From: Amphibalanus amphitrite
Taxonomy: Eukaryota > Arthropoda > Thecostraca > Balanomorpha > Balanidae
DNA: 64,000 nucleotides
Assembly (NCBI RefSeq): GCF_019059575.1
Contig: NW_024881561.1
Location: 909,001-973,000 of the forward strand
Direction of reading: 5' to 3'
Within the stretch, counting starts at the first letter, position 1; every line of letters begins with the position of its first letter. The translations under genes were made by a program, and so were the position numbers. The notes beneath the pieces are model-generated. The model was not told the origin of the DNA, did not search any database, and saw only the letters and a program-made list of their open reading frames with translations. Of this stretch, positions 1 to 64,000 are shown piece after piece.

Positions 1-1063
1 TTAGTCATTCTGATTTAAATGGGTTCGTTCGTTGAAAAATCGCTTAAAACTTGGTCTGAACTTTGTTGTGGTGCCTACAGAGTAAAAAGAATCAGCTTTA
101 TGACAGTAATGTGGCCTGGCGAAGGAGGTAATTTTGGCTGTGACGTCACATATTTGAAAGTTTGTGTTTGGAATATGGGAAGCCTAAGATGTTTAATGAA
201 AAATAAATGCCAGAACCGTGTTCCTGGTCATCCAATCTATAAAGTCGGGCACAATTTAACTGGTTTTAACAACATTTTAGAAGGTGGGATAGTCCCTTTA
301 ACGGCCGGCCGGCCCCATGAAGGAGAAGCTCTTGGTGAAGCTTTGTGATCGCCTCATAGCCGCCTCGGATGTCATCTTTCTTGGCAGATCCATCCGTTCA
401 GATGGTACGGTGCAGTCTGGATAAAGGACGAAGTCCAACGCCGCTAACCCCGCGACCGCCACCCCACAACGTGGCCGCAGACCGAACGGGCGTGAGGGCC
501 GTAAGGGCCATCCCGCCATCCGGTAGGTGGCTGAGCAGCCGGGCGCAGCGGCGCCTGGGCGGCGGCCGCGCTGAGATGAAGTCCCAAACCGCCATGTCGC
601 CATCACCGCCATCACCATTGCTGCAGCTGTTCCCAACCGCCTCAATCGCCGCCGTTTTGCCAGCAGTCGCGCCGCGGAATGGCAGAAGCTCCAGAGTAGC
701 CTCCAGCGCCCCCTCTCCGCACGTGTGCAGGTGCACTGCGGCCGCCGGGTCCGACGTCCAGGCAGAACATGATATTTCCATGCTGCTCCGACGGTGGGCT
801 GGTCTTGTTTGGGCGTTCCTCCACTGTGACGTCGGTCACGCCTGCCCCGGCCAGGGCGCAGAGGCCGACGTGTCACCATCCGGTTGCAGTCCTCAGTCGG
901 GTCGCAACGTGTACCTCTTCCGCAGCGTGGAGCGCGCTCCCGCTGGGCAGCGATACAGCCAAAAGTAGCATAGCATGCGGGCGGCCAGCGCTGCGCCGGA
1001 CAGCGGACCCATGCCGGGGGTTTGCCGGTCTCGGCCACTAGCGGGGTCGTCGGGGCCGAGGCT
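1..1063. other. Unassigned leader and GC-rich block
   Basis: The first 300 bases are ordinary mixed-composition DNA with one full CRE palindrome (TGACGTCA, 141-148). From about 300 to 1060 the sequence is strongly GC-rich and long frames are open on both strands. The longest is a 264-residue minus-strand frame at 298-1092. It is Arg-, Ala- and Pro-rich and shows no domain I recognise. Frames open in several registers at once are what GC-rich DNA gives by chance, so I do not call a gene. A CpG island or decayed exon remains possible. Confidence 0.4.
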
Positions 1064-1280
1064 GTACAGTCTGTCTTAAAAGTACCGCGCAAAGTGACGG
1101 TGGATCCATCAAGCCTGACCGATGAAGGACTGCCAAATTTGAGTCACCGAAGCAATGGACATCCTCGTCCATTCCCCAGCTCCATTGGTTCGGTGACTTT
1201 CAAATTATAGCAGGCCCTTCCTCGGTCAGGCTTGATGGATCCACCGTCACTTTGCGCGGTACTTTTAAGACAGACTGTAC
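1064..1280. repeat. 217-bp inverted repeat (long hairpin)
   Basis: The outer 59 bases (from GTACAGTCTGTCTT at 1064) are repeated in perfect inverted form and end at 1280. Pairing continues less perfectly inward through a CACCGAA/GGTGAC segment to a short loop near 1165. The two arms together make a hairpin of about 100 paired bases. It could be a foldback element remnant or a source of double-stranded RNA. No target-site duplication is clear beyond the terminal GTAC. The flanks are GC-rich and show no gene. Confidence 0.85.
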
Positions 1281-3432
1281 ATACAGCTGGTGACCGCGTG
1301 AGCTGCCAATCGAAGCTCACGGCTTATAAGCTCGACGCGGGCATCACACGCCGTCCCGATGGGAGCTCCACGACGCCGCCGCGAACTCCAGCGCGACTCG
1401 CAGCGCGAAGACCAGTACGGACGGCCGGGGCAAACGGCGTGCGGGAGTCGCAGGCGACGTTCTGCGGACAGCGATAGGCGCTATCACAAGTGTATTCGCG
1501 GCCATTGGGGCGACGTAAGAAAAGAAGAAACCAACTGGCCCCAAGAACTTTAAATTATCAGTTAGCATGCACCTTTTCCTTGATGTGTGGAGAATTTACC
1601 ATTACTTGTTACAGAAAATTGCATTTAAAATCTTCCATTTATGCTTTTTTCATCGTTTGCGAAATATGTTCTTTTACTAAGCTAGAAACACTAATTAGAA
1701 ATAGTTCCCGCATCATCAAGAACAATAGGGAAGGCTTGAAGTGAATAAAATAATTCAAACGGTTTTGTAATCTATGTGAAGGCACTTCTAAAATTGCCTG
1801 TAGAAATATTGAAGGCAAAAGTTCAACTTTTTCACAAGAAGGATGCCTATAAACCTATTTAACTTGTGACAACTCAGCCGGTATTTCGTCGCCTACAGCC
1901 CAGCTTTCCCTAGTGACCGATAGAGGCGCTGCTATCGATGTCCGCCCGTGCCACCTAACGGAAAGGGTTGGGCATAAGCTGGTCGGCAGGACACTCTTGA
2001 GCCGAGCCTTTGATGTAATTACAGATGATCCAGAAGCATGCACAAAAATTCATGACACACTATTCTCATTTATGTATTTGCTACATATGATATGATATAC
2101 CAGCTCATGATCAGTGACGCATTCTGGGCAATATGTTCTAAAGTGAAGTAACTGAAGTTGCAGCTTAAAAGCTTAAAAAACAGCTTAAAAGAACACACAC
2201 ACACATTCGATAGCTTATGAGAATAACATGCCTTGTGTGCTTAATGCAGGAAAATATTTTTTCACTTTTTTAGAAACAGCAAAAGAGTTGTCAACAAGCC
2301 ATGTCAACTATCTAAACAATTTTTATGGAAACTGCTCTAGCTAACTTAAAGTTCCACAACGTTTCCGGAGCACCGTACCCAAACTCAGTTCATGTTACAA
2401 GAAAAAACAGTAATAATGCCTCCTAATTTTGAATGAAATATAGGTAGGTATGAGTAATTTGATTTGGAAAGCAACAAATTTCCGCACATCATTTTAGCAA
2501 AATTAGTCTATTTTCTTCAGCCATCAGGTTACACAAAACTATAGTAAACTTGAACTTTATGATCTAGTTTACACAAAACCAAAGCCCCGATTTTAACAAA
2601 TGTAGATAAAATTTAAACAATTTTAAAAAATGTATCGTGGAGAAAATGAAAAGTGTAGATTTGTAACCGAAGGTTTGTTGTCAATAGTTAAAACACTATT
2701 CTTTAGAATTGTGTTTTTCTATTGAAAAACAAATCTGAGTTCCCTGACAATTTGGCAAAAGTAAAGCCGGGATATTTCAATTTCACGGATTAGGCACTTA
2801 AAGAAATATCTTCACCTTTCTTTGAGCCACCAGCCTTCACCCAAGTTTTACACGAATGTAGTGAAGCAGACAATGTGGCAACTCAAAATTGTGATGGTTT
2901 GAGATAATTATGACGGTAAAAGAAAAAGCAACACAAGGTTCCTTACCCTCGTTTTTTCACATGGGTTCAGATGAGGCTTCAACTGTTGCCGACCTGAGGA
3001 GCTATAGGGACTTGAGCTTTCCAAAACTCAATTTCTAAGGGCACTGAGCAGTGTTTGGCTTTCACACGAATGCGATAGTAAGTTATATGAAGTTGACAAA
3101 GCAAGCAAAGCAAAGCATGATGCCCCGCGCGTCCGCCCGCGACCACGCCCCGCGTCCGACTCCCGACCGCCGCGTGACCCGAGGCGCCCGGCGGTCACGT
3201 GACCTACCGGCCGGGACTGCAAACGGCCTTCACCACCGTTCTTGTATGACGTCATATCCTACTGAGGTGCTGATTGGTCGGAATTAGATACCTGAAGGTA
3301 ATTATCTGCCGTAGTTATTTTTGTTTCATTGTTTTGCGTGTTTTCTTATATGAAATGTAATTAAAAAATTTGTCATATTTTAATCACCATTAAAACATAA
3401 CTGAATAGGTATAAAAGAGAACTCGATATATA
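1281..3432. other. Unassigned, mostly AT-rich DNA
   Basis: A GC-rich shoulder reaches about 1480, then AT-rich sequence with short simple repeats (a CA run near 2197-2206). A small CpG-rich patch at about 3118-3235 contains the 12-base palindrome GGTCACGTGACC (3193-3204), which holds an E-box, and a full CRE at 3247-3254. No credible coding region or transposon terminus was seen here. Confidence 0.5.
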
Positions 3433-4353
3433 GGGTGAATAGGTCAAAAACGCCCCCCTTAAGCGCGAAACCTTCTGACACTCAACCCAACACAGATTAC
3501 TTAAACCTTTGGGCACCATCATGTAGCTCATTCTTTTTACTACGTTTTGAGACCAAGAAAAGACACCTGCGTGTGGTATTTAACCCCCCAAAAAGGTTTT
3601 CGCATACCCTTGCAAAAGGGCGTTTTGCCCCATACCCTGGGTAATACGCCCACACCCATGTGCAAAGCGCCCCCACCCCATCTATCAACAGAAAATGATG
3701 AACATGGCAGAACTTGACGTCATTCTGACGTCATTTGTGGTCAACCTATCATAGCCTTTGGAATAAAATTTTGTTGCAATGTGTAAAATGGATGCCCGGA
3801 GGAGTCCTGAAAGTTTGGTGACGATATCTGCAGTCGTTTAGGATATATCAGCAAAAAAGGACAGGGAGCGGCCTTTTCGGCCCCGACCTACAGGGCGCTA
3901 CCCTGCACTCTCACCACCGTGCAAAACGCCCTCCTTTCAGAAAACTGGGGGCGTCTTGCCCCATGCATCGAGTAGGCGTCTTGCCCCATCCACTCCATTT
4001 TCGGTCAACAAAATATTGACAAAAAACGCGCCACTAAAGCCGCAGCATAATATATTCAACAGAATGACAATAAAACGCAGTTTTGAGTGATGTGCACAAT
4101 AGCAAGGTTTGTGATATAAAGAGGGCATCAAAATATTAGGAATCTTCTGTAAAAACAACAAAAACAACACCCAAAACCAACATCAGCACCTACCCACGCT
4201 GCTCCTCAAGACTCAGAACCGGAAATAGAGACCTACGTAAACAAGCAGCTGACTGTTCTGAAAGACAGGATAAAACACTTATCCGTCGATAAGAAATACG
4301 ATTTTTTTAGGGGAGGCGTTTAACCCAGGGGTGCGTTTTCCCCACAGTTACCC
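3433..4353. mobile_element. TA-flanked non-autonomous DNA element
   Basis: The left terminus GGGTGAATAGGTC leads into AAAAACGCCCC. The right terminus, read on the minus strand, is GGGTAACTGTGGGG leading into AAAACGCACCCC. Both sides are flanked by TA (3431-3432 and 4354-4355). Inside, the words GGCGTCTTGCCCC and GGGCGTTTTGCCCC recur several times and echo the termini. Two full CREs lie at 3715-3722 and 3726-3733. No transposase frame is visible. A TA duplication suits a Tc1/mariner-type element, but the superfamily is not proven. Confidence 0.6.
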
Positions 4354-5693
4354 TACTTTCCTTGTTTTTAAGAATTCCGGAATTAGATACCCGAGGGAGC
4401 AAAGAGGGAGCAAGTTGCCACGCTGATTTAATACCTCATAGTCGAAAGGTGGGCTACTAGAACCAAAAATTGCTGTGTTTGTAAATAAATAAGTGATTTG
4501 AGGGCAAAAAATGCCCGGATTTAAACTTCTAAAATTATTTTGAACATAAAATATTTCAGTTTGAGGGATGTTAAGGCCTCTAAGGGTAGGTACTTTTTAG
4601 GTATCAAATAAGTTCCTCTGCGAAAGTTCCGTCGTGAAAACGGCCAAAGCGTACGTTTGAAAGAATTTCGGTCATTTTTCATCTTGGAGCAATATTGGGG
4701 TCACTGGAGGTCATCAAAGGTCAAATTTTGCCAAATGTCGTTATATTTTTCAGAAAACATGCATTTAGGTATCTCAGGAACTATGATAGCTAGAAAAACG
4801 CATGGAAAAGCAATCGATAGCTTATGAACTCTTCTTTCGATAAGGTTATAATCAAAATTGACCTCAGGTCAACGGTTTAGCCTACAGAGGGCAAAAACTC
4901 CAAAAATAGCTGTTTTTACGAAAAGTGTTTTTGACAATAACTTTTGACTAGAAAAAGTCACGACATTTCTATTGCCAGAATCGTGTTCCTCTCGCCGAGA
5001 CGCGTCGAATGAACTATAATTTGACCTTGAAAGGTCAACTTGAAAATTTGACCTCAGGTCAAGGTCATGACCTGACCGGAAAAGGTCATGTTGCATATCA
5101 GTCGATGCGTCTCGGCAAGACAAACACAATTAGACCATCCCCAGCGTTCTATCTGTTTCCAATCTCGAGTTATTGGCAAAAAACTGTTTGTAGCCTCAAA
5201 TGACCTCGGATGACCTTTCTAGAGGCTATCAGCAAAAAAGACACCTTGGTCGTCACGGGCTGTCCAAATTATTGTGATTCTGAAATATTTGGACTGTTTC
5301 TATGCGTACACACGGATCTAGAGGCATTTTCATTTTTCTCCATTGACTTCCTAATGGTAAGGTCACGCCACTGACCTGACCTTAGGTCACGGATATAAAA
5401 AATCCGAGATATACAAATTGTAGGCGCTCATAACATCATGCAATCCACCAAGTTTAAAACCTTTCTGACAAACACTGCAGGCTGGGCATGATTGCGAACT
5501 TTTTTAGGCCTGGTCAGTTAACTTCACCTGGTGACCTGACCTGACATGACCTGGGGTCAAATATTCACACATTGTCCAAAATTGATGTACAAAAAGCTAT
5601 GCCAAACGGCGCGGCGCTACGCGCCGCGGTTTTTTATTTATACGCAAAAAACGCGACAGGATGGTAACATATGCGCCCCCACTGGGGCGAAGG
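4354..5693. repeat. Decayed AGGTCA-rich repeat DNA
   Basis: This stretch has many GACCT/AGGTC motifs and phrases shared with the TTAA elements elsewhere, for example the line around GAGATATACAA near 5410 and a CGCTACGCGCCG hairpin near 5610. It ends at TTAA (5694-5697) with the reverse-complement terminus CCTTCGCCCC. The same terminus type occurs at about 56155-56163, so this looks like the right end of another TTAA-inserting family. I could not find the left end. Confidence 0.45.
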
Positions 5694-5697
5694 TTAA

Positions 5698-6835
5698 CCC
5701 GCGCGGGGCTGAGGTCTCCAGCCGAACGCGCGGGGCTGGGGGGGGGGGAGTAAATTTACCCCCCCCCCCCTGTTATCTCCCGAACTAATGGTCCGATTTG
5801 AAAAATTCAAACGCCAATCGAAAAATCTCATCACGAACAACTAAAAACATGTACTTGATTTAAAGTTTGAGGTCAAGGTCAAGGTCAGGTCAAGGGTACA
5901 AATTGCAAGTTTCTACAATCTACAGTATCGGCCTTGCACCGTAGTTGCCGAAGAATGGAGTCATGGACTGAGACTGATTGCCCAAAACGTGTTCTTAGGC
6001 TACCAAGACAATATTCGTTGCATACAATATCATTCAGAGGTCAAGGTCAAGGTCAGGTCAGGTCAGGTCAGGTCACCAAAAACAAAATATAGAAAAGGGC
6101 ATGTGCGACACATGTTTTATGGGTCATTATATTCATAGAATTCAATAGGCACACTCAATAAGTGATATGGACCACCTCTGAATGAATTTCAGGTCGAGGT
6201 CAGGTCAAGGTCAGGTCAAGTGAGGTCAAATTTTGAAGTTGGTTGTTAAGGCCTAAAAGGTGTCTATCTGATGCAGTTTTTCACGGCGAATCGAATGGTG
6301 CTATTTTTGTTTCCGTACGAGGTCTAGAACTTCCGAAAAAATCATTTTTCAAAAAATTTATGTGTTGTGACGTCATAAAATTTTAAATAACTCCCACATT
6401 TTTGAACCGATTCTTCTAAAAATTGGTATGTAGGTGCACATGGACCACTTCTCTGACATATATTCCGGTTTTTTAAGAAAAAAAAATTGGGCCAAAATCA
6501 AAAATTTTCAAAAAACCGAGACAGCCATTTGATAGACAAAGTAGAATCACGTAGGTATAACCTTTTTTGTTACGTCTTGATTCCCTCAAAAATGAAGATG
6601 TTAGCGGCGTTTGAAATTTTGCCGTTTTTTAGGCGAAAATGGCGAACATGACGTCACTAAAACGTAATTTTCCCAACAAATTTCCGAAGGATTTCGCTCA
6701 AATTTTCAGGTAACGTGTCAAATTGATGTAAAAAAAAGGTACTGAATGTTTGGTGGCGCTATGCGCCGCCGTTTTGAGATATTGCAAAAATTCGCGAGGG
6801 GGGTAAAATTTACCCCCCCCCCAGCCCCGCGCGGG
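5698..6835. mobile_element. TTAA-flanked element, CCCGCGCGGGGC terminus (copy 1)
   Basis: Termini CCCGCGCGGGGCTG and its reverse complement are flanked by TTAA at 5694-5697 and 6836-6839. The interior has poly-G/poly-C patches beside the termini, an AGGTC pentamer run near 6032-6075, and full CREs at 6368-6375 and 6649-6656. A second copy lies at 19299-20463 in the opposite orientation and is close to identical in long blocks. No coding capacity was seen. TTAA targeting and a CCC start suit a piggyBac-like MITE, by family knowledge only. Confidence 0.8.
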
Positions 6836-6839
6836 TTAA

Positions 6840-7844
6840 CTGCCCACCTCCGGCGTTGGGTGGCGTGGAGTGGGTCATACGGTGCAAGCGGTGCAGGTGT
6901 GATCGAGTATGAGGACTGACTGGTCCCGGAGATAAAAAGCTGAGAAATGTAGACACTGCCTGGACAGTTAGTAATGGTGCGTACTGCGTAGACATTGTTA
7001 TTTGTTTTTTGTTTTGTTGGGTTAGGCCCTTTCGGTCGACAAGACCATTGCAGAGCCGGAAGGATGATAGGAATTAGGGGGAGACATTGGTCTGGGCAGG
7101 CACCCTAGTGAGTCGCCGGGGCTGAGCCCGTCCAGAGGACAGGCCACCCAGCCCCAAGGCACTCACTGCACCCGGCTACGGGGTGCGCTCCCTCGGGAGC
7201 AGCGGTGCCGCTCCAAGGGAGCAGCCCGCATGAGATAAAGTTGCCTGTCCAGCCCGGAGGGGGTTGCGGCGTGGAGGAGAAGGATTTCAGTATCCTGAGG
7301 ATAGAAGCACGGATAGGTGATGACACATTGTTATTGTGTTTGTACAATGTGGGCCGGACCGCTGTGGTCCATGTGGTCCCATGAGGCAGCGCTGCGGTTC
7401 TGCGGTGGTCTGTCCGCCACTGACCGCTATCTGCCGAGGGGCCACTTGCTGTCCCCCCTCCCCCCCCCCCAGTTCCGGTGGACTGGGGCTGACCGGATGC
7501 GCCTCCGTTTGCTTTCTTTCGGCGCACGATATACGCCGGCGGCGCGTCCGGTGGCGGCGATTCGCGGCACCCGGTACCCGGCGCCGGCCTCGGCCGTTCC
7601 ACGAACCGCCACCGACGAAAGCGGCGCGTGGAGGTGCCGCTCCGTGACCCCGCACGGCCCACGGGGGGACGGATACGCCGGCTCTGTCCCGTCCTAACGG
7701 TGGCCAAACATAGAATGGACCGTGACTGATACATATTGATGAAATCAGTGCTCAGGTTCAGAGGACACGCCATATTTTCGCTGTCTTGTCGGTGCAGGAA
7801 CATTGGACGTTCCCCGGGGTGCGTCTTGCACCACCAAGGCACAC
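6840..7844. other. jun upstream flank, CpG-rich, no gene called
   Basis: The region becomes GC-rich from about 7080. A 245-residue minus-strand frame (7105-7842) is open here, as are overlapping frames on the plus strand. None shows a recognisable domain, and composition explains them. The segment lies directly upstream of the jun core promoter, so distal regulatory sequence is the more likely content. A C-rich tract lies at about 7451-7470. Confidence 0.5.
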
Positions 7845-7850
7845 CATGTG

Positions 7851-7858
7851 TGACGTCA
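7851..7858. promoter_or_regulatory. Full CRE palindrome upstream of jun (distal)
   Basis: TGACGTCA within TGTGACGTCACA. This is a consensus site for CREB/ATF and Jun-ATF dimers. It sits about 160 bases upstream of the predicted jun start site and exactly 40 bases from a second identical site. Confidence 0.75.
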
Positions 7859-7890
7859 CATGCCCGTTAGCCAGCCGTTCGCGCGGCTGG

Positions 7891-7898
7891 TGACGTCA
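7891..7898. promoter_or_regulatory. Full CRE palindrome upstream of jun (proximal)
   Basis: TGACGTCA, 20 bases upstream of the CCAAT box. Together with 7851-7858 it forms a pair spaced 40 bases apart, roughly four helical turns. Autoregulation by Jun/ATF dimers is the obvious inference. Confidence 0.75.
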
Positions 7899-7917
7899 CG
7901 GATCGCCTCACCGCCGA

Positions 7918-7983
7918 CCAATGGCAGCGCCGAACGATGACGAATCCGGCTATTTTTGGTCGGATTACATCACTTGTATAAAG
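7918..7983 (+). promoter_or_regulatory. jun core promoter: CCAAT, TRE-like, MEF2-like, TATA
   Basis: In order: CCAAT (7918-7922), 15 bases, TGACGAAT (7938-7945), 4 bases, CTATTTTTGG (7950-7959), TTACATCA (7965-7972), TATAAAG (7977-7983). From memory, human c-JUN has CCAAT at -91 to -87, TGACATCA at -71 to -64 and CTATTTTTAG at -59 to -50, which are the same gaps of 15 and 4. CTATTTTTGG is one base from MEF2 and from a CArG box. Transposing the human numbering puts +1 near 8009. That agrees with the TATA box and with the TCAGA initiator-like word at 8008-8012. Confidence 0.85.
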
Positions 7984-8003
7984 CGCGCCAAGCGGCGGCC
8001 GGG

Positions 8004-8010
8004 TGAGTCA
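8004..8010. promoter_or_regulatory. AP-1 site (TRE) at the predicted jun start site
   Basis: TGAGTCA is the consensus AP-1 element and overlaps the predicted transcription start. With the two CREs, TGACGAAT and TTACATCA it makes five bZIP-type sites within 160 bases, which suggests positive or negative autoregulation. Other initiator-like words, TCAGTG at 8051 and TCAGTC at 8099, are alternative starts. Confidence 0.65.
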
Positions 8011-8194
8011 GAGGGGTATAGTGGCGCGCGGAGGACGGCGGTTGGAGCGCTCAGTGAACGTGGGAGGTGTGTATACCAGACACCGACGGAGCCAGCAGTC
8101 AGTCGCGCTCCGGACCGAGCCGAGGGGGGACGTGCGCAGCAGCAGCTGCTTCTCAAACAACGCCACGAGCGTGCCGCGGCCGGCTCGCCCTGCG
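8010..8194 (+). other. Predicted jun 5' UTR
   Basis: About 185 GC-rich bases between the predicted start site and the ATG. There is no upstream ATG. The jun frame stays open without a stop back to about 8003, so a non-AUG N-terminal extension of up to about 64 residues cannot be excluded. Homology to Jun begins only at the METSLYG start, so I take this as leader. Confidence 0.6.
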
Positions 8195-9007
8195 ATGGAA
8201 ACCTCGCTGTATGGGGACCAGGACTACTCGGTCTACCACCCGCCCCAGATGGACGTGCAGCAGCTGAAGAAGCGCATGACGCTCGACCTGGCGGACGCGC
8301 GGCCCGGGAAGCGCCAGCGCACCGACCCGCTGCTCACCTCGCCCGACGTCAACATGCTGAAGCTGGCCTCGCCCGAGCTGGAGCGGTTCATCACGCAGCA
8401 CGGCCTGGCCACTACGCCGACTCCGGGGAACGCGGCGCTGAGCAGCGTGTTCACCAGCATCGCGCGCCCGCCCACCGAGGAGCAGGAGAACTACGCACGC
8501 GGCTTCGTGGACGCGCTGCACCACCTGAAGCAGCAGGAGCAGCTGGACGCCGGACAGTACGGCGCCGACGCCTCGCCCGTCTACACCACGCTCGAGTCGA
8601 GCCACGGGGCGGCGGCGGCGGCGGCGGTGAGCACGGCGCCGTGCTCGCTGCCCGGCCAGTACTACGGTCTGCCGGCCGGCGTGCAAATCAAGGAGGAGCC
8701 GCAGACGGTGCCTTCCGTGTCGTCGCACGCCTCCAGCAGCCCGCAGCCGCCCAGCCCCGTCGACATGGCCGAGCAGGAGCGCATCAAACTCGAGCGCAAG
8801 AGGCTGCGCAACCGGATAGCCGCCACCAAGTGCCGCAAGAGGAAGTTGGAGCGGATCGCGCGACTCGAGGAGCGCGTGCGTCAGATCAAGAGTGAGAACA
8901 GCGAGCTGGCGGCGGTGGCCGGCCGGCTGCGCGAGCAGGTGATGGCGCTGAAGAAGGAGGTGCAGCAGCACACGCAGAACGGCTGCCAGATCCTGCAGCC
9001 GCACTGA
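8195..9007 (+). CDS. jun: Transcription factor Jun (AP-1 subunit), intronless
   Basis: A 270-residue nuclear bZIP factor that dimerises with Fos/ATF partners and binds TRE/CRE sites downstream of JNK. Visible features: a delta-type JNK docking segment ([11 protein letters not shown], 24-34); JNK sites S49 in LLTSPD and S59 in KLASPEL, plus the TTPTP cluster at 73-77; a poly-Ala run near 139-144; KEEPQTVP at 166-173, which includes the lysine that is a SUMO site in c-Jun; and Ser-Pro motifs at 182 and 187. The basic region is 200-217, with the redox cysteine at C213. The zipper heptads are L224, I231, L238, L245, L252 and H259, so Ile replaces the second leucine. The ATG at 8195 is the first ATG after the predicted start site and has G at -3 and +4. 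It is slightly shorter than vertebrate c-Jun (about 330 residues), mainly in the middle. Confidence 0.97.
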
Positions 9008-10292
9008 CGTCGCCGCCGTCGCGGACGGAGAGGGCGCCGCCTGCCTCGCCTGTGATAGGCTGCGAGTGATTGCCGCGCTGTGATCGGCTCGTCCCGCACC
9101 AGCCAGCCGTGCCTCCTCTAAGGACGACAGAGACCGCGAACCGCTAGTCATGTGTGCTGCGTGCCAGAGCTGTGCGTGCGCCTGTGCGATCATCATTCCA
9201 TGCTTGCGTGGCCGGCCGTGCCTCTGTGAATGTCGCCGCCTCATCGAGAAGCTGTTGTCGTTGGGGACGGAACGTGTCCCGTCCGAGCCACTCGTCGGTG
9301 TCCGCCCCACCGTGCCTGGCTGGCAACAGCGGCTGGCCGACCGACGATGGTTCCTGGAACCCGCGAGTCGGTCGGCCGGCGGCCAACTTCGCCACTGGCC
9401 CGGGCCAGCGAGCGGGCAACCGGCCGACTCTAGTCTTTGTTTTGTGACGACTGGACGGAGCTCGCGGGGATGTCACCAAAGCAGCGACTGGCCGCTGGAT
9501 GATCGTACAACGCAATGATGCCTTAGCTATTGATCTAAGAGAGTGAATTTTGGTGCGTTCATGTTTGCTTGTTTACCGTCGTATGTAAGTTAAAGTTTTA
9601 TGATTTTGTCCGGCCGGCGCCACGTTCGGGCGCTATCGTCGAGTGTTTTGTTTGAACCGTGATATTGATGTGCCCGAGTTTTGGGGGCGACATATGCTTC
9701 CACGGTTTTGTATGTCTTTTGATGAACATGTACGATATACAAAAAGTTATAAATGACGACGTCGTTTACTGGAATCTGATGGGGAGGAAGACGAATGAGA
9801 AACACGTCGACAACAAGAACAAAATGATGGGTTGTTTTTGACATGCCGGAGAGGGAGACATTGCATCAGCAAACCGTTCCACCCATTCGGTTTAGTGTTT
9901 TGCCGTCTGATCGAAGGCAGTAGGACACAAATAACTACACAAAGATACACAATACACAATACACATACAATTGAAGACGTTATGCTTCGTGAAAACTCGG
10001 CCCATATTCGGGGTAGTTGTGACTTTTGACAGCATATAGATGATTTTAAGACGAATGCTGCACGGTGCCCGGCGTGATATTGACGGGAGGGACGCTGGCA
10101 GCTCGGCCCTGTTCGCCGCCACAAGACTCGCCCGAGCCGCACGGTCCGATACAATATCGAAGGCAGGTCGCAGAGTGACCAGCGTCAGTCAGCTTAGCTG
10201 CTTCAGGTGGTAGAGTAAATGCGGCTGCCATATGACTTAGACTCTGTAGACTAACACTCAGCCATACATAGGTAGGACAGAGGTGTAATAAA
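9008..10292 (+). other. Probable jun 3' UTR with poly(A) signal
   Basis: No second gene is seen after the jun stop. The first 500 bases are GC-rich and carry chance open frames on both strands; later sequence is mixed. AATAAA occurs at 10287-10292 and would give a 3' UTR of about 1.3 kb, similar to the length I recall for mammalian JUN. I noticed no cluster of AUUUA pentamers. Earlier poly(A) sites are possible. Confidence 0.5.
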
Positions 10293-10378
10293 TGAACTAG
10301 GGCTTGCTCCACTAGAAATCGTTCAGGTCGGAGCTTTCGAATTGTATTTAAAAAAAACTTCGTCGGCAAGTCTTAATC

Positions 10379-10411
10379 GGGGGACTGGGGAGTGGGGAGG
10401 GGGAGGGGGGA
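10379..10411 (+). other. G-rich tract, possible G-quadruplex
   Basis: Five or more runs of three or more G separated by 1-3 bases lie just past the putative jun poly(A) signal. This satisfies the usual sequence pattern for a G-quadruplex on the + strand. Confidence 0.5.
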
Positions 10412-11376
10412 GGGTATCGGTCGCAAAATTGAGGTCAGCTCATCGGTCAGAGCTCATACAGAGGTCATACGGAGGTCTATGGCTCAGCTTTAGAATTTCA
10501 CTCCATATCTTTTCAGTTATATAGGTAGGGGAAGTTGGGGCAATGCCGGAGTTGGGGCAAAGCCGAAATTCGAGATATTTCGAAAACCGTAAGACATGGA
10601 TGCCACCTGTCAGTGATGCTCTGAAGCTTAAGTGACTACAATTATCGCATGTTTGTTACGAGTCGTCATTCGGAATACTTCGGCTGTGAGGGCGCCAAGA
10701 GCGTTTTCAAGGTACGCGTTCCTGGTACTACATGCGCCTTTGAAGCTGCATTTCTTACTCATTATGCTACCGTTTGTCTGGCCAATTCGGTCAAGTAATC
10801 TTCAGCATGTCTTTGCGTATGTGTGCTGCCTATTTGAAATTTATACGGCACGTTGAAAAGTTATGGGCCTGCAAATGAAAGTATGGCTGGCTGGGGTAAT
10901 GCCGAAAACGTGCAATTACGCACTTAAAGCACGCTACGTGGACTTTACTGCTGTAGAATAGCAACGCGAATTTTTAGTCACACAAATTACACTTTCAACC
11001 GACACAACGGCCTGTTACCTATAAGGAATTATTTACATGGCATTTTCTTATTATATCACACAATTATAACTTCCAGTGTGCACCAAGCGTCCTCAAGCTC
11101 TTAAAACGCGTGTCAGCTTTGATAAATTTTGGATAAAGTTTGAGATAAAGTGGCAAAACATAAATGTCGGCATTCCCCGTAGATCATTTCTCCCATTTTC
11201 GGCTTTCCCCGCAGTCCGGGGCAACGCCGAAAAAGTCACTTCTTTGATATTTTTAGTTTGTGCGCTTAACGGCATGCGAATTCATCAAATGCGCCTGGTA
11301 TGTTTGAAAGGCAAAAGACTGGCCTCTCGAATGACGCCAACAAGAACAGCTTATGTTGTCTACCTTGCGTGCTACG

Positions 11377-12976
11377 CAGTGGCGTATCCAGGATCTTGAA
11401 AAGGGGGAGGCCAAACCTGCTCAAGGGGCCCCACCCTTACCTAAGGGGCCCCATTAGTAGCGTACTTAACCTACGCCCAGGTGCGGTTCTTTGCCACTTT
11501 CGCCATGTGAGGGAGGTTTTTAGGCACACTCGGCAATCTAAAAAAAAACTATTAAAACGTGAAAAAGCCATCGACATCTTTAGCTCTGTAGTGTACCTAC
11601 AATTTATTTCAGCAGTAGGCATATCCTACAGTTTTTTTTTTGCTTTGGTCGTCGCTGGGGTCACTAAAGAATAAAGATTATCAAAAGCAAAATGTTTTTT
11701 TTTTTATTTTTTTTTTACGATTGTAACATTTCTCAAAGGGCAGATGTCAATCTATTAGTGTCTTGCGCTGGTTGAGGGCTGATACCCTAACCTTTAGAAG
11801 GGCCCGCCTCGGGTTGAGCTCTGATCTAGATTGATGGCTTTATGTCGCCCACATTGGCCTCACTCAACCTCTGAAGGCTAATTCTGGCCTCTGAAAGCCC
11901 CACATCGGCAACAAAATGAACCACGCTGGCCTTCGGGCCCCATAATGGCCTCAGGACCATGCTATGGCTGCTCACAGGGCCCCCGCGGGCTCTTGGGAGT
12001 CTTTGAGTCAGCCAGTGCGGACCCTCTGTCGCCCATTGGTACCGCAGGGCCTCTCGGGCCTGAAGGGACCCTAAACCCTATAACGGACACCTGCCCCCTC
12101 GCCCTTGGCTATACCATTGAATTATCCAAGTGATCAGGGGCCGTTCAGGTAATCAGCGGCCTCTCAGGTGACCAGGGGCTTTTCAATTGACCAGGAGCCC
12201 ACCATGCGACCAGGGGGCCCTCTGATAACCAGAGGCCGGCTATACCAGGGGCTCCATGGGTAACTAAAGGCCTTCATGTGACTGCAGGGGCCCTTCATAT
12301 AACCAGGCATTCCCCGGGTAAACATGGGCCCCTCAGGTGACCAGGGTTTCTTCAGATCACTGGCCAGGGATCACCCAGGGCATCAGGGCCCCTCAGGTAG
12401 CTAGGGGCCCTTCAGATAACCAGGGGCCCCTCAGGTAACCCGGAGACCCTCTGATAACCAGGGCCCCTCATATCCCCAGAGACCCCTCTGGTAACCAGGG
12501 GCCGCTCAGATAACCAGGGGCTCGTAGGCAATCACGAGCCCCTTCGGTAATCAAGGACCCCACAGCTAACCAAGGGCCCCTCAGGTAGTCAGGGGCCCCT
12601 CAGATAACCAGGGCCCCTTAGGTAACCAGACACCCCCGTAATCAGGGGCCCCTCACGTAACCAGGAGTCCTTCAGATAACCAAGGGCCCTGTAACCAAGG
12701 GCCCTGTAACCCTTCAGGTAACCTGAGCGTGAGCCCCCTCAGTTAACCAGGGGCCCCTCAGATCACCGGGGGCCCCTCAGATAACCAGGGGCCCTCAGAT
12801 AATCAGGGGCCCCTCAGGTGACCAGGGGGACCCTCAGGTAACCAGGGGCCCTTCAGGGCCCCCGTGTCCCCCTTGGGTACGTCACTGCACTCAAGTGACC
12901 CAAAGGACCCACTTGCATGCTTGATCCCAAAGGGGGAGGCCATGGCCTCTTGGCCTCCCCCCTGGATACGCCACTG
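11377..12976. mobile_element. hAT-like non-autonomous element with 8-bp duplication
   Basis: The terminal inverted repeat CAGTGGCGTATCCAGG is present at both ends. The target duplication GTGCTACG is perfect at 11369-11376 and 12977-12984. CAGTG-type ends with an 8-bp duplication are characteristic of the hAT superfamily. The interior is mostly repeats made of GGGCCCCTCAGG-like words. It carries no transposase, so it depends on another copy for movement. It sits inside the TA element at 10528-13024. Confidence 0.9.
12125..12870. repeat. Minisatellite, about 19-bp unit
   Basis: Around thirty degenerate copies of a unit close to AACCAGGGGCCCCTCAGGT. The spacing varies from about 18 to 27 bases, and units alternate between CAGGTAACC and CAGATAACC. 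The array forms the core of the hAT-like element at 11377-12976. The palindromic GGGGCCCC centre allows local foldback. Confidence 0.85.
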
Positions 12977-13026
12977 GTGCTACGGGCGTCAGAAAAAAGT
13001 ATTCGGCGTTCCCCCAACTTCCCCTA

Positions 13027-14740
13027 TATCCGTTATAATTTTCATTGCCCGTAGCTGATTTTTTGCCTAGTGATATTTACATACATTTTACATGCAATTG
13101 AGCCCGGCAGCTGTTGCTCTGCAGTCTGCTCCCCACGCTGCGGGCGAAGTATGAGGAGACCTATAGCCGGATGTTATCGAAGGAGGGCCGATCGGCCGAT
13201 CCGGCCGGGCCGCCGCGCAGGCTGCAGCACCCTCCGGGAGACGGACGGACGGACGTCGCGCGATTGTCTGTGACGCAATGGTGTGTCTAGATGCTCTGCT
13301 CGGAGCAGCTGCACAGCCTGCAGGGCGCTGCGGCAGCCTCCCCGCCGTCACTCGGCGGGGCGGCCTATTCACGGGGGCGCAGAGCAAATAAACTCAGTGG
13401 CGCACTCTGCACGCATGATGACAACACTGGAATTAACACACCGACAATGCGCAGTGGTTAATGTATGCGAGTGTTCATCAGGCTAGTGCAGGGCGGGAGC
13501 TGCTGAGGTCACCGTCTGCGTCTGGCTCAGAATGTGTGGAGTCTCTCTGCCGTCTACTATTTAGGTGTAATAAGAGATAATTGAAAACATGGTGGGTGAT
13601 GATGGTGAATACAGTCAAACACAATGTATGATATGTTCCCAGTCGTCAAATACCCCGTCCGGCGTTCATGGATTCCATTTCAATAACACCAGACGTCCCA
13701 AAGGAGGATAAATCGACTCTTCAGCTGCCGTCGCTCCCCAGCAATTGTCATCGAGTGGAAAAAAATAATTGACCCATTGGCTCTAATTGGTCGATGGGTA
13801 GCACCTGCAGATCACTTTCGAAGTCCTTGTTGTCTTTTCATCACATCGTTATTTTTTGCTCCATCGTACATATTAGTTTCATAGCACTTGTCTCTAGATG
13901 GGATCACCGATCTCAAACGATATCCCATACCGTTCAGGTCCCAGAGCCTCAGGCCGGGTCTCGCCCTCGCGTCCAGCTCTCCCAGGGACCTGGATCCGGC
14001 ACTGGCCCTCCGTCCCAGCCCCGGCACACTGCACTGTCCGCTCTCAGCCAGCGAGGCCCGCGACCCTGGCACGGTTTCTGCAGCTCGCCGCCGCGCCGCA
14101 GCTCGCCCTGCCCTTTGTGGGCACGCGCCACCGCTCCCCACCGGTACGGGGGCGGGGGGGGGGGGGGGTACAGGGGGCGGCCAGTTCCGGCCCAAACTGG
14201 GGCGGCTCCACTGACTACCAAACTTCGCCTCAGACAACCAACCGACAACGCCGCGAGCTGTGACGGCTTCCGGGAAACCTTTTAAAGACACGTCCGCGAA
14301 AAGCTCAAACTATACATCATTCTATGGAAACCACTGAACCTCCTTCCGTTGAGCTTTTGCTCTTTGAATTAGGTAGGCGGTTTTGCTTTTGTGTGTGAGT
14401 CTGCAAGAGTGGGAAGGGCCAGCCGTGACCATTTGTAAATATACCTATTACCTATGTAGCATGCTAAGCTTGTAAGTTGTAACTGTATACTTACATTATT
14501 CATAAGCATATCCTGTAAAATAATACACAAACGGCGACTTCACCCCAGTCGTTACCTGGCCCCTCGGGCCTTTGCTTTATAAGCATTTAGGTACTATTCC
14601 CACCTTATATCTCATTTGCACTAGAAGCATTCGCAAATGATTTTTGTCCTCTCTTAAATTTTGAAATCTACATTTTCTTGACTGCCGATTTATTGCTACA
14701 CCATTCGCCATAAAGCTTTATGTCGAACCGAGCTAGACAA
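13027..14740. other. Unassigned intergenic DNA with GC-rich patches
   Basis: GC-rich patches at about 13090-13390 and 13910-14250 alternate with AT-rich DNA. A 15-base G run lies at 14154-14168. Frames up to 163 residues at 13794-14291 are open on both strands but have no domain. No transposon ends were noticed. Confidence 0.4.
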
Positions 14741-14742
14741 TA

Positions 14743-16740
14743 GGGGAAAGTGGGTGTATTGCGCCCTCCTAACCAATTGCGCCCACCAACATTCCCACGG
14801 ATTCAATGGCATGTTTTGAATTTTGTGTTCGAAAACATTATTTTCCCCACTGGATAGTTCCTTTTATGGCCCAAGCTCCCCGAGGAAGCCAATCAGCAAG
14901 GCTCATTACGCCATCAAAGCTGTTACGGCGTTTTCTTAGCTGTTTTGCAGTGTTTTGAACCGTTGGCTATAAACATGTGTGATATTTGTGTGATTTTCAG
15001 AGTGATATTTAGAAAGAAAAACCCTTTTTTCATTATATTTCACTAAAACAATTAATTTCCTTCAACATCTTTATGATAACTTACACGCTTTTATTAAAAA
15101 GTACCTCAATTTTAATTGCGCCCATGGCAATTGCGCCAGGGAGGCGCAAATAGAATAATGGTGTAGCTATTGTATATCACGACAGCATGAATGCATCATT
15201 AACTGATTGCAATAAAGAAGGAGTTTAATGTCAGGCAGGGGAGCAACCCGCTGTCGTCAGTCCGCAAATTATTTCTCTCGTCAAACTTATAATGCAGCTG
15301 CCATTTAGGCTACGAACTTGTGTAATTGACAAAATACGACATTTTTAACATGGACTCAGGCGTAAGAGGTGGCAGCTATGATAAAAAAGTAAAAACTGAT
15401 GTCATAAAACTGTCGAAAAAATAAAAATTATTAATTTTGAGAGAAAGGATTGGAAATATAACCGTATAGGCGCATACGTTCACATATATCTAGTCGGTTA
15501 CAGTAAACGTTTTCGTTGCACTTTTACAAGCGTACGAACACATGTAAAGTTATCTACCTGGGCAAAAAAACATCGCGATTTACACCTACATTTATTATTT
15601 AACCAGCGTGAATAACATTATGAATGTTAAAGTAAGCCGCAATGACATTAGACTGCCGGGGTGTATGCATTCCGTCTCATTCGCTTAGCCATGTTAAAGT
15701 ATAGGGCGTAATTGGGTTCTAATTGCGCCATCCTCCTGGCGCAATTTACAGCAGTTGTTGGCAAATGCGCCCTTTTACATGTTTCTGAAAAAGCAGCTGT
15801 CAGAAGCAAACGAAACATTCTTAATTGATCGGGAGGCTCTTAAATCGTAGCCAATGAGTTCCTCTTTGAAATGGTCACCAATGCATGCTTATATCTCCAG
15901 CGGTTTTCTTACAATTAGCGTTTTTCCTTAAAGGGACAGTATCACCATTTTGATGAAATTTGACATTGCATAGGCCCCACCTTTCTGGTCCGGGAACTGA
16001 AGACCGATCCTCGAAGCTCCACACCGTTATCCCGCTATCGCCGCTCAAAGTACGAAAGGTGTACCACACTTTGAATCGTGCTTCACTATCTTCACTGTTT
16101 AAATGTTTGCGCCGTTTTGAATTGACCGCCAGTAATAAAACTTTTACCCTGGTCATTTCATCAAATTTTATAAAGCCAAAACGTTTTTCGCACTTATTCA
16201 TCACCGTTAAATTCATTAAATAGTCGTAGGCAATTTCCGCTGTTTCCTTCGGATTCTAGCGGCTCAACAAAGGAATTCCTCCAGCTTGAATCACAATCTC
16301 CCTCCAATGTATGACGTTTATCACGTGATTGTCACGTGATATTTTCTCCCATTGTCAATTGTCACGTCCAATTGTCACTCCCTCCAATTGTCACGTTATA
16401 TTTTTATAGGCAATACCTAAGGCTACCTCTCCCTAAGGACAACTCAATCAGAAGAACGACCGCGTAAGCGTAGCGTCAATAATGTATTATCTGCGCCAGT
16501 TCTGTAGTAATTTTGCATGCTTCCAAACTGGCGGCCATGCTTGTATAGTGGTGGTTCGCTCATGAAAATGAATCATGAAAATGAAATGTGGTTGCAATAT
16601 TTTTCACCGAGGTCGGTCCTCAAACTATGTTTTTCTGATTCAGAAAAATAAGAAATGCTAATAAAAAAATCAGCTCCATACATGGATTTTTTTTCGATGA
16701 TACTGTCCCTTTAAGGTGGCGCAATTCACCCTCCTTCCCA
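14743..16740. mobile_element. TA-flanked element, GGGGAAAGTGGG terminus
   Basis: The left end GGGGAAAGTGGGTGTATTGC matches the inverted right end (TGGGAAGGAGGGTGAATTGC on the minus strand), with TA outside both. Inside, AATTGCGCC and its complement recur around 14776, 15113-15138 and 15720-15745, echoing the terminus. A TTAA element (15932-16710) is nested near the right end. The termini resemble those of 10528-13024, so the two are probably related families. Confidence 0.65.
15932..16710. mobile_element. TTAA-flanked MITE, AGGGACAGTATCA terminus
   Basis: The inverted termini AGGGACAGTATCA are flanked by TTAA at 15928-15931 and 16711-16714. At 779 bases with no coding capacity it is MITE-sized. 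The interior near 16310-16400 repeats the words GTCACGTGAT and CAATTGTCAC. It is inserted in the right part of the TA element 14743-16740. Confidence 0.85.
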
Positions 16741-16765
16741 TATGTTACAGGCAATGTGTGGAATC

Positions 16766-16851
16766 AGGCATTCTATAGAATGCCTAGGCATTCTATAGAA
16801 TTTCAGGCATTCTATAGAATGCCTGATTTTCAGGCATTCTATAGAATGCCT
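16766..16851. repeat. 20-bp palindrome cluster, left end
   Basis: Three complete copies of AGGCATTCTATAGAATGCCT (16766, 16805, 16832) and one copy broken on its right side (16786). The sequence is a perfect palindrome centred on TCTATAGA. Confidence 0.95.
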
Positions 16852-17703
16852 AGGAAATACACGAATCTTTCCAACATATCAGTGTATGTTGTATAAGATT
16901 ATGAGCACAGACCGACATGTAACATTACTATTTTCTGCCAGGCTATACCTTGCGGTCAGCTATTTATGTTCATTCAGTCAAATGTTCATTCAGTCATTCA
17001 TGTTCATTCAGTCAAATTTTCCGGTCAGGTATTCAATCTGACCTTATTAGGTCAAATTGTATCAGGATTTCATTCTGAGAGTACAGAGTATTTATCTTAA
17101 CGCTAGAAAGACGATGGTGGTAATGTCAATATCGGAAACGCCTTTGGTAAAAAAAAAAATACACAGAAAAAAGTTTGACAAATCGTCCACTTTTGGAGGT
17201 GTTTGCCTTCTAAGGAATTGATTTAAGGTCAAACTGGAGAAAACGGATACGAGCCAAAAATGGACAAAAATTGGCCTGACCCAAAAATGGCTTAGCTATT
17301 TGTTTTAGATATGGCATCCTTTCGAACATTGCCAAAGAAGAACTGGAGTAAAATTTCATAATTTTGACGACCTTTCGAATACTGCATGGCCCAGAAGTCA
17401 AGCTGGAAGGGGAGATCGAACAACACCTAATCCGGCTCTTGTTACGGCCGGGCCACCGTCCGGACGTGGAATAATGAACCATTTATTCAGGATATTCCCT
17501 GCCATTACAGTGTGGGTTGAGCTGTCCATTCACATTGCCCCAACAGACGGTAAATAACTTTTGAAAATACCAATTTCCAATTTTAGTGTTTTCTGGACCA
17601 AAATTTTGCGAGGAATCCGATGGTGTGGTCCCCGAAACCTGAAAAAATTTCATTTTGGAGATAGCACCTATTTTTTTGAAAAATAAATATTCGTCAGGCT
17701 TAA

Positions 17704-18239
17704 AGGAAATAGTTCACTTTCACGAAATTATTTTTTTTGCAATGGATTTGTGATTTTTTATGTTCAAAATGATCAGCAAAGAAAATAAATCCTTTTTATA
17801 ACAAAAGATTATTTTCTATATTTTTGATATAGGAAGAACTTTTCAGTTTCTGTAAGGCACACGCGATCCAGTATGAAAAGAGCATGGGTCCCGAAAATTC
17901 TTCAGAAACTAGAGAAATCGCGGCCACCGGCATTTGGGCGATCTGCTCGTGCTTTTGTTACTGGAGCGCCTCACTGGAGCGAATTTCTCAAGAGTTCTCG
18001 TAGATAATTTCTCTAGTTTCTGAAGAATTTTCGGGACCCATGCTCGTTTCATACTGAATGCGAATATATGCAAGGCACACATCCTCAACGCAAGACACAT
18101 TTTTCGGGATGAGAAATAGAATATCTTTGCCTAGGGTGATCGTTGGGCTGTAAAAGCTCCTGATTTATGCTCGTCTCAGCCCAAGCTACGGAACTGCTAT
18201 TCCAGTTCAAAACCCATGTTAAAATGTGAACTATTTCCT
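17704..18239. mobile_element. TTAA-flanked MITE, AGGAAATAGTTCAC terminus (copy 1)
   Basis: The inverted termini AGGAAATAGTTCAC are flanked by TTAA (17700-17703, 18240-18243). The interior has internal inverted repeats, including CTAGAGAAAT and its complement, and two oppositely oriented GAAGAATTTTCGGGACCC words, so it folds extensively. A second copy at 22409-22943 is inverted relative to this one and differs mainly by small changes in the middle. Confidence 0.9.
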
Positions 18240-18378
18240 TTAATAGTCCAATAAATTGGAAATATAATGAGTTAATTTTTTGTAACAACACTAGAATGTG
18301 TCGAACATGAATTAGAGATATATTTTAGCTGAGATGATACTATATCTGCGCATACATGTACATGAACTAGTACATTAA

Positions 18379-19294
18379 CCCTCGTCGGCCGAGAAGGGGT
18401 GGGGCGGGTGCCGCCTAATAGGGCTTTTCGCGATAGCTTAAAACTCGCTTAGGGTAGACAGCTGAAACTTGGCATACCTAATCTTTTATTCAAGCTGGAT
18501 CTTTTGACCTCAACTGCGTTTTCAGGTCAGGTCAGGTCACTGACCTATTACGTCATAAATGAGCCTCTGCGAGGTCCTCAGATGTTGCAACTTTGCAACG
18601 CCCTCAGTGCCAGAGGAACTTTCACAGGAAGATGAAACTTACAGGACGTAGTATCCTTCAGAGGTCTTACAACTTGTATATCTCGGATTTAATCTAAATG
18701 TCACATGAGGTCAGGTCGGTCACGTGACCTCACCATTATAAGTCAATGGGGGAAATATGAAAACTGTTATTTTGGCGCCGGAAATGATCTAAAACTGTCC
18801 CAAGCACATGAAATCGTGGTTTCATGTACTCTTTGTAAGGTCCGATCATGAAACCACGATTTCATGTGCTTGGGATAGTTTTAAATCATTACCGGCGCCA
18901 AAATAACAGTTTTCGTATTTCCCCCATTGACTTATAATGGTGAGGTCACGTGACCGACCCGACCTCATGTGACATTTAGGTTAAATCCGAGATATACAAG
19001 TTGTGAGACCTCTGAAGGATACTACGTCCTGTAAGTTTCATCTTCCTGTGAAAGTTCCTCTGGCACTGAGGGCGTTGCAAAGTTGCAACATCTGAGGACC
19101 TCGCAGAGGCTCATTTATGACGTCATAGGTCAGTGACCTGACTTGACCTGAAAACGCAGTTGAGGTCAAAAGATCCAGCTTGAATAAAAGATTAGGTATG
19201 CCAAGTTTCAGCTGTCTACCCTAAGCGAGTTTTAAGCTATCGCGAAAAGCCCTATTAGGCGGCACCCGCCCCACCCCTTCTCGGCCGACGAGGG
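18379..19294. mobile_element. TTAA-flanked palindromic element, CCCTCGTCGGCCGAG
   Basis: Two nearly perfect inverted arms of about 445 bases meet near 18836 with a loop of about 25 bases. TTAA lies at 18375-18378 and 19295-19298. The arms carry GACCT/AGGTC motifs, GGTCACGTGACC palindromes, and CREs (full at 19118-19125; the left-arm counterpart is mutated to TTACGTCA). The arm sequence is shared with one half of 44098-45132 and with 26584-27137. This copy therefore looks like a half-element duplicated head-to-head. Confidence 0.92.
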
Positions 19295-19298
19295 TTAA

Positions 19299-20463
19299 CC
19301 CGCGCGGGGCTGGGGAGGGTAAATTTTACCCCCCCTCGCGAATTTTTGCGATATCTCAAAAACGGCGGCGCGCAGCGCCGCCAAACTTTCAGTACCTTTT
19401 CTTACATCAATTTGACACGTTCCCTGAAAATTTGAGCGAAATCCGTCGGAAAATTTTTGAGAAATTGACGTTTTAGTGACGTCATGTTCGCCATTTTCGC
19501 CTCAAAAACGGTAAAAGTTCAAACGCCGCTAACATCTTCATTTTTAAAGGAATCAAGACGTAACAAAAAAGGTTATACGTAATTTTACTTTGTCTATCAA
19601 ATGGCTATCTCGGTTTTTTGAAAATTTTGGATTTTGGCCTAAATTTTTTCAAAAAACTGACTTTTTTGGGAAAATCATAATAAAATCCAAAATTTTGAGT
19701 CTAACGAAAAAACCGGAATATATGTCAGAGAAGTGGTCTATGTGCACCTACATACTAAATTTTAGAAGAATCGGTTCAAAAATGTGGGAGTTATTCAAAA
19801 TTTTATGACGTCACGACACACAATTTTTTTGAAAAATGACTTTTTTGGAAGTTCTAGATCTCGTACGGAAACAAAAATAGCACCATTCGATTCGCCGTGA
19901 AAAACTGCATCAGATAGACACCTTTTTAGGCCTTAACAACCAACTTCAAAATTTGACCTTACTTGACCTGACCTTGACCTGACCTCGACCTGAAATTCAT
20001 CCAGAGGTGGCCCATATCACTTATTGAGTGTGCCTATTGAATTCTATGAGTAAAACGACCCATAAAACAAGTGTCGCACATGCCCTTTTCTATATTTTGT
20101 TTTTTGGTGACCTGACCTTGACCTTGACCTCTGAATGATATTGTATGCAACGAATATTGTCTTGGTAGCCTAAGAACACGTTTTGGGTGATCAGTCTTAG
20201 TCCATGACTCCATTCTTCGGCAACTACGGTGCAAGGCCGATACTGTAGGAACTTGCAATTTGTACCCTTGACCTGACCTTGACCTTGACCTCAAACTTAA
20301 AATTAAGTACATGTTTTTAGTAGTTCGTGGTGAGAGCTTTTGCTTGGCGTTTGAATTTTCCAAATCGGACCATTAGTTCGGGAGATAACAGGGGGGGGGG
20401 GGGTAAAATTTACCCCCCCCCCCAGCCCCGCGCGTTCGGCTGGAGACCCCAGCCCCGCGCGGG
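19299..20463. mobile_element. TTAA-flanked element, CCCGCGCGGGGC terminus (copy 2)
   Basis: It shares its left TTAA (19295-19298) with the preceding palindromic element and has TTAA at 20464-20467. It is the inverted relative of 5698-6835, with the same termini, G/C tracts, CREs (19477-19484, 19806-19813) and GACCTTGACCT runs near 20110-20130 and 20270-20295. No coding capacity. Confidence 0.88.
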
Positions 20464-20601
20464 TTAATGTACTAGTTCATGTACATGTATGCGCAGATAT
20501 AGTATCATCTCAGCTAAAATATATCTCTAATTCATGTTCGACACATTCTAGTGTTGTTACAAAAATTAACTCATTATATTTCCAATTTATTTGACTATTA
20601 A

Positions 20602-21611
20602 AGGGAGATTATGACCTTTTTCCACAAAATCTGAGTTAGGACCATTTTCTGACAAAACACAACAAGTTATAATGTAAATTAAAACCATTTTGCTCAATTC
20701 GGTACCTTGCCGCAAATATCTCAACTTGAAGTCACGTTAGCGGGGAGCGCTGAAAATGACCGTTGAATAAGTACTTACATCACTTTTTGGTACTTGCATG
20801 TAATTTTGTAAAATGAGCGTATTCCTTACATTTGATCTTCATCACATCTAGTTAGTTAATGGTCGTCTATAGTGCCTTCAAAAGATATTCATGGTTTGGG
20901 GGTGGTTTATGTCTAAATTTACGCAACTATTTTTCCTGTTCATCATCTGTCGCCATATGCTGCTATTTTAGTAGCAACGACTCAATTTTGAATCGGTCCC
21001 GCCGACTGCACAATAAAAGAAGATAGATACAACACTTTTGCGGCATCACTGAAAAACTTATGCAGTACTGTTATCAAAATTCTCATAACACCGTTCGACA
21101 AACCTGAAGTCTTTTTGAAATAAATATGCTTGTATTTTTCGCTTCAGGCTCTGAGGCCAAAATAATGAATTTCGTAGTCGCAATCGCAAGATTTGGCTGC
21201 GTTTCTGGCGCATGCCGTTCATTTGTGGCGCAAAATAATGTTGGAAACAAAGAAGAGTAGGCACTATGTACCCCCGAATTAGAATCTAATTAATTCTAAA
21301 CCGAATTAACTCTAATTCAAATTAGAATCCTTACAACCAAGCAACGACAAGGCGATAACATAAACAAAAACCCAAGCGTCGCTGTTTGAAACAAAAGCGC
21401 CATATACTGCGACTTTTTTATAGAGAAGGACAACGCATTTCGGTGGGTGTTACAAGTACTGCAAGTACTGCTTCTTTTTTGCAAAAATAAAAACCTTTTT
21501 CACATACGAAAATGTGGTAGAAAATTTTCATATTTTATAGAAACTACAGTAGAAATAGTATAGATGTCGAGTAATTTTTATTTAAGAAAAAAGAAAGCTC
21601 ATTATCTCCCT
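20602..21611. mobile_element. TTAA-flanked MITE, AGGGAGATTATGA terminus
   Basis: The terminus AGGGAGATTATGA (right side AGGGAGATAATGA on the minus strand) is flanked by TTAA at 20598-20601 and 21612-21615. At about 1 kb it is AT-rich and non-coding. It occupies the TTAA in the right arm of the foldback element that corresponds to the TTAA used by 17704-18239 in the left arm. Confidence 0.85.
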
Positions 21612-22236
21612 TTAAGCCTGACGAATATTTATTTTTCAAAAAATAGGTGCTATCTCCAAAATGGAAATTTTTCAGATTTCGGGGACCACACTATCGGATT
21701 CCTCGCAAAATTTTGGTCCAGAAAACACTAAAATTGGAAATTGGTATTTTCAAAAGTTATTTACCGTCTATTGGGGCAATGTGCATTGTCCATGTATATT
21801 GAGAGTCGTTACACGAAGTGCTTATGACGACATAAAATGTGACCTTTGGTGTATTCTTCACCTTCATTTCTAATATCAGAACAAAGCCATCGTCATTCGC
21901 AATCACTTTCGATTCAAGCCTACGGTCCACCCTCCCAGCCAACACTCTTCTAATGCAGATTCGTATCTGTAGCAGCATAATCCTCCGAGGGTAACCGTTG
22001 AAGCGACTGGTTGGCCTGTGGCTCTCCCGCGTGCCTTGCGCCGTGGCTCTCGCGTGCCAACGGGATTGGATCAGTTGCTGCTTGCGGCGCACAATTTGGT
22101 GGTCGGCATAGCCCAATTTCTCCCTCGCTTCCTCTCAACTCATTGCCCTGAAATGGTCTGAAAATTAGGTAAACAAATAGCATTACTGCCACTGACCCCT
22201 AATTTTCGAAGTGTGTTTCGGACAATCAAAATACTT

Positions 22237-22365
22237 AGGCATTCTATAGAATGCCTGGGAGCTTAAGCCAGGCATTCTATAGAATGCCTAAGCAGTCAGG
22301 GATTCTATAGAATACCTAGGGATTCTATAGAATGCCTGGTCGGTCAGGCATTCTATAGAATGCCT
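22237..22365. repeat. 20-bp palindrome cluster, right end
   Basis: Five copies of AGGCATTCTATAGAATGCCT or close variants, starting at 22237, 22270, 22298, 22318 and 22346. They mirror the cluster at the left end of the foldback element. Confidence 0.95.
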
Positions 22366-22408
22366 GATTCCACGCATTGCCTGTAACACATACACAATAG
22401 TGTCTTAA

Positions 22409-22943
22409 AGGAAATAGTTCACTTTTTAACATGGGTTTTGAACTGGAATAGCAGTTCCGTAGCCTGGGCTGAGACGAGCATAAATCAGGAGCTTTTACAG
22501 CCCAACGATCACCCTAGGCAAAGATATTCTATTTCTCGTCCCGAAAAAGGTGTCTTGCGTTGAGGATGTGTGCCTTGCATATATTCGCATCCAGTATGAA
22601 AAGAGCATGGGTACCGAAAATTCTTCAGAAACTAGAGAAATTATCTACGAGAACTCTAGAGAAATTCTCGTACTGATCAATAAGGACATTCAGCAGCAGC
22701 AGATCGCCCAAATGCCGGTGGCCGCGATCATTTCTCTAGTTTCTGAAGAATTTTCGGGACCCATGCTCTTTTCATACTGGATCGCCTGTGCCTTACAGAA
22801 ACTGAAAAGTTCTTCTTATTATCAAAATATAGAAAATAATCTTTTGTTATAAATAGGTTTTATTTTCTTTGCTGATCATTTTGAACATAAAAAATCATAA
22901 ATCCATTGCAAAAAAATAATTTCGTGAAAGTGAACTATTTCCT
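22409..22943. mobile_element. TTAA-flanked MITE, AGGAAATAGTTCAC terminus (copy 2)
   Basis: TTAA at 22405-22408 and 22944-22947. The same family as 17704-18239 in reverse orientation, inserted just outside the right end of the foldback element. A 100-residue chance frame crosses it (22550-22852) but reads through non-coding repeat sequence in the other copy. Confidence 0.9.
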
Positions 22944-22947
22944 TTAA

Positions 22948-24279
22948 CTGCTGTGTAGCCTAATTTGAGACTAGAAAACAATAAACTAAGCCCCTTGACC
23001 TTGCGTTATTTATTATTATCATTTATTTATTATCACCGTATTACGTATATTCTATTTGCTTGGCTGTAGCAGTGCCGAAACAACAGGCAATTCCACTTTA
23101 TCAGTTCTACACGCGGCAGACGAGCTGCTTTGTGAATATATATTCCCGACCGGGGCTGGGAAAATGCGTTTTATTCACCGAGGTTTTTGTGCGGAGGACC
23201 GAGTGCCGGTAGGCACGAGGTCCGTAGCAAAAAAACCGAGGTGAATAAAACTGCATTTTCACAGCCCAAGGTTGGGAAGAGATTCAGGGGGGTGACACCG
23301 TAATGCTGTGCCATAGGCCGATGTTGTAGCCAGCTGATGAGCAGGAATGACGTCATCGGCCCATGATAGCCCTGACCAATGTGATCCAACCCATTGCGAC
23401 TTAAGGTGACCTCTGTGACTTGGCCTGACCCATCGTGACCCTGGGTGACCTCTGTGACCTGACCTGACCCAGGGTGACCTGAGGTGACCTAAAGTGACCT
23501 TTGTGACCTGAAATGACCCAGCGTGACCTAATTTGACCTTTTTATCTGGAATTCACCCATTTGGACCCCCTCGTTCAGCTTTTCGCGTAAGTACAAGACT
23601 TCTGAACTGGTTATTATCGCGTAAATGCCTTATTCGTGATAGCGCCGTGTAGCAAGCGGTTCACCTAGTGTGAACGCGGTCACGGCTTTCAGCAAGCTGG
23701 CACGCGGAGCCCGGAGGTCTTAGCTCCGCGTTGCCGGAGCTGAGCGCCAGCTGGACGACACGCGGCAGGAATGTATACGGTCACTGGCTGGTCTTCATGT
23801 CAGCGAATGCCGAATGGCATGGCCAGCTCAAGCACAGGCCGCTGACTCCAGGCGGCCAGCTGCGCCTGCAAGCTGTCTGCCATCAAGCCGGTGGCGGCGG
23901 CGTGGCCAGCGTGCCGAGCAGCTGCACCGCGCGACACCGCAGCCGGCAGCGGCCCCATCTCCGACTAGCACCGGCCTCGCCGAGCGCCGCCCCGGCGTCA
24001 GCTACTATTGGTACAGGTCGGGCACCATGGCCGCAGTGGCTCGGCGCAGTCGGCCCAGAGCGCGGCCAGCTCGGCCAGCACCGGCAGCGACAAGTTCAGA
24101 GCGTCCGTGGCACGGCTGACCAGCGGCAGGTGGATGCAAGTCCCCGCCGAAATTTGGTTGCATCGAAATTCGCCACGACATTCAGTTCCTAGGGCCATAG
24201 CGTTTCCATGCTAAATGCTCTGACTTTGTGAAGCGATATTTCCAACGCTTTTACTTTTTTGTATATGGGCTGCACCTTA
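22948..24279. other. Unassigned DNA, GTGACCT array, GC-rich patch
   Basis: It contains the hairpin at 23153-23267 and an array of about a dozen GTGACCT/CTGACC words at 23404-23538. A GC-rich block at 23690-24190 has open frames on both strands (for example a 153-residue plus-strand frame from 23731) with no recognisable domain. No gene can be supported. Confidence 0.4.
23153..23267. repeat. 115-bp hairpin, pre-miRNA-like length
   Basis: Arms starting GGGCTGGGAAAATGC and ending in the complement GCATTTTCACAGCCC pair over about 50 bases with a few mismatches. They close on GTGCC-GGTA-GGCAC. Size and imperfect pairing resemble a microRNA precursor, but a small foldback element is equally likely. 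Confidence 0.65.
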
Positions 24280-24610
24280 CCCCATCAGCCCCGCGTTGAG
24301 GCAGAACCCACCGGCCAGGCTCCATCTGCCCCTCCCGCACTAGCAGAATCTCTTAATCAGCCTAACATAATCAGAATCGCCGATCAGTTCCGGCCGGTAC
24401 AGCCTGTTGGTCTCTGAGCCGATGGCACCGGAGCCGTAGCGGTTAGTCAAAGCTTAGCAGGTGCTCCAAGTCCAGAGCCCCGTCAAACGACAGAGGAGGC
24501 ACCTAGCAGCAGCACAGTGCCGTCGACCGTTCCCGAGCCGATAACCAAAACTACAATGAGTTCCACACAGTCACTATGTCCGCCGTCGATGAACAGTTGC
24601 CCCCTCCCCC
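24280..24610 (+). pseudogene. Possible decayed coding fragment, Pro/Ser/Glu-rich
   Basis: One plus-strand frame stays open from about 24280 to beyond 24600 apart from a single TGA near 24415. It reads as a Pro-, Ser-, Thr- and Glu-rich polypeptide containing NQPNIIRIADQFRPVQPV. The composition is protein-like and resembles the low-complexity part of a retrotransposon Gag or a disordered region. I recognise no family. It may simply be chance. Confidence 0.25.
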
Positions 24611-26402
24611 TCCCCAACTCCAAGCTGGATCCGCGCTTGAACTCAGTAGTTGACAGTATTTTGTTGACAGTATTTTTGGTTCTAACTTCTATGCTGTCTA
24701 GCCACGAATGTGCGTTGTGCATAGCTTGGCATTTATATCAACCTATGACATGCTAATGATCGTGTACAAAACAGCTGGTTTTGTGTTTTGGTCACCTAGT
24801 TTCTGTCTACCCGTTTGCTACGGGCGGGCCCACGGCTTAGGTACAGCAGTCGGTACCGTCGGCACCGACTGCAAAATAGAGAAAGTTAGCTGCAATTTTT
24901 TGCTGTTGAAAGGTTGCAAGGATATTGAGTCAAAGGGTTAAGAGGCCGCTGAACGTTTATTGCATTCCAGTTGGATAAAATCGATCACGAAACAATTGGC
25001 GCAAACCCCATTCAGTTTCGCTGCCGTGGGTGGGCGGAGTCGGCGGAGTATGGGCCGATGACGTCATCCTCCCGCCGGCCGTGATTCGCCCCGATTGGCC
25101 GATGTCCATACCTGGTTAGAGGGCCTTGAAGAGATTTACCACATGCCGTACCGGCGCAACAGTTAATATCATATTCATTTGATATTTTATACTTTAATCT
25201 TAAAATTGTGTTAATATTATATTAGTACTATGCTCATATTTATAGTCACCGTGATTATTTTTTGTGTTTTTCATTATTGGGCTGCGTTGAGTATGAAAGA
25301 TGAAATTCCTACTTCCCCCTTATTTAGGGTTTGAAAAAACTGAGGATGAAGATGGTGAAGCGCCAGAAGTTAGAATAAAGATATGGAGTCCAGCAGGAGT
25401 GAGGAAACCGTGAGGAAAACTGAAAATTGGGTGAAACGCTGAATCAAACGCGTCTTGGAACCCAGCTGGAACAATATCAAATGTTTCATTATGGCACGTT
25501 AAGATGCTTCACGCATTTAAATTGTTCGTTTTTTGTGTGCATTATGTAGAAATAATGATTATTCCGACCATGTTCTGCAGCAATAAATACATTGGCTTTG
25601 GAACGATAACCTTGTTTATTTGAATTACGTTGACAGCAAAAGTAAGTAAACACGCAGTCACTTACTTTTGCTGTTGCTGTTAGTGAACACACAATCCGTA
25701 AATATCTTCTTTGGAATTGGTTCTTCCGCTCAGAATATTCAGTAAAATTTTGTCTGGGAAAATCAAAAAGCCCTAGGGCCGAATCGTTTCCCAAATACCT
25801 TCAACATTAGCCGAGGCGGGCCGAAGCCATTTCCCAAATGCACGTGCTAATGTTAAAGGGATATCTCGGCATGTGGTAAAAAAATTACACTGTGGGTAGC
25901 GGACACAAATAATAGAACAAAGCAATCGACATGTTAATTGGCGAGCACAATGGCGCAAGGTCGTCCCCGCCAGGTGCCCAGAAATGAGGAAACAAGAATC
26001 AGTGTTTTGTTCGCCTTTTATTAGGTACCGGCCGGAAACCCGCAGCCAGTTCCAGAGCAGATGCTGACATTGCACGCCACTGATCAAAGTCGGCGAGCTC
26101 AGGTGGTTTAGTCACTACATAAGTGCAACCGGCAGACGACACAGCAGTCGGCCTCTAATGATGTTGTCCATGATGCCATTATATTTTCGTCAAAAGCTGC
26201 TGATCCCGCAAAGAAGCCAAATGGCGCTGTCCCTACGATAATTGCTCGCGCTATCGCCAGTCACCAGTCAGTGACCGTCACCCGACTAAGCATGAGCTGC
26301 GCACCGAATAACTGCATGCTTGGCAGCGCATAGGATTTTTCAGTGAATTCGGTTAAGTCAAGGACACTCTCCAGAAGTCAACCTGAAGACTTAAGCATCC
26401 AG
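24611..26402. other. Unassigned DNA
   Basis: Mixed composition. A full CRE lies at 25059-25066 in a small CpG-rich patch. AT-rich sequence follows to about 25760. No frame has a recognisable domain and no clear element ends were seen. Confidence 0.4.
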
Positions 26403-26583
26403 CGGCGTCACCACGGTTTCAGAACTTCTAGGGACAGTTTTCCAGGGCGTCAGTGGCGGATCCAGGGGGGAGGGGCAAAATGGGCATTTGCCCCCCCCCC
26501 CCCAAACGGCATGATGTTAACATTACGCCTATGGACGATGCATGGAAAGAATCGATAAATTGTTATGGTTTGCCCCTCCCCAA

Positions 26584-27137
26584 AAAATTGACGAAAAACT
26601 AATATGACCTTGATGACGTCATAAATGACGTCACGCAAGGTCAACATTGCAAAAGTGACGCATCTAACCTTGCAAGGAGTGCATCAAATCACGATTCTGT
26701 GTGCTTGAGATAGTTGGAGATCGTTCCCGGCGCCAGAATAGCAGTTTTCATTTTCCCCATTGACTTATAATGGTGAGGTCACGAAAATGACCTGACCTCA
26801 TATGACCTTTAGGAAAAATCCGAGATATACAAGTTGTGGGACTCATAATGGATACTAAATCCTGCAAGTTTCATTTCCCTGTGACATCTCCTCTGGCAGT
26901 GAGGGCGTTGCAAAGTTGCGACATCTGAAGACCGTGCAGAGGTTCACTTATGACGTCATAGGTCAGTGACCTGACCTGACCCAAAAATGCAGTTGAAGTC
27001 AAAAGATCCGGCTTGGATCAAAGGTCAGGTAGGTATGCCAAGTTTCAGCTCTCTATCGCCAGCGTGTTCGGAGCTATCGCGAAAAAAACCTATGGGGGGG
27101 GCGGCACCCACCCCCCCCCCCCCTCGGCCGGCGAGGG
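26584..27137. mobile_element. Truncated TTAA element, right half
   Basis: It matches the right half of 44098-45132 (44583-45132) almost base for base, including the double CRE (26614-26621, 26626-26633), and ends in CCGGCGAGGG before TTAA (27138-27141). The left half is missing; the break follows TTTGCCCCTCCCC. The near identity suggests a recent copy or gene conversion. Confidence 0.85.
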
Positions 27138-27179
27138 TTAATGCATCCCTCACAAGTCACAAGTCATGAGGAGCATTTG

Positions 27180-28240
27180 AGTTCCGTAACCGGCCTCAAA
27201 GGCCGCTATGGGGGCCCCAGAGGCCGATGTGGGCTCGCAAAGGCCAGTTCGTGACGCCCGAAGGTAAGCCTTGGGTCCCAGAGAACAAAATTGGGTCATT
27301 AGTGGCCGGTTTAGAGACCTTATAGGCTGGTTGGGGCCTAGAGGCTAGAGACCAATTCGGGACCCTAGAACGGGGCTTTAGATGTCAGTGTGGGGCTCTT
27401 AAAGACTGGTATAGGTTCTCAGAGACCGGCATCGATCCTTCAGAAGCCAGTACGGGGCCCTCAGAGGCACATAAGGGCCAGTCTTGGGTCTCAAAGACAA
27501 AAACTGAGCCATCAGAGGCCGGTGTCTTTATGTAGAGGTCGGTTTGGGGCCTCAGAGACCAATTTAAGACACTCAGAGACCAATACAGGGCCTAATGGCA
27601 GTTTGAGACCACCAGAGTCCGACTTGGGCTCTCAGAGGCTAATGTGGGTCCCTACAGGCAAGCATGGAACCCTCAGGGGTCAGTGCGGGGCCCTAAAAAC
27701 GGCGTGGGCTGGCATTGGACCCTAGATGCCAGAAGAGGGCCCTCAGAGGCCGATGTGGGCCGTTAGAGGCCGGCATCGGGTCTTCAGAATCCAGTGCGGG
27801 ACCCTCAGAGGCTAATATGGGCCCTTACAGGCCAGCATTGGGACATCAGAGGTCAGTGTGGGGTGCTAAAAGACCGGCATGAGCCAGCGTTGGACCCCAG
27901 AGACCAGCAGAGGGCCTCCAATGTCAAAATAGGCACTCAGAGGCCGATGCAGGCCCTTAGAGGCCGGCATAATTGAAGGTGTTCCGCCGCTACTGCCTAG
28001 AGACAGAAATGATGCCACCAGCGACCGATGTGAGGCCCTCAGACGCCGGATGGGCCCCTGAGGCCGGTTTAGGGACCCTTAACGGCCAGCGGAAGGCCCT
28101 CAGAGGTCAATGCGGGTCATCCACGGTCAATGTGGGCGCTTGACCACCACGGAAGGGTCATTAGAGGTCAGTGTATGATCCTCAAAGACCGGTATGGGAG
28201 CTGTTAATAGCTGGCGTGGGTTTCTTGAGCCTCGTGACAA
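27180..28240. repeat. Minisatellite, about 27-31-bp degenerate unit
   Basis: More than thirty degenerate copies of a unit built on GGCCCTCAGAGGCCGATGTG. The same kind of sequence, in the opposite orientation, is found at about 11760-11960 in the hAT-like element. The array produces chance frames rich in Gln, Arg and Gly (for example 27390-27725) that should not be annotated as proteins. Confidence 0.8.
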
Positions 28241-29160
28241 TCGAATAAGGCCCGGGGCCCCATACGCCCATGGGGGCCCATCGCTTGTTTTTTTTTTTGG
28301 GAGGGGGGGGGGGGGCAAATGATATGATCGCCCCCTGATTTTCCTTTGAGGGGCATGCCCTCTCCCCTCTACCCGCCTTCTCCGATCCCCACCCAGATGT
28401 TCAAGAGGGAATTTTAGGAATGAGATTTAGGAAATGTTGGCTTGACCAGTGGCCGGCCCAGAGCGAAGGCCCAGCACCGCCCTGATTCGGACCTCCCGCC
28501 GGGTCCATGCGCATTGTGGCGACCAGTCCCCTCATACAGCTGAGTCTGCCCCAGCTCGTAACCGGCGCGGGGCAGCTGCATGTCGTCATCGGTCGGGTTT
28601 ATAAGCTGGACCTAGATGTAACCAGCCGAGTTCGTTTCAGTATTCATGCTGGGTACCTCCAGAATCGGCTCGGGTGTCTCCTCGGGTGACTAGGAAACAA
28701 ACTCGACCAATTTCTTGGACTAGTGCCGGCCTGCCGAGTGCCGTATCCACCTTTACGGCGACCACACACACGTGCCTGTAGGGCACCGTCATATCTGTGG
28801 GGAGGCACACCGCTCGCGGGCCTTTTTATTTACCGTGGCGATGTTGACGCGACCGTTCACAACATGTGTTGGGAGAGCTGAGCAAGTTGCCGCCATTATC
28901 GTGTCCCGGGTTCTTTGCGTGTCCCCAGTAAAGGGAGCTCCAAAAACTTCTAGGGACAATCCCTAGTAGTTTTCGATGATTTCAAAACTTCTAGGGACAA
29001 TGTCCCTAGTGTCCCTAGTGGTGGTGACGCCCATGTAAGCATCCAGTATCATACTTAGGGTACACCACAAAAAAGACATTTTACAAAACAGCAGCATATA
29101 GGTAAGTACGTCTCTGATTATAATTCATAGCTATAAGATAGGTACGAGTCGTATGGGCAA
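28241..29160. other. Unassigned DNA with GC-rich patch
   Basis: A T run and a G run lie at about 28269-28314. A GC-rich patch at 28440-28680 has no recognisable coding. The paired CTTCTAGGGACAAT words at about 28950-29020 belong to the end of the composite element. Nothing else is supported. Confidence 0.4.
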
Positions 29161-29333
29161 TTAGCCGTTTTCACGACGGGCTAGCCGGGGAATGCATCTA
29201 ATTTGACCAAATCTGCACCTAATCTCTTTTACAGCAAATATCTTCATTTTATGAACTTATTTCAGTGTTTTAATCGATGATACTCACTGATAATATGACA
29301 AAGCAGGCATAGGTAATGTATAAGCAATTTTTA

Positions 29334-30085
29334 GGAGCGAGCGAGCGCAGCGAGCGAGCGAGTTCATACTGAATTAAGGGAAAATCCTGAGTATGAGCGG
29401 CCGGCCGGCCGTGGGGACGCTCTTCAAAAGCTAATATCTTAGGAACGGGACATCCGATTGACAAGCGGTCTTCTTTACTGAATGTCACTTGGACGTAAAA
29501 ATTAAGTGGTGTGATGGCCACCATGCGTTCTTGCCAACCACCGCACGTGGCGCGTCACGCGCCACGTGCGGTGGTTGGCAAGAACGCATGGTGGCCATCA
29601 CACCACCGCGTGGTAGATTTGGACATTTTTTAAGAACCCCCAAAATTGCAACCTCAATAACGGCACAACGGTTGGGCCGATTGAATTGAAACTCGGTACA
29701 CAGTTAGGTCTCCATCAGCTAATTCATCTGCATGTGTTAAGGTTGGGGTGCTACTGCACGTGCGCACGTGCAGGGGGCGTTTCCAGATCTCGAGAACGGC
29801 TGGGCTGACTGCGCTCAAATTTGGTACAGGGATGGGGACCGGTTAGTAGGGTGCCGTGCAAAAGTCATTTTGGACCCCGTTTGCACGTGCGCACGTGCAG
29901 AATACCGCGTCCAGATCTCAGGAACGGCTGGGCCGATTGCGTTCAAATTTGGCACACCGCTAGCGACCGGTTAGAAGGGTGCTTTCCACAAGCCCGGACC
30001 AAGTCCAAGTACCCTCTCGCCCTTCCACGCGTGCAGGGCTCACTATGTCGCTCGCTCGTTCTTCGCCCAAAAGGCGTTTTACTGG
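29334..30085. mobile_element. Element C, copy 1 (GAGCGAGCGAG end)
   Basis: It starts at GGAGCGAGCGAG and ends with CGCTCGCTCGTT followed by GGCGTTTTACTGG. Copy 2 lies in opposite orientation at 49507-51066, and both are about 0.7 kb once the nested element in copy 2 is removed. It holds two 127-bp-spaced GCACGTGCGCACGTGC palindromes (29756, 29883) and a 101-bp palindrome (29506-29606). Confidence 0.7.
29506..29606. repeat. Perfect 101-bp palindrome
   Basis: Two 50-base arms, from GTGGTGTGATGGCCACC to its complement at 29606, match perfectly around a single central base at 29556. The related copy at about 49975-50032 has only one arm, so the palindrome arose here by inverted duplication. Confidence 0.95.
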
Positions 30086-30243
30086 TTGCTTATATCCCTG
30101 CTGTGTCACATTATCAGAGAATATCATCGATTAAAACACTGAAATAAATTCATAAAATAAAGCTACTTGCTGTAAAAGAGATTAGGTGCAGATTTGGTCA
30201 AATTAAATGCACTCGCCGGATAGCCCGTCGTGAAAACGGCTAA

Positions 30244-33200
30244 TCTGCACCAAACGTGCACCAAATGTGTATCCAGATGGCTGTCGTGAAAACGGCTATT
30301 ATCGAGCAGGGAAGGGTTTATGTTTTATATAAAAATCATTCACACAACAGTTTTTTCACATCCATCTTCCCTAGGCTGACGAAGGAAACATATGTACTGT
30401 TTCCGATATCTATACCAACAAAAACTTTAAAGTTGGTGTGAGCGATTTTATATCGAGCAGTATTCGTATCTCTTCCATCCAATGCAAGTTACGTAAAACA
30501 CATTTGTGCAAAGGTGAAACAATTCTTATATAACGCAAGGCACCTGTCGGGGTACAAAGGTTACAATATGCAGTTCGGCGTTCGCTGTAGCAGCCATTTG
30601 CCTCTGCCATCCAGAACCCTCTCGTAGCACTCACAGGTTTTTCTCTATCTGTTTGCCCTCCTCGGGATTGTTTGTCATAGGTATATGTCAGTTTAAGCTT
30701 GTGGAGCAATCACACTCTTATCCTCGTAGCTCTTCTTGAAGCACGCATCCATTCACATTTGTACTTACCCGAATCCAGATTTCTTATTTCAGTAGCTGAG
30801 TCCCCCTGCCCTGCCGGCGTAAAACGGCGGCGCCCCGCAGCCCGCCCGCCCGCGCTGCAGCCAAAGGTCGCCCCGGACCCCCCCCCCCCCCCTGCGCCGG
30901 TCGTGACGTCACCGACTGTCAAGGTCACAGCGGCGGTGCGGGACACACAATACACATACAAAGCGCACCGCGCGTCGGGCGCAGAGCGGGCGAGCAACAT
31001 AACTAGCCACCGCTGCTGATCGGCTGCCCAGGTGTGAATTGTGATCTACACGTGCGTGACCTTTTCGATTAAATGATCCTGATTTGTGTGAGAAACCTCC
31101 TCAGTCAACAAGGAACGAGATGGACTCAGTGCAACTCAGACATCAAATTATGCAGAAAAACGCAGCTGAATTGTTTACAATTTCGAGTGACCTGACATCA
31201 CAATGGAAAAGCTTTAGTTTTTCCCTTTTTACCGACACGGACATGTGTATTTTTTAAATTGCATGGTTAGGCCATTGGCCTTGAAAGTTGAGGGCCGTTA
31301 GATTGAGGCCTTGAAAACCATTTTGGTGGCCCATAGCAAAAGTCTTCTATTCGACTACCTATTCGTTTTCGAGTCTCCGTTGCATAAACACTATATTACA
31401 CCCTGTGAATTCCCGGCGCTGAGGACAGGGGCAGTGTCGCCGACCGGCACTGTAGCGGGACCTCCCTGGCGCGGTAGGGTGGCGAAATATCGCCGGAGTC
31501 GGCGGCACAGCGCCCCGGGGCGGCTCAACAGGCCACGGCCTGTCCCGACAGGCGCCGTCGGCGGAGGGAAGGGGGAGGGGGCAACCGATCAGCGAGCTGG
31601 TTCAGAGCAGAAACGGGGGACACTGCACTGAGGTTGGTCCATTGTTCAAGTGAAGAGCAAGCTTGCCGTGCAAGTGCTCCTATCTGATGCTAAAACGGCG
31701 TTTGTCGAGGAGGTTGAGGAAATTATTTACAGTCCACACCACTGGTTTCCATGTCCCGGGACGGCTGAACTCGGCAGCTCGGGCTGAGGGGAGCGGGAGG
31801 GGGAGGGAGGGGGACTGCGCTGCCGCTGGCTGCTCGCCAGAGGGCACCAGAGGGCATCTGGAGGTGGGGCCGCGGGGGGGGGGGGGCAGGCTGCGGCCCC
31901 GCAGCGCCCAGCTACGCATCATCGCGCGGTTGTCGGACGGGGAGCCAGTCCTGCAGGTTGCAGACTGTCCTCCGGCGCAGGGAAAGGAGAGGGGATTCCC
32001 CGTGTGCTGAACTCGAAACCTCATTGACACATGACCCAAATGCCCGCATGCATGACATTCAGTAGGCCTCGAGAGGGTCAGGACTGCTGGATTCCTATTT
32101 CCTAACGTGATGAAGATGAACTAATAAATTCATGAACTAGTTCACTGGTTTGCAAAATGCAAACACCTGAAGTTTGGGGAACTCCCGCAGAAACCTCAGC
32201 ACGTAAACAAGTTGAAGGTGAATTTATTTTCCTTATCATTAGTGTTGCGAGGGCCCAGCATGCCGTGCCATGGACGCTGCTTATCGTTGTTGCCTTATAA
32301 ATACATATGTCCCGAAGGGCGGTATGGCGAACTGCCAATTTAACCGGAAAGGCCCGACCACCGACCGTATATTCTTCACAATACAAATACGTCTGATACT
32401 GCATAGACGGTTATAACGTCTATGCAGTGTTAACGTTTTTATAACGTCAACACAGGATGGTAAACAGTAAACAGTAAATGAGAGGTCAGGTGCATTGTAT
32501 GTGTAAATTTAATTTAAATTACGTGGATGATGGAAAATGGAAAACCTAACGGCACTTCTACCACGCGGGCGTTTTCACCTAAATACGTATCTAGGGCCAG
32601 CCCTTCTGTATTTTGCAGCAATCGGTCTGAAGTCTCGTGACTGCCAACAGCACCACACCAGTGCCTCTCCTCTGTGTCGATCGGAGAAGTTTATTTCGGG
32701 TTGAGTCCTTTGAAGTGCTGCAGAGCGCGGCTTTGGGTCGGTCTGGCTGGCGCCGAGTTCACAGCGAGCTCGACCGGAGTCGGTCGGAGGGTAGGGATAG
32801 GGGCGACTTTCTAAGGGGTGTGCCGAGTTCACTGGTCGGTCCGTCTCCGCCCCTCCCCACTTGATGACCTGACCCCCCCCCCCCCCCCCCGGGAGAGGAG
32901 GGGCCGGCGGCTCCCAGCTCCCACCCGAGTCAGTTCGCCGAACCGCGCCACACTGCATCCAACACAAACAGCTGAGTCGAGGCGAGCCGTGCCGTGCCCC
33001 CGACTGCTCCCTTCTAACATCAGGTGCCGCTCACTGCCCAGCCTCTCCGGAGCTGACCCAGCTCGGGAGTGACCCTCTATGACCTGGCATCAGGTCATCG
33101 CTTGGGAGCTCCATATTCGCGACAATTTCAACGCTGGGTTTGGTTCATCATTTCCGGGCCATTCATCACCCCATCCCACCTATGCCCTGCCCTGTCTGCC

Positions 33201-34125
33201 CCGCCCCGTCCCTCCGTCGCGGCCGACGGGGCGCGCCGACGCACCTGGCGCCGTCGGGATCGACTCCACCTGTCTGCCGCCGCCCAACACACCGCTAATC
33301 GGCGCTAGGACGCCGGCCGGGCGGCAGGGGACCGGGGCAGCCCCGCCGGCGCCGGCACTAAACTGACCCTGGCGCCGCCCCGCCGCCCCCGCCGCCGCCC
33401 TATCAGCCAATACCACAGCCGACATAAACTGCTTTGACAGCGGCCAGTGTGAACACCGCCGGAGTTCCCAGTCCGGTATGTACATACACACAATGCAACT
33501 GCGTGGGCGTGCGACCTTCAGTTCGCCCGTTGTCGCCGTGTACAGTTGATTGGGACCGCAGCTGTATGAACTATACCGCGCCAGTTTCTGAGCGAGGTCA
33601 GACGTGTTTGCTCAGGTTCCCTGCCACCGATGGGGTATGGGGAGTGGGGTGGGGTGAAGCTGGGGCAACGGAGCGAGCCCGCCTCGATTCGTAAAGCGGA
33701 CCAACCAGCCGGGCACCATTTGCGGAGTCAATGAGGTCGCACGGTGCCGCCGCTGCGGTCCGCGGAGTGGGGGCAGGCCGGACCGCGCCGGGCAGAGTCG
33801 CCTCAGTCGACAGCCCTGCCAGACAGGATGTTTGTAAAGGCAATCGAGTCTGCACGGCCACCGGTCCGCTGCCGCCAGCGGGGCACCGTCGGGTGAAGTC
33901 AGAGACAGCACATACATAGGGCGGAGTGCAGAAGCCTCGCCATGGTCATGGTGCTGGGTTTGCAGTCTGTATAGAGATGATGCCTATGTGATGGAGATGA
34001 TGCTTATGTACGACGACCGTTAGACAGCCTAATTACTAATATATCACTAATAATATGTATTCACTATGGCTGGGCACTGGACCAAGCGCATCCAGTAATG
34101 ACATGTCTTGTCTGTGTACTGGTAT
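30244..34125. other. Mostly non-repetitive DNA with GC-rich islands
   Basis: GC-rich islands at about 30790-31010 (with a full CRE at 30904-30911), 31420-31620, 31750-32000 and 32640-33900 are separated by AT-rich DNA. An 18-base C run lies at about 32873-32890. A small inverted repeat (ACTGCATAGACG, 32398-32428) is present. Many frames are open in the islands in several registers; none shows a domain. Intronic or regulatory DNA is as likely as anything. Confidence 0.4.
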
Positions 34126-34161
34126 CTATCTGCCTGTCTGCCTGCCTGCCTGTCTGCCTGT

Positions 34162-34194
<33 letters not shown>

Positions 34195-34222
34195 TGCCTG
34201 CCTGTCTGTCTGTCTGTCTGTC
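34126..34222. repeat. (CTGC/CTGT)n microsatellite
   Basis: About 24 tandem tetranucleotides, CTGC and CTGT intermixed, ending in a pure CTGT run. The apparent Cys/Leu/Pro/Val and Arg/Gln/Ala/Gly-rich frames across it are artefacts of the repeat. Confidence 0.97.
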
Positions 34223-37200
34223 GGTATATTTGCCGTTCTGCGGTTCTGCCCCCTTGCCTCCCCTGCCCTGGCACCAAACCCACCACAACTCCAAGACAAG
34301 AGCTGGCGACCAGCCCTGGCTCAAATCACTGGCCTTCTCAGAAAACTATTGGCACGCTCTAACACGCCGAGTCGCTTCTTTTACATTCATTTTAAAAATA
34401 TATGCAGAGGTAGGTAGTGCTTTTGTCAAAGCCGCCTTAAAAGTGGCATTTCATTCAATCAAATATCAAAACATTGCTGATGGGCAATTAGAAGTCGGTA
34501 AGCACACGACGTGATAGGAGCAGCGGCACAAGCTTACATAACTAGTTTTTCTTCCCAATGCTAAGATCCATTCGAATGCCAACTGAGGTGCCTACTACAT
34601 ACATATTTAGACTTAATCCGATCTTAGGTTACTTAAACTGCACCTATGATAGTCAAACCTTGGAGTTATTTTTATCCTCACATTTCTACATCAGTAGATC
34701 TGCTCCAGACAGCCGAGCAAGGTCATTATGAAACATTCAAACATTCTTCTTATATAAGTACCTAAATATGAGGTGCGAAGTGGACCCTATGGGCCCTAGC
34801 TGTCTCGCTTAGTGCCTATTTGACATTGCACATACATTTCCGAGTGCGAATGTTGCGTGAGTTGAGTACAAAATGCATGCGTTGCAGCTGTACATGTTGC
34901 ATGACATGCAAATTACGACTACGTGCACGGCGTCCCATGCATCTGCAGACGGCACGGCCATGACAAGTTGACCTATAGCCAGTCGTGTGATGCAGCAGGA
35001 CTCCTCTATACACGGCGCGTCCCTGAATGCAGTTTCATATGCGCCCCCGGAGTGTATAATACATGCGGCACCAGCACAGCGCTGCCAGGTTCGACCGGTC
35101 CGACGACAAAACGGTCGCCACGTAACGGTTCGACCGTCACCGGTCTGGACGTCTGAACATGTCCGCATGAACAGACGGTGCTACCATCGGGTTTGGAGTC
35201 TTGGAATGATTGTTGATCACTGACCAATGACCAACTATCTACATGAACACGCAGGATGCATGTGAACAGGTTACAGCTCAGGGTGGTTTGATTTCGTTCC
35301 AATGCGGTAGAAAAGGATTGTGGGAGTGTATTTTCACTGGCAGATGAACTGCTCAGTGCTCAGCAACAGGAGCTTTTTGTACATACACAGGACTAGTGCA
35401 GTGGGACGGCCTCCTACGTCACAGGATGGGCCAGCTCGGACCCCCGCCGCACCTGAGACCATCGCTCGGGAAAATCGGTGCTGTCCGCGAATTCGGCGCA
35501 CCTGCGACGGACGCCGCGGCGCAGTGCAGGTATATACGGAAGGCGCGCCGCTCGGAACCGGTTCTCAGACCCCACCGCCGCCGTGGGGCGCGGCAGAAGG
35601 CTCGCGAACATCGAGCCATGCCCCGTAAAATTCGGCGCAGTGGTGCTCGGCTGAATCGTCCATTGAATCGCCATCCTCTCCATCTAGTTACCGTATAAGA
35701 CCCGAATTCGGGGCCTCGGACAATAACAGACCGTTGTTGAGTGATAAAGTTACCAACTGCTGATGCACATTGCACGTCCACGAACCATTTGCTTTGCGCA
35801 GTCAACCATTTCTTCATAATCTCCATACTTTCTGGAAGTGGATGGCTATGGACATGTTGGAGACGAAAATTACCTATGTTGTATTTCGTAACGCCAAGCA
35901 ACTATCTCAAAATGATTTACAACAGGATTATTCTGGGAAGTACTCAGATTAAAATTTTACTCTGTATTTTATGGAAACCAAATATGGCTTCATGATCGTA
36001 AACCAAATTTATAAATGGTCGACGTTCCCATCTAGAAACGTTTCAGATGGAAAATCCTAGCCAGATAAGCCCAACAGACAAACCCCAGTTATTTTCATTC
36101 CGGATGACGGCTGTCGCGGCGCGGATGCACTTCCTCTCCAATATCTCGGCTTCCTCGGCCAACATCGACAGAGAGCCGCGAATCCGGCGTCCCGCTCCTC
36201 CCACACAAAAACAGCACAAAACCTCCTCCGATCGGCCGCGGCCAAACCGCCGGCTCGCGCCCGATGTGGGTCGGGGCCCGGCGCGGCCGACGCCCCCTCT
36301 CCGGACCTTTTTACAGCTCAGCCCTCTCCCTCCCGGCGGCAGCCAATTCAGGCAATTTATTGCAATAATCATGGCCCTAAGCCGCCCCTATCATGGTCCG
36401 GGGGACAGAGCAAAGCAATCAATAGCATGAGCGGGGGCGGCGGCGGCAGAGCTCCCCCCGGCGGCCCCGGCGGCGCCGGACCGCCGCCACAGGCCATATA
36501 TGGTCGAGCGGCCGCCGGCGGACAACTTCGCCACGCGGCGCCGGCCGCCCGCCGCTGCCGGGGGGGAGGGGGGGGGGGCAGGCGGTCCGCCGCCGGGCCG
36601 GCAGAGGGGAGCTCTGCAGGGGAGCAGGACGACCCCTCGCGTGCCCCGCCGTATTGATCGCCAGGCCTTTTCATATGATAATCCAGGGCTCGCCAGGGAA
36701 GGAGGGCATTGATTAAATTGCGCCGTCCGTCCCCCGTTTGCGGCACTGAGCGGAGAGGGGCACGGCGCGCCACAAGGGCAGTCGCTGAGTGCGACCTGCC
36801 GCCGCCCGGCGACAAGTGCTATTGTTACCGAGGCCTCTCACAGACAGGTGTTACTAAGGGAGCCGACTGCCGGAGCACCACCGGAAACAAAGGAATAGAG
36901 CAGGAGCATTGATGTCGAGACCATCCCTTGCGAAAATCGCGTTACTTACACATCATCAATCAAGGTCGAAAAGATTGTTTCCTTTCAAGCCATGGACGGG
37001 TTGAAATAATCATTGTATGTATAGGGAAATGAAATCACAAAATAGATACTGTCCTTATCACTTGGAGAATGGCCAGAGGGTCATGAAAAATGACAATCAT
37101 TTGCGTTCGTTTTCTGACTTTGTTTCGCTCGTATCGCTTTCCGGTTTATTTAACGAGAGAGCAAAGCTGCTTTTCGGGTTCCTAAATGTCAGCTTTCCAT

Positions 37201-40200
37201 CGGCACTGTAGGCGATCAGCGATCAGCAGTAACCAATACCAGTCCTACTGGTGCCCCCCCCCCCCCCTCCCGGTCGCCGTTTGGACAGGCCGCTGGCACC
37301 GTGCCAGCCCACTGTGTGTCGGTAGTCGGTACAGATGAACACAGTAGCGGCGCTGTGGTGTGGCCCAGTGCACAGACAGGGGCACTGACTCTGTACCGGG
37401 CTCCGGAGGGAGTAGCGACTGTATGGTGTGGTCCACTGCACAGTGCACAGAGACTAGCACTGACTGTGCACCAGTCTCCGGAGGGAGTCTGGGCTCATGT
37501 GAGTGTATAAACAGTGGTGGTCTGGGTACTGGGTGGATCGAAGTCTTCCGACGACTGTAGTGACCGAGACCGAATCCGACAGAAGCCGCTCATTGGCTGG
37601 ACAGGAACACTGGAAGATGTTAGGCATGTGCTATAAAAACAGCCATGAAAATGTGTCACTATTTCAACTGTCTCTCGAAGATGCGTGCCCATCAGAGGCA
37701 AGGCTCACCGGTTTTCTCCGCGGCGGTTTCTTACTGCAACGTTAAAATCATACGGACAAATATCAGCGCTTTATGCACTAATGTTCTGCGCACAGTGAAC
37801 ACTTTTTGTAAATAATTATATCTAGCTGCATTATTGCATGATAAATCTACCACTCACTCCAATCCACAAGTTGCGTGACCTGGCCGGGTCAGACATCTGA
37901 TGCTCGGTTCTCTAGTAGCACCCCTCGCTGCACCCTGCGGGCCGGAGTCGTCTGAGGCGGGTCGGTCCCGGGTTTGGCACACCTCTCCGCGGCGGTAACC
38001 GGGTAATAAACACCGAACTGGTTTATGTCTGGACTCGGAGTCGGCTGAAGGCCACGTAGGGATGCGGGGCCGGGGGACCGCCGCCGGAGCGGGGTCCTGA
38101 GGGCGCTGCAGAAAGGGGTCATGTCATGAGCGCGGCACTCAGCACACACGGCAAAAACGGTGAAGTAGAATAAATGGCTCCAACAATATGGTGGAAAACG
38201 GCATTTGTCGTTACTGATAACAACAGCACCATACATACCTATCCAGCAACGGTCGTCATTGGGAGCGAATGTGTTGATTTAGTGAATTTGGTAACTCTTT
38301 TCATTTTCATGCAATTAATTCGGTCATTCAATAATGATTAAGAGCAGTGGTCATGATTTGGTAAAAATCAGATGCTACTGTTTTCGTAGAGGCCTGGGAT
38401 CGCTCCTCACAGGCCTGGCAGGCGCGTTCGCCTCCGGGCATGGCAGTGAGCCCACGGGTCGCGCCCGAGCGGTCCTGTTGTCAGCGACCTGTCAGAGCCG
38501 GCGGTACCGCGACGCCCCGGGTCACATCACCCGTCACACACGGCCCCTGTGTGTGTGTGGGGGGGGGGGGTCTCACACCAGCCCGCGCTCCGCTAGCGCA
38601 CAGCCGGAGAGTGCGGTGACCCAGTTAGAGCGCAAAAAAACGCCTCAGGCGCTGTCTCTCTGTGTGTCGTTGGGAGCGAGGGATCACATCCTGTCAATGG
38701 CCCAGACAGAACGAGGGCATTCCTCTGATCAGAGGTGACGGCGTAACGTGACCTTCTGTTGGCGCTAGAGGTGCCGAGGGATCCTGGCCAGGAAGAACAA
38801 AGCCAGTTTGATTAGCAAGGAGGCAAAAATGATCAGCTTATACGATACCTATACATGAAAATAATGCTGGGAATAAATTAGGTATTGGGTCAACAGGCCA
38901 ACAGAAACGACATGTGTGATATTTATTCAAGTTGTAGGCCAGTATGTAACACAAAAATAAACGCGATTTAATGACCGGATGCGATGAATACTTTCAATGT
39001 GACAACTGTGTGCTCACTATATTCAGATAAGTGCACATAAATACATACCATTATTGGCCACATTCAAGGCTTTACGCGCAATTCAATTATGGAGTAAACG
39101 TGATAACGTAAGTACAAATTGGTTGGTTGCTATAGGCTGAAATAAAACTCATTTGAAAATGCGTCCCCTGGGAATGCGTCTTTACACCCTCAACGTTTTT
39201 TTTCATACCTAATAACGCTTATAGGATGCATGGTACGGACAGAATAGTTAAAATGCCAACATTTCTCTGCTTCAGGATGTCGTTCAAAGTCAAACGAATA
39301 CGTCGTCCTCGCGAAGTCACCATGCTGATAATTGTCTACGTATTTTTATGGATGTTCCTTTAGGTAGGTACTGACCTTCAACACAAAATAATTTTACTTA
39401 ACTTTGCAATCACTTAATTCTGCGACAAATCCACATTTCAATTTCAGTTCTGTGTAATGAAAATAATGATGACAATAAAAATATAGCAGGCAAACGAATC
39501 CCTTCTTGCGCCAGTACGAATCTAAGGTGGTTTGGGGTGACAAGCGATGGCGACCAAGATAAACACACGCAGTCAAATATCGGCCAAAAATAAACAAAGT
39601 AACTGACTATGTATGTTACGATGTAAAACAAGCGCATAATCGATCTGGAAAGGAAAAACACAAAGAAAAAGCAATCTAGAAAAGCAGAAAGTGGACGCAT
39701 CATTATGTCGACCTGCGAACAACAGCAAGTGAAGGAGGGCACAGAGAGGAGGGTTCGAGCGAGGAAAGGAAAGACACTGGAGAGCCGAGGGCTCAAAGTC
39801 TGTCCGGTAGCGGCCGGGTGCGGTGCCAAGACCGCCGTCAGCCAAACAGATGATGTATGGCTGCCCGCCGACCGAGCCTAACCGTGTGATGCAACACAGG
39901 CCCCTACACACAGACACACAGACACAGAGGCACACGGGCCAACACCTGATGAAACGCAGCTGCACCCTGCCCGCGACGGACCCGGGGACAAAGAGCGGTA
40001 CAGTTCACTCAGCGCTGCACCGCGCTCAGTGCGAATGGTCACTGTGGACACTTTTCTGGGGTGTTCTGTGTTTCAATTCGAAATAAAGCAACAGACAGTT
40101 TTAGGTCAGTCGTAGTGCTGATGCACTGTGCACATAAAATGTCCCGGCCCTATGTTTATATGGTAGATATGAGTGAACGTAAACGCTGAGGCTTCAAGTG

Positions 40201-42887
40201 GAGTGTGAGCTCACTCCGAAGCCATGGATTATATTGATAGTAACGTTATCTTGGGAATAGCTGGCTGTTTCGCATGCTTTTTTGTGTCAATGTAGCGAAA
40301 AGTGAAAGCATGACCGCCGGACTGTTGCATAAGTTCTTTGGACCCAACTAAACTGGAATTAACGAATCGCCAATAAGTTCATGCTTGAAGTTCGAAACTG
40401 AGCACCTGACACACAAGACGCACTGAATCTTTTACAGCCGCTGCCAGGCGCCAGCGAAATCAAGGCGCGTATTGGTAGTCATGCTCCAAACTGCTTAGCA
40501 TTTCCGCCGCTAGATGGCACCAGCAACAAACGCCTAGTGCGATGCTGTGCCGCAAGGCTTGACAACGCTGCCGCCTAGGAGAACGACTTACAAACAGCCC
40601 GAGACAACTCAGGTGCCTGCGACATGAAATGCTTTCATTGCACATGATCTTAAAATCAACGAGCACGCTTCAAATCATTCCGTTCTTATCAATGGACAAT
40701 GTGATATCGGCTGCATTGTTATAAATTGGTTAGCTACTTCTAACTGTGGCTGTGCAGTGTGCACCTTGGCTGGCTACTACTGAGAGGCTTCAGTTCGACC
40801 CCTGGGAATTGGGATAGTCGTGGTTTTCCGGGTCGCGGGTGCATCTACTCTCACCCTCTCACTCATGACTCGCCTTCGGCAGTGCCCCGACCATCATCTG
40901 GTAGTCATGGGTGCAGAGAGACGCCCGCCCACCCATGCCAGTCCGCCCCAGGCAGTGCTGGGTGCACAGGGAGCGTCTCACTCCCGCGGCCACAGCACCC
41001 TGCAGAGACGACTGTCGTTCGCCGAACTGCGGCGCCACTGCGGCGAACGGACGACCGCACTGTGGTCGGACGAGTGCCGTGACGTAGCGTCACATGGCCC
41101 GCGGGGCCTCGTGCAGCCGAGTCACGGCTCTGCACCCCGTGGGAGGGTAGGAGGAGGAAGACCCGCGAGGGCGCGACAGAAGCTCAGACGCTGCCGCCGC
41201 CGGCTGCCTGTGGGGGAGGGGAATCGGCCGCAGCAGGCGCACCTGCTCCCCCGGGGCAGCACAGTCCCTCGCGACGGACCGGCCAGTGGGCTGCGGGAGT
41301 GAGAGTGACTAGGGCAGCGACAGACAGCGGCCCACTGCCGGCGGCCGAGTTCGGCTATACGTACTTCGGAAACCCATCTCAGCTGGACTGCGGACTGCGG
41401 TGCCATTTTACAGATCCAGGCGATTACAGCGCGCCCTTGGCACCAATCCTGGCAATTTCTTATAAAAAGTAGGGATTTTTCGTGAAGGGATCCGTAACTG
41501 GCTTATCAGGCACATCACCACAAACGTCAAGCGTGGATAAGCTTGAACAGCTAGCCCCGCAAAATAGAAATTAAGGATAAAATTTTCGAAAGTTGACATC
41601 GTCATCGCTTCAGTTTGCCTCAGTTGTTCCCTTCTCTACCCTTCCCTTCTCTACCTACGTATTTCTAAGCGGGGAAGGGACAATCTATGAGTATAGCGAC
41701 TGGTGAGGAACAGCTTTACTCGAGTGACGCCCGCGCCGGTGAGCTCCGTCCGTCTCGCCCCCGCGGCGCCCGCCGACCGGACATGCCGGAGCGGCGCCGC
41801 GACCGGCCCGGCGCGCACCTCAGGGACGCAGCGCCGTCCGCAGCGCGGGGCCGGCGGCACCACTCGATCGAGCACCGCCCACGCACCGCCCGCCGAGCCT
41901 CCCAACTGGAAAAATGGAGATCGGCGATATTTCAGCTCGGCTAAATATTGGGGCGTCCCAGAACAGGTTTGAAAGCTAAGCCTTTCGATGATTGCGTGTC
42001 GGACTCGGAACGTAAATATGTTTGGCGCTGACGCGGTCGCCCACACGTTCTGTGCGGCCGCCGGCTGGATAGAATATGTGCACCAAATGACTGTTCGGGC
42101 CATCACGTGCTGAAGGGATACATAATGACAGGATACAAAATGTAGGTACAGAACGACATCAGCAGAATTCGCATTCTTTTAGCCTCAAGGATAGCCGCGT
42201 AACTGACTGAGGAGGAATGATAAGTGTCATTTAGTATCCAGACTCGTGCAGTTACCTCATCGCAAGCGGATTACTCACTTTTTTACCAAACTATCAAGCA
42301 CTGTACCGTGACACTGACATAGTAAGGCTCCGTTCGTCCATCCAAACCACCGCGTATGTATCCGGTTCAGAGAGGCCCGGCCCCGTGAAAGTGCGCGCGC
42401 GGCGTGGGGCAGCCGCAGCCGGATCCGGGCTGCGCTCCGGGGCATGGTCCGGGGCGCACGAGGCCGGCGCACGAGGCCGCTACGGCCCTGTGAGGTGTTT
42501 CAGCCACAGGCGAGCATTAGTTGTGCTCTCTGGGTTTATTTAAAGCAGCTGGAGTGCCCGATTTGTTTGAAGTGTATGGAAGATCAGAATGCATAATTGC
42601 GAAATAGAAGGCTATAGAACAAATATGGAATGCGGCACATGTTCACTCGATATGCTATTCAGTTCTCTAGCAGAAGATTGCTGGACACCGCTCGACATTA
42701 TCACCATTAGTTAAATCAACATCAATCAACTTTTAACTTCGCTGGCCTCGCAGAGTGAACCTCGCATGCACTGGCCGCCGCCATACGATGCATTGTTTAG
42801 CTGATTTTGTCTCATATTGTGACAAGTCACAATAAAACAGTTTTTTCAACAGAATTTAATAGTGACACGACGAGGTCGCCTGAGCTC
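34223..42887. other. Non-repetitive DNA with CpG-rich islands, no gene called
   Basis: GC-rich islands lie at about 35380-35700, 36110-36860, 37220-37520, 37900-38130, 38380-38760, 39700-40060, 40760-41410, 41690-41940 and 42330-42500. Open frames up to 160 residues occur but none has a domain or a clear splice pattern. Homopolymer runs (C near 37254-37267, G near 38561-38570) are present. The region lacks the TTAA and TA elements that fill the rest of the window, which could mean selection against insertions. Confidence 0.4.
36494..36503. promoter_or_regulatory. Consensus CArG box (CCATATATGG)
   Basis: A perfect CC(A/T)6GG palindrome, the binding consensus for SRF/MADS-box factors, within a GC-rich island. 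Nearby are homeodomain-like AT words (TTTATTGCAATAATCA at about 36357-36372). An enhancer is an inference only. Confidence 0.45.
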
Positions 42888-42891
42888 TTAA

Positions 42892-43777
42892 CCCTCGCCC
42901 GCACATGCCATTTTCCCATCCTAGAACGCACATGGGGGGGGGGGGTTGCCACCCCCGCGCCATTTCGTTCCTGTTGGAGATAGAGCTTAGCGGTAAAGAC
43001 CAAAAAGATTCTTTGGGAAGAGACGCATCCAATGATACCTAGTTTTACCTTCTCAGGTCAGTCATTGACCTTCCAGGTCAGGTCAAACTAAAAAATGTTG
43101 CTTTTTGGGTCAACGTTGGATATCAAGTGCGCTGCTTACCATATACCGATGACGATGCTGTTTTCTGGTACCAAGCCAGCTAGAACCTCTTTGTCACACT
43201 ATCCGACCAGATTTTTGCTGCTGAGGTCATGTCAGGTCAAGTTAGGTCAAGGTCAATAATATGTGTGTGTCTGTGTGTATACTTATGTGTGCACCGATTG
43301 TTTTTGTGTCCATATTACATGAAATCATGATCTGAGAAGCTTTTACCAAAAATGTAGTCAAAAAACTTGACATAAAGTAATTTCCGCTTACCTAAAACGC
43401 AATTATCTTAGATGACCTAGGTTGACCTTGAACTTGACCTTGACATCTGTACATCGTCGAACAACATGTTCCATGATAGTTGGGAGGTAAAACTGGCAAA
43501 AAAGGCCGAAATCAAGGTGTCAAAAGCTCACAAGGCCCATAGCCAGCGCAAGATGTTGAGAATTGGCCATTTGGGTCATGACATGACCTGAAAAACAAGG
43601 TCATATCTCCGAAACCAAAAATCACAGAAACTTGAAATTTTCAGTGGACATCAAGAAAGGATAGAGGAGCAGCTATACGAAAAATCAGCCTTCTAGCTCT
43701 AAAAATGTTAAGTGCAGAGCAGAAAGACTACCTGGGGGGGGGGGTGGCAACCACCCCCCCCCATGTGCGGGCGAGGG
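42892..43777. mobile_element. TTAA-flanked element, CCCTCGCCCGCACATG terminus
   Basis: The inverted termini CCCTCGCCCGCACATG are flanked by TTAA (42888-42891, 43778-43781). G/C tracts lie just inside each end, and GACCT/AGGTC words are scattered through the interior. At 886 bases it is non-coding. It lies immediately left of element A. Confidence 0.9.
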
Positions 43778-44097
43778 TTAAACGTCTAATGCGTGGTTCA
43801 CACCGGATCCGTAATGACCGTTACGTGCCGTAATGAATACGTCGGCAATTAAATAATATCTTGAAAGTGGAGGGCACAATGCAACGCGCATGCGTAGTTC
43901 GATTTTTTGGCGACGTAACGCCGTATTCGTTACGGATTCGGTGTGCACCGGGAATTGCCATGTTGAGCGCCGTCCTTCGAATCAAGTGCGCCAAAACTAT
44001 TTTGCTTATAAACAATCGAAAAATGGGCTAAAGCTAAGAGCTGTTTCTTAATATCGGTACGTCAGAATTTTAATTGGTTTTGCTCTCTTCTTTTTAA

Positions 44098-45132
44098 CCC
44101 TCGCCGGACCTATTGGTTTTCTACATACGCGCCGGCCGAGGGGGGGGGGGCGGGTACGACCCCCCCCCCTCGCCGTTTCGCCCCTGGTGGAGCTAGCGCG
44201 TCGCGGAAAAAACGAGCTTGTGCGCCGTTACGAGATGCAGAGATTGGTACCCGATTTTAAGGTCCTAGGTCAACCGGTGACCTCTGAGGTCAGGTCAAGT
44301 GCCCCAGGGTACGGTTCAGTTTTTGGTGAATAACTTCGCAAAAAACAGCCGCAGAGCCGCGATTTTGGGCAGCATCGTGTTCGCCTCGCTCAGGCGCGTC
44401 GAATGATATACTTTTTGTCCGGGTCAGGTCAACTTGGGGTGTTGACCTCAGGTCAAGGTCAGGTCAGCACCCCCAGGTCACGAAGTTGGTCGAAAGAGGT
44501 CATGTCGCATATCATTCGATTCGGCAGGTCTTCCTGAGTCCATTGGTGGCTTTCTCGACTCGCTAGCTCAATTTGATCAAGAGTTATTGACGAAAAACTA
44601 ATATGACCTTGATGACGTCATAAATGACGTCACGCAAGGTCAACATTGCAAAAGTGACGCATCTAACCTTGCAAGGAGTGCATCAAATCACGATTCCGTG
44701 TGCTTGAGATAGTTGGAGATCGTTCCCGGCGCCAGAATAGCAGTTTTCATTTTTCCCCATTGACTTATAATGGTGAGGTCACGAAAATGACCTGACCTCA
44801 TATGACCTTTAGGAAAAATCCGAGATATACAAGTTGTGAGACTCATAATGGATACTAGATCCTGCAAGTTTCATTTCCCTGTGACATCTCCTGTGGAAGT
44901 GAGAGCGTTGCGAAGTTGCGACATCTGAAGACCGTGCAGAGGTTCACTTATGACGTCATAGGTCAGTGACCTGACCTGACCCAAAAATGCGGTTGGTGTC
45001 AAAAGATGCGGCTTGGATCAAAGGTCAGGTATGCCAAGTTTCAGCTCTCTATCGCCAGCGTGTTCGGAGCTATCGCGAAAAAACCCTATGGGGGGGGGGC
45101 GGCACCCGCCCCCCCCCCTCGGCCGGCGAGGG
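44098..45132. mobile_element. TTAA-flanked element, CCCTCGCCGGAC terminus
   Basis: TTAA at 44094-44097 and 45133-45136. The matching position in element B (near 49236-49250) has a single TTTAAA stretch and no insert, which is a natural empty site. The interior has a double CRE (44613-44620, 44625-44632), a further CRE (44951-44958) and many AGGTCA half-sites. Its right half is the source type for 26584-27137. Confidence 0.95.
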
Positions 45133-45739
45133 TTAAATTCATTCCTATCACTTTTGCATAGTGGTTTATAATTGTATGGAGGCATATCAATATCATTGTT
45201 AATAAACTACAATTGTGGGCATGATACCTACTATACAGAGAATCTTTTATCCTTTTTTGGCATAAACAAGAAAACATGCCTATGCTGGTCAACGCTGAAT
45301 TTCATTTTCTACACTCGTGAATCGCTGCTATCCATGGGCAAGATCAACGTACGCATCGTACAGTTTGCTCAATTGACTTGCGAAGAGGCGGTGCAGTGTC
45401 CGTCCAAGCATCAAGTCTAGCAGGGGCAATATGGGCAGCGAAGTTGACTCAGAACTGAACTGCATAAAAGACGTGGCACGATGTATTGGAATTTATTTTG
45501 TGGACTTTGAACTTGACCTGTAACATACCTACATGATTAGGGCTAGGCTAGGCAGCTACGAAGGAAATGTTATCTTTAAATAAACGAGTGAAATGTAATT
45601 ACGGAACATGAATTTTATGTACGTCACTCAAGAGATACAAAGCCAGGTTGTGACATACCTACTGAAGGCATACCTACATGAAATAATGCCTAAAAATCAG
45701 TCGGCGAGTTGATACGATTTTTTTCAAGTAGAAAGGTCC

Positions 45740-46375
45740 GCACTTGCGCACGAGCAGACCGCTACCCGAGTAGTAAAGTAATCTTGACCCAGACCAGCCC
45801 AATCAATCGCAACATGTGAGAAAGGGTGGGCACGTGCGCATGTGCCGACCAATACTCTCGCTGACCTTTGCAATCTGCATACTTTATATGCGTGGTGTCA
45901 TTCGGCATACCAAAGTCCAAATGTGAGCGCTATCGGCCCAGCCGATCCCGAGATATGAAAAAGGGGTGCGCACGTGCGCACGTGCCGATCAATACCTTTG
46001 CCGACTTGTGAATTCTACATATAAGCATGTTATCATTCAGCATACTTGATATAAGCACTTTCGGCCCAGCCGATCCCCAGATATGAAAAAGGGGTGCGCA
46101 CGTGCGCACGTGCAGATCAATGCTTTTGCTGACCTGTGGAATCTGCAAATAAACTTGGTGTCATTCAGCACACCAAATATGAACGCGATCGGCCCAGCCG
46201 ATCCACAGATATGAAAAAGGGGCACGCACGTGCGCACGTGCAGATCAATGCTTTTGTCAACCTGTGCAATTTGCATATAAACATGATGTCATTCAGCATA
46301 CCAAATATGGGCGCGATTGGCACAGCCAATCCCGAGATGTGAAAAAGGGGTGCGCACGTGCGCACGCGCTGAGGC
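45740..46375. repeat. 128-bp tandem array with double E-box (element A)
   Basis: The palindrome GCACGTGCGCACGTGC occurs at 45970, 46098 and 46226, exactly 128 bases apart, with variants at 45831 and 46354. Each unit also has CGGCCCAGCCGATC and a GTATGCTGAATGACA-like segment in the reverse sense. Confidence 0.92.
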
Positions 46376-47239
46376 AATTCGAAATCTTCCTAAGGTCACG
46401 GGGTGTGTAGTGTGCACCCAGCCAAAACAACAAACAAATATTGAACCGTTTCCATTCAGCCGTTCCCGAGTTATGGTATGACGGGCTCTTTTGGAACCTC
46501 TCTCGTCGCACGTGACACGTGCTGTAACAGGCACTCATTAGTGATATCAATAGCACAGTTCAGGGTAGAAAGGATGCAGCCCCTCCCCAAAGAAGACCGC
46601 TCATCAAACAGTCAAACCGTTTTGGAGATACATGTCGATAAAAGTCATTACGGCGGCCGGTCGAGCCGAAAAGTTCAATTTTCCCAACTTCTGTCACGCT
46701 CCGTAACGAGTACGGTGGACGCTGCCAGTTTACGGCGACTGGTTGCCACATTTCAACTTCGTCTACAAAAGTCACAATGCTTGGGGAATCTTGAGAAATC
46801 TCTAGCTCATTACGTCCGTAACGGTTACGGCGTCATTACGGATCCGGTGTGAACCACGCATTAGACGGCTTATGCGTGGTTCACACCGGATCAGACAGAA
46901 GTTGGAATCATCAGACAGAAGAACGTAACAGAAGTTGGGAAAATTGAACTTTTCGGCTCGACCGGCCGCCGTAATGACTTTTATCGACATGTATCTCCAA
47001 AACGGTTTGACTGTTTGATGAGCGGTCTTCTTTGGGGAGGGGCTGCATCCTTTCTACCCTGAACTGTGCTATTGATATCACTCATGAGTGCCTGTTACAG
47101 CACGTGTCACGTGCGACGAGAGAGGTTCCAAAACACCCCGTCATGCCATAACTCGGGAACGGCTGAATGGAAACGGTTCAATATTTGTTTGTTGTTTTGG
47201 CTGGGTGCACACTACACATCCCGTGACCTTAGGACGATT

Positions 47240-47930
47240 TCGAATTGCCTCAGCGCGTGCGCACGTGCGCACCCCCTTTTCACATCTCGGGATTGGCTGT
47301 GCCAATCGCGCCCATATTTGGTATGCTGAATGACATCATGTTTATATGCAAATTGCACAGGTTGACAAAAGCATTGATCTGCACGTGCGCACGTGCGTGC
47401 CCCTTTTTCATATCTGAGGATCGGCTGGGCCGATCGCGTTCATATTTGGTGTGCTGAATGACACCATGTACATGTGAAGATTGAACAGATCGGCAAAAGC
47501 ATTGGTCTGCACGTGCGCGCGTGCGTACCCCTTTTTGGCATCTTGGGATCGGCTGGGCCGATTGCGCTCATATTAAGTATGCTGAATGACACCAAGATTA
47601 TTTGCAGATTGCACAGGTCAGCAAAAGCATTGATCTGCACGTGCGCACGTGCGCACCCCTTTTTCATATCTGGGGATCGGCTGGTCCGAAAGTGCTTATA
47701 TCAAGTATGCTGAATGATAACATGCTTATATGTAGAATTCACAAGACGGCAAAGGTATTGATCTGCACGTGCGCACGTGCGCACCCCTTTTTCATATCTC
47801 GGGATCGGCTGGGCCGATAGCGCTCACATTTGGACTTTGGTATGCTGAAAGACACCACGCATATAAAGTATGCAGATTGCAAAGGTCAGCGAGAGTATTG
47901 GTCGGCACATGCGCACGTGCCCACCCCTTC
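47240..47930. repeat. 127-128-bp tandem array with double E-box (element B)
   Basis: GCACGTGCGCACGTGC or a variant at 47254, 47381, 47509, 47637 and 47765, spaced 127-128 bases, with a weaker unit near 47909. It is the inverted counterpart of the array in element A. Confidence 0.92.
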
Positions 47931-48084
47931 TCACATGTTGCGATTGATTGGGCTGGTCTGGGTAGCGGGTAGCGGTCTGCTCGTGTGCAAGTGCGGACCT
48001 TTCTACTTGAAAAAAAATCGTATCAACTCGCCGACTGATTTTTAGGCATTATTTCATGTAGGTATGCCTTCAGTATGTCACAAC

Positions 48085-48733
48085 CAGGGGGCGTCGAAGT
48101 CTAGTAGGAAAATCTGGCAATCCCCGGCGTGACGTCACGTCGGGGATGACCGATGGCACCTTGCATTGAAAGATACGGCAGAACGGCTATTTTTGAAAAA
48201 TGATTAAAAATACTTTTGTGCTGTTATGACACATAAAACGCTTATCAGAATGTTCCTCATCATGTGATAAAGCCATATCCGTGGTCGAAAATAGCTGAGC
48301 CCCTCCCAATTTCCAACCATCGACCTCATAAGCAATGGATGTAAGCGTAATCCTTAAGGGTGACTTTCCTATACATATCCGTACATATGCGTCCTTCTGG
48401 AAATCGGTAGTGTGGCGATTGGCGACGCGCGCGACATCTGTGTGGCGACTGTGGCGACACCTGGTGGCTGCTTTTCTGCTGTATGTAGGCATAGGGGTTT
48501 TGCCAGATATGGTTCCTACTGCTACACAACTATGTTGACCCAATACTACAAAGTTATTTTGCCAGTAAAAGGCTAGCAAATTGAAAGTCAATTTATAAAA
48601 TTGCTTATTAATGATAGCAAGAAAATAATAAAGAAGTTTTGATTGAACATTATTAAAATATCCAACCGTGAAACTATATTCTGGTAGGTTTAGTAGAAAT
48701 TAGTCCGTGCAACCTTGTATTTAGGGCCTTGGT
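48085..48733. mobile_element. hAT-like insertion in element B
   Basis: The 8-base duplication GTCACAAC flanks it at 48077-48084 and 48734-48741. The element starts CAGGGGGC and ends GGGCCTTG, which reads CAAGGCCC inverted. Element A keeps the uninterrupted sequence (GTTGTGACATACC, near 45646-45658), so the insertion postdates the A/B duplication. It contains a CRE at 48130-48137 and no transposase. Confidence 0.8.
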
Positions 48734-49506
48734 CACAACCTACTTTGTATCTCTTGAGTGACGTACATAAAATTCATGTTCCGTAATTACATTTCACTCG
48801 TTTATTTAAAGATAACATTTCCTTCGTAGGCCTAGCCTAGCCCTAATCATGTAGGTAGGTATGTTACAGGTCAAGTTCAAAGTCCACAAAATAAATTCCA
48901 ATACATAGATTCTCGTGCCACGTCTTTTATGCAGTTCTGAGTCAACTTCGCTGCCCATGCTGCCCCTGCTAGACCTGATGCTTGGACGGACACTGCACCG
49001 CCTCTTCGCAAGCCAATTGAGCAAACTGTACGATGCGTACGTTGATCTTGCCCATGGATAGCAGCGATTCACGAGTGTAGAAAATGAACTTCAGCGTTGA
49101 CCAGCATAGGCATGTTTTCTTGTTTATGCCAAAAAAGGATAAAAGATTCTCTGTATAGTATCATGCCCACAATTGTAGTTAATTAACAATGATATGCCTC
49201 CACACCATTATAAACCACTATGCAAAAGTGACAGGAATAAATTTAAAAAGAAGAGAGCAAAACCAATTAAAATTCTGACGCACCGATATTAAGAAACAGC
49301 TCTTAGCTTTAGCCCATTTTTCGATTGTTTATAAGCAAAATAGTTTTGGCGCACTTGATTCGAAGGACGGCGCTCAACATGGCGATTCCCGGTGCACACC
49401 GAATCCGTAACGAATACGGCGTTACGTCGCCAAAAAATCGAACTACGCATGCGCGTTGCATTGTGCCCTCCACTTTCAAGATATTATTTAATCGCCGACG
49501 TATTCA

Positions 49507-51066
49507 CCAGTAAAACGCCTTTTGGGCGACCAACGGAGCGAGCGAGAGGATGGGCCTTGCACGTGCGAAATTGCGAGGGGGTACCTCCAACTAACTTGTG
49601 CACTGCACCCTACTAACCGGTCTTTAGCGATGTGCCTAATTTCAGCGCAATCGGCCTAGCCGTTCTCGAGATCTGGAAGCGACACACTGCACGTGCGCAC
49701 GTGCAAGCGGGGTTCAAACTGACTTTTGCACGGCACCCTACTAACTGGTCCCCAACCGTGTACCAAATTTGAGCGCAATCGGCCCAGCCGTTCTCGAGAT
49801 CTGGGAGCGCCCCCTGCACGTGCGCACGTGCTGTAGCACCCCAACCTTAACACATGCAGATGAATTATCTGATGGAGACCTAACTGTGTACCGAGTTTCA
49901 ATTCAATCGGCCCAACCGTTGTGCCGTTATTGAGGTTGCAATTTTGGGGGTTCTTAAAAAATGTCCAACATTACCACGCGCCACGTGCGGTGTTTGGCAT
50001 GAACGCATGGTGGCCATCACACCACAGAACTTTTACGTCCAAGTGACATTCAGTAAAGAAGACCGCTTGTCAATCGGATGTCCCGTTCCTAAGATATTAG
50101 CTTTTGAAGAGCGTCCCCACGGCCGGCCGGCCGGCCGGCCGCTCATACTCAGGATTTTCCCTTAAAGGTAGTGTGCCAGCTTTCTTGGACCGTATGGAGT
50201 TAATGGCCCAGATAAGGAGAACCGGATTTTTAGAACTTATCCATACCTTCAAAACTCATGGAAACGTCTTAAATTCTTCAAATTTTGAGTACCCCAGTGC
50301 GAAATTCGCCCCGACGGGTTGTCGGTCGTACCCCAACCACATTTCACACCACTATGAACAATAAATGCACACACTGAAATCGCTATTACCGATATGCTCA
50401 TCCAATCAAGTTTCGATAAACCCGTTCATCATCATCTCCTGCGGTTTCGAACACGCCTGTTAGGTGGCTTCTGATGCTCGTCGAGGTCGGAATTTCCAAA
50501 TACGCGTGGTGCGTCGGGCCGCGCGCTCTGACTTCGGCCAAGAAAAATGCGTCAGCTGATCATTGTCATTTCTGCCACTTGCGTGTGGTGAAATGGGGTC
50601 ATAACTTATAAGACGGCTTTTTCATATCAATTATTTTACATAAAATCATATTTCAAACCATAAATAATGTTCGACAGCCAAATAAAAGAAACAATACCAA
50701 TACGGGCTTACAGTTTAAGGCTCGACATTGTGTTGTATACGATTAGACAGCTGATAACTCATTCCCGTACGTCGTATGGTCGTAACACAATAATGACCTT
50801 TGCTTATTGTCACAAGTGCGCCGCATTCGCGATTGTTGCCCGACGCCTGTTTGCAGGTGAGCCCACTACAATTGTTATACATATCTAAAAACCGAAAAAC
50901 TTTTAGGCGAAAAAGGCACTATTCCAGGCCCATTTTTGATTTTTTTTTGCGATATTAGGTAAAAACAGAAGCTTCTTATCCTAGGAAAAATAAAATGGGA
51001 AATCTTTCAAAGGTGGCACACTACCTTTAATTCAGTATGAGACTCCGCTCGCTTCGCTCGCTCCGT
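49507..51066. mobile_element. Element C, copy 2, inserted in element B
   Basis: It begins CCAGTAAAACGCC and ends CGCTCGCTCCGTA, the reverse orientation of 29334-30085. It carries double E-box palindromes at 49689 and 49816 (127 bases apart) and one arm of the palindrome seen in copy 1. A TTAA MITE (50166-51026) is nested within it. Element A lacks this insert at the corresponding GACGTATTCATTACGG position. Confidence 0.8.
50166..51026. mobile_element. TTAA-flanked MITE, AGGTAGTGTGCCA terminus
   Basis: The inverted termini AGGTAGTGTGCCA are flanked by TTAA (50162-50165, 51027-51030). The other copy of element C has one uninterrupted TTAA in the same context (about 29373-29376), giving a natural empty site. 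About 861 bases, non-coding. Confidence 0.92.
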
Positions 51067-51112
51067 AATTACGGCACGTAACGGTCATTACGGATCCGGT
51101 GTGAACCACGCA

Positions 51113-51897
51113 TAACTCTTAAAAATAAGTCCAACTCCAAACTCTTAAACATCGAGGATGCAATCTATGGCAGTTGGCACAGAAAACTGTCGTGCAATTA
51201 TTGTCATTGCCATCGGTGACTTTTTGCACCGATTTCCCTACACCTAACACCACACTAGTGATTTCCTAACACCTGCACCTCTTCATCCTGTCCGCCCTGG
51301 CATTTTCCGAGTACTTACTCCCCCGTTCCTCTCATAGGAAAAGGAATAGGTGCAGGCGTAACATCTGTGCAGGCTGTGAACTATGTTTACCGACCACATA
51401 GCCAGGCTGGCGCCGCCTGCTCTTCTCTTTTGATCTCTGCAGGGCAGCCGGTGCGGGAACACGGAGTTACTGCTCAGAGCATCAGACAGGCATCCAACAG
51501 CCTAACCTCAAAGAGGTTTTATACCGCACACTGCCGCGGATAAGCGCTCAAAACATAAAACGTCAGAAATACCACGGGACTAGCAGAACTGCAAGCTAAG
51601 CCACTGGAAACAGCTCGGAGGCCATAGGAGCGCCACTGCAGCGCCCAACTGCGTTCGTCGGCGGCCCGCTCTGGCCGCGCGGCCTTGCGGGGGCGACCTC
51701 CTCCCAATCCGTCGATGACATCAGGTAGGGTGCAGTGCGGTATGGCCCGTCGGATTTTATGTCTTCCCGGTGGGCGGCCGGCGCACCCCGCGCTGATGGT
51801 TCTGCTCAGAGTCGCTGATGGCCCTGCTGAGAGCCGCTGATGGCCCGGTATGTTGTAGCGTGAATCTGCTCAGCGTTGGTGTATCGCACTGTGCAGC
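51113..51897. other. Unassigned DNA
   Basis: Mixed sequence turning GC-rich from about 51380. A short tandem repeat of about 22 bases (GCTGATGGCCCTGCTGAGAG type) lies at about 51792-51848. No recognisable coding. Confidence 0.4.
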
Positions 51898-51963
51898 GTA
51901 CGGTTCTCCAGGGTATTAGTCGTTGGTCGCTCGGCGAGCGGGAGGGCAACCAGTTCCGCCCCT

Positions 51964-53860
51964 GGGGCATTCCACGATAGATCGTACCACTTTTTTCCAA
52001 TTTGACACCCTCATCTCTCGGAATTTGACGAGAATTGGTCTCAGGGGTAATCAGGGGCTCTGAATCCACCTGTAACAATTTCAGGCTTATCAGATAAGTA
52101 TTTTTTGAGTTATGGTGTATAATATTTTTTGGATCTTGCTTTGCAGCGCTAAGTTTGGCGGGCTGTAACTCTAAGACGGATTATTCAAATGCCAAATGTT
52201 ATATACAATTGAACTTGCAATGAAACAGAGATTTATATGTATTTTTGAAATTTCGAAAAATACGCTATTTTTGATATATGACATATCGAGTTTTCTTTCA
52301 TTTGTATTTTTTGGACTTTGGGACCAAATTTTTTTGAATTTTTATTTCTTTGAAAAAATATTTGGCTCATTGTTAAGAAGTATGCAAAAAACTAGGAAGG
52401 TGTTCTTTCTATAAATGTATTTATTTTACGTCACGATAACGGTTTCGAATAGTGATTTCGGGAGGGGAGCTTACAAATGGCGTGGTAAAGCTGCCTAGTG
52501 ACATCACGGGTTACTGAAATTTCAATTCAAGTCTGAGTCATCTGAAAAAAAGTGAAAAGAGGGTTCATTCAACCCTCTTTCCTATAAGCGCGAGGGTGAA
52601 AAAGGCTGCTTGGTTCTGACATTGTTTTGGACGCCAATGACCATAGCTGTCCGAGATGAAAGTTACAGGACGCATACATGGTGTCCTCCAGAGGTCTCAC
52701 AACTTGTATATCTGGGAATTTTTCAAGGTTACATGAGGTCAGGTCGGTCACGTGACATCACTGTTATAAATCAATGGGGAAATATAAAAACTGTTATTTT
52801 GGCACCGAGAATGATCTAAAACTATCCCACGTACATGGTATCGTGATTTCATGCACTCCTTGCAAAGTCCAATGCTTTACTTTTGCATTGTTAACCTTGC
52901 GTGACGTCATTTATGACGTCACTAGGGTCGTACGAGTTTTTCGTCAATAACTCCCGATCAAATGGAGCTAGAGAGTCGAGAAAGCCACCAATGGACTCGG
53001 GAAGACCTTCCGAATCGAATGATATACCATATGATACCCTTTGCCCAGCTTCGTGACCTGAGGGGCTCTGACCTGACCTTACCCGAGGTCAACTACTTAA
53101 GTTGACCTCACCCTAGCAAAAAGTATACCATTCGATGCACCTGAGCTAGGCGAACACAACGATGCCAAAATCGCGGCTCTGCGGCCATTTTTTGCGAAGT
53201 TATTTACTAAAAACCGAACCCGTAACTTCAGTCACGTGACCTGACCTCAGACGCTACCGGTTAACCTGAGACCTTAAAATCGGGTACCAATCGCTGCGAC
53301 TTGTAACGGCACACACGCTCCTTTTTTCCGCGAGGCTCTAGCTCCATTAGAAGCGAAACGGCGTGCTGGGGTCGTATCAACCCCTCCGAAACCCATTTTG
53401 TTTGCGGGAAAATGAGGAACTTATAGAAAGAACACCTTTCTAATTTTTTGCATGTCGATTTGCAATGACATGAAGATTATTTTGAAAAAATAAAAATGTG
53501 AAAAATTTTGGTCCCAAAAGTCATTAGAGGCAAATGAAAAAAGATTAAAGTTTTTGCTCGACAATGAAATTTTTCTTTGGAATTTTTAAATAGTAATATT
53601 AATTTTTGATTCATCGCAAGCTTAGTGTTGTTTACTTTTTGTTGGTTGCGTAACCCGTTTTGGAGTTACAGGCCATCAAACTCACCGTTACATACCGAAG
53701 TTAAAAAATGTAATTCAATATAACTCAAAAAGTTTTGATCTGGGAAGTCTGATATTTTGCCAGGCGTCTTTGGGGCCTATGATTACCCCTAGGACCGATT
53801 TTCATTAAACTCTGAGAGATGAGGGTGACGGGCCTGGTACGATCTATCGTGGAATGCCCC
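51964..53860. mobile_element. 1.9-kb foldback transposon, GGGGCATTCCACGATAGATC
   Basis: The perfect terminal repeat GGGGCATTCCACGATAGATC extends as a long imperfect inverted repeat of about 450 bases per end. The empty site in the second large-repeat copy (TTCCGCCCCTGTATCG, near 59557-59572) shows a 4-bp duplication, CCCT. A 6-bp CCCCTG with shorter termini fits equally well. The centre (about 52570-53395) is an AGGTCA/CRE-rich core related to the TTAA elements, including a double CRE (52902-52909, 52914-52921). No transposase; superfamily unknown. Confidence 0.88.
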
Positions 53861-54615
53861 CCCTGTATCGCGTGACCCCTTGCTCCGCCCAGTTACGCAC
53901 GAGCGTACTCCACGCCGCGTAGTAGCGTGGGGAGGGGAGGGTTAGAATGGTGGCATGTGTAGAGGCTAGAACCGGTTTCCACCGCCATGCCACCGCCCAG
54001 CGACATGGAGCGGGGTCGGTGACCAGGGCGCAGGGAAAGGTCAGAGGTCAGCTATAACGTAGACCTTTGTGTCTCTCTCCCCTCCGCGTGTAACGACCGC
54101 ACGACAGCGGCCGGCCGCCGATCAGGCTAGACATGTCAAGGTCACCCGCAGTCAACAGGCTCAGAGGGTTGGTCGAGTGCGCGTCCGTGGCTGACGACAG
54201 TCTCGACCATGTGCTATGGTGCCGATAGACTCGCGTGGGTAATAAGTTTTTGTTCAGGCTGCTGGGGTGTGTCATCTTGATATGATGCTTTGTAACATGT
54301 ATGATACGCAACCTCGCTGGCAGTGGCCGAGAGGAGGGGGGGGGGGAGGCGGGTGCCGCCTCCACATGTTTATTTTTGTTGATAGCTGCGAGAGCTGAAA
54401 TTTGGCAAGCCTGACCTTTGGTTCAAGCTGAATTTTTATGACAGCAGCTGTATTTTCACCCTCGCCCATATTGGTGTTTTGCCAGCGTCTATCGTACAGA
54501 GGGGGAGGAGGGTCCGTTGGACCCCTTTGCCGTTCAGCCCCTAATCGAGCTGGAGCTTCGCGGAAAAAGAGCGTGTTGCCCGTGACGAGAGGAGGCCGAT
54601 GATACCCAATTTTAA

Positions 54616-55511
54616 CCCTCGCCGGCACAGGGGGGGGGGTTGATGCAACCCCCCCTAAGGTTTTTCGCGAATAACTTGCGTAAAAAGCGGCCGATCGCAA
54701 CGAAACTTTCAGTACCCTCGCATTGATCAATTTTACACCTACCCTGAAAATTTTTTGACCCTGACCCAAATGACCTTTGACCTGTGACCTCTTTTCCGAG
54801 ACCATGTTTGGCCGGAATCGCGATTCGGCGTATGTCGGCTCGCATTAGCCGCGCGTTTGCAAGCTTTTCGTGGTTTCAAACGTTCAAACATGTGATTTGA
54901 TGTTGCTCCCATGCATTAGGGTGGGTGTCAAGGTCACCTGAAGGTCAGGTCAGGTCATTGACCTTTGGTGACCTCGGGTGACCTCGGTTCACTTTTTCGA
55001 GTTTTACATGCTTCTAGGCTAGTTGTTGGAGCTGAATTCGAATTTAGCAGCCATTTGAACATTTACGAAGTAGTTCTGGTGCCTTCGTAACATGTTACGA
55101 AGCTGTCAGAGGCGGTTGACACGTATTACGAATACCCGTCACAACCCCTACCGGTTGACCTGACCTGACCTGATCCGGCCTGGTTTAAATGCTTAAAGAC
55201 ATCATCTCTGATCAAAACTAATACGATATTCGTGATCAGCACCCCGGAAAACCACATAGCAGCCACACTTTACGATTTTCTAACAGGTCCCGATTTTCCC
55301 GGTTTTTGGGTCATTGACCTGACCTGGAAGGTCACCCGATGACCTAGGACCTTAAAATTGGGTATCATCGGCTTCCTCTCGTGACGGGCAACACGCTCGT
55401 TTTTTCCGCGAAGCTCTAGCTCGATCAGGGGCCAAACGCGAGGGGGGGGGGGGGTCGTACCAACCCCCCTTGTGCCGTCGAAGGACGCAAAATGGCCTGT
55501 GCCGGCGAGGG
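54616..55511. mobile_element. TTAA-flanked element, CCCTCGCCGGCACAGG terminus
   Basis: The inverted termini CCCTCGCCGGCACAGG are flanked by TTAA at 54612-54615 and 55512-55515. The second large-repeat copy has a single TTAA at the same place (CCAATTTTAAGGTCC, about 60331-60345) and no insert. The element is 896 bases, with G/C tracts next to the ends and AGGTCA half-sites. Confidence 0.95.
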
Positions 55512-56142
55512 TTAAGGTCCTAGGTCATTGGTTGACAGGTCAATATAACTCAAAAGTCGGGGAATCGGGACCTGTTAAGCTTCGTAAAGTGAAGCTGTTA
55601 TAGCGTTTTGCGGGGTGCTGATCACGAAATTCAAGTTAGTTTTGATCACAAATGATGTTTTCGTGCATTTAGGCCAGGTCGGGTCAGGTCAGGTCAGGTC
55701 ACATGTTACGAGTGAACCAAAACTACTTCTTAAATGTTTAAACGGTTTCTAAATGCGAAATCAACTCCAAAATCTACCCTAGAAACATGTAGCACTCGAA
55801 AGAGTGAACAAAGGTCATCAAAGTTCAGTGACCTGACTGATCTTCACGTGACCTTGATACCCACTAGAATCCATGCGATCAACATCCTTTCACATGTTTG
55901 ATCGCTTAAAGCCACAAAAAGACAATAAAACGCGTTCTGCTCGAAATACGCCAAAACGCGATTCCGGCCAAACATGGTCTCGGAAAACAGGTCACAAGTC
56001 AAAGGTCTTTTGAGTCAGGGTCATGCAAATTATAGGGTAGGCGTAATATTGAATAACTCGAGGGTACTGAAAGTTTCGCCGCAATCAGCCGCCTTTTGCG
56101 CGAGTTATTTGCGAAAAACTGAGGGTAGGAGGTCTGTTCGAC

Positions 56143-56566
56143 ACCCTCCTACAAGTGCGAAGGTTAAGGTCAGGCCGTTGACCAATGGCGTCAAAAGTGA
56201 ACCTCTGTAAGGCCCCAAAATGTCGCGACGTCGCAGCACCCTTCGTGCCAAGGGACTTTTCAACGGGGAATGAAGCTTATATGATCTAGTACTATCTCCC
56301 AGAGGCCTCACAACTTGTATGTAGCTATCTCGTATTTTTCTTAAGAGTCACCTGAAGTCAGGTCGGTCGACGGTCACGCAACCTCACGATTATTAATCAA
56401 TTGGGAAATATGAAAACTGTTATTTTGGCGCCGGGAGCCATCTAAAGCTGTCTCAAGCGCATGAATTCGTGATTTTATGCAATTTTTGCAAGCCCAGCAT
56501 TCACTTTTCCATTCTTAAAGTTAGGCGACTTCATTTATGACGTCACTAAGGTCACAGGAGATTTCA
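56143..56566. repeat. AGGTCA/CRE segment unique to large-repeat copy 1
   Basis: It holds a CCTTCGCAC-type terminus before TTAA (about 56164-56167), then the shared TTAA-element core phrases in order, and a CRE (56538-56545). The second copy has the (GGAGTC)n and mariner segment here instead. Confidence 0.55.
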
Positions 56567-58449
56567 CCAAAAAGTCCCGATCAAATTGAGCTAGCGAGTC
56601 GGGAAGCCACCAGTGGACTTGTAAGGACCTACCGCATCGAAGAAGCGATATGACGTCCTTGAGTCAGCCTCGTGGCCTGAGTGGCTCTGCCCTGACATGA
56701 CCTGAGGTAAACACCTTAAATTGACCTCAACAAAAACAAAGCGTAAACTATTCGACGCGTTTGAGCATGCAAAACTCTTGGCTTTGTAACCACTTAAGGT
56801 GAAGTTGTTTACCAAAAACCGATCCCGCGACTTGGAGCACTTATACTGACCTCAGAGTTTATCGGTGGACCTGAGACATTCAACTCGGGTACCAGTTGCT
56901 GCATCTCATACGGCGCACGCGCTCAGTTTTATCCGCAAGGCGCTAGCTCAATTAGGGGCAAAAAGACGGAGAGGGGTCGTAATCGCCCCCCCCCCCCTCG
57001 GCCGGGGTATATGCAGAAAACCCAAAATTCCGTTGAAGGTTAAGCACTGAAGTGATATATTATGATGCGAGAAGGTATAGGTAAAAACAAGTATGCACAC
57101 GAGCGGATGTGAATTAAACTGTGTTTGAGGTATGCCTTTTTTATTATACATTCGATTTGCTTTAGTTATTGGTAAGAACATATACAACCAAGAAGAGCGC
57201 CCCTGAAGAAAAGGTGGCGCACCGGACGGGTGCGATTTTAAGGTCCAAGGTCAGTCGGGGACCTCTAAGTTCAGATCAAGCGCTGCATGTTAGGGTTAAA
57301 ACTTAATAAAAAAAAAAAATGGGAGCAAACAAGCATCCCGATTTTGGCAGCATCGTCATGCTTTGTCACGGCACTCATCCACTCCCTCGGCCGAAATATT
57401 AGTTCCTTTTTGTATGAGTTCTGGCATAATCCCGCACATTATGCTGCATGTTGTTTGCCATGAAAAAGCATGTTCAGCTACGTTCTACGCAGTACGCACT
57501 AACCTAACCACCATCCCATCATCCACCACTAGCCATCACTTGTCATCCCGTTCTGTGATCCGTTCCACCCCACACTAATCAGCCGAGATACTAGTCAGTC
57601 GGGCTAGCGCTATCCTCCCCTCCCTTCTTGACTGCACAGCGCTAAAACCCAGAGCCGAGACTTCCCGAGCGCGACCTCTGACCCCACGCGGTCCGAAGGG
57701 TCGGCCGATGCCTAAGGGCGCGCCGCGCGCCGGCCACCCGGATAGCCTCTGCCGAGTCTCCCTTCCATACACCGTTTACTACGCGCTCGATTCATTCATG
57801 ATTCTGTGTTTCCGCGTCCCTCTCGCTAGGTGGCACCATGGATGTCATAGGCGATCCCAGGAAGATTGCGGCCAGAATACCCCAAACGGCAGAAAATGAG
57901 GTTTTTGGTGGATATCTCGGAAAGTATTTGGCATACAACGATGAAATTTCACAGTCTCGTGGTAAATGTGCATACACATAATCCGGGTTGATACTTATGC
58001 ATTTAAACATTATATAGGACCAGATATGACCGAAAAAGCAAAACCAACAAGACTTTTACTGGAGAGCCGTACATACTGCACAGTGCAGCGACCCTTGCAG
58101 GCCGTTTGCACCAAATAAGTGGTTTGTAGTTAACCGAGTTAGAGCTCCGTGTTTGGTTGACTCATGGCTGCATCCTGGAGCAGCTTCACCGACAACGATG
58201 GACACCTTGCCTCTTCAACGGACGTCTCATCGAGAATACAGGCAAAAGGACACATGTGTGACACATTTACAATCTAAAATTTGAAATATTCTATCTGGCT
58301 GTGTCCGCCGAGCCGTTTGCTTGGCGGACAATTTGATCACCGGACTAAAGAATTGATAAATTTTAGTGGAGCACGGTATCTATAAAGGAACAATGTAAGC
58401 CTTTCTTATTGACAGGAGCTGTTGTTGTTGTTGGTCTCCCCGGGTCGGC
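56567..58449. other. Duplicated non-coding segment
   Basis: Continues the direct repeat. It contains a G/C tract near 56987-56998, a GTTGAAGGTTAA word near 57032-57043 that resembles a TTAA-element end, and a GC-rich patch at 57600-57770. A 47-codon frame at 57838-57981 is mostly preserved in the other copy (frame about 63790-63936), which follows from the duplication itself. From 58041 the sequence is not shared and leads into the retrotransposon fragment. Confidence 0.45.
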
Positions 58450-59550
58450 TCACGGCCGACCGTAGCCAAACGGCTCTTGGTGACTGAGGTAGCCGCGGCT
58501 CAAGGCCGCCACGGCCCCGCCGTCCCGAAGCTGCGTAGGGTCCGGTCTGATATTGCCGAGTAGGCGGAGCCTCGCGCCAGCCAAGCACGGGCACCTCAGC
58601 AGCACGTGCTCCGGCGTGTCTGGGCCCTCGCGACACACCAGGCAGCGCGCCGCCGGGCAGGCCAGATCACTGCACTGTGGGCAGTCGCGCTCGGGGCGGC
58701 GTCCGATTCTGTGAAGGTAGCTCTGCGAGCGGCTCCAGTGTCCCGCCCGCAGCTGGTGGACGTTGACCGCCTCGTCGCGAGACTCCAGGAGCACCGGCAT
58801 CGGCATCCGGTCTCCCATGATGGTTTTGAAGAAGCTGTCTGGCCAGCTGCGACGCCATGCCTTGGTGGCGGAGCGGCCGACTGCCTTCACCATCGAGCGG
58901 ACGTCCGTTGGGACGGCGTCTTGCGACAGGCTGGATGCCTCTTTAGCCAGCACGTCCGCTCTCTCGTTGCCGGGTATTCCGCAGTGCGCTTGGATCCACT
59001 GCATGAAGACTCGGCGTCCTCCGTCCGTGAGCGCCAGGAGCAGTCGCCATACGGCGGCGCCGAGTGCTGTCGCCTGGCTCCCAGCCCCACTCGCCAGTGT
59101 GGCGAGCGCCGCCTGCGAGTCGGCGCAGACGATGACCGGGCTCTCCGCCAGGCCGCCCTCCAGCCGCAGCAGCATCTCCAGTGCCCCGCGGATCGCCACC
59201 AATTCGGCGCGGGTGCTGCTGCATATCCTGCCCGCAGGGGCTCGGAGCTCGTGTTCCTCGCCTGAGGGGAGGATTATCAGCGCTCCACTCCCTCCGGCTG
59301 AGACACCTCCCTCCGCCGAGCCGTCGCTCCACACCCATACGGCGTCGTCTGGGAGGGTGGCCAGATGCTCCTCCGCTCTCTCCCGCCGGACGTCGGGTGG
59401 TGCTGTGCGGCTGATGTGGTTGCCGATGTCAAGTCTGAACTGGACCCTGGTGTCATCGATCCACGGTGGGATGGTGACGTGCAGGCGCTCCTCCACAGGT
59501 ACGGTTCTCCAGGGTATTAGTCGTTGGTCGCTCGGCGAGCGGGAGGGCAA
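58450..59550 (-). CDS. RNase H fragment of a non-LTR retrotransposon ORF
   Basis: An open frame of 366 codons counted from 59550; the first codon is TTG and the frame continues upstream to a TAA near 59590, so the true start is missing. The RNase H fold is clear: WSDGS with D76, TRAEL with E116, CADSQ with D144, and HCGIPGNERAD with H189 and D199, so all catalytic residues are present. A Cys/His-rich C-terminal region follows (C290, C293, C298, C303, C306, H315, C320), typical of I/R1/jockey-like ORF2 ends. The reverse transcriptase and endonuclease are absent. Downstream on the minus strand lies a CAACAACAACAA tract (about 58425-58437). It is a truncated mobile element, not a host gene. Confidence 0.9.
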   Translation of the reverse strand: MPSRSPSDQRLIPWRTVPVEERLHVTIPPWIDDTRVQFRLDIGNHISRTAPPDVRRERAEEHLATLPDDAVWVWSDGSAEGGVSAGGSGALIILPSGEEHELRAPAGRICSSTRAELVAIRGALEMLLRLEGGLAESPVIVCADSQAALATLASGAGSQATALGAAVWRLLLALTDGGRRVFMQWIQAHCGIPGNERADVLAKEASSLSQDAVPTDVRSMVKAVGRSATKAWRRSWPDSFFKTIMGDRMPMPVLLESRDEAVNVHQLRAGHWSRSQSYLHRIGRRPERDCPQCSDLACPAARCLVCREGPDTPEHVLLRCPCLAGARLRLLGNIRPDPTQLRDGGAVAALSRGYLSHQEPFGYGRP

Positions 59551-60998
59551 CCAGTTCCGCCCCTGTATCGCGCGGCCCCTTGCTCCGCCCAGTTACGCAC
59601 GAGCGTACTCCACGCCGCGTAGTAGCGTGGGGAGGGGAGGGTTAGAATGGTGGCATGTGTAGAGGCTAGAACCGGTTTCCACCGCCATGCCACCGCCCAG
59701 CGACATGGAGCGGGGTCAGTGACCAGGGCGCAGGGAAAGGTCAGAGGTCAGCTATAACGTAGAGCTTTGTGTCTCCCTCCCCTCCGCGTGTAACGACCGC
59801 ACGACAGCGGCCGGCCGCCGATCAGGCTTGACATGTCAAGGTCACCCTCAGTCAACGGGCTCGGAGGGTTGGTCGAGTGCGCGTCCGGCATGGCTGACGA
59901 CTAGTCTTGACCATATGCTATGGTGCCGATAGACTAGCGTGGGTAATAAGTTTTCGTTCAGTGCATATGGCTGCTGGGGTGTGTCATCTTGATATGATGC
60001 TTTGTAACGTGTATGATACGCTTAAAACCTCGCTGGCAGTGGCCGAGAGGAGAGGGGGGGGGGGCGCCGCCTCCACAGTCCACATGTTTATTTGTGTTGA
60101 CTGTTGATAGCTGCGAGAGCTGAAATTTGGCAAGCGTGACCTTTGATTCAAGCTGAATTTTTATGACAGCAGCTGTATTTTCACCCTCGCCCATATTGGT
60201 GTTTTCCCAGCGTCTATCGTAAAGGGGGGGAGGAGGGTCCGTTGGACCCCTTTGCCGTTCAGCCCCTGATCGAGCTAGAGCTTCTCGGAAAAAGAGCGTG
60301 TCGCCCGTGACGAGAGGAGGCCGATGATATCCAATTTTAAGGTCCTAGGTCATTGGTTGACAGGTCAATATAACTCAAAAAAACGGGAGAATCAGGACCT
60401 GTTAGAGCTTCGTGAAGTAACAGCTTCACTTCGTGAAAGTGAAGCTGTTATAGGGTTTTGCGGGGTGCTGATCACGAATTTCAAGTTGCTTTTTATCACA
60501 GATGATGTTTTCGTGCATTTAGGCCAGGTCGGGTCAGGTCAGGTCAGGTCACATGTTACGAGGGAACCAAAACTACTTCTTAAATGTTCAAACGGTTTCT
60601 AAATGCGAAATCAACTCCAAAATCTACCTTAGAAACATGTAGAACTCGAAAGAGTGAACAAAGGTCATCAAAGGCCAGTGACCTGACTGACCTTCACGTA
60701 ACCTTGATACCCACTGGAATCCATGGGATCACCATCCTTTCACATGTTTGATCGCTTAAAGCCACAAAAAGACAATAAAACGCGCTCTACTCGAAATACG
60801 CCAAAACGCGATTCGCGATTCCGGCCAAACATGGTCTTGGAAAACAGGTCACAAGTCAAAGGTCTTTTGAGTCAGGGTCATACAAATTATAGGGTAGGCG
60901 TAATATTGATTAACTCGAGGGCATTGAAAGTTTCGTCGCAATCAGCCGCTTTTTGCGCGAGTTATTTGCGAAAAACTGAGGGTAGGAGGCAGGGTTTC

Positions 60999-61115
60999 GG
61001 AGTCGGAGTCGAAGTCAGAGTCGAAGTCGGAGTCGGAGTCGCCCGGAGTCGTGGCAAGCAGCCAGGAGTCAGAGTCGGAGTCGGAGTCGGTCCAGCTGCC
61101 TCGACTCCGACTCCG
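60999..61115. repeat. (GGAGTC)n hexanucleotide repeat with hairpin tail
   Basis: About 14 imperfect GGAGTC/GAAGTC units, closed at the right by the complement CGACTCCGACTCC (61102-61114), so the tract can fold back. It marks the left edge of the segment unique to large-repeat copy 2. Confidence 0.92.
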
Positions 61116-61521
61116 GAAAGTTAACTGAAGTCAATCCGTGCTATCACTTTTCAGCTGTTTTTAACTAGTTTCCCAACGGCAAAATTCGCTTCTGGTGATC
61201 ACAAACAAGGTATTTTTTCCCACATCTTGTTTTGTTCTGAAAAGCTAACATTGCATCTTACAAATTTCAATTTATGTCATAATTTAGTAGGCAAACATTT
61301 TGTATTTGCGTTATAACTTCTACTATTCAGTCTGTATATTTACTTTCTTCTTTTATCGCTCCGAAAAGTGCCTAACACAAACACAGACCGACATGATGGC
61401 GATGCCCGTGGTCATGATACGGCCACACTCGTGCTTCTCGGCGGGTTTTCAAGCTGGTCGCTAGACTTGGGAGAAATGGTGACCGCATGAACGAAACCGG
61501 AACGATCTCCCGGTGCGCGAA
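61116..61521. other. Unassigned DNA between microsatellite and mariner
   Basis: AT-rich to about 61370, then mixed sequence. No gene or element end was recognised. It is absent from large-repeat copy 1. Confidence 0.4.
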
Positions 61522-62496
61522 CAGGGTGTCCGGAAAGTTCTGGCGCCTCTTTTGGACGTCGTCTAACGCGCACTGTGATTGTTGGACTTTCAACCAATCA
61601 CCGCAGATATGAACCCTCGTTCACCGCTCAGCTAAGGGTCGCGTAAATATGACGTTGAATCGTTTTCAGTGCTAGGTATATGGGCGAAGATGCGCCTTGT
61701 CTCTGAGAGCCCGGTGCGGCTTGAACAAGGCGCGATTTGCAGCGCGATGCGGCGTTTCCCGGCGAACGGTTGAGCAGGCAAAGGTGCATTCCGGCTCGGA
61801 AATTTCTTAGAAAATATTATCACTCATTTACGACCACGGTATGCCAAAGCTGCTGAGACTGAAGCAGCATTTCAGCGGCAATCGAAGAAAATCTGGGGTC
61901 TGATGGGCACAAATGTTCCATCATCTTCGTCAAGGTTAAATAAATGGCTGACAGGCTGGTCCACGAGGGGTTCCTGGACAGTGGACACGACAATCAAGGC
62001 GACGTGCCCTAAGGGTCGTCGCCTTGATTGTCGACGAAAGGGTCATTTCGCACTTCAACAGCACGGAGCGCCCTCCAACAACGCCGCTGCCGTCCAAACC
62101 AAACTGACAGAGGAGCTCGGCAGACCAGATCACCGTGGTGAAATGAGATAAGGCCACCTTATTATCCCAGCCTTAACCCGCTCAACTAAGGCATGCTACG
62201 CGTTTTGCAGAATAAGCTCTCGGCCACCTCTCATCTCAGCCTGGAGTCGCTGAAGACTCGCATCATGACAGCATGGGAGGACAGGAAATGTCCTGCATCG
62301 TCAAAAGCCGCAGGCGTTTCCGCCCTTGCGTCGAGACCGTCGTCGGCACAGACGGTGGTTTCAATGAATGGGCACTTAGCACAAGCATGTGGCTTGGTGC
62401 TCCTGGTCATTGTTTTGTTCTATTGCTGAGTGTATATGGACCAAAGGCATTTATTTCAAAAATGTTGAAAAGCGCCAGGACTTTCCGGACACCCTG
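61522..62496 (+). pseudogene. Decayed mariner-like element
   Basis: The terminal repeat CAGGGTGTCCGGAAAGTTCT (61522) matches the inverted right end at 19 of 20 bases (62477-62496). Between them lie mariner transposase remnants in order but in different frames: a helix-turn-helix word CGVSRRTVEQ (61748-61777), FALQQHGAPSNNA near 62047-62085 (the catalytic-region motif; Asp replaced by His), ATSHLSLESLKTRIMTAWE near 62220-62276, and a C-terminal VKSRRRFRP word near 62300. Frame changes and stops make it inactive. No TA duplication survives. Confidence 0.82.
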
Positions 62497-64000
62497 TTGC
62501 AGGAGTTTTCACCAAAAAGTCCCGATCAAATTGAGCTAGCGAGTCGGGAAGCCACCAGTGGACTTGTGAGGACCTACCGAATCGAAGAAGCGATATGACC
62601 TCCTTGGGCCAGCTTCGTGGCCTGAGTGGCTCTGCCCTGACCATGACCTGATGTGAACACATTAAATTGACCTCAACAAAAACAAAGCGTATACTATTCG
62701 ACGCTTGAGCATGCACAACTCGATGGTGCCATGATCTTGGCTCTGTAACCACTTATGGTGAAGTTGTTTACCAAAAAACGATCCCGCGACTTGGAGCACT
62801 TGTACTGACCTCAGAGTTTATCGGTTGACCTGAGACATTCAACTCGGGTACCAGTTGCTGCATCTCATACGACGCACGCGCTCAGTTTTATCCGCAAGGC
62901 GCTAGCTCAATTATGGGGCAAAAAAGACGGAGAGGGGTCGTAATCGCCCCCCCCCCCTCGGCCTGGGTATATGCAGGAAACCCAAAATTCCGTTGAGGGT
63001 TAAGCACTGAAGTGATATATTATGATTCGAGAAGGTATAGGTCAAAACAAGTATGCACACGAGCGGGTGTGAATAAAACTGTGTTTGAGGTATGCCTTTT
63101 TTATTATACATTCGATTTGCTTTAGTTATTGGTAAGAACAGATACAACCAAGAAGAGCGCCCCTGAAGAAAAGGTGGCGCACCGAACGGGTGCGATTTTA
63201 AGGTCTAAGGTCAGTCGGGGACCTTTAAGTTCGGATCAAGCGCTGCATGTTAGGGGTAAAAAAATGGGGGTGGGGGCAAAAAAGCATCCCGATTTTGGCA
63301 GCATCGTCATGCTTTGTCACGGCACTCATCCACTTCCTCGTCCGAAATATTATTTCCTTTTTGTATGAGTTCTGGCATAATCCCGCACATTATGCTGCAT
63401 GTTGTTTGCCATGAAAAAACAATGCATGTTCAGCTACGTTCTACGCAGTACGCACTAACCTAACCACCATCCCATCATCCACCACTAGCCACCATCCCGT
63501 TCTGTGCTCCCTTCCACCCCACACGAATCAGCCGAGATACTATTCACAGTAGTCAGTCGGGCTAGCGCTATCCTATCCTCCCTTCCTGACTGCACAGCGC
63601 TAAAACCCAGAGCCCAGACTTCCCGAGCGCGACCTCTGACCCCACGCGGTCCGAAGGGTCGGCCAATGCCTAAGGGCGCGCCGCGCGCCGGCCACCCGGA
63701 TAGCCTCTGCCGAGTCTCCCTTTCATACACCGTTTACTACGCGCTCGATTCATTCATGATTCTGTGTTTCCGTGCTCCTCTCGTTAGATGGCTCTACTAA
63801 TGTCATAGGCGATCCCAGGAAGATTGCGGCCAGAATACCCCAAACGGCAGAAAATGAGGTTTTTGGTGAATATCTCGGAAAGTATTTGGCATACAACGAT
63901 GCAATTTCACAGTCTCGTGGTAAATGTGCATACACATAATTCGGGTTGATACTTATGCATTTGAACATTATATAGGACCAGATATGTCCGAAAAAGCAAA

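Follow-up and report, generated by a model that had tools for sequence, protein, structure and literature searches.

The jun gene that lies in the window, a stretch of 64,000 nucleotides of the Amphibalanus amphitrite genome, very likely has a real and constrained core promoter in which short site words are held at fixed spacing; the main new evidence for this is a second jun gene in the same genome, which has the identical spacing. The gene downstream of the array of sites is jun, a member of the Jun family of AP-1 proteins. Its open reading frame matches both the N-terminal Jun domain (Pfam PF03957, 6e-25) and the bZIP domain (bZIP_1, PF00170, 1.6e-14), each above the cut-off, and the top PDB chains for the bZIP region are those of JunD and c-Jun. 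As read from the genomic sequence the gene is intronless, both domains being found inside the one open frame.

An earlier note on this DNA had described CCAAT, TGACGAAT and CTATTTTTGG upstream of jun, in this order and separated by gaps of 15 and 4 bases, and every one of these words was read at the place given for it (Table 1). The gene identity, as established from the Pfam and PDB matches, and the layout common to both jun genes also bear out its description of the region as a jun core promoter. Furthermore, it had proposed that a TATA box and an initiator word place the transcription start within a base or two of the position expected from human numbering; when that numbering is applied as quoted, with CTATTTTTAG starting at -59, position +1 falls on 8009, and the A of the TCAG word is at 8010. 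The note did not mention a perfect TGAGTCA, an AP-1 word that overlaps this presumed start. In the window the ATGs at 7937 and 8195 have no other between them, and the same is true of the ATGs at 728 and 1018 of L002, the locus of the second jun gene; this leaves ATG-free leaders of 185 and 217 bases respectively, which fit a start near 8010. The word TTACATCA, which is named as an ATF site in the available part of PMC3256215, is absent from the upstream region of the second gene (L002, 1-1100).

Table 1. Features of the window jun gene and its promoter, with the positions of the corresponding sites in the locus of the second jun gene
Feature	Window position	Strand	Second jun gene (L002)	Remarks
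Distal CRE, TGACGTCA	7851..7858	+	650	Read in the sequence; offset from CTATTTT start -99 in the window, -91 in the second gene
Proximal CRE, TGACGTCA	7891..7898	+		27 bases (start to start) ahead of CCAAT in both jun genes
CCAAT box	7918..7922	+	709-713	Present in 4 of 4 Jun places
CRE/TRE half-site, TGACGAAT within CGATGACGAATCCG	7938..7945	+	729-736	Identical in both jun genes
MEF2-like site, CTATTTTTGG	7950..7959	+	741-750	One mismatch from CTATTTTTAG; CTATTTTCAG in the second gene, also one mismatch
ATF/CRE-like site, TTACATCA	7965..7972	+		Window gene only
TATA box, TATAAA	7977..7982	+	768	TATAGC in the second gene; 27 bases past CTATTTT start in both
AP-1 site, TGAGTCA	8004..8010	+	795-801	Overlaps TCA of the presumed initiator; 54 bases past CTATTTT start in both
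Presumed 5' leader	8010..8194	+		No ATG
jun coding sequence	8195..9007	+		270 aa, single open frame

Searching the genome (807.6 Mb in 2,644 contigs) for the Jun family gave four Jun places, with all four candidates scored: the window gene on C64 and, as a copy, on C153, together with a second jun gene on C803 and C1011 (loci L002 and L003), the latter pair having 33 differences in 3,192 positions. They seem to be two genes, each on two haplotypes. Over 237 aligned residues the two proteins have 163 in common, and all four places carry CCAAT-15-TGACGAAT-4-CTATTTT. Measured from the start of CTATTTT, the offsets of CCAAT (-32), TGACGAAT (-12), TATA (+27) and TGAGTCA (+54) are equal in both genes, and the proximal CRE also keeps its place; the second gene differs in having CTATTTTCAG and TATAGC, in the absence of TTACATCA, and in a distal CRE that lies 8 bases nearer. 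When the two cores are compared ungapped, from the proximal CRE to just beyond TGAGTCA, 76 of 123 letters are identical, against a maximum of 55 at any offset when the region upstream in L002 was shuffled 1,000 times. The letters between the sites have mostly changed (36 of 79 kept), whereas 40 of the 44 site letters are identical, a figure that is favoured by the choice of some of them (CRE, TGAGTCA) after both genes had been seen to share them. Hence the equal offsets, together with the retention of site letters above that of other letters, indicate that the layout is constrained.

The divergence of the two jun genes is moderate, with a Ks of around 0.44 (NG86) and 62 of 89 fourfold sites identical. 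They are not independent, and the constraint demonstrated therefore spans only the time since their duplication. In the presumed haplotype pair the core has one difference in 93 positions, whereas the 421 positions upstream have 13 differences and a further 12 gap columns, and the 810 coding positions have 15 differences; an argument for selection from this comparison was dropped, as the differences are too few.

The earlier note had also held the gaps to be the same as those of human c-JUN, and for the shorter gap this is borne out in print: the TGACATCA-4-CTATTTTTAG spacing of mammalian Jun was confirmed by piecing together overlapping primers and probes from the available parts of several papers. 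These comprise a JUN-TSS primer, gggtgacatcatgggctatt, which includes GGGTGACATCATGGGCTATT (PMC5706420), and a JUN TSS primer, TTTAGGGGTTGACTGGTAGCAG (PMC11493277), the passages giving them not stating the species; GGTGACATCATGGGCTAT, given for Jun in a mouse study (PMC5563843); a rat c-Jun primer with the reverse complement TTGGGGTGACATCATGGGCTATTTT (PMC8002051); and the MEF2 probe core GGGCTATTTTTAGGGCC (PMC4339472 and PMC6470251). PMC6470251 cites Shin et al. 1999, probably the same work that PMC11508107 has among its references as a study of MEF2 at the promoter of c-jun. In addition, a mouse JUN primer, CAGAGTTGCACTGAGTGTGGC, in the available part of PMC9369155, agrees with TCAGAG, the presumed start word. 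For the 15-base gap, the other half of the claim, the human letters are presumed: we take human JUN (probably GenBank J04111) to have its CCAAT 15 bases ahead of TGACATCA, the letters up to TTGGGG being presumed likewise, and the first 17 letters of the human query used below, which covers -91 to -50, are of this kind.

The agreement in spacing extends only in part to the site words. The jun1 TRE, TGACATCA, is found in neither gene, as TGACGAAT shares only its TGAC and the second half is absent from both. Similarly, CTATTTTTGG and CTATTTTCAG each break the MEF2 consensus, CTAWWWWTAG as it appears in the available part of PMC3250504, at one position; the gap of 4 bases is present in both genes, with a full MEF2 site at its end in neither. 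On account of these two departures we have classed the region simply as the promoter of a jun gene, without assigning it to the c-JUN type.

The human query, with its presumed letters, had its best matches in the fetched DNA at the jun promoters, with 27 of 42 letters in the window and 25 of 42 in the second gene, the next place having 24; this ranking was over 477,466 positions, in which loci overlap and jun places are counted several times. None of 20,000 shuffles of the window promoter reached the score, and 5 of 20,000 did so for the second gene. With the query limited to the 28 printed letters, excluding CCAAT, the scores were 16 and 15, equalled by 400 and 619 of 5,000 shuffles respectively, and two further queries of printed letters found other places in the fetched DNA ranking first; the printed letters alone thus fail to single out the promoter. 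From -49 to the start, 12 of 53 letters match the presumed human sequence in each gene, which is about what chance would give, and the likeness is therefore confined to -91 to -50. Human JUN presumably has a TATA-like element and the start word TCAGAG at nearly the same distance as in the window, by eye one base nearer, so that an ungapped comparison cannot credit them.

The failure of the printed letters, the lack of ungapped similarity beyond -50, and the departures from human in the second half of TGACGAAT and in the MEF2 consensus, which recur in both genes, are what would be expected if the layout were constrained within this arthropod lineage and resembled human JUN independently, CCAAT, CRE half-sites and A/T-rich boxes, all of them frequent in inducible promoters, having fallen into the same spacing. 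However, both gaps equal the presumed human ones. When the motifs present in 7700-8194 are placed at random, such agreement has a P of 1.2e-5 for both gaps exactly, 3.7e-4 for both within 2 bases and 1.8e-3 within 5; moreover, the gene was compared with the same gene, rather than being chosen among all promoters. We consider an independent origin unlikely, albeit deserving of serious attention.

It is improbable that the presumed human CCAAT position is wrong, in which case the three-site match would shrink to TGAC-8-CTATTTTT. Its distance is not printed for JUN in the parts of the literature searched, but the coordinates of the earlier note and the letters used in the analysis both give 15, possibly not independently of each other, and the presumed TTGGGG adjoining TGACATCA is confirmed by the available rat primer.

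Across the genome there are 27 places with TGAC-N8-CTATTTTTRG, and 23 with its reversed control; a CCAAT 15 bases upstream accompanies two of the 27, both being the window jun gene on its two contigs. The shorter CCAAT-N15-TGAC-N8-CTA is overall at background level (53 places versus 48 in the control). Four of these 53 are the jun promoters, and none of the other 49 continues as CTATTTT within the fetched loci. Four of the eight places with TGACGAAT-N4-CTATTTT (two in the control) are likewise jun, and a script scan of the remaining four (C32, C632, C990 and C1150) found both the full array and CCAAT to be absent. Two related words, TGACGAATGTCGCTATTTTTGGG at 4803 of L046 (also in L028) and TGACGAATGTCACTATTTTTGTG at 4958 of L048, have no CCAAT 15 bases upstream, and their likeness to half of the jun array is due to chance or a repeat.

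By contrast with its 14 places in the reversed control, CRE-N19-CCAAT is found at 2,715 places in the genome. Among the 100 matches listed of these 2,715, 83 share one dispersed repeat beginning TGACGTCACAAATTCTAAGGGGG (e.g. G000:C1:96690), which carries perfect CRE words. As an abundant repeat family gives the same spacing, the distance from CRE to CCAAT is not specific by itself, and it was dropped as an additional argument. A scan of the window against Rfam gave no matches. Whilst the abundance of CRE-N19-CCAAT might suggest that the array arose by chance or belongs to a dispersed repeat, and does nothing for jun, that explanation is very improbable, for the repeat has other letters than jun from CRE to CCAAT, the second jun gene, with its array spaced identically, already contradicts it, and the whole array occurs with CTATTTTTRG at the window jun gene only and, in its CTATTTT form within the fetched loci, solely at jun.

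The surroundings of the locus have features of their own. A transposon-like insertion of 333 bases at 7003-7335 of the window is missing from the C153 copy, so that the two copies differ in it; it is flanked by ACATTGTTATT at 6992-7002 and 7325-7335 and lies roughly 0.7 to 1 kb upstream of where jun presumably starts. Many AGGTCA and TGACCT words are found in runs at 5350-6230, with similar runs in L046. For the cuticle proteins, all 150 scored candidates (705 in a first look) match Chitin_bind_4 (PF00379), which marks the animal as an arthropod.

The reading that we hold to be somewhat more likely than not is that CRE, CCAAT, the TGACG half-site, the CTATTTT box, TATA, and the initiator with its AP-1 word form a rigid module, that this is the promoter of an arthropod jun gene working as a switch, and that its spacing is shared with human JUN through common descent. 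We infer the bound factors and the start site, and the proposed working is read off the words at the sites. On CCAAT there would be a factor of the NF-Y type, and on the TGACG sites bZIP dimers of ATF, CREB or Jun; between them these would hold a MADS-box factor on CTATTTT beside TBP. The fixed register of the three kinds of factor next to TBP could then allow kinase signals to switch jun on fast. The AP-1 word lies on the presumed start at the same place in both genes, which suggests a direct feedback by Jun/Fos on the initiation of jun transcription, either activating or blocking it.

Judged from the letters, the chances that CCAAT-15-TGAC...-4-CTATTTTT is common to the arthropod and human JUN by descent within the Bilateria are about even to somewhat likely. 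The comparison is of two jun genes of one genome with mammalian letters, and descent from a bilaterian ancestor is hence unproven by it. A stronger proposal is evenly poised: that CCAAT-15-TGAC-8-CTATTTTT, and roughly also TATA and the start, would have been kept base-exact since before the protostome/deuterostome split, with selection acting on the spacing more than on the exact bZIP and MEF2 words. If descent is true, the spacing has outlived the exact words. Scans of the collections genome_contigs and viral_contigs, which are without eukaryotes, gave no jun relatives, and the array pattern had no matches in viral_contigs. Among the literature matches listed, for which a single search phrase was aimed at conservation, making this weak evidence, there was a chicken study and no title on conservation of the jun promoter beyond birds.

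Core promoters are generally regarded as changing rapidly from one phylum to the next. Were the shared descent true, very few other promoter layouts would be common to an arthropod and human down to the base, and a base-exact immediate-early layout running from arthropod to mammal would suggest a fixed assembly of proteins for which the sites may change, but not the distances between them; public genomes could then also be used to test how old the autoregulatory AP-1 circuit is. If the likeness to human is set aside, the rigid six-site promoter common to both arthropod jun genes, with its AP-1 word at the presumed start, is still a clear target for spacing experiments.

The known system closest to this arrangement is the proximal promoter of human and rodent c-JUN, a type marked by the binding of ATF2/Jun and MEF2 and by induction through stress kinases. 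It is alike in the gene that it serves, in the order of the three sites, in the 4-base gap as printed and probably in the 15-base gap. The window jun gene differs from it in having TGACGAAT in place of TGACATCA, and CTATTTTTGG (with CTATTTTCAG in the second gene) in place of CTATTTTTAG, and further in its TATAAA box, in the two perfect TGACGTCA words upstream, and in the TGAGTCA that lies on the presumed start.
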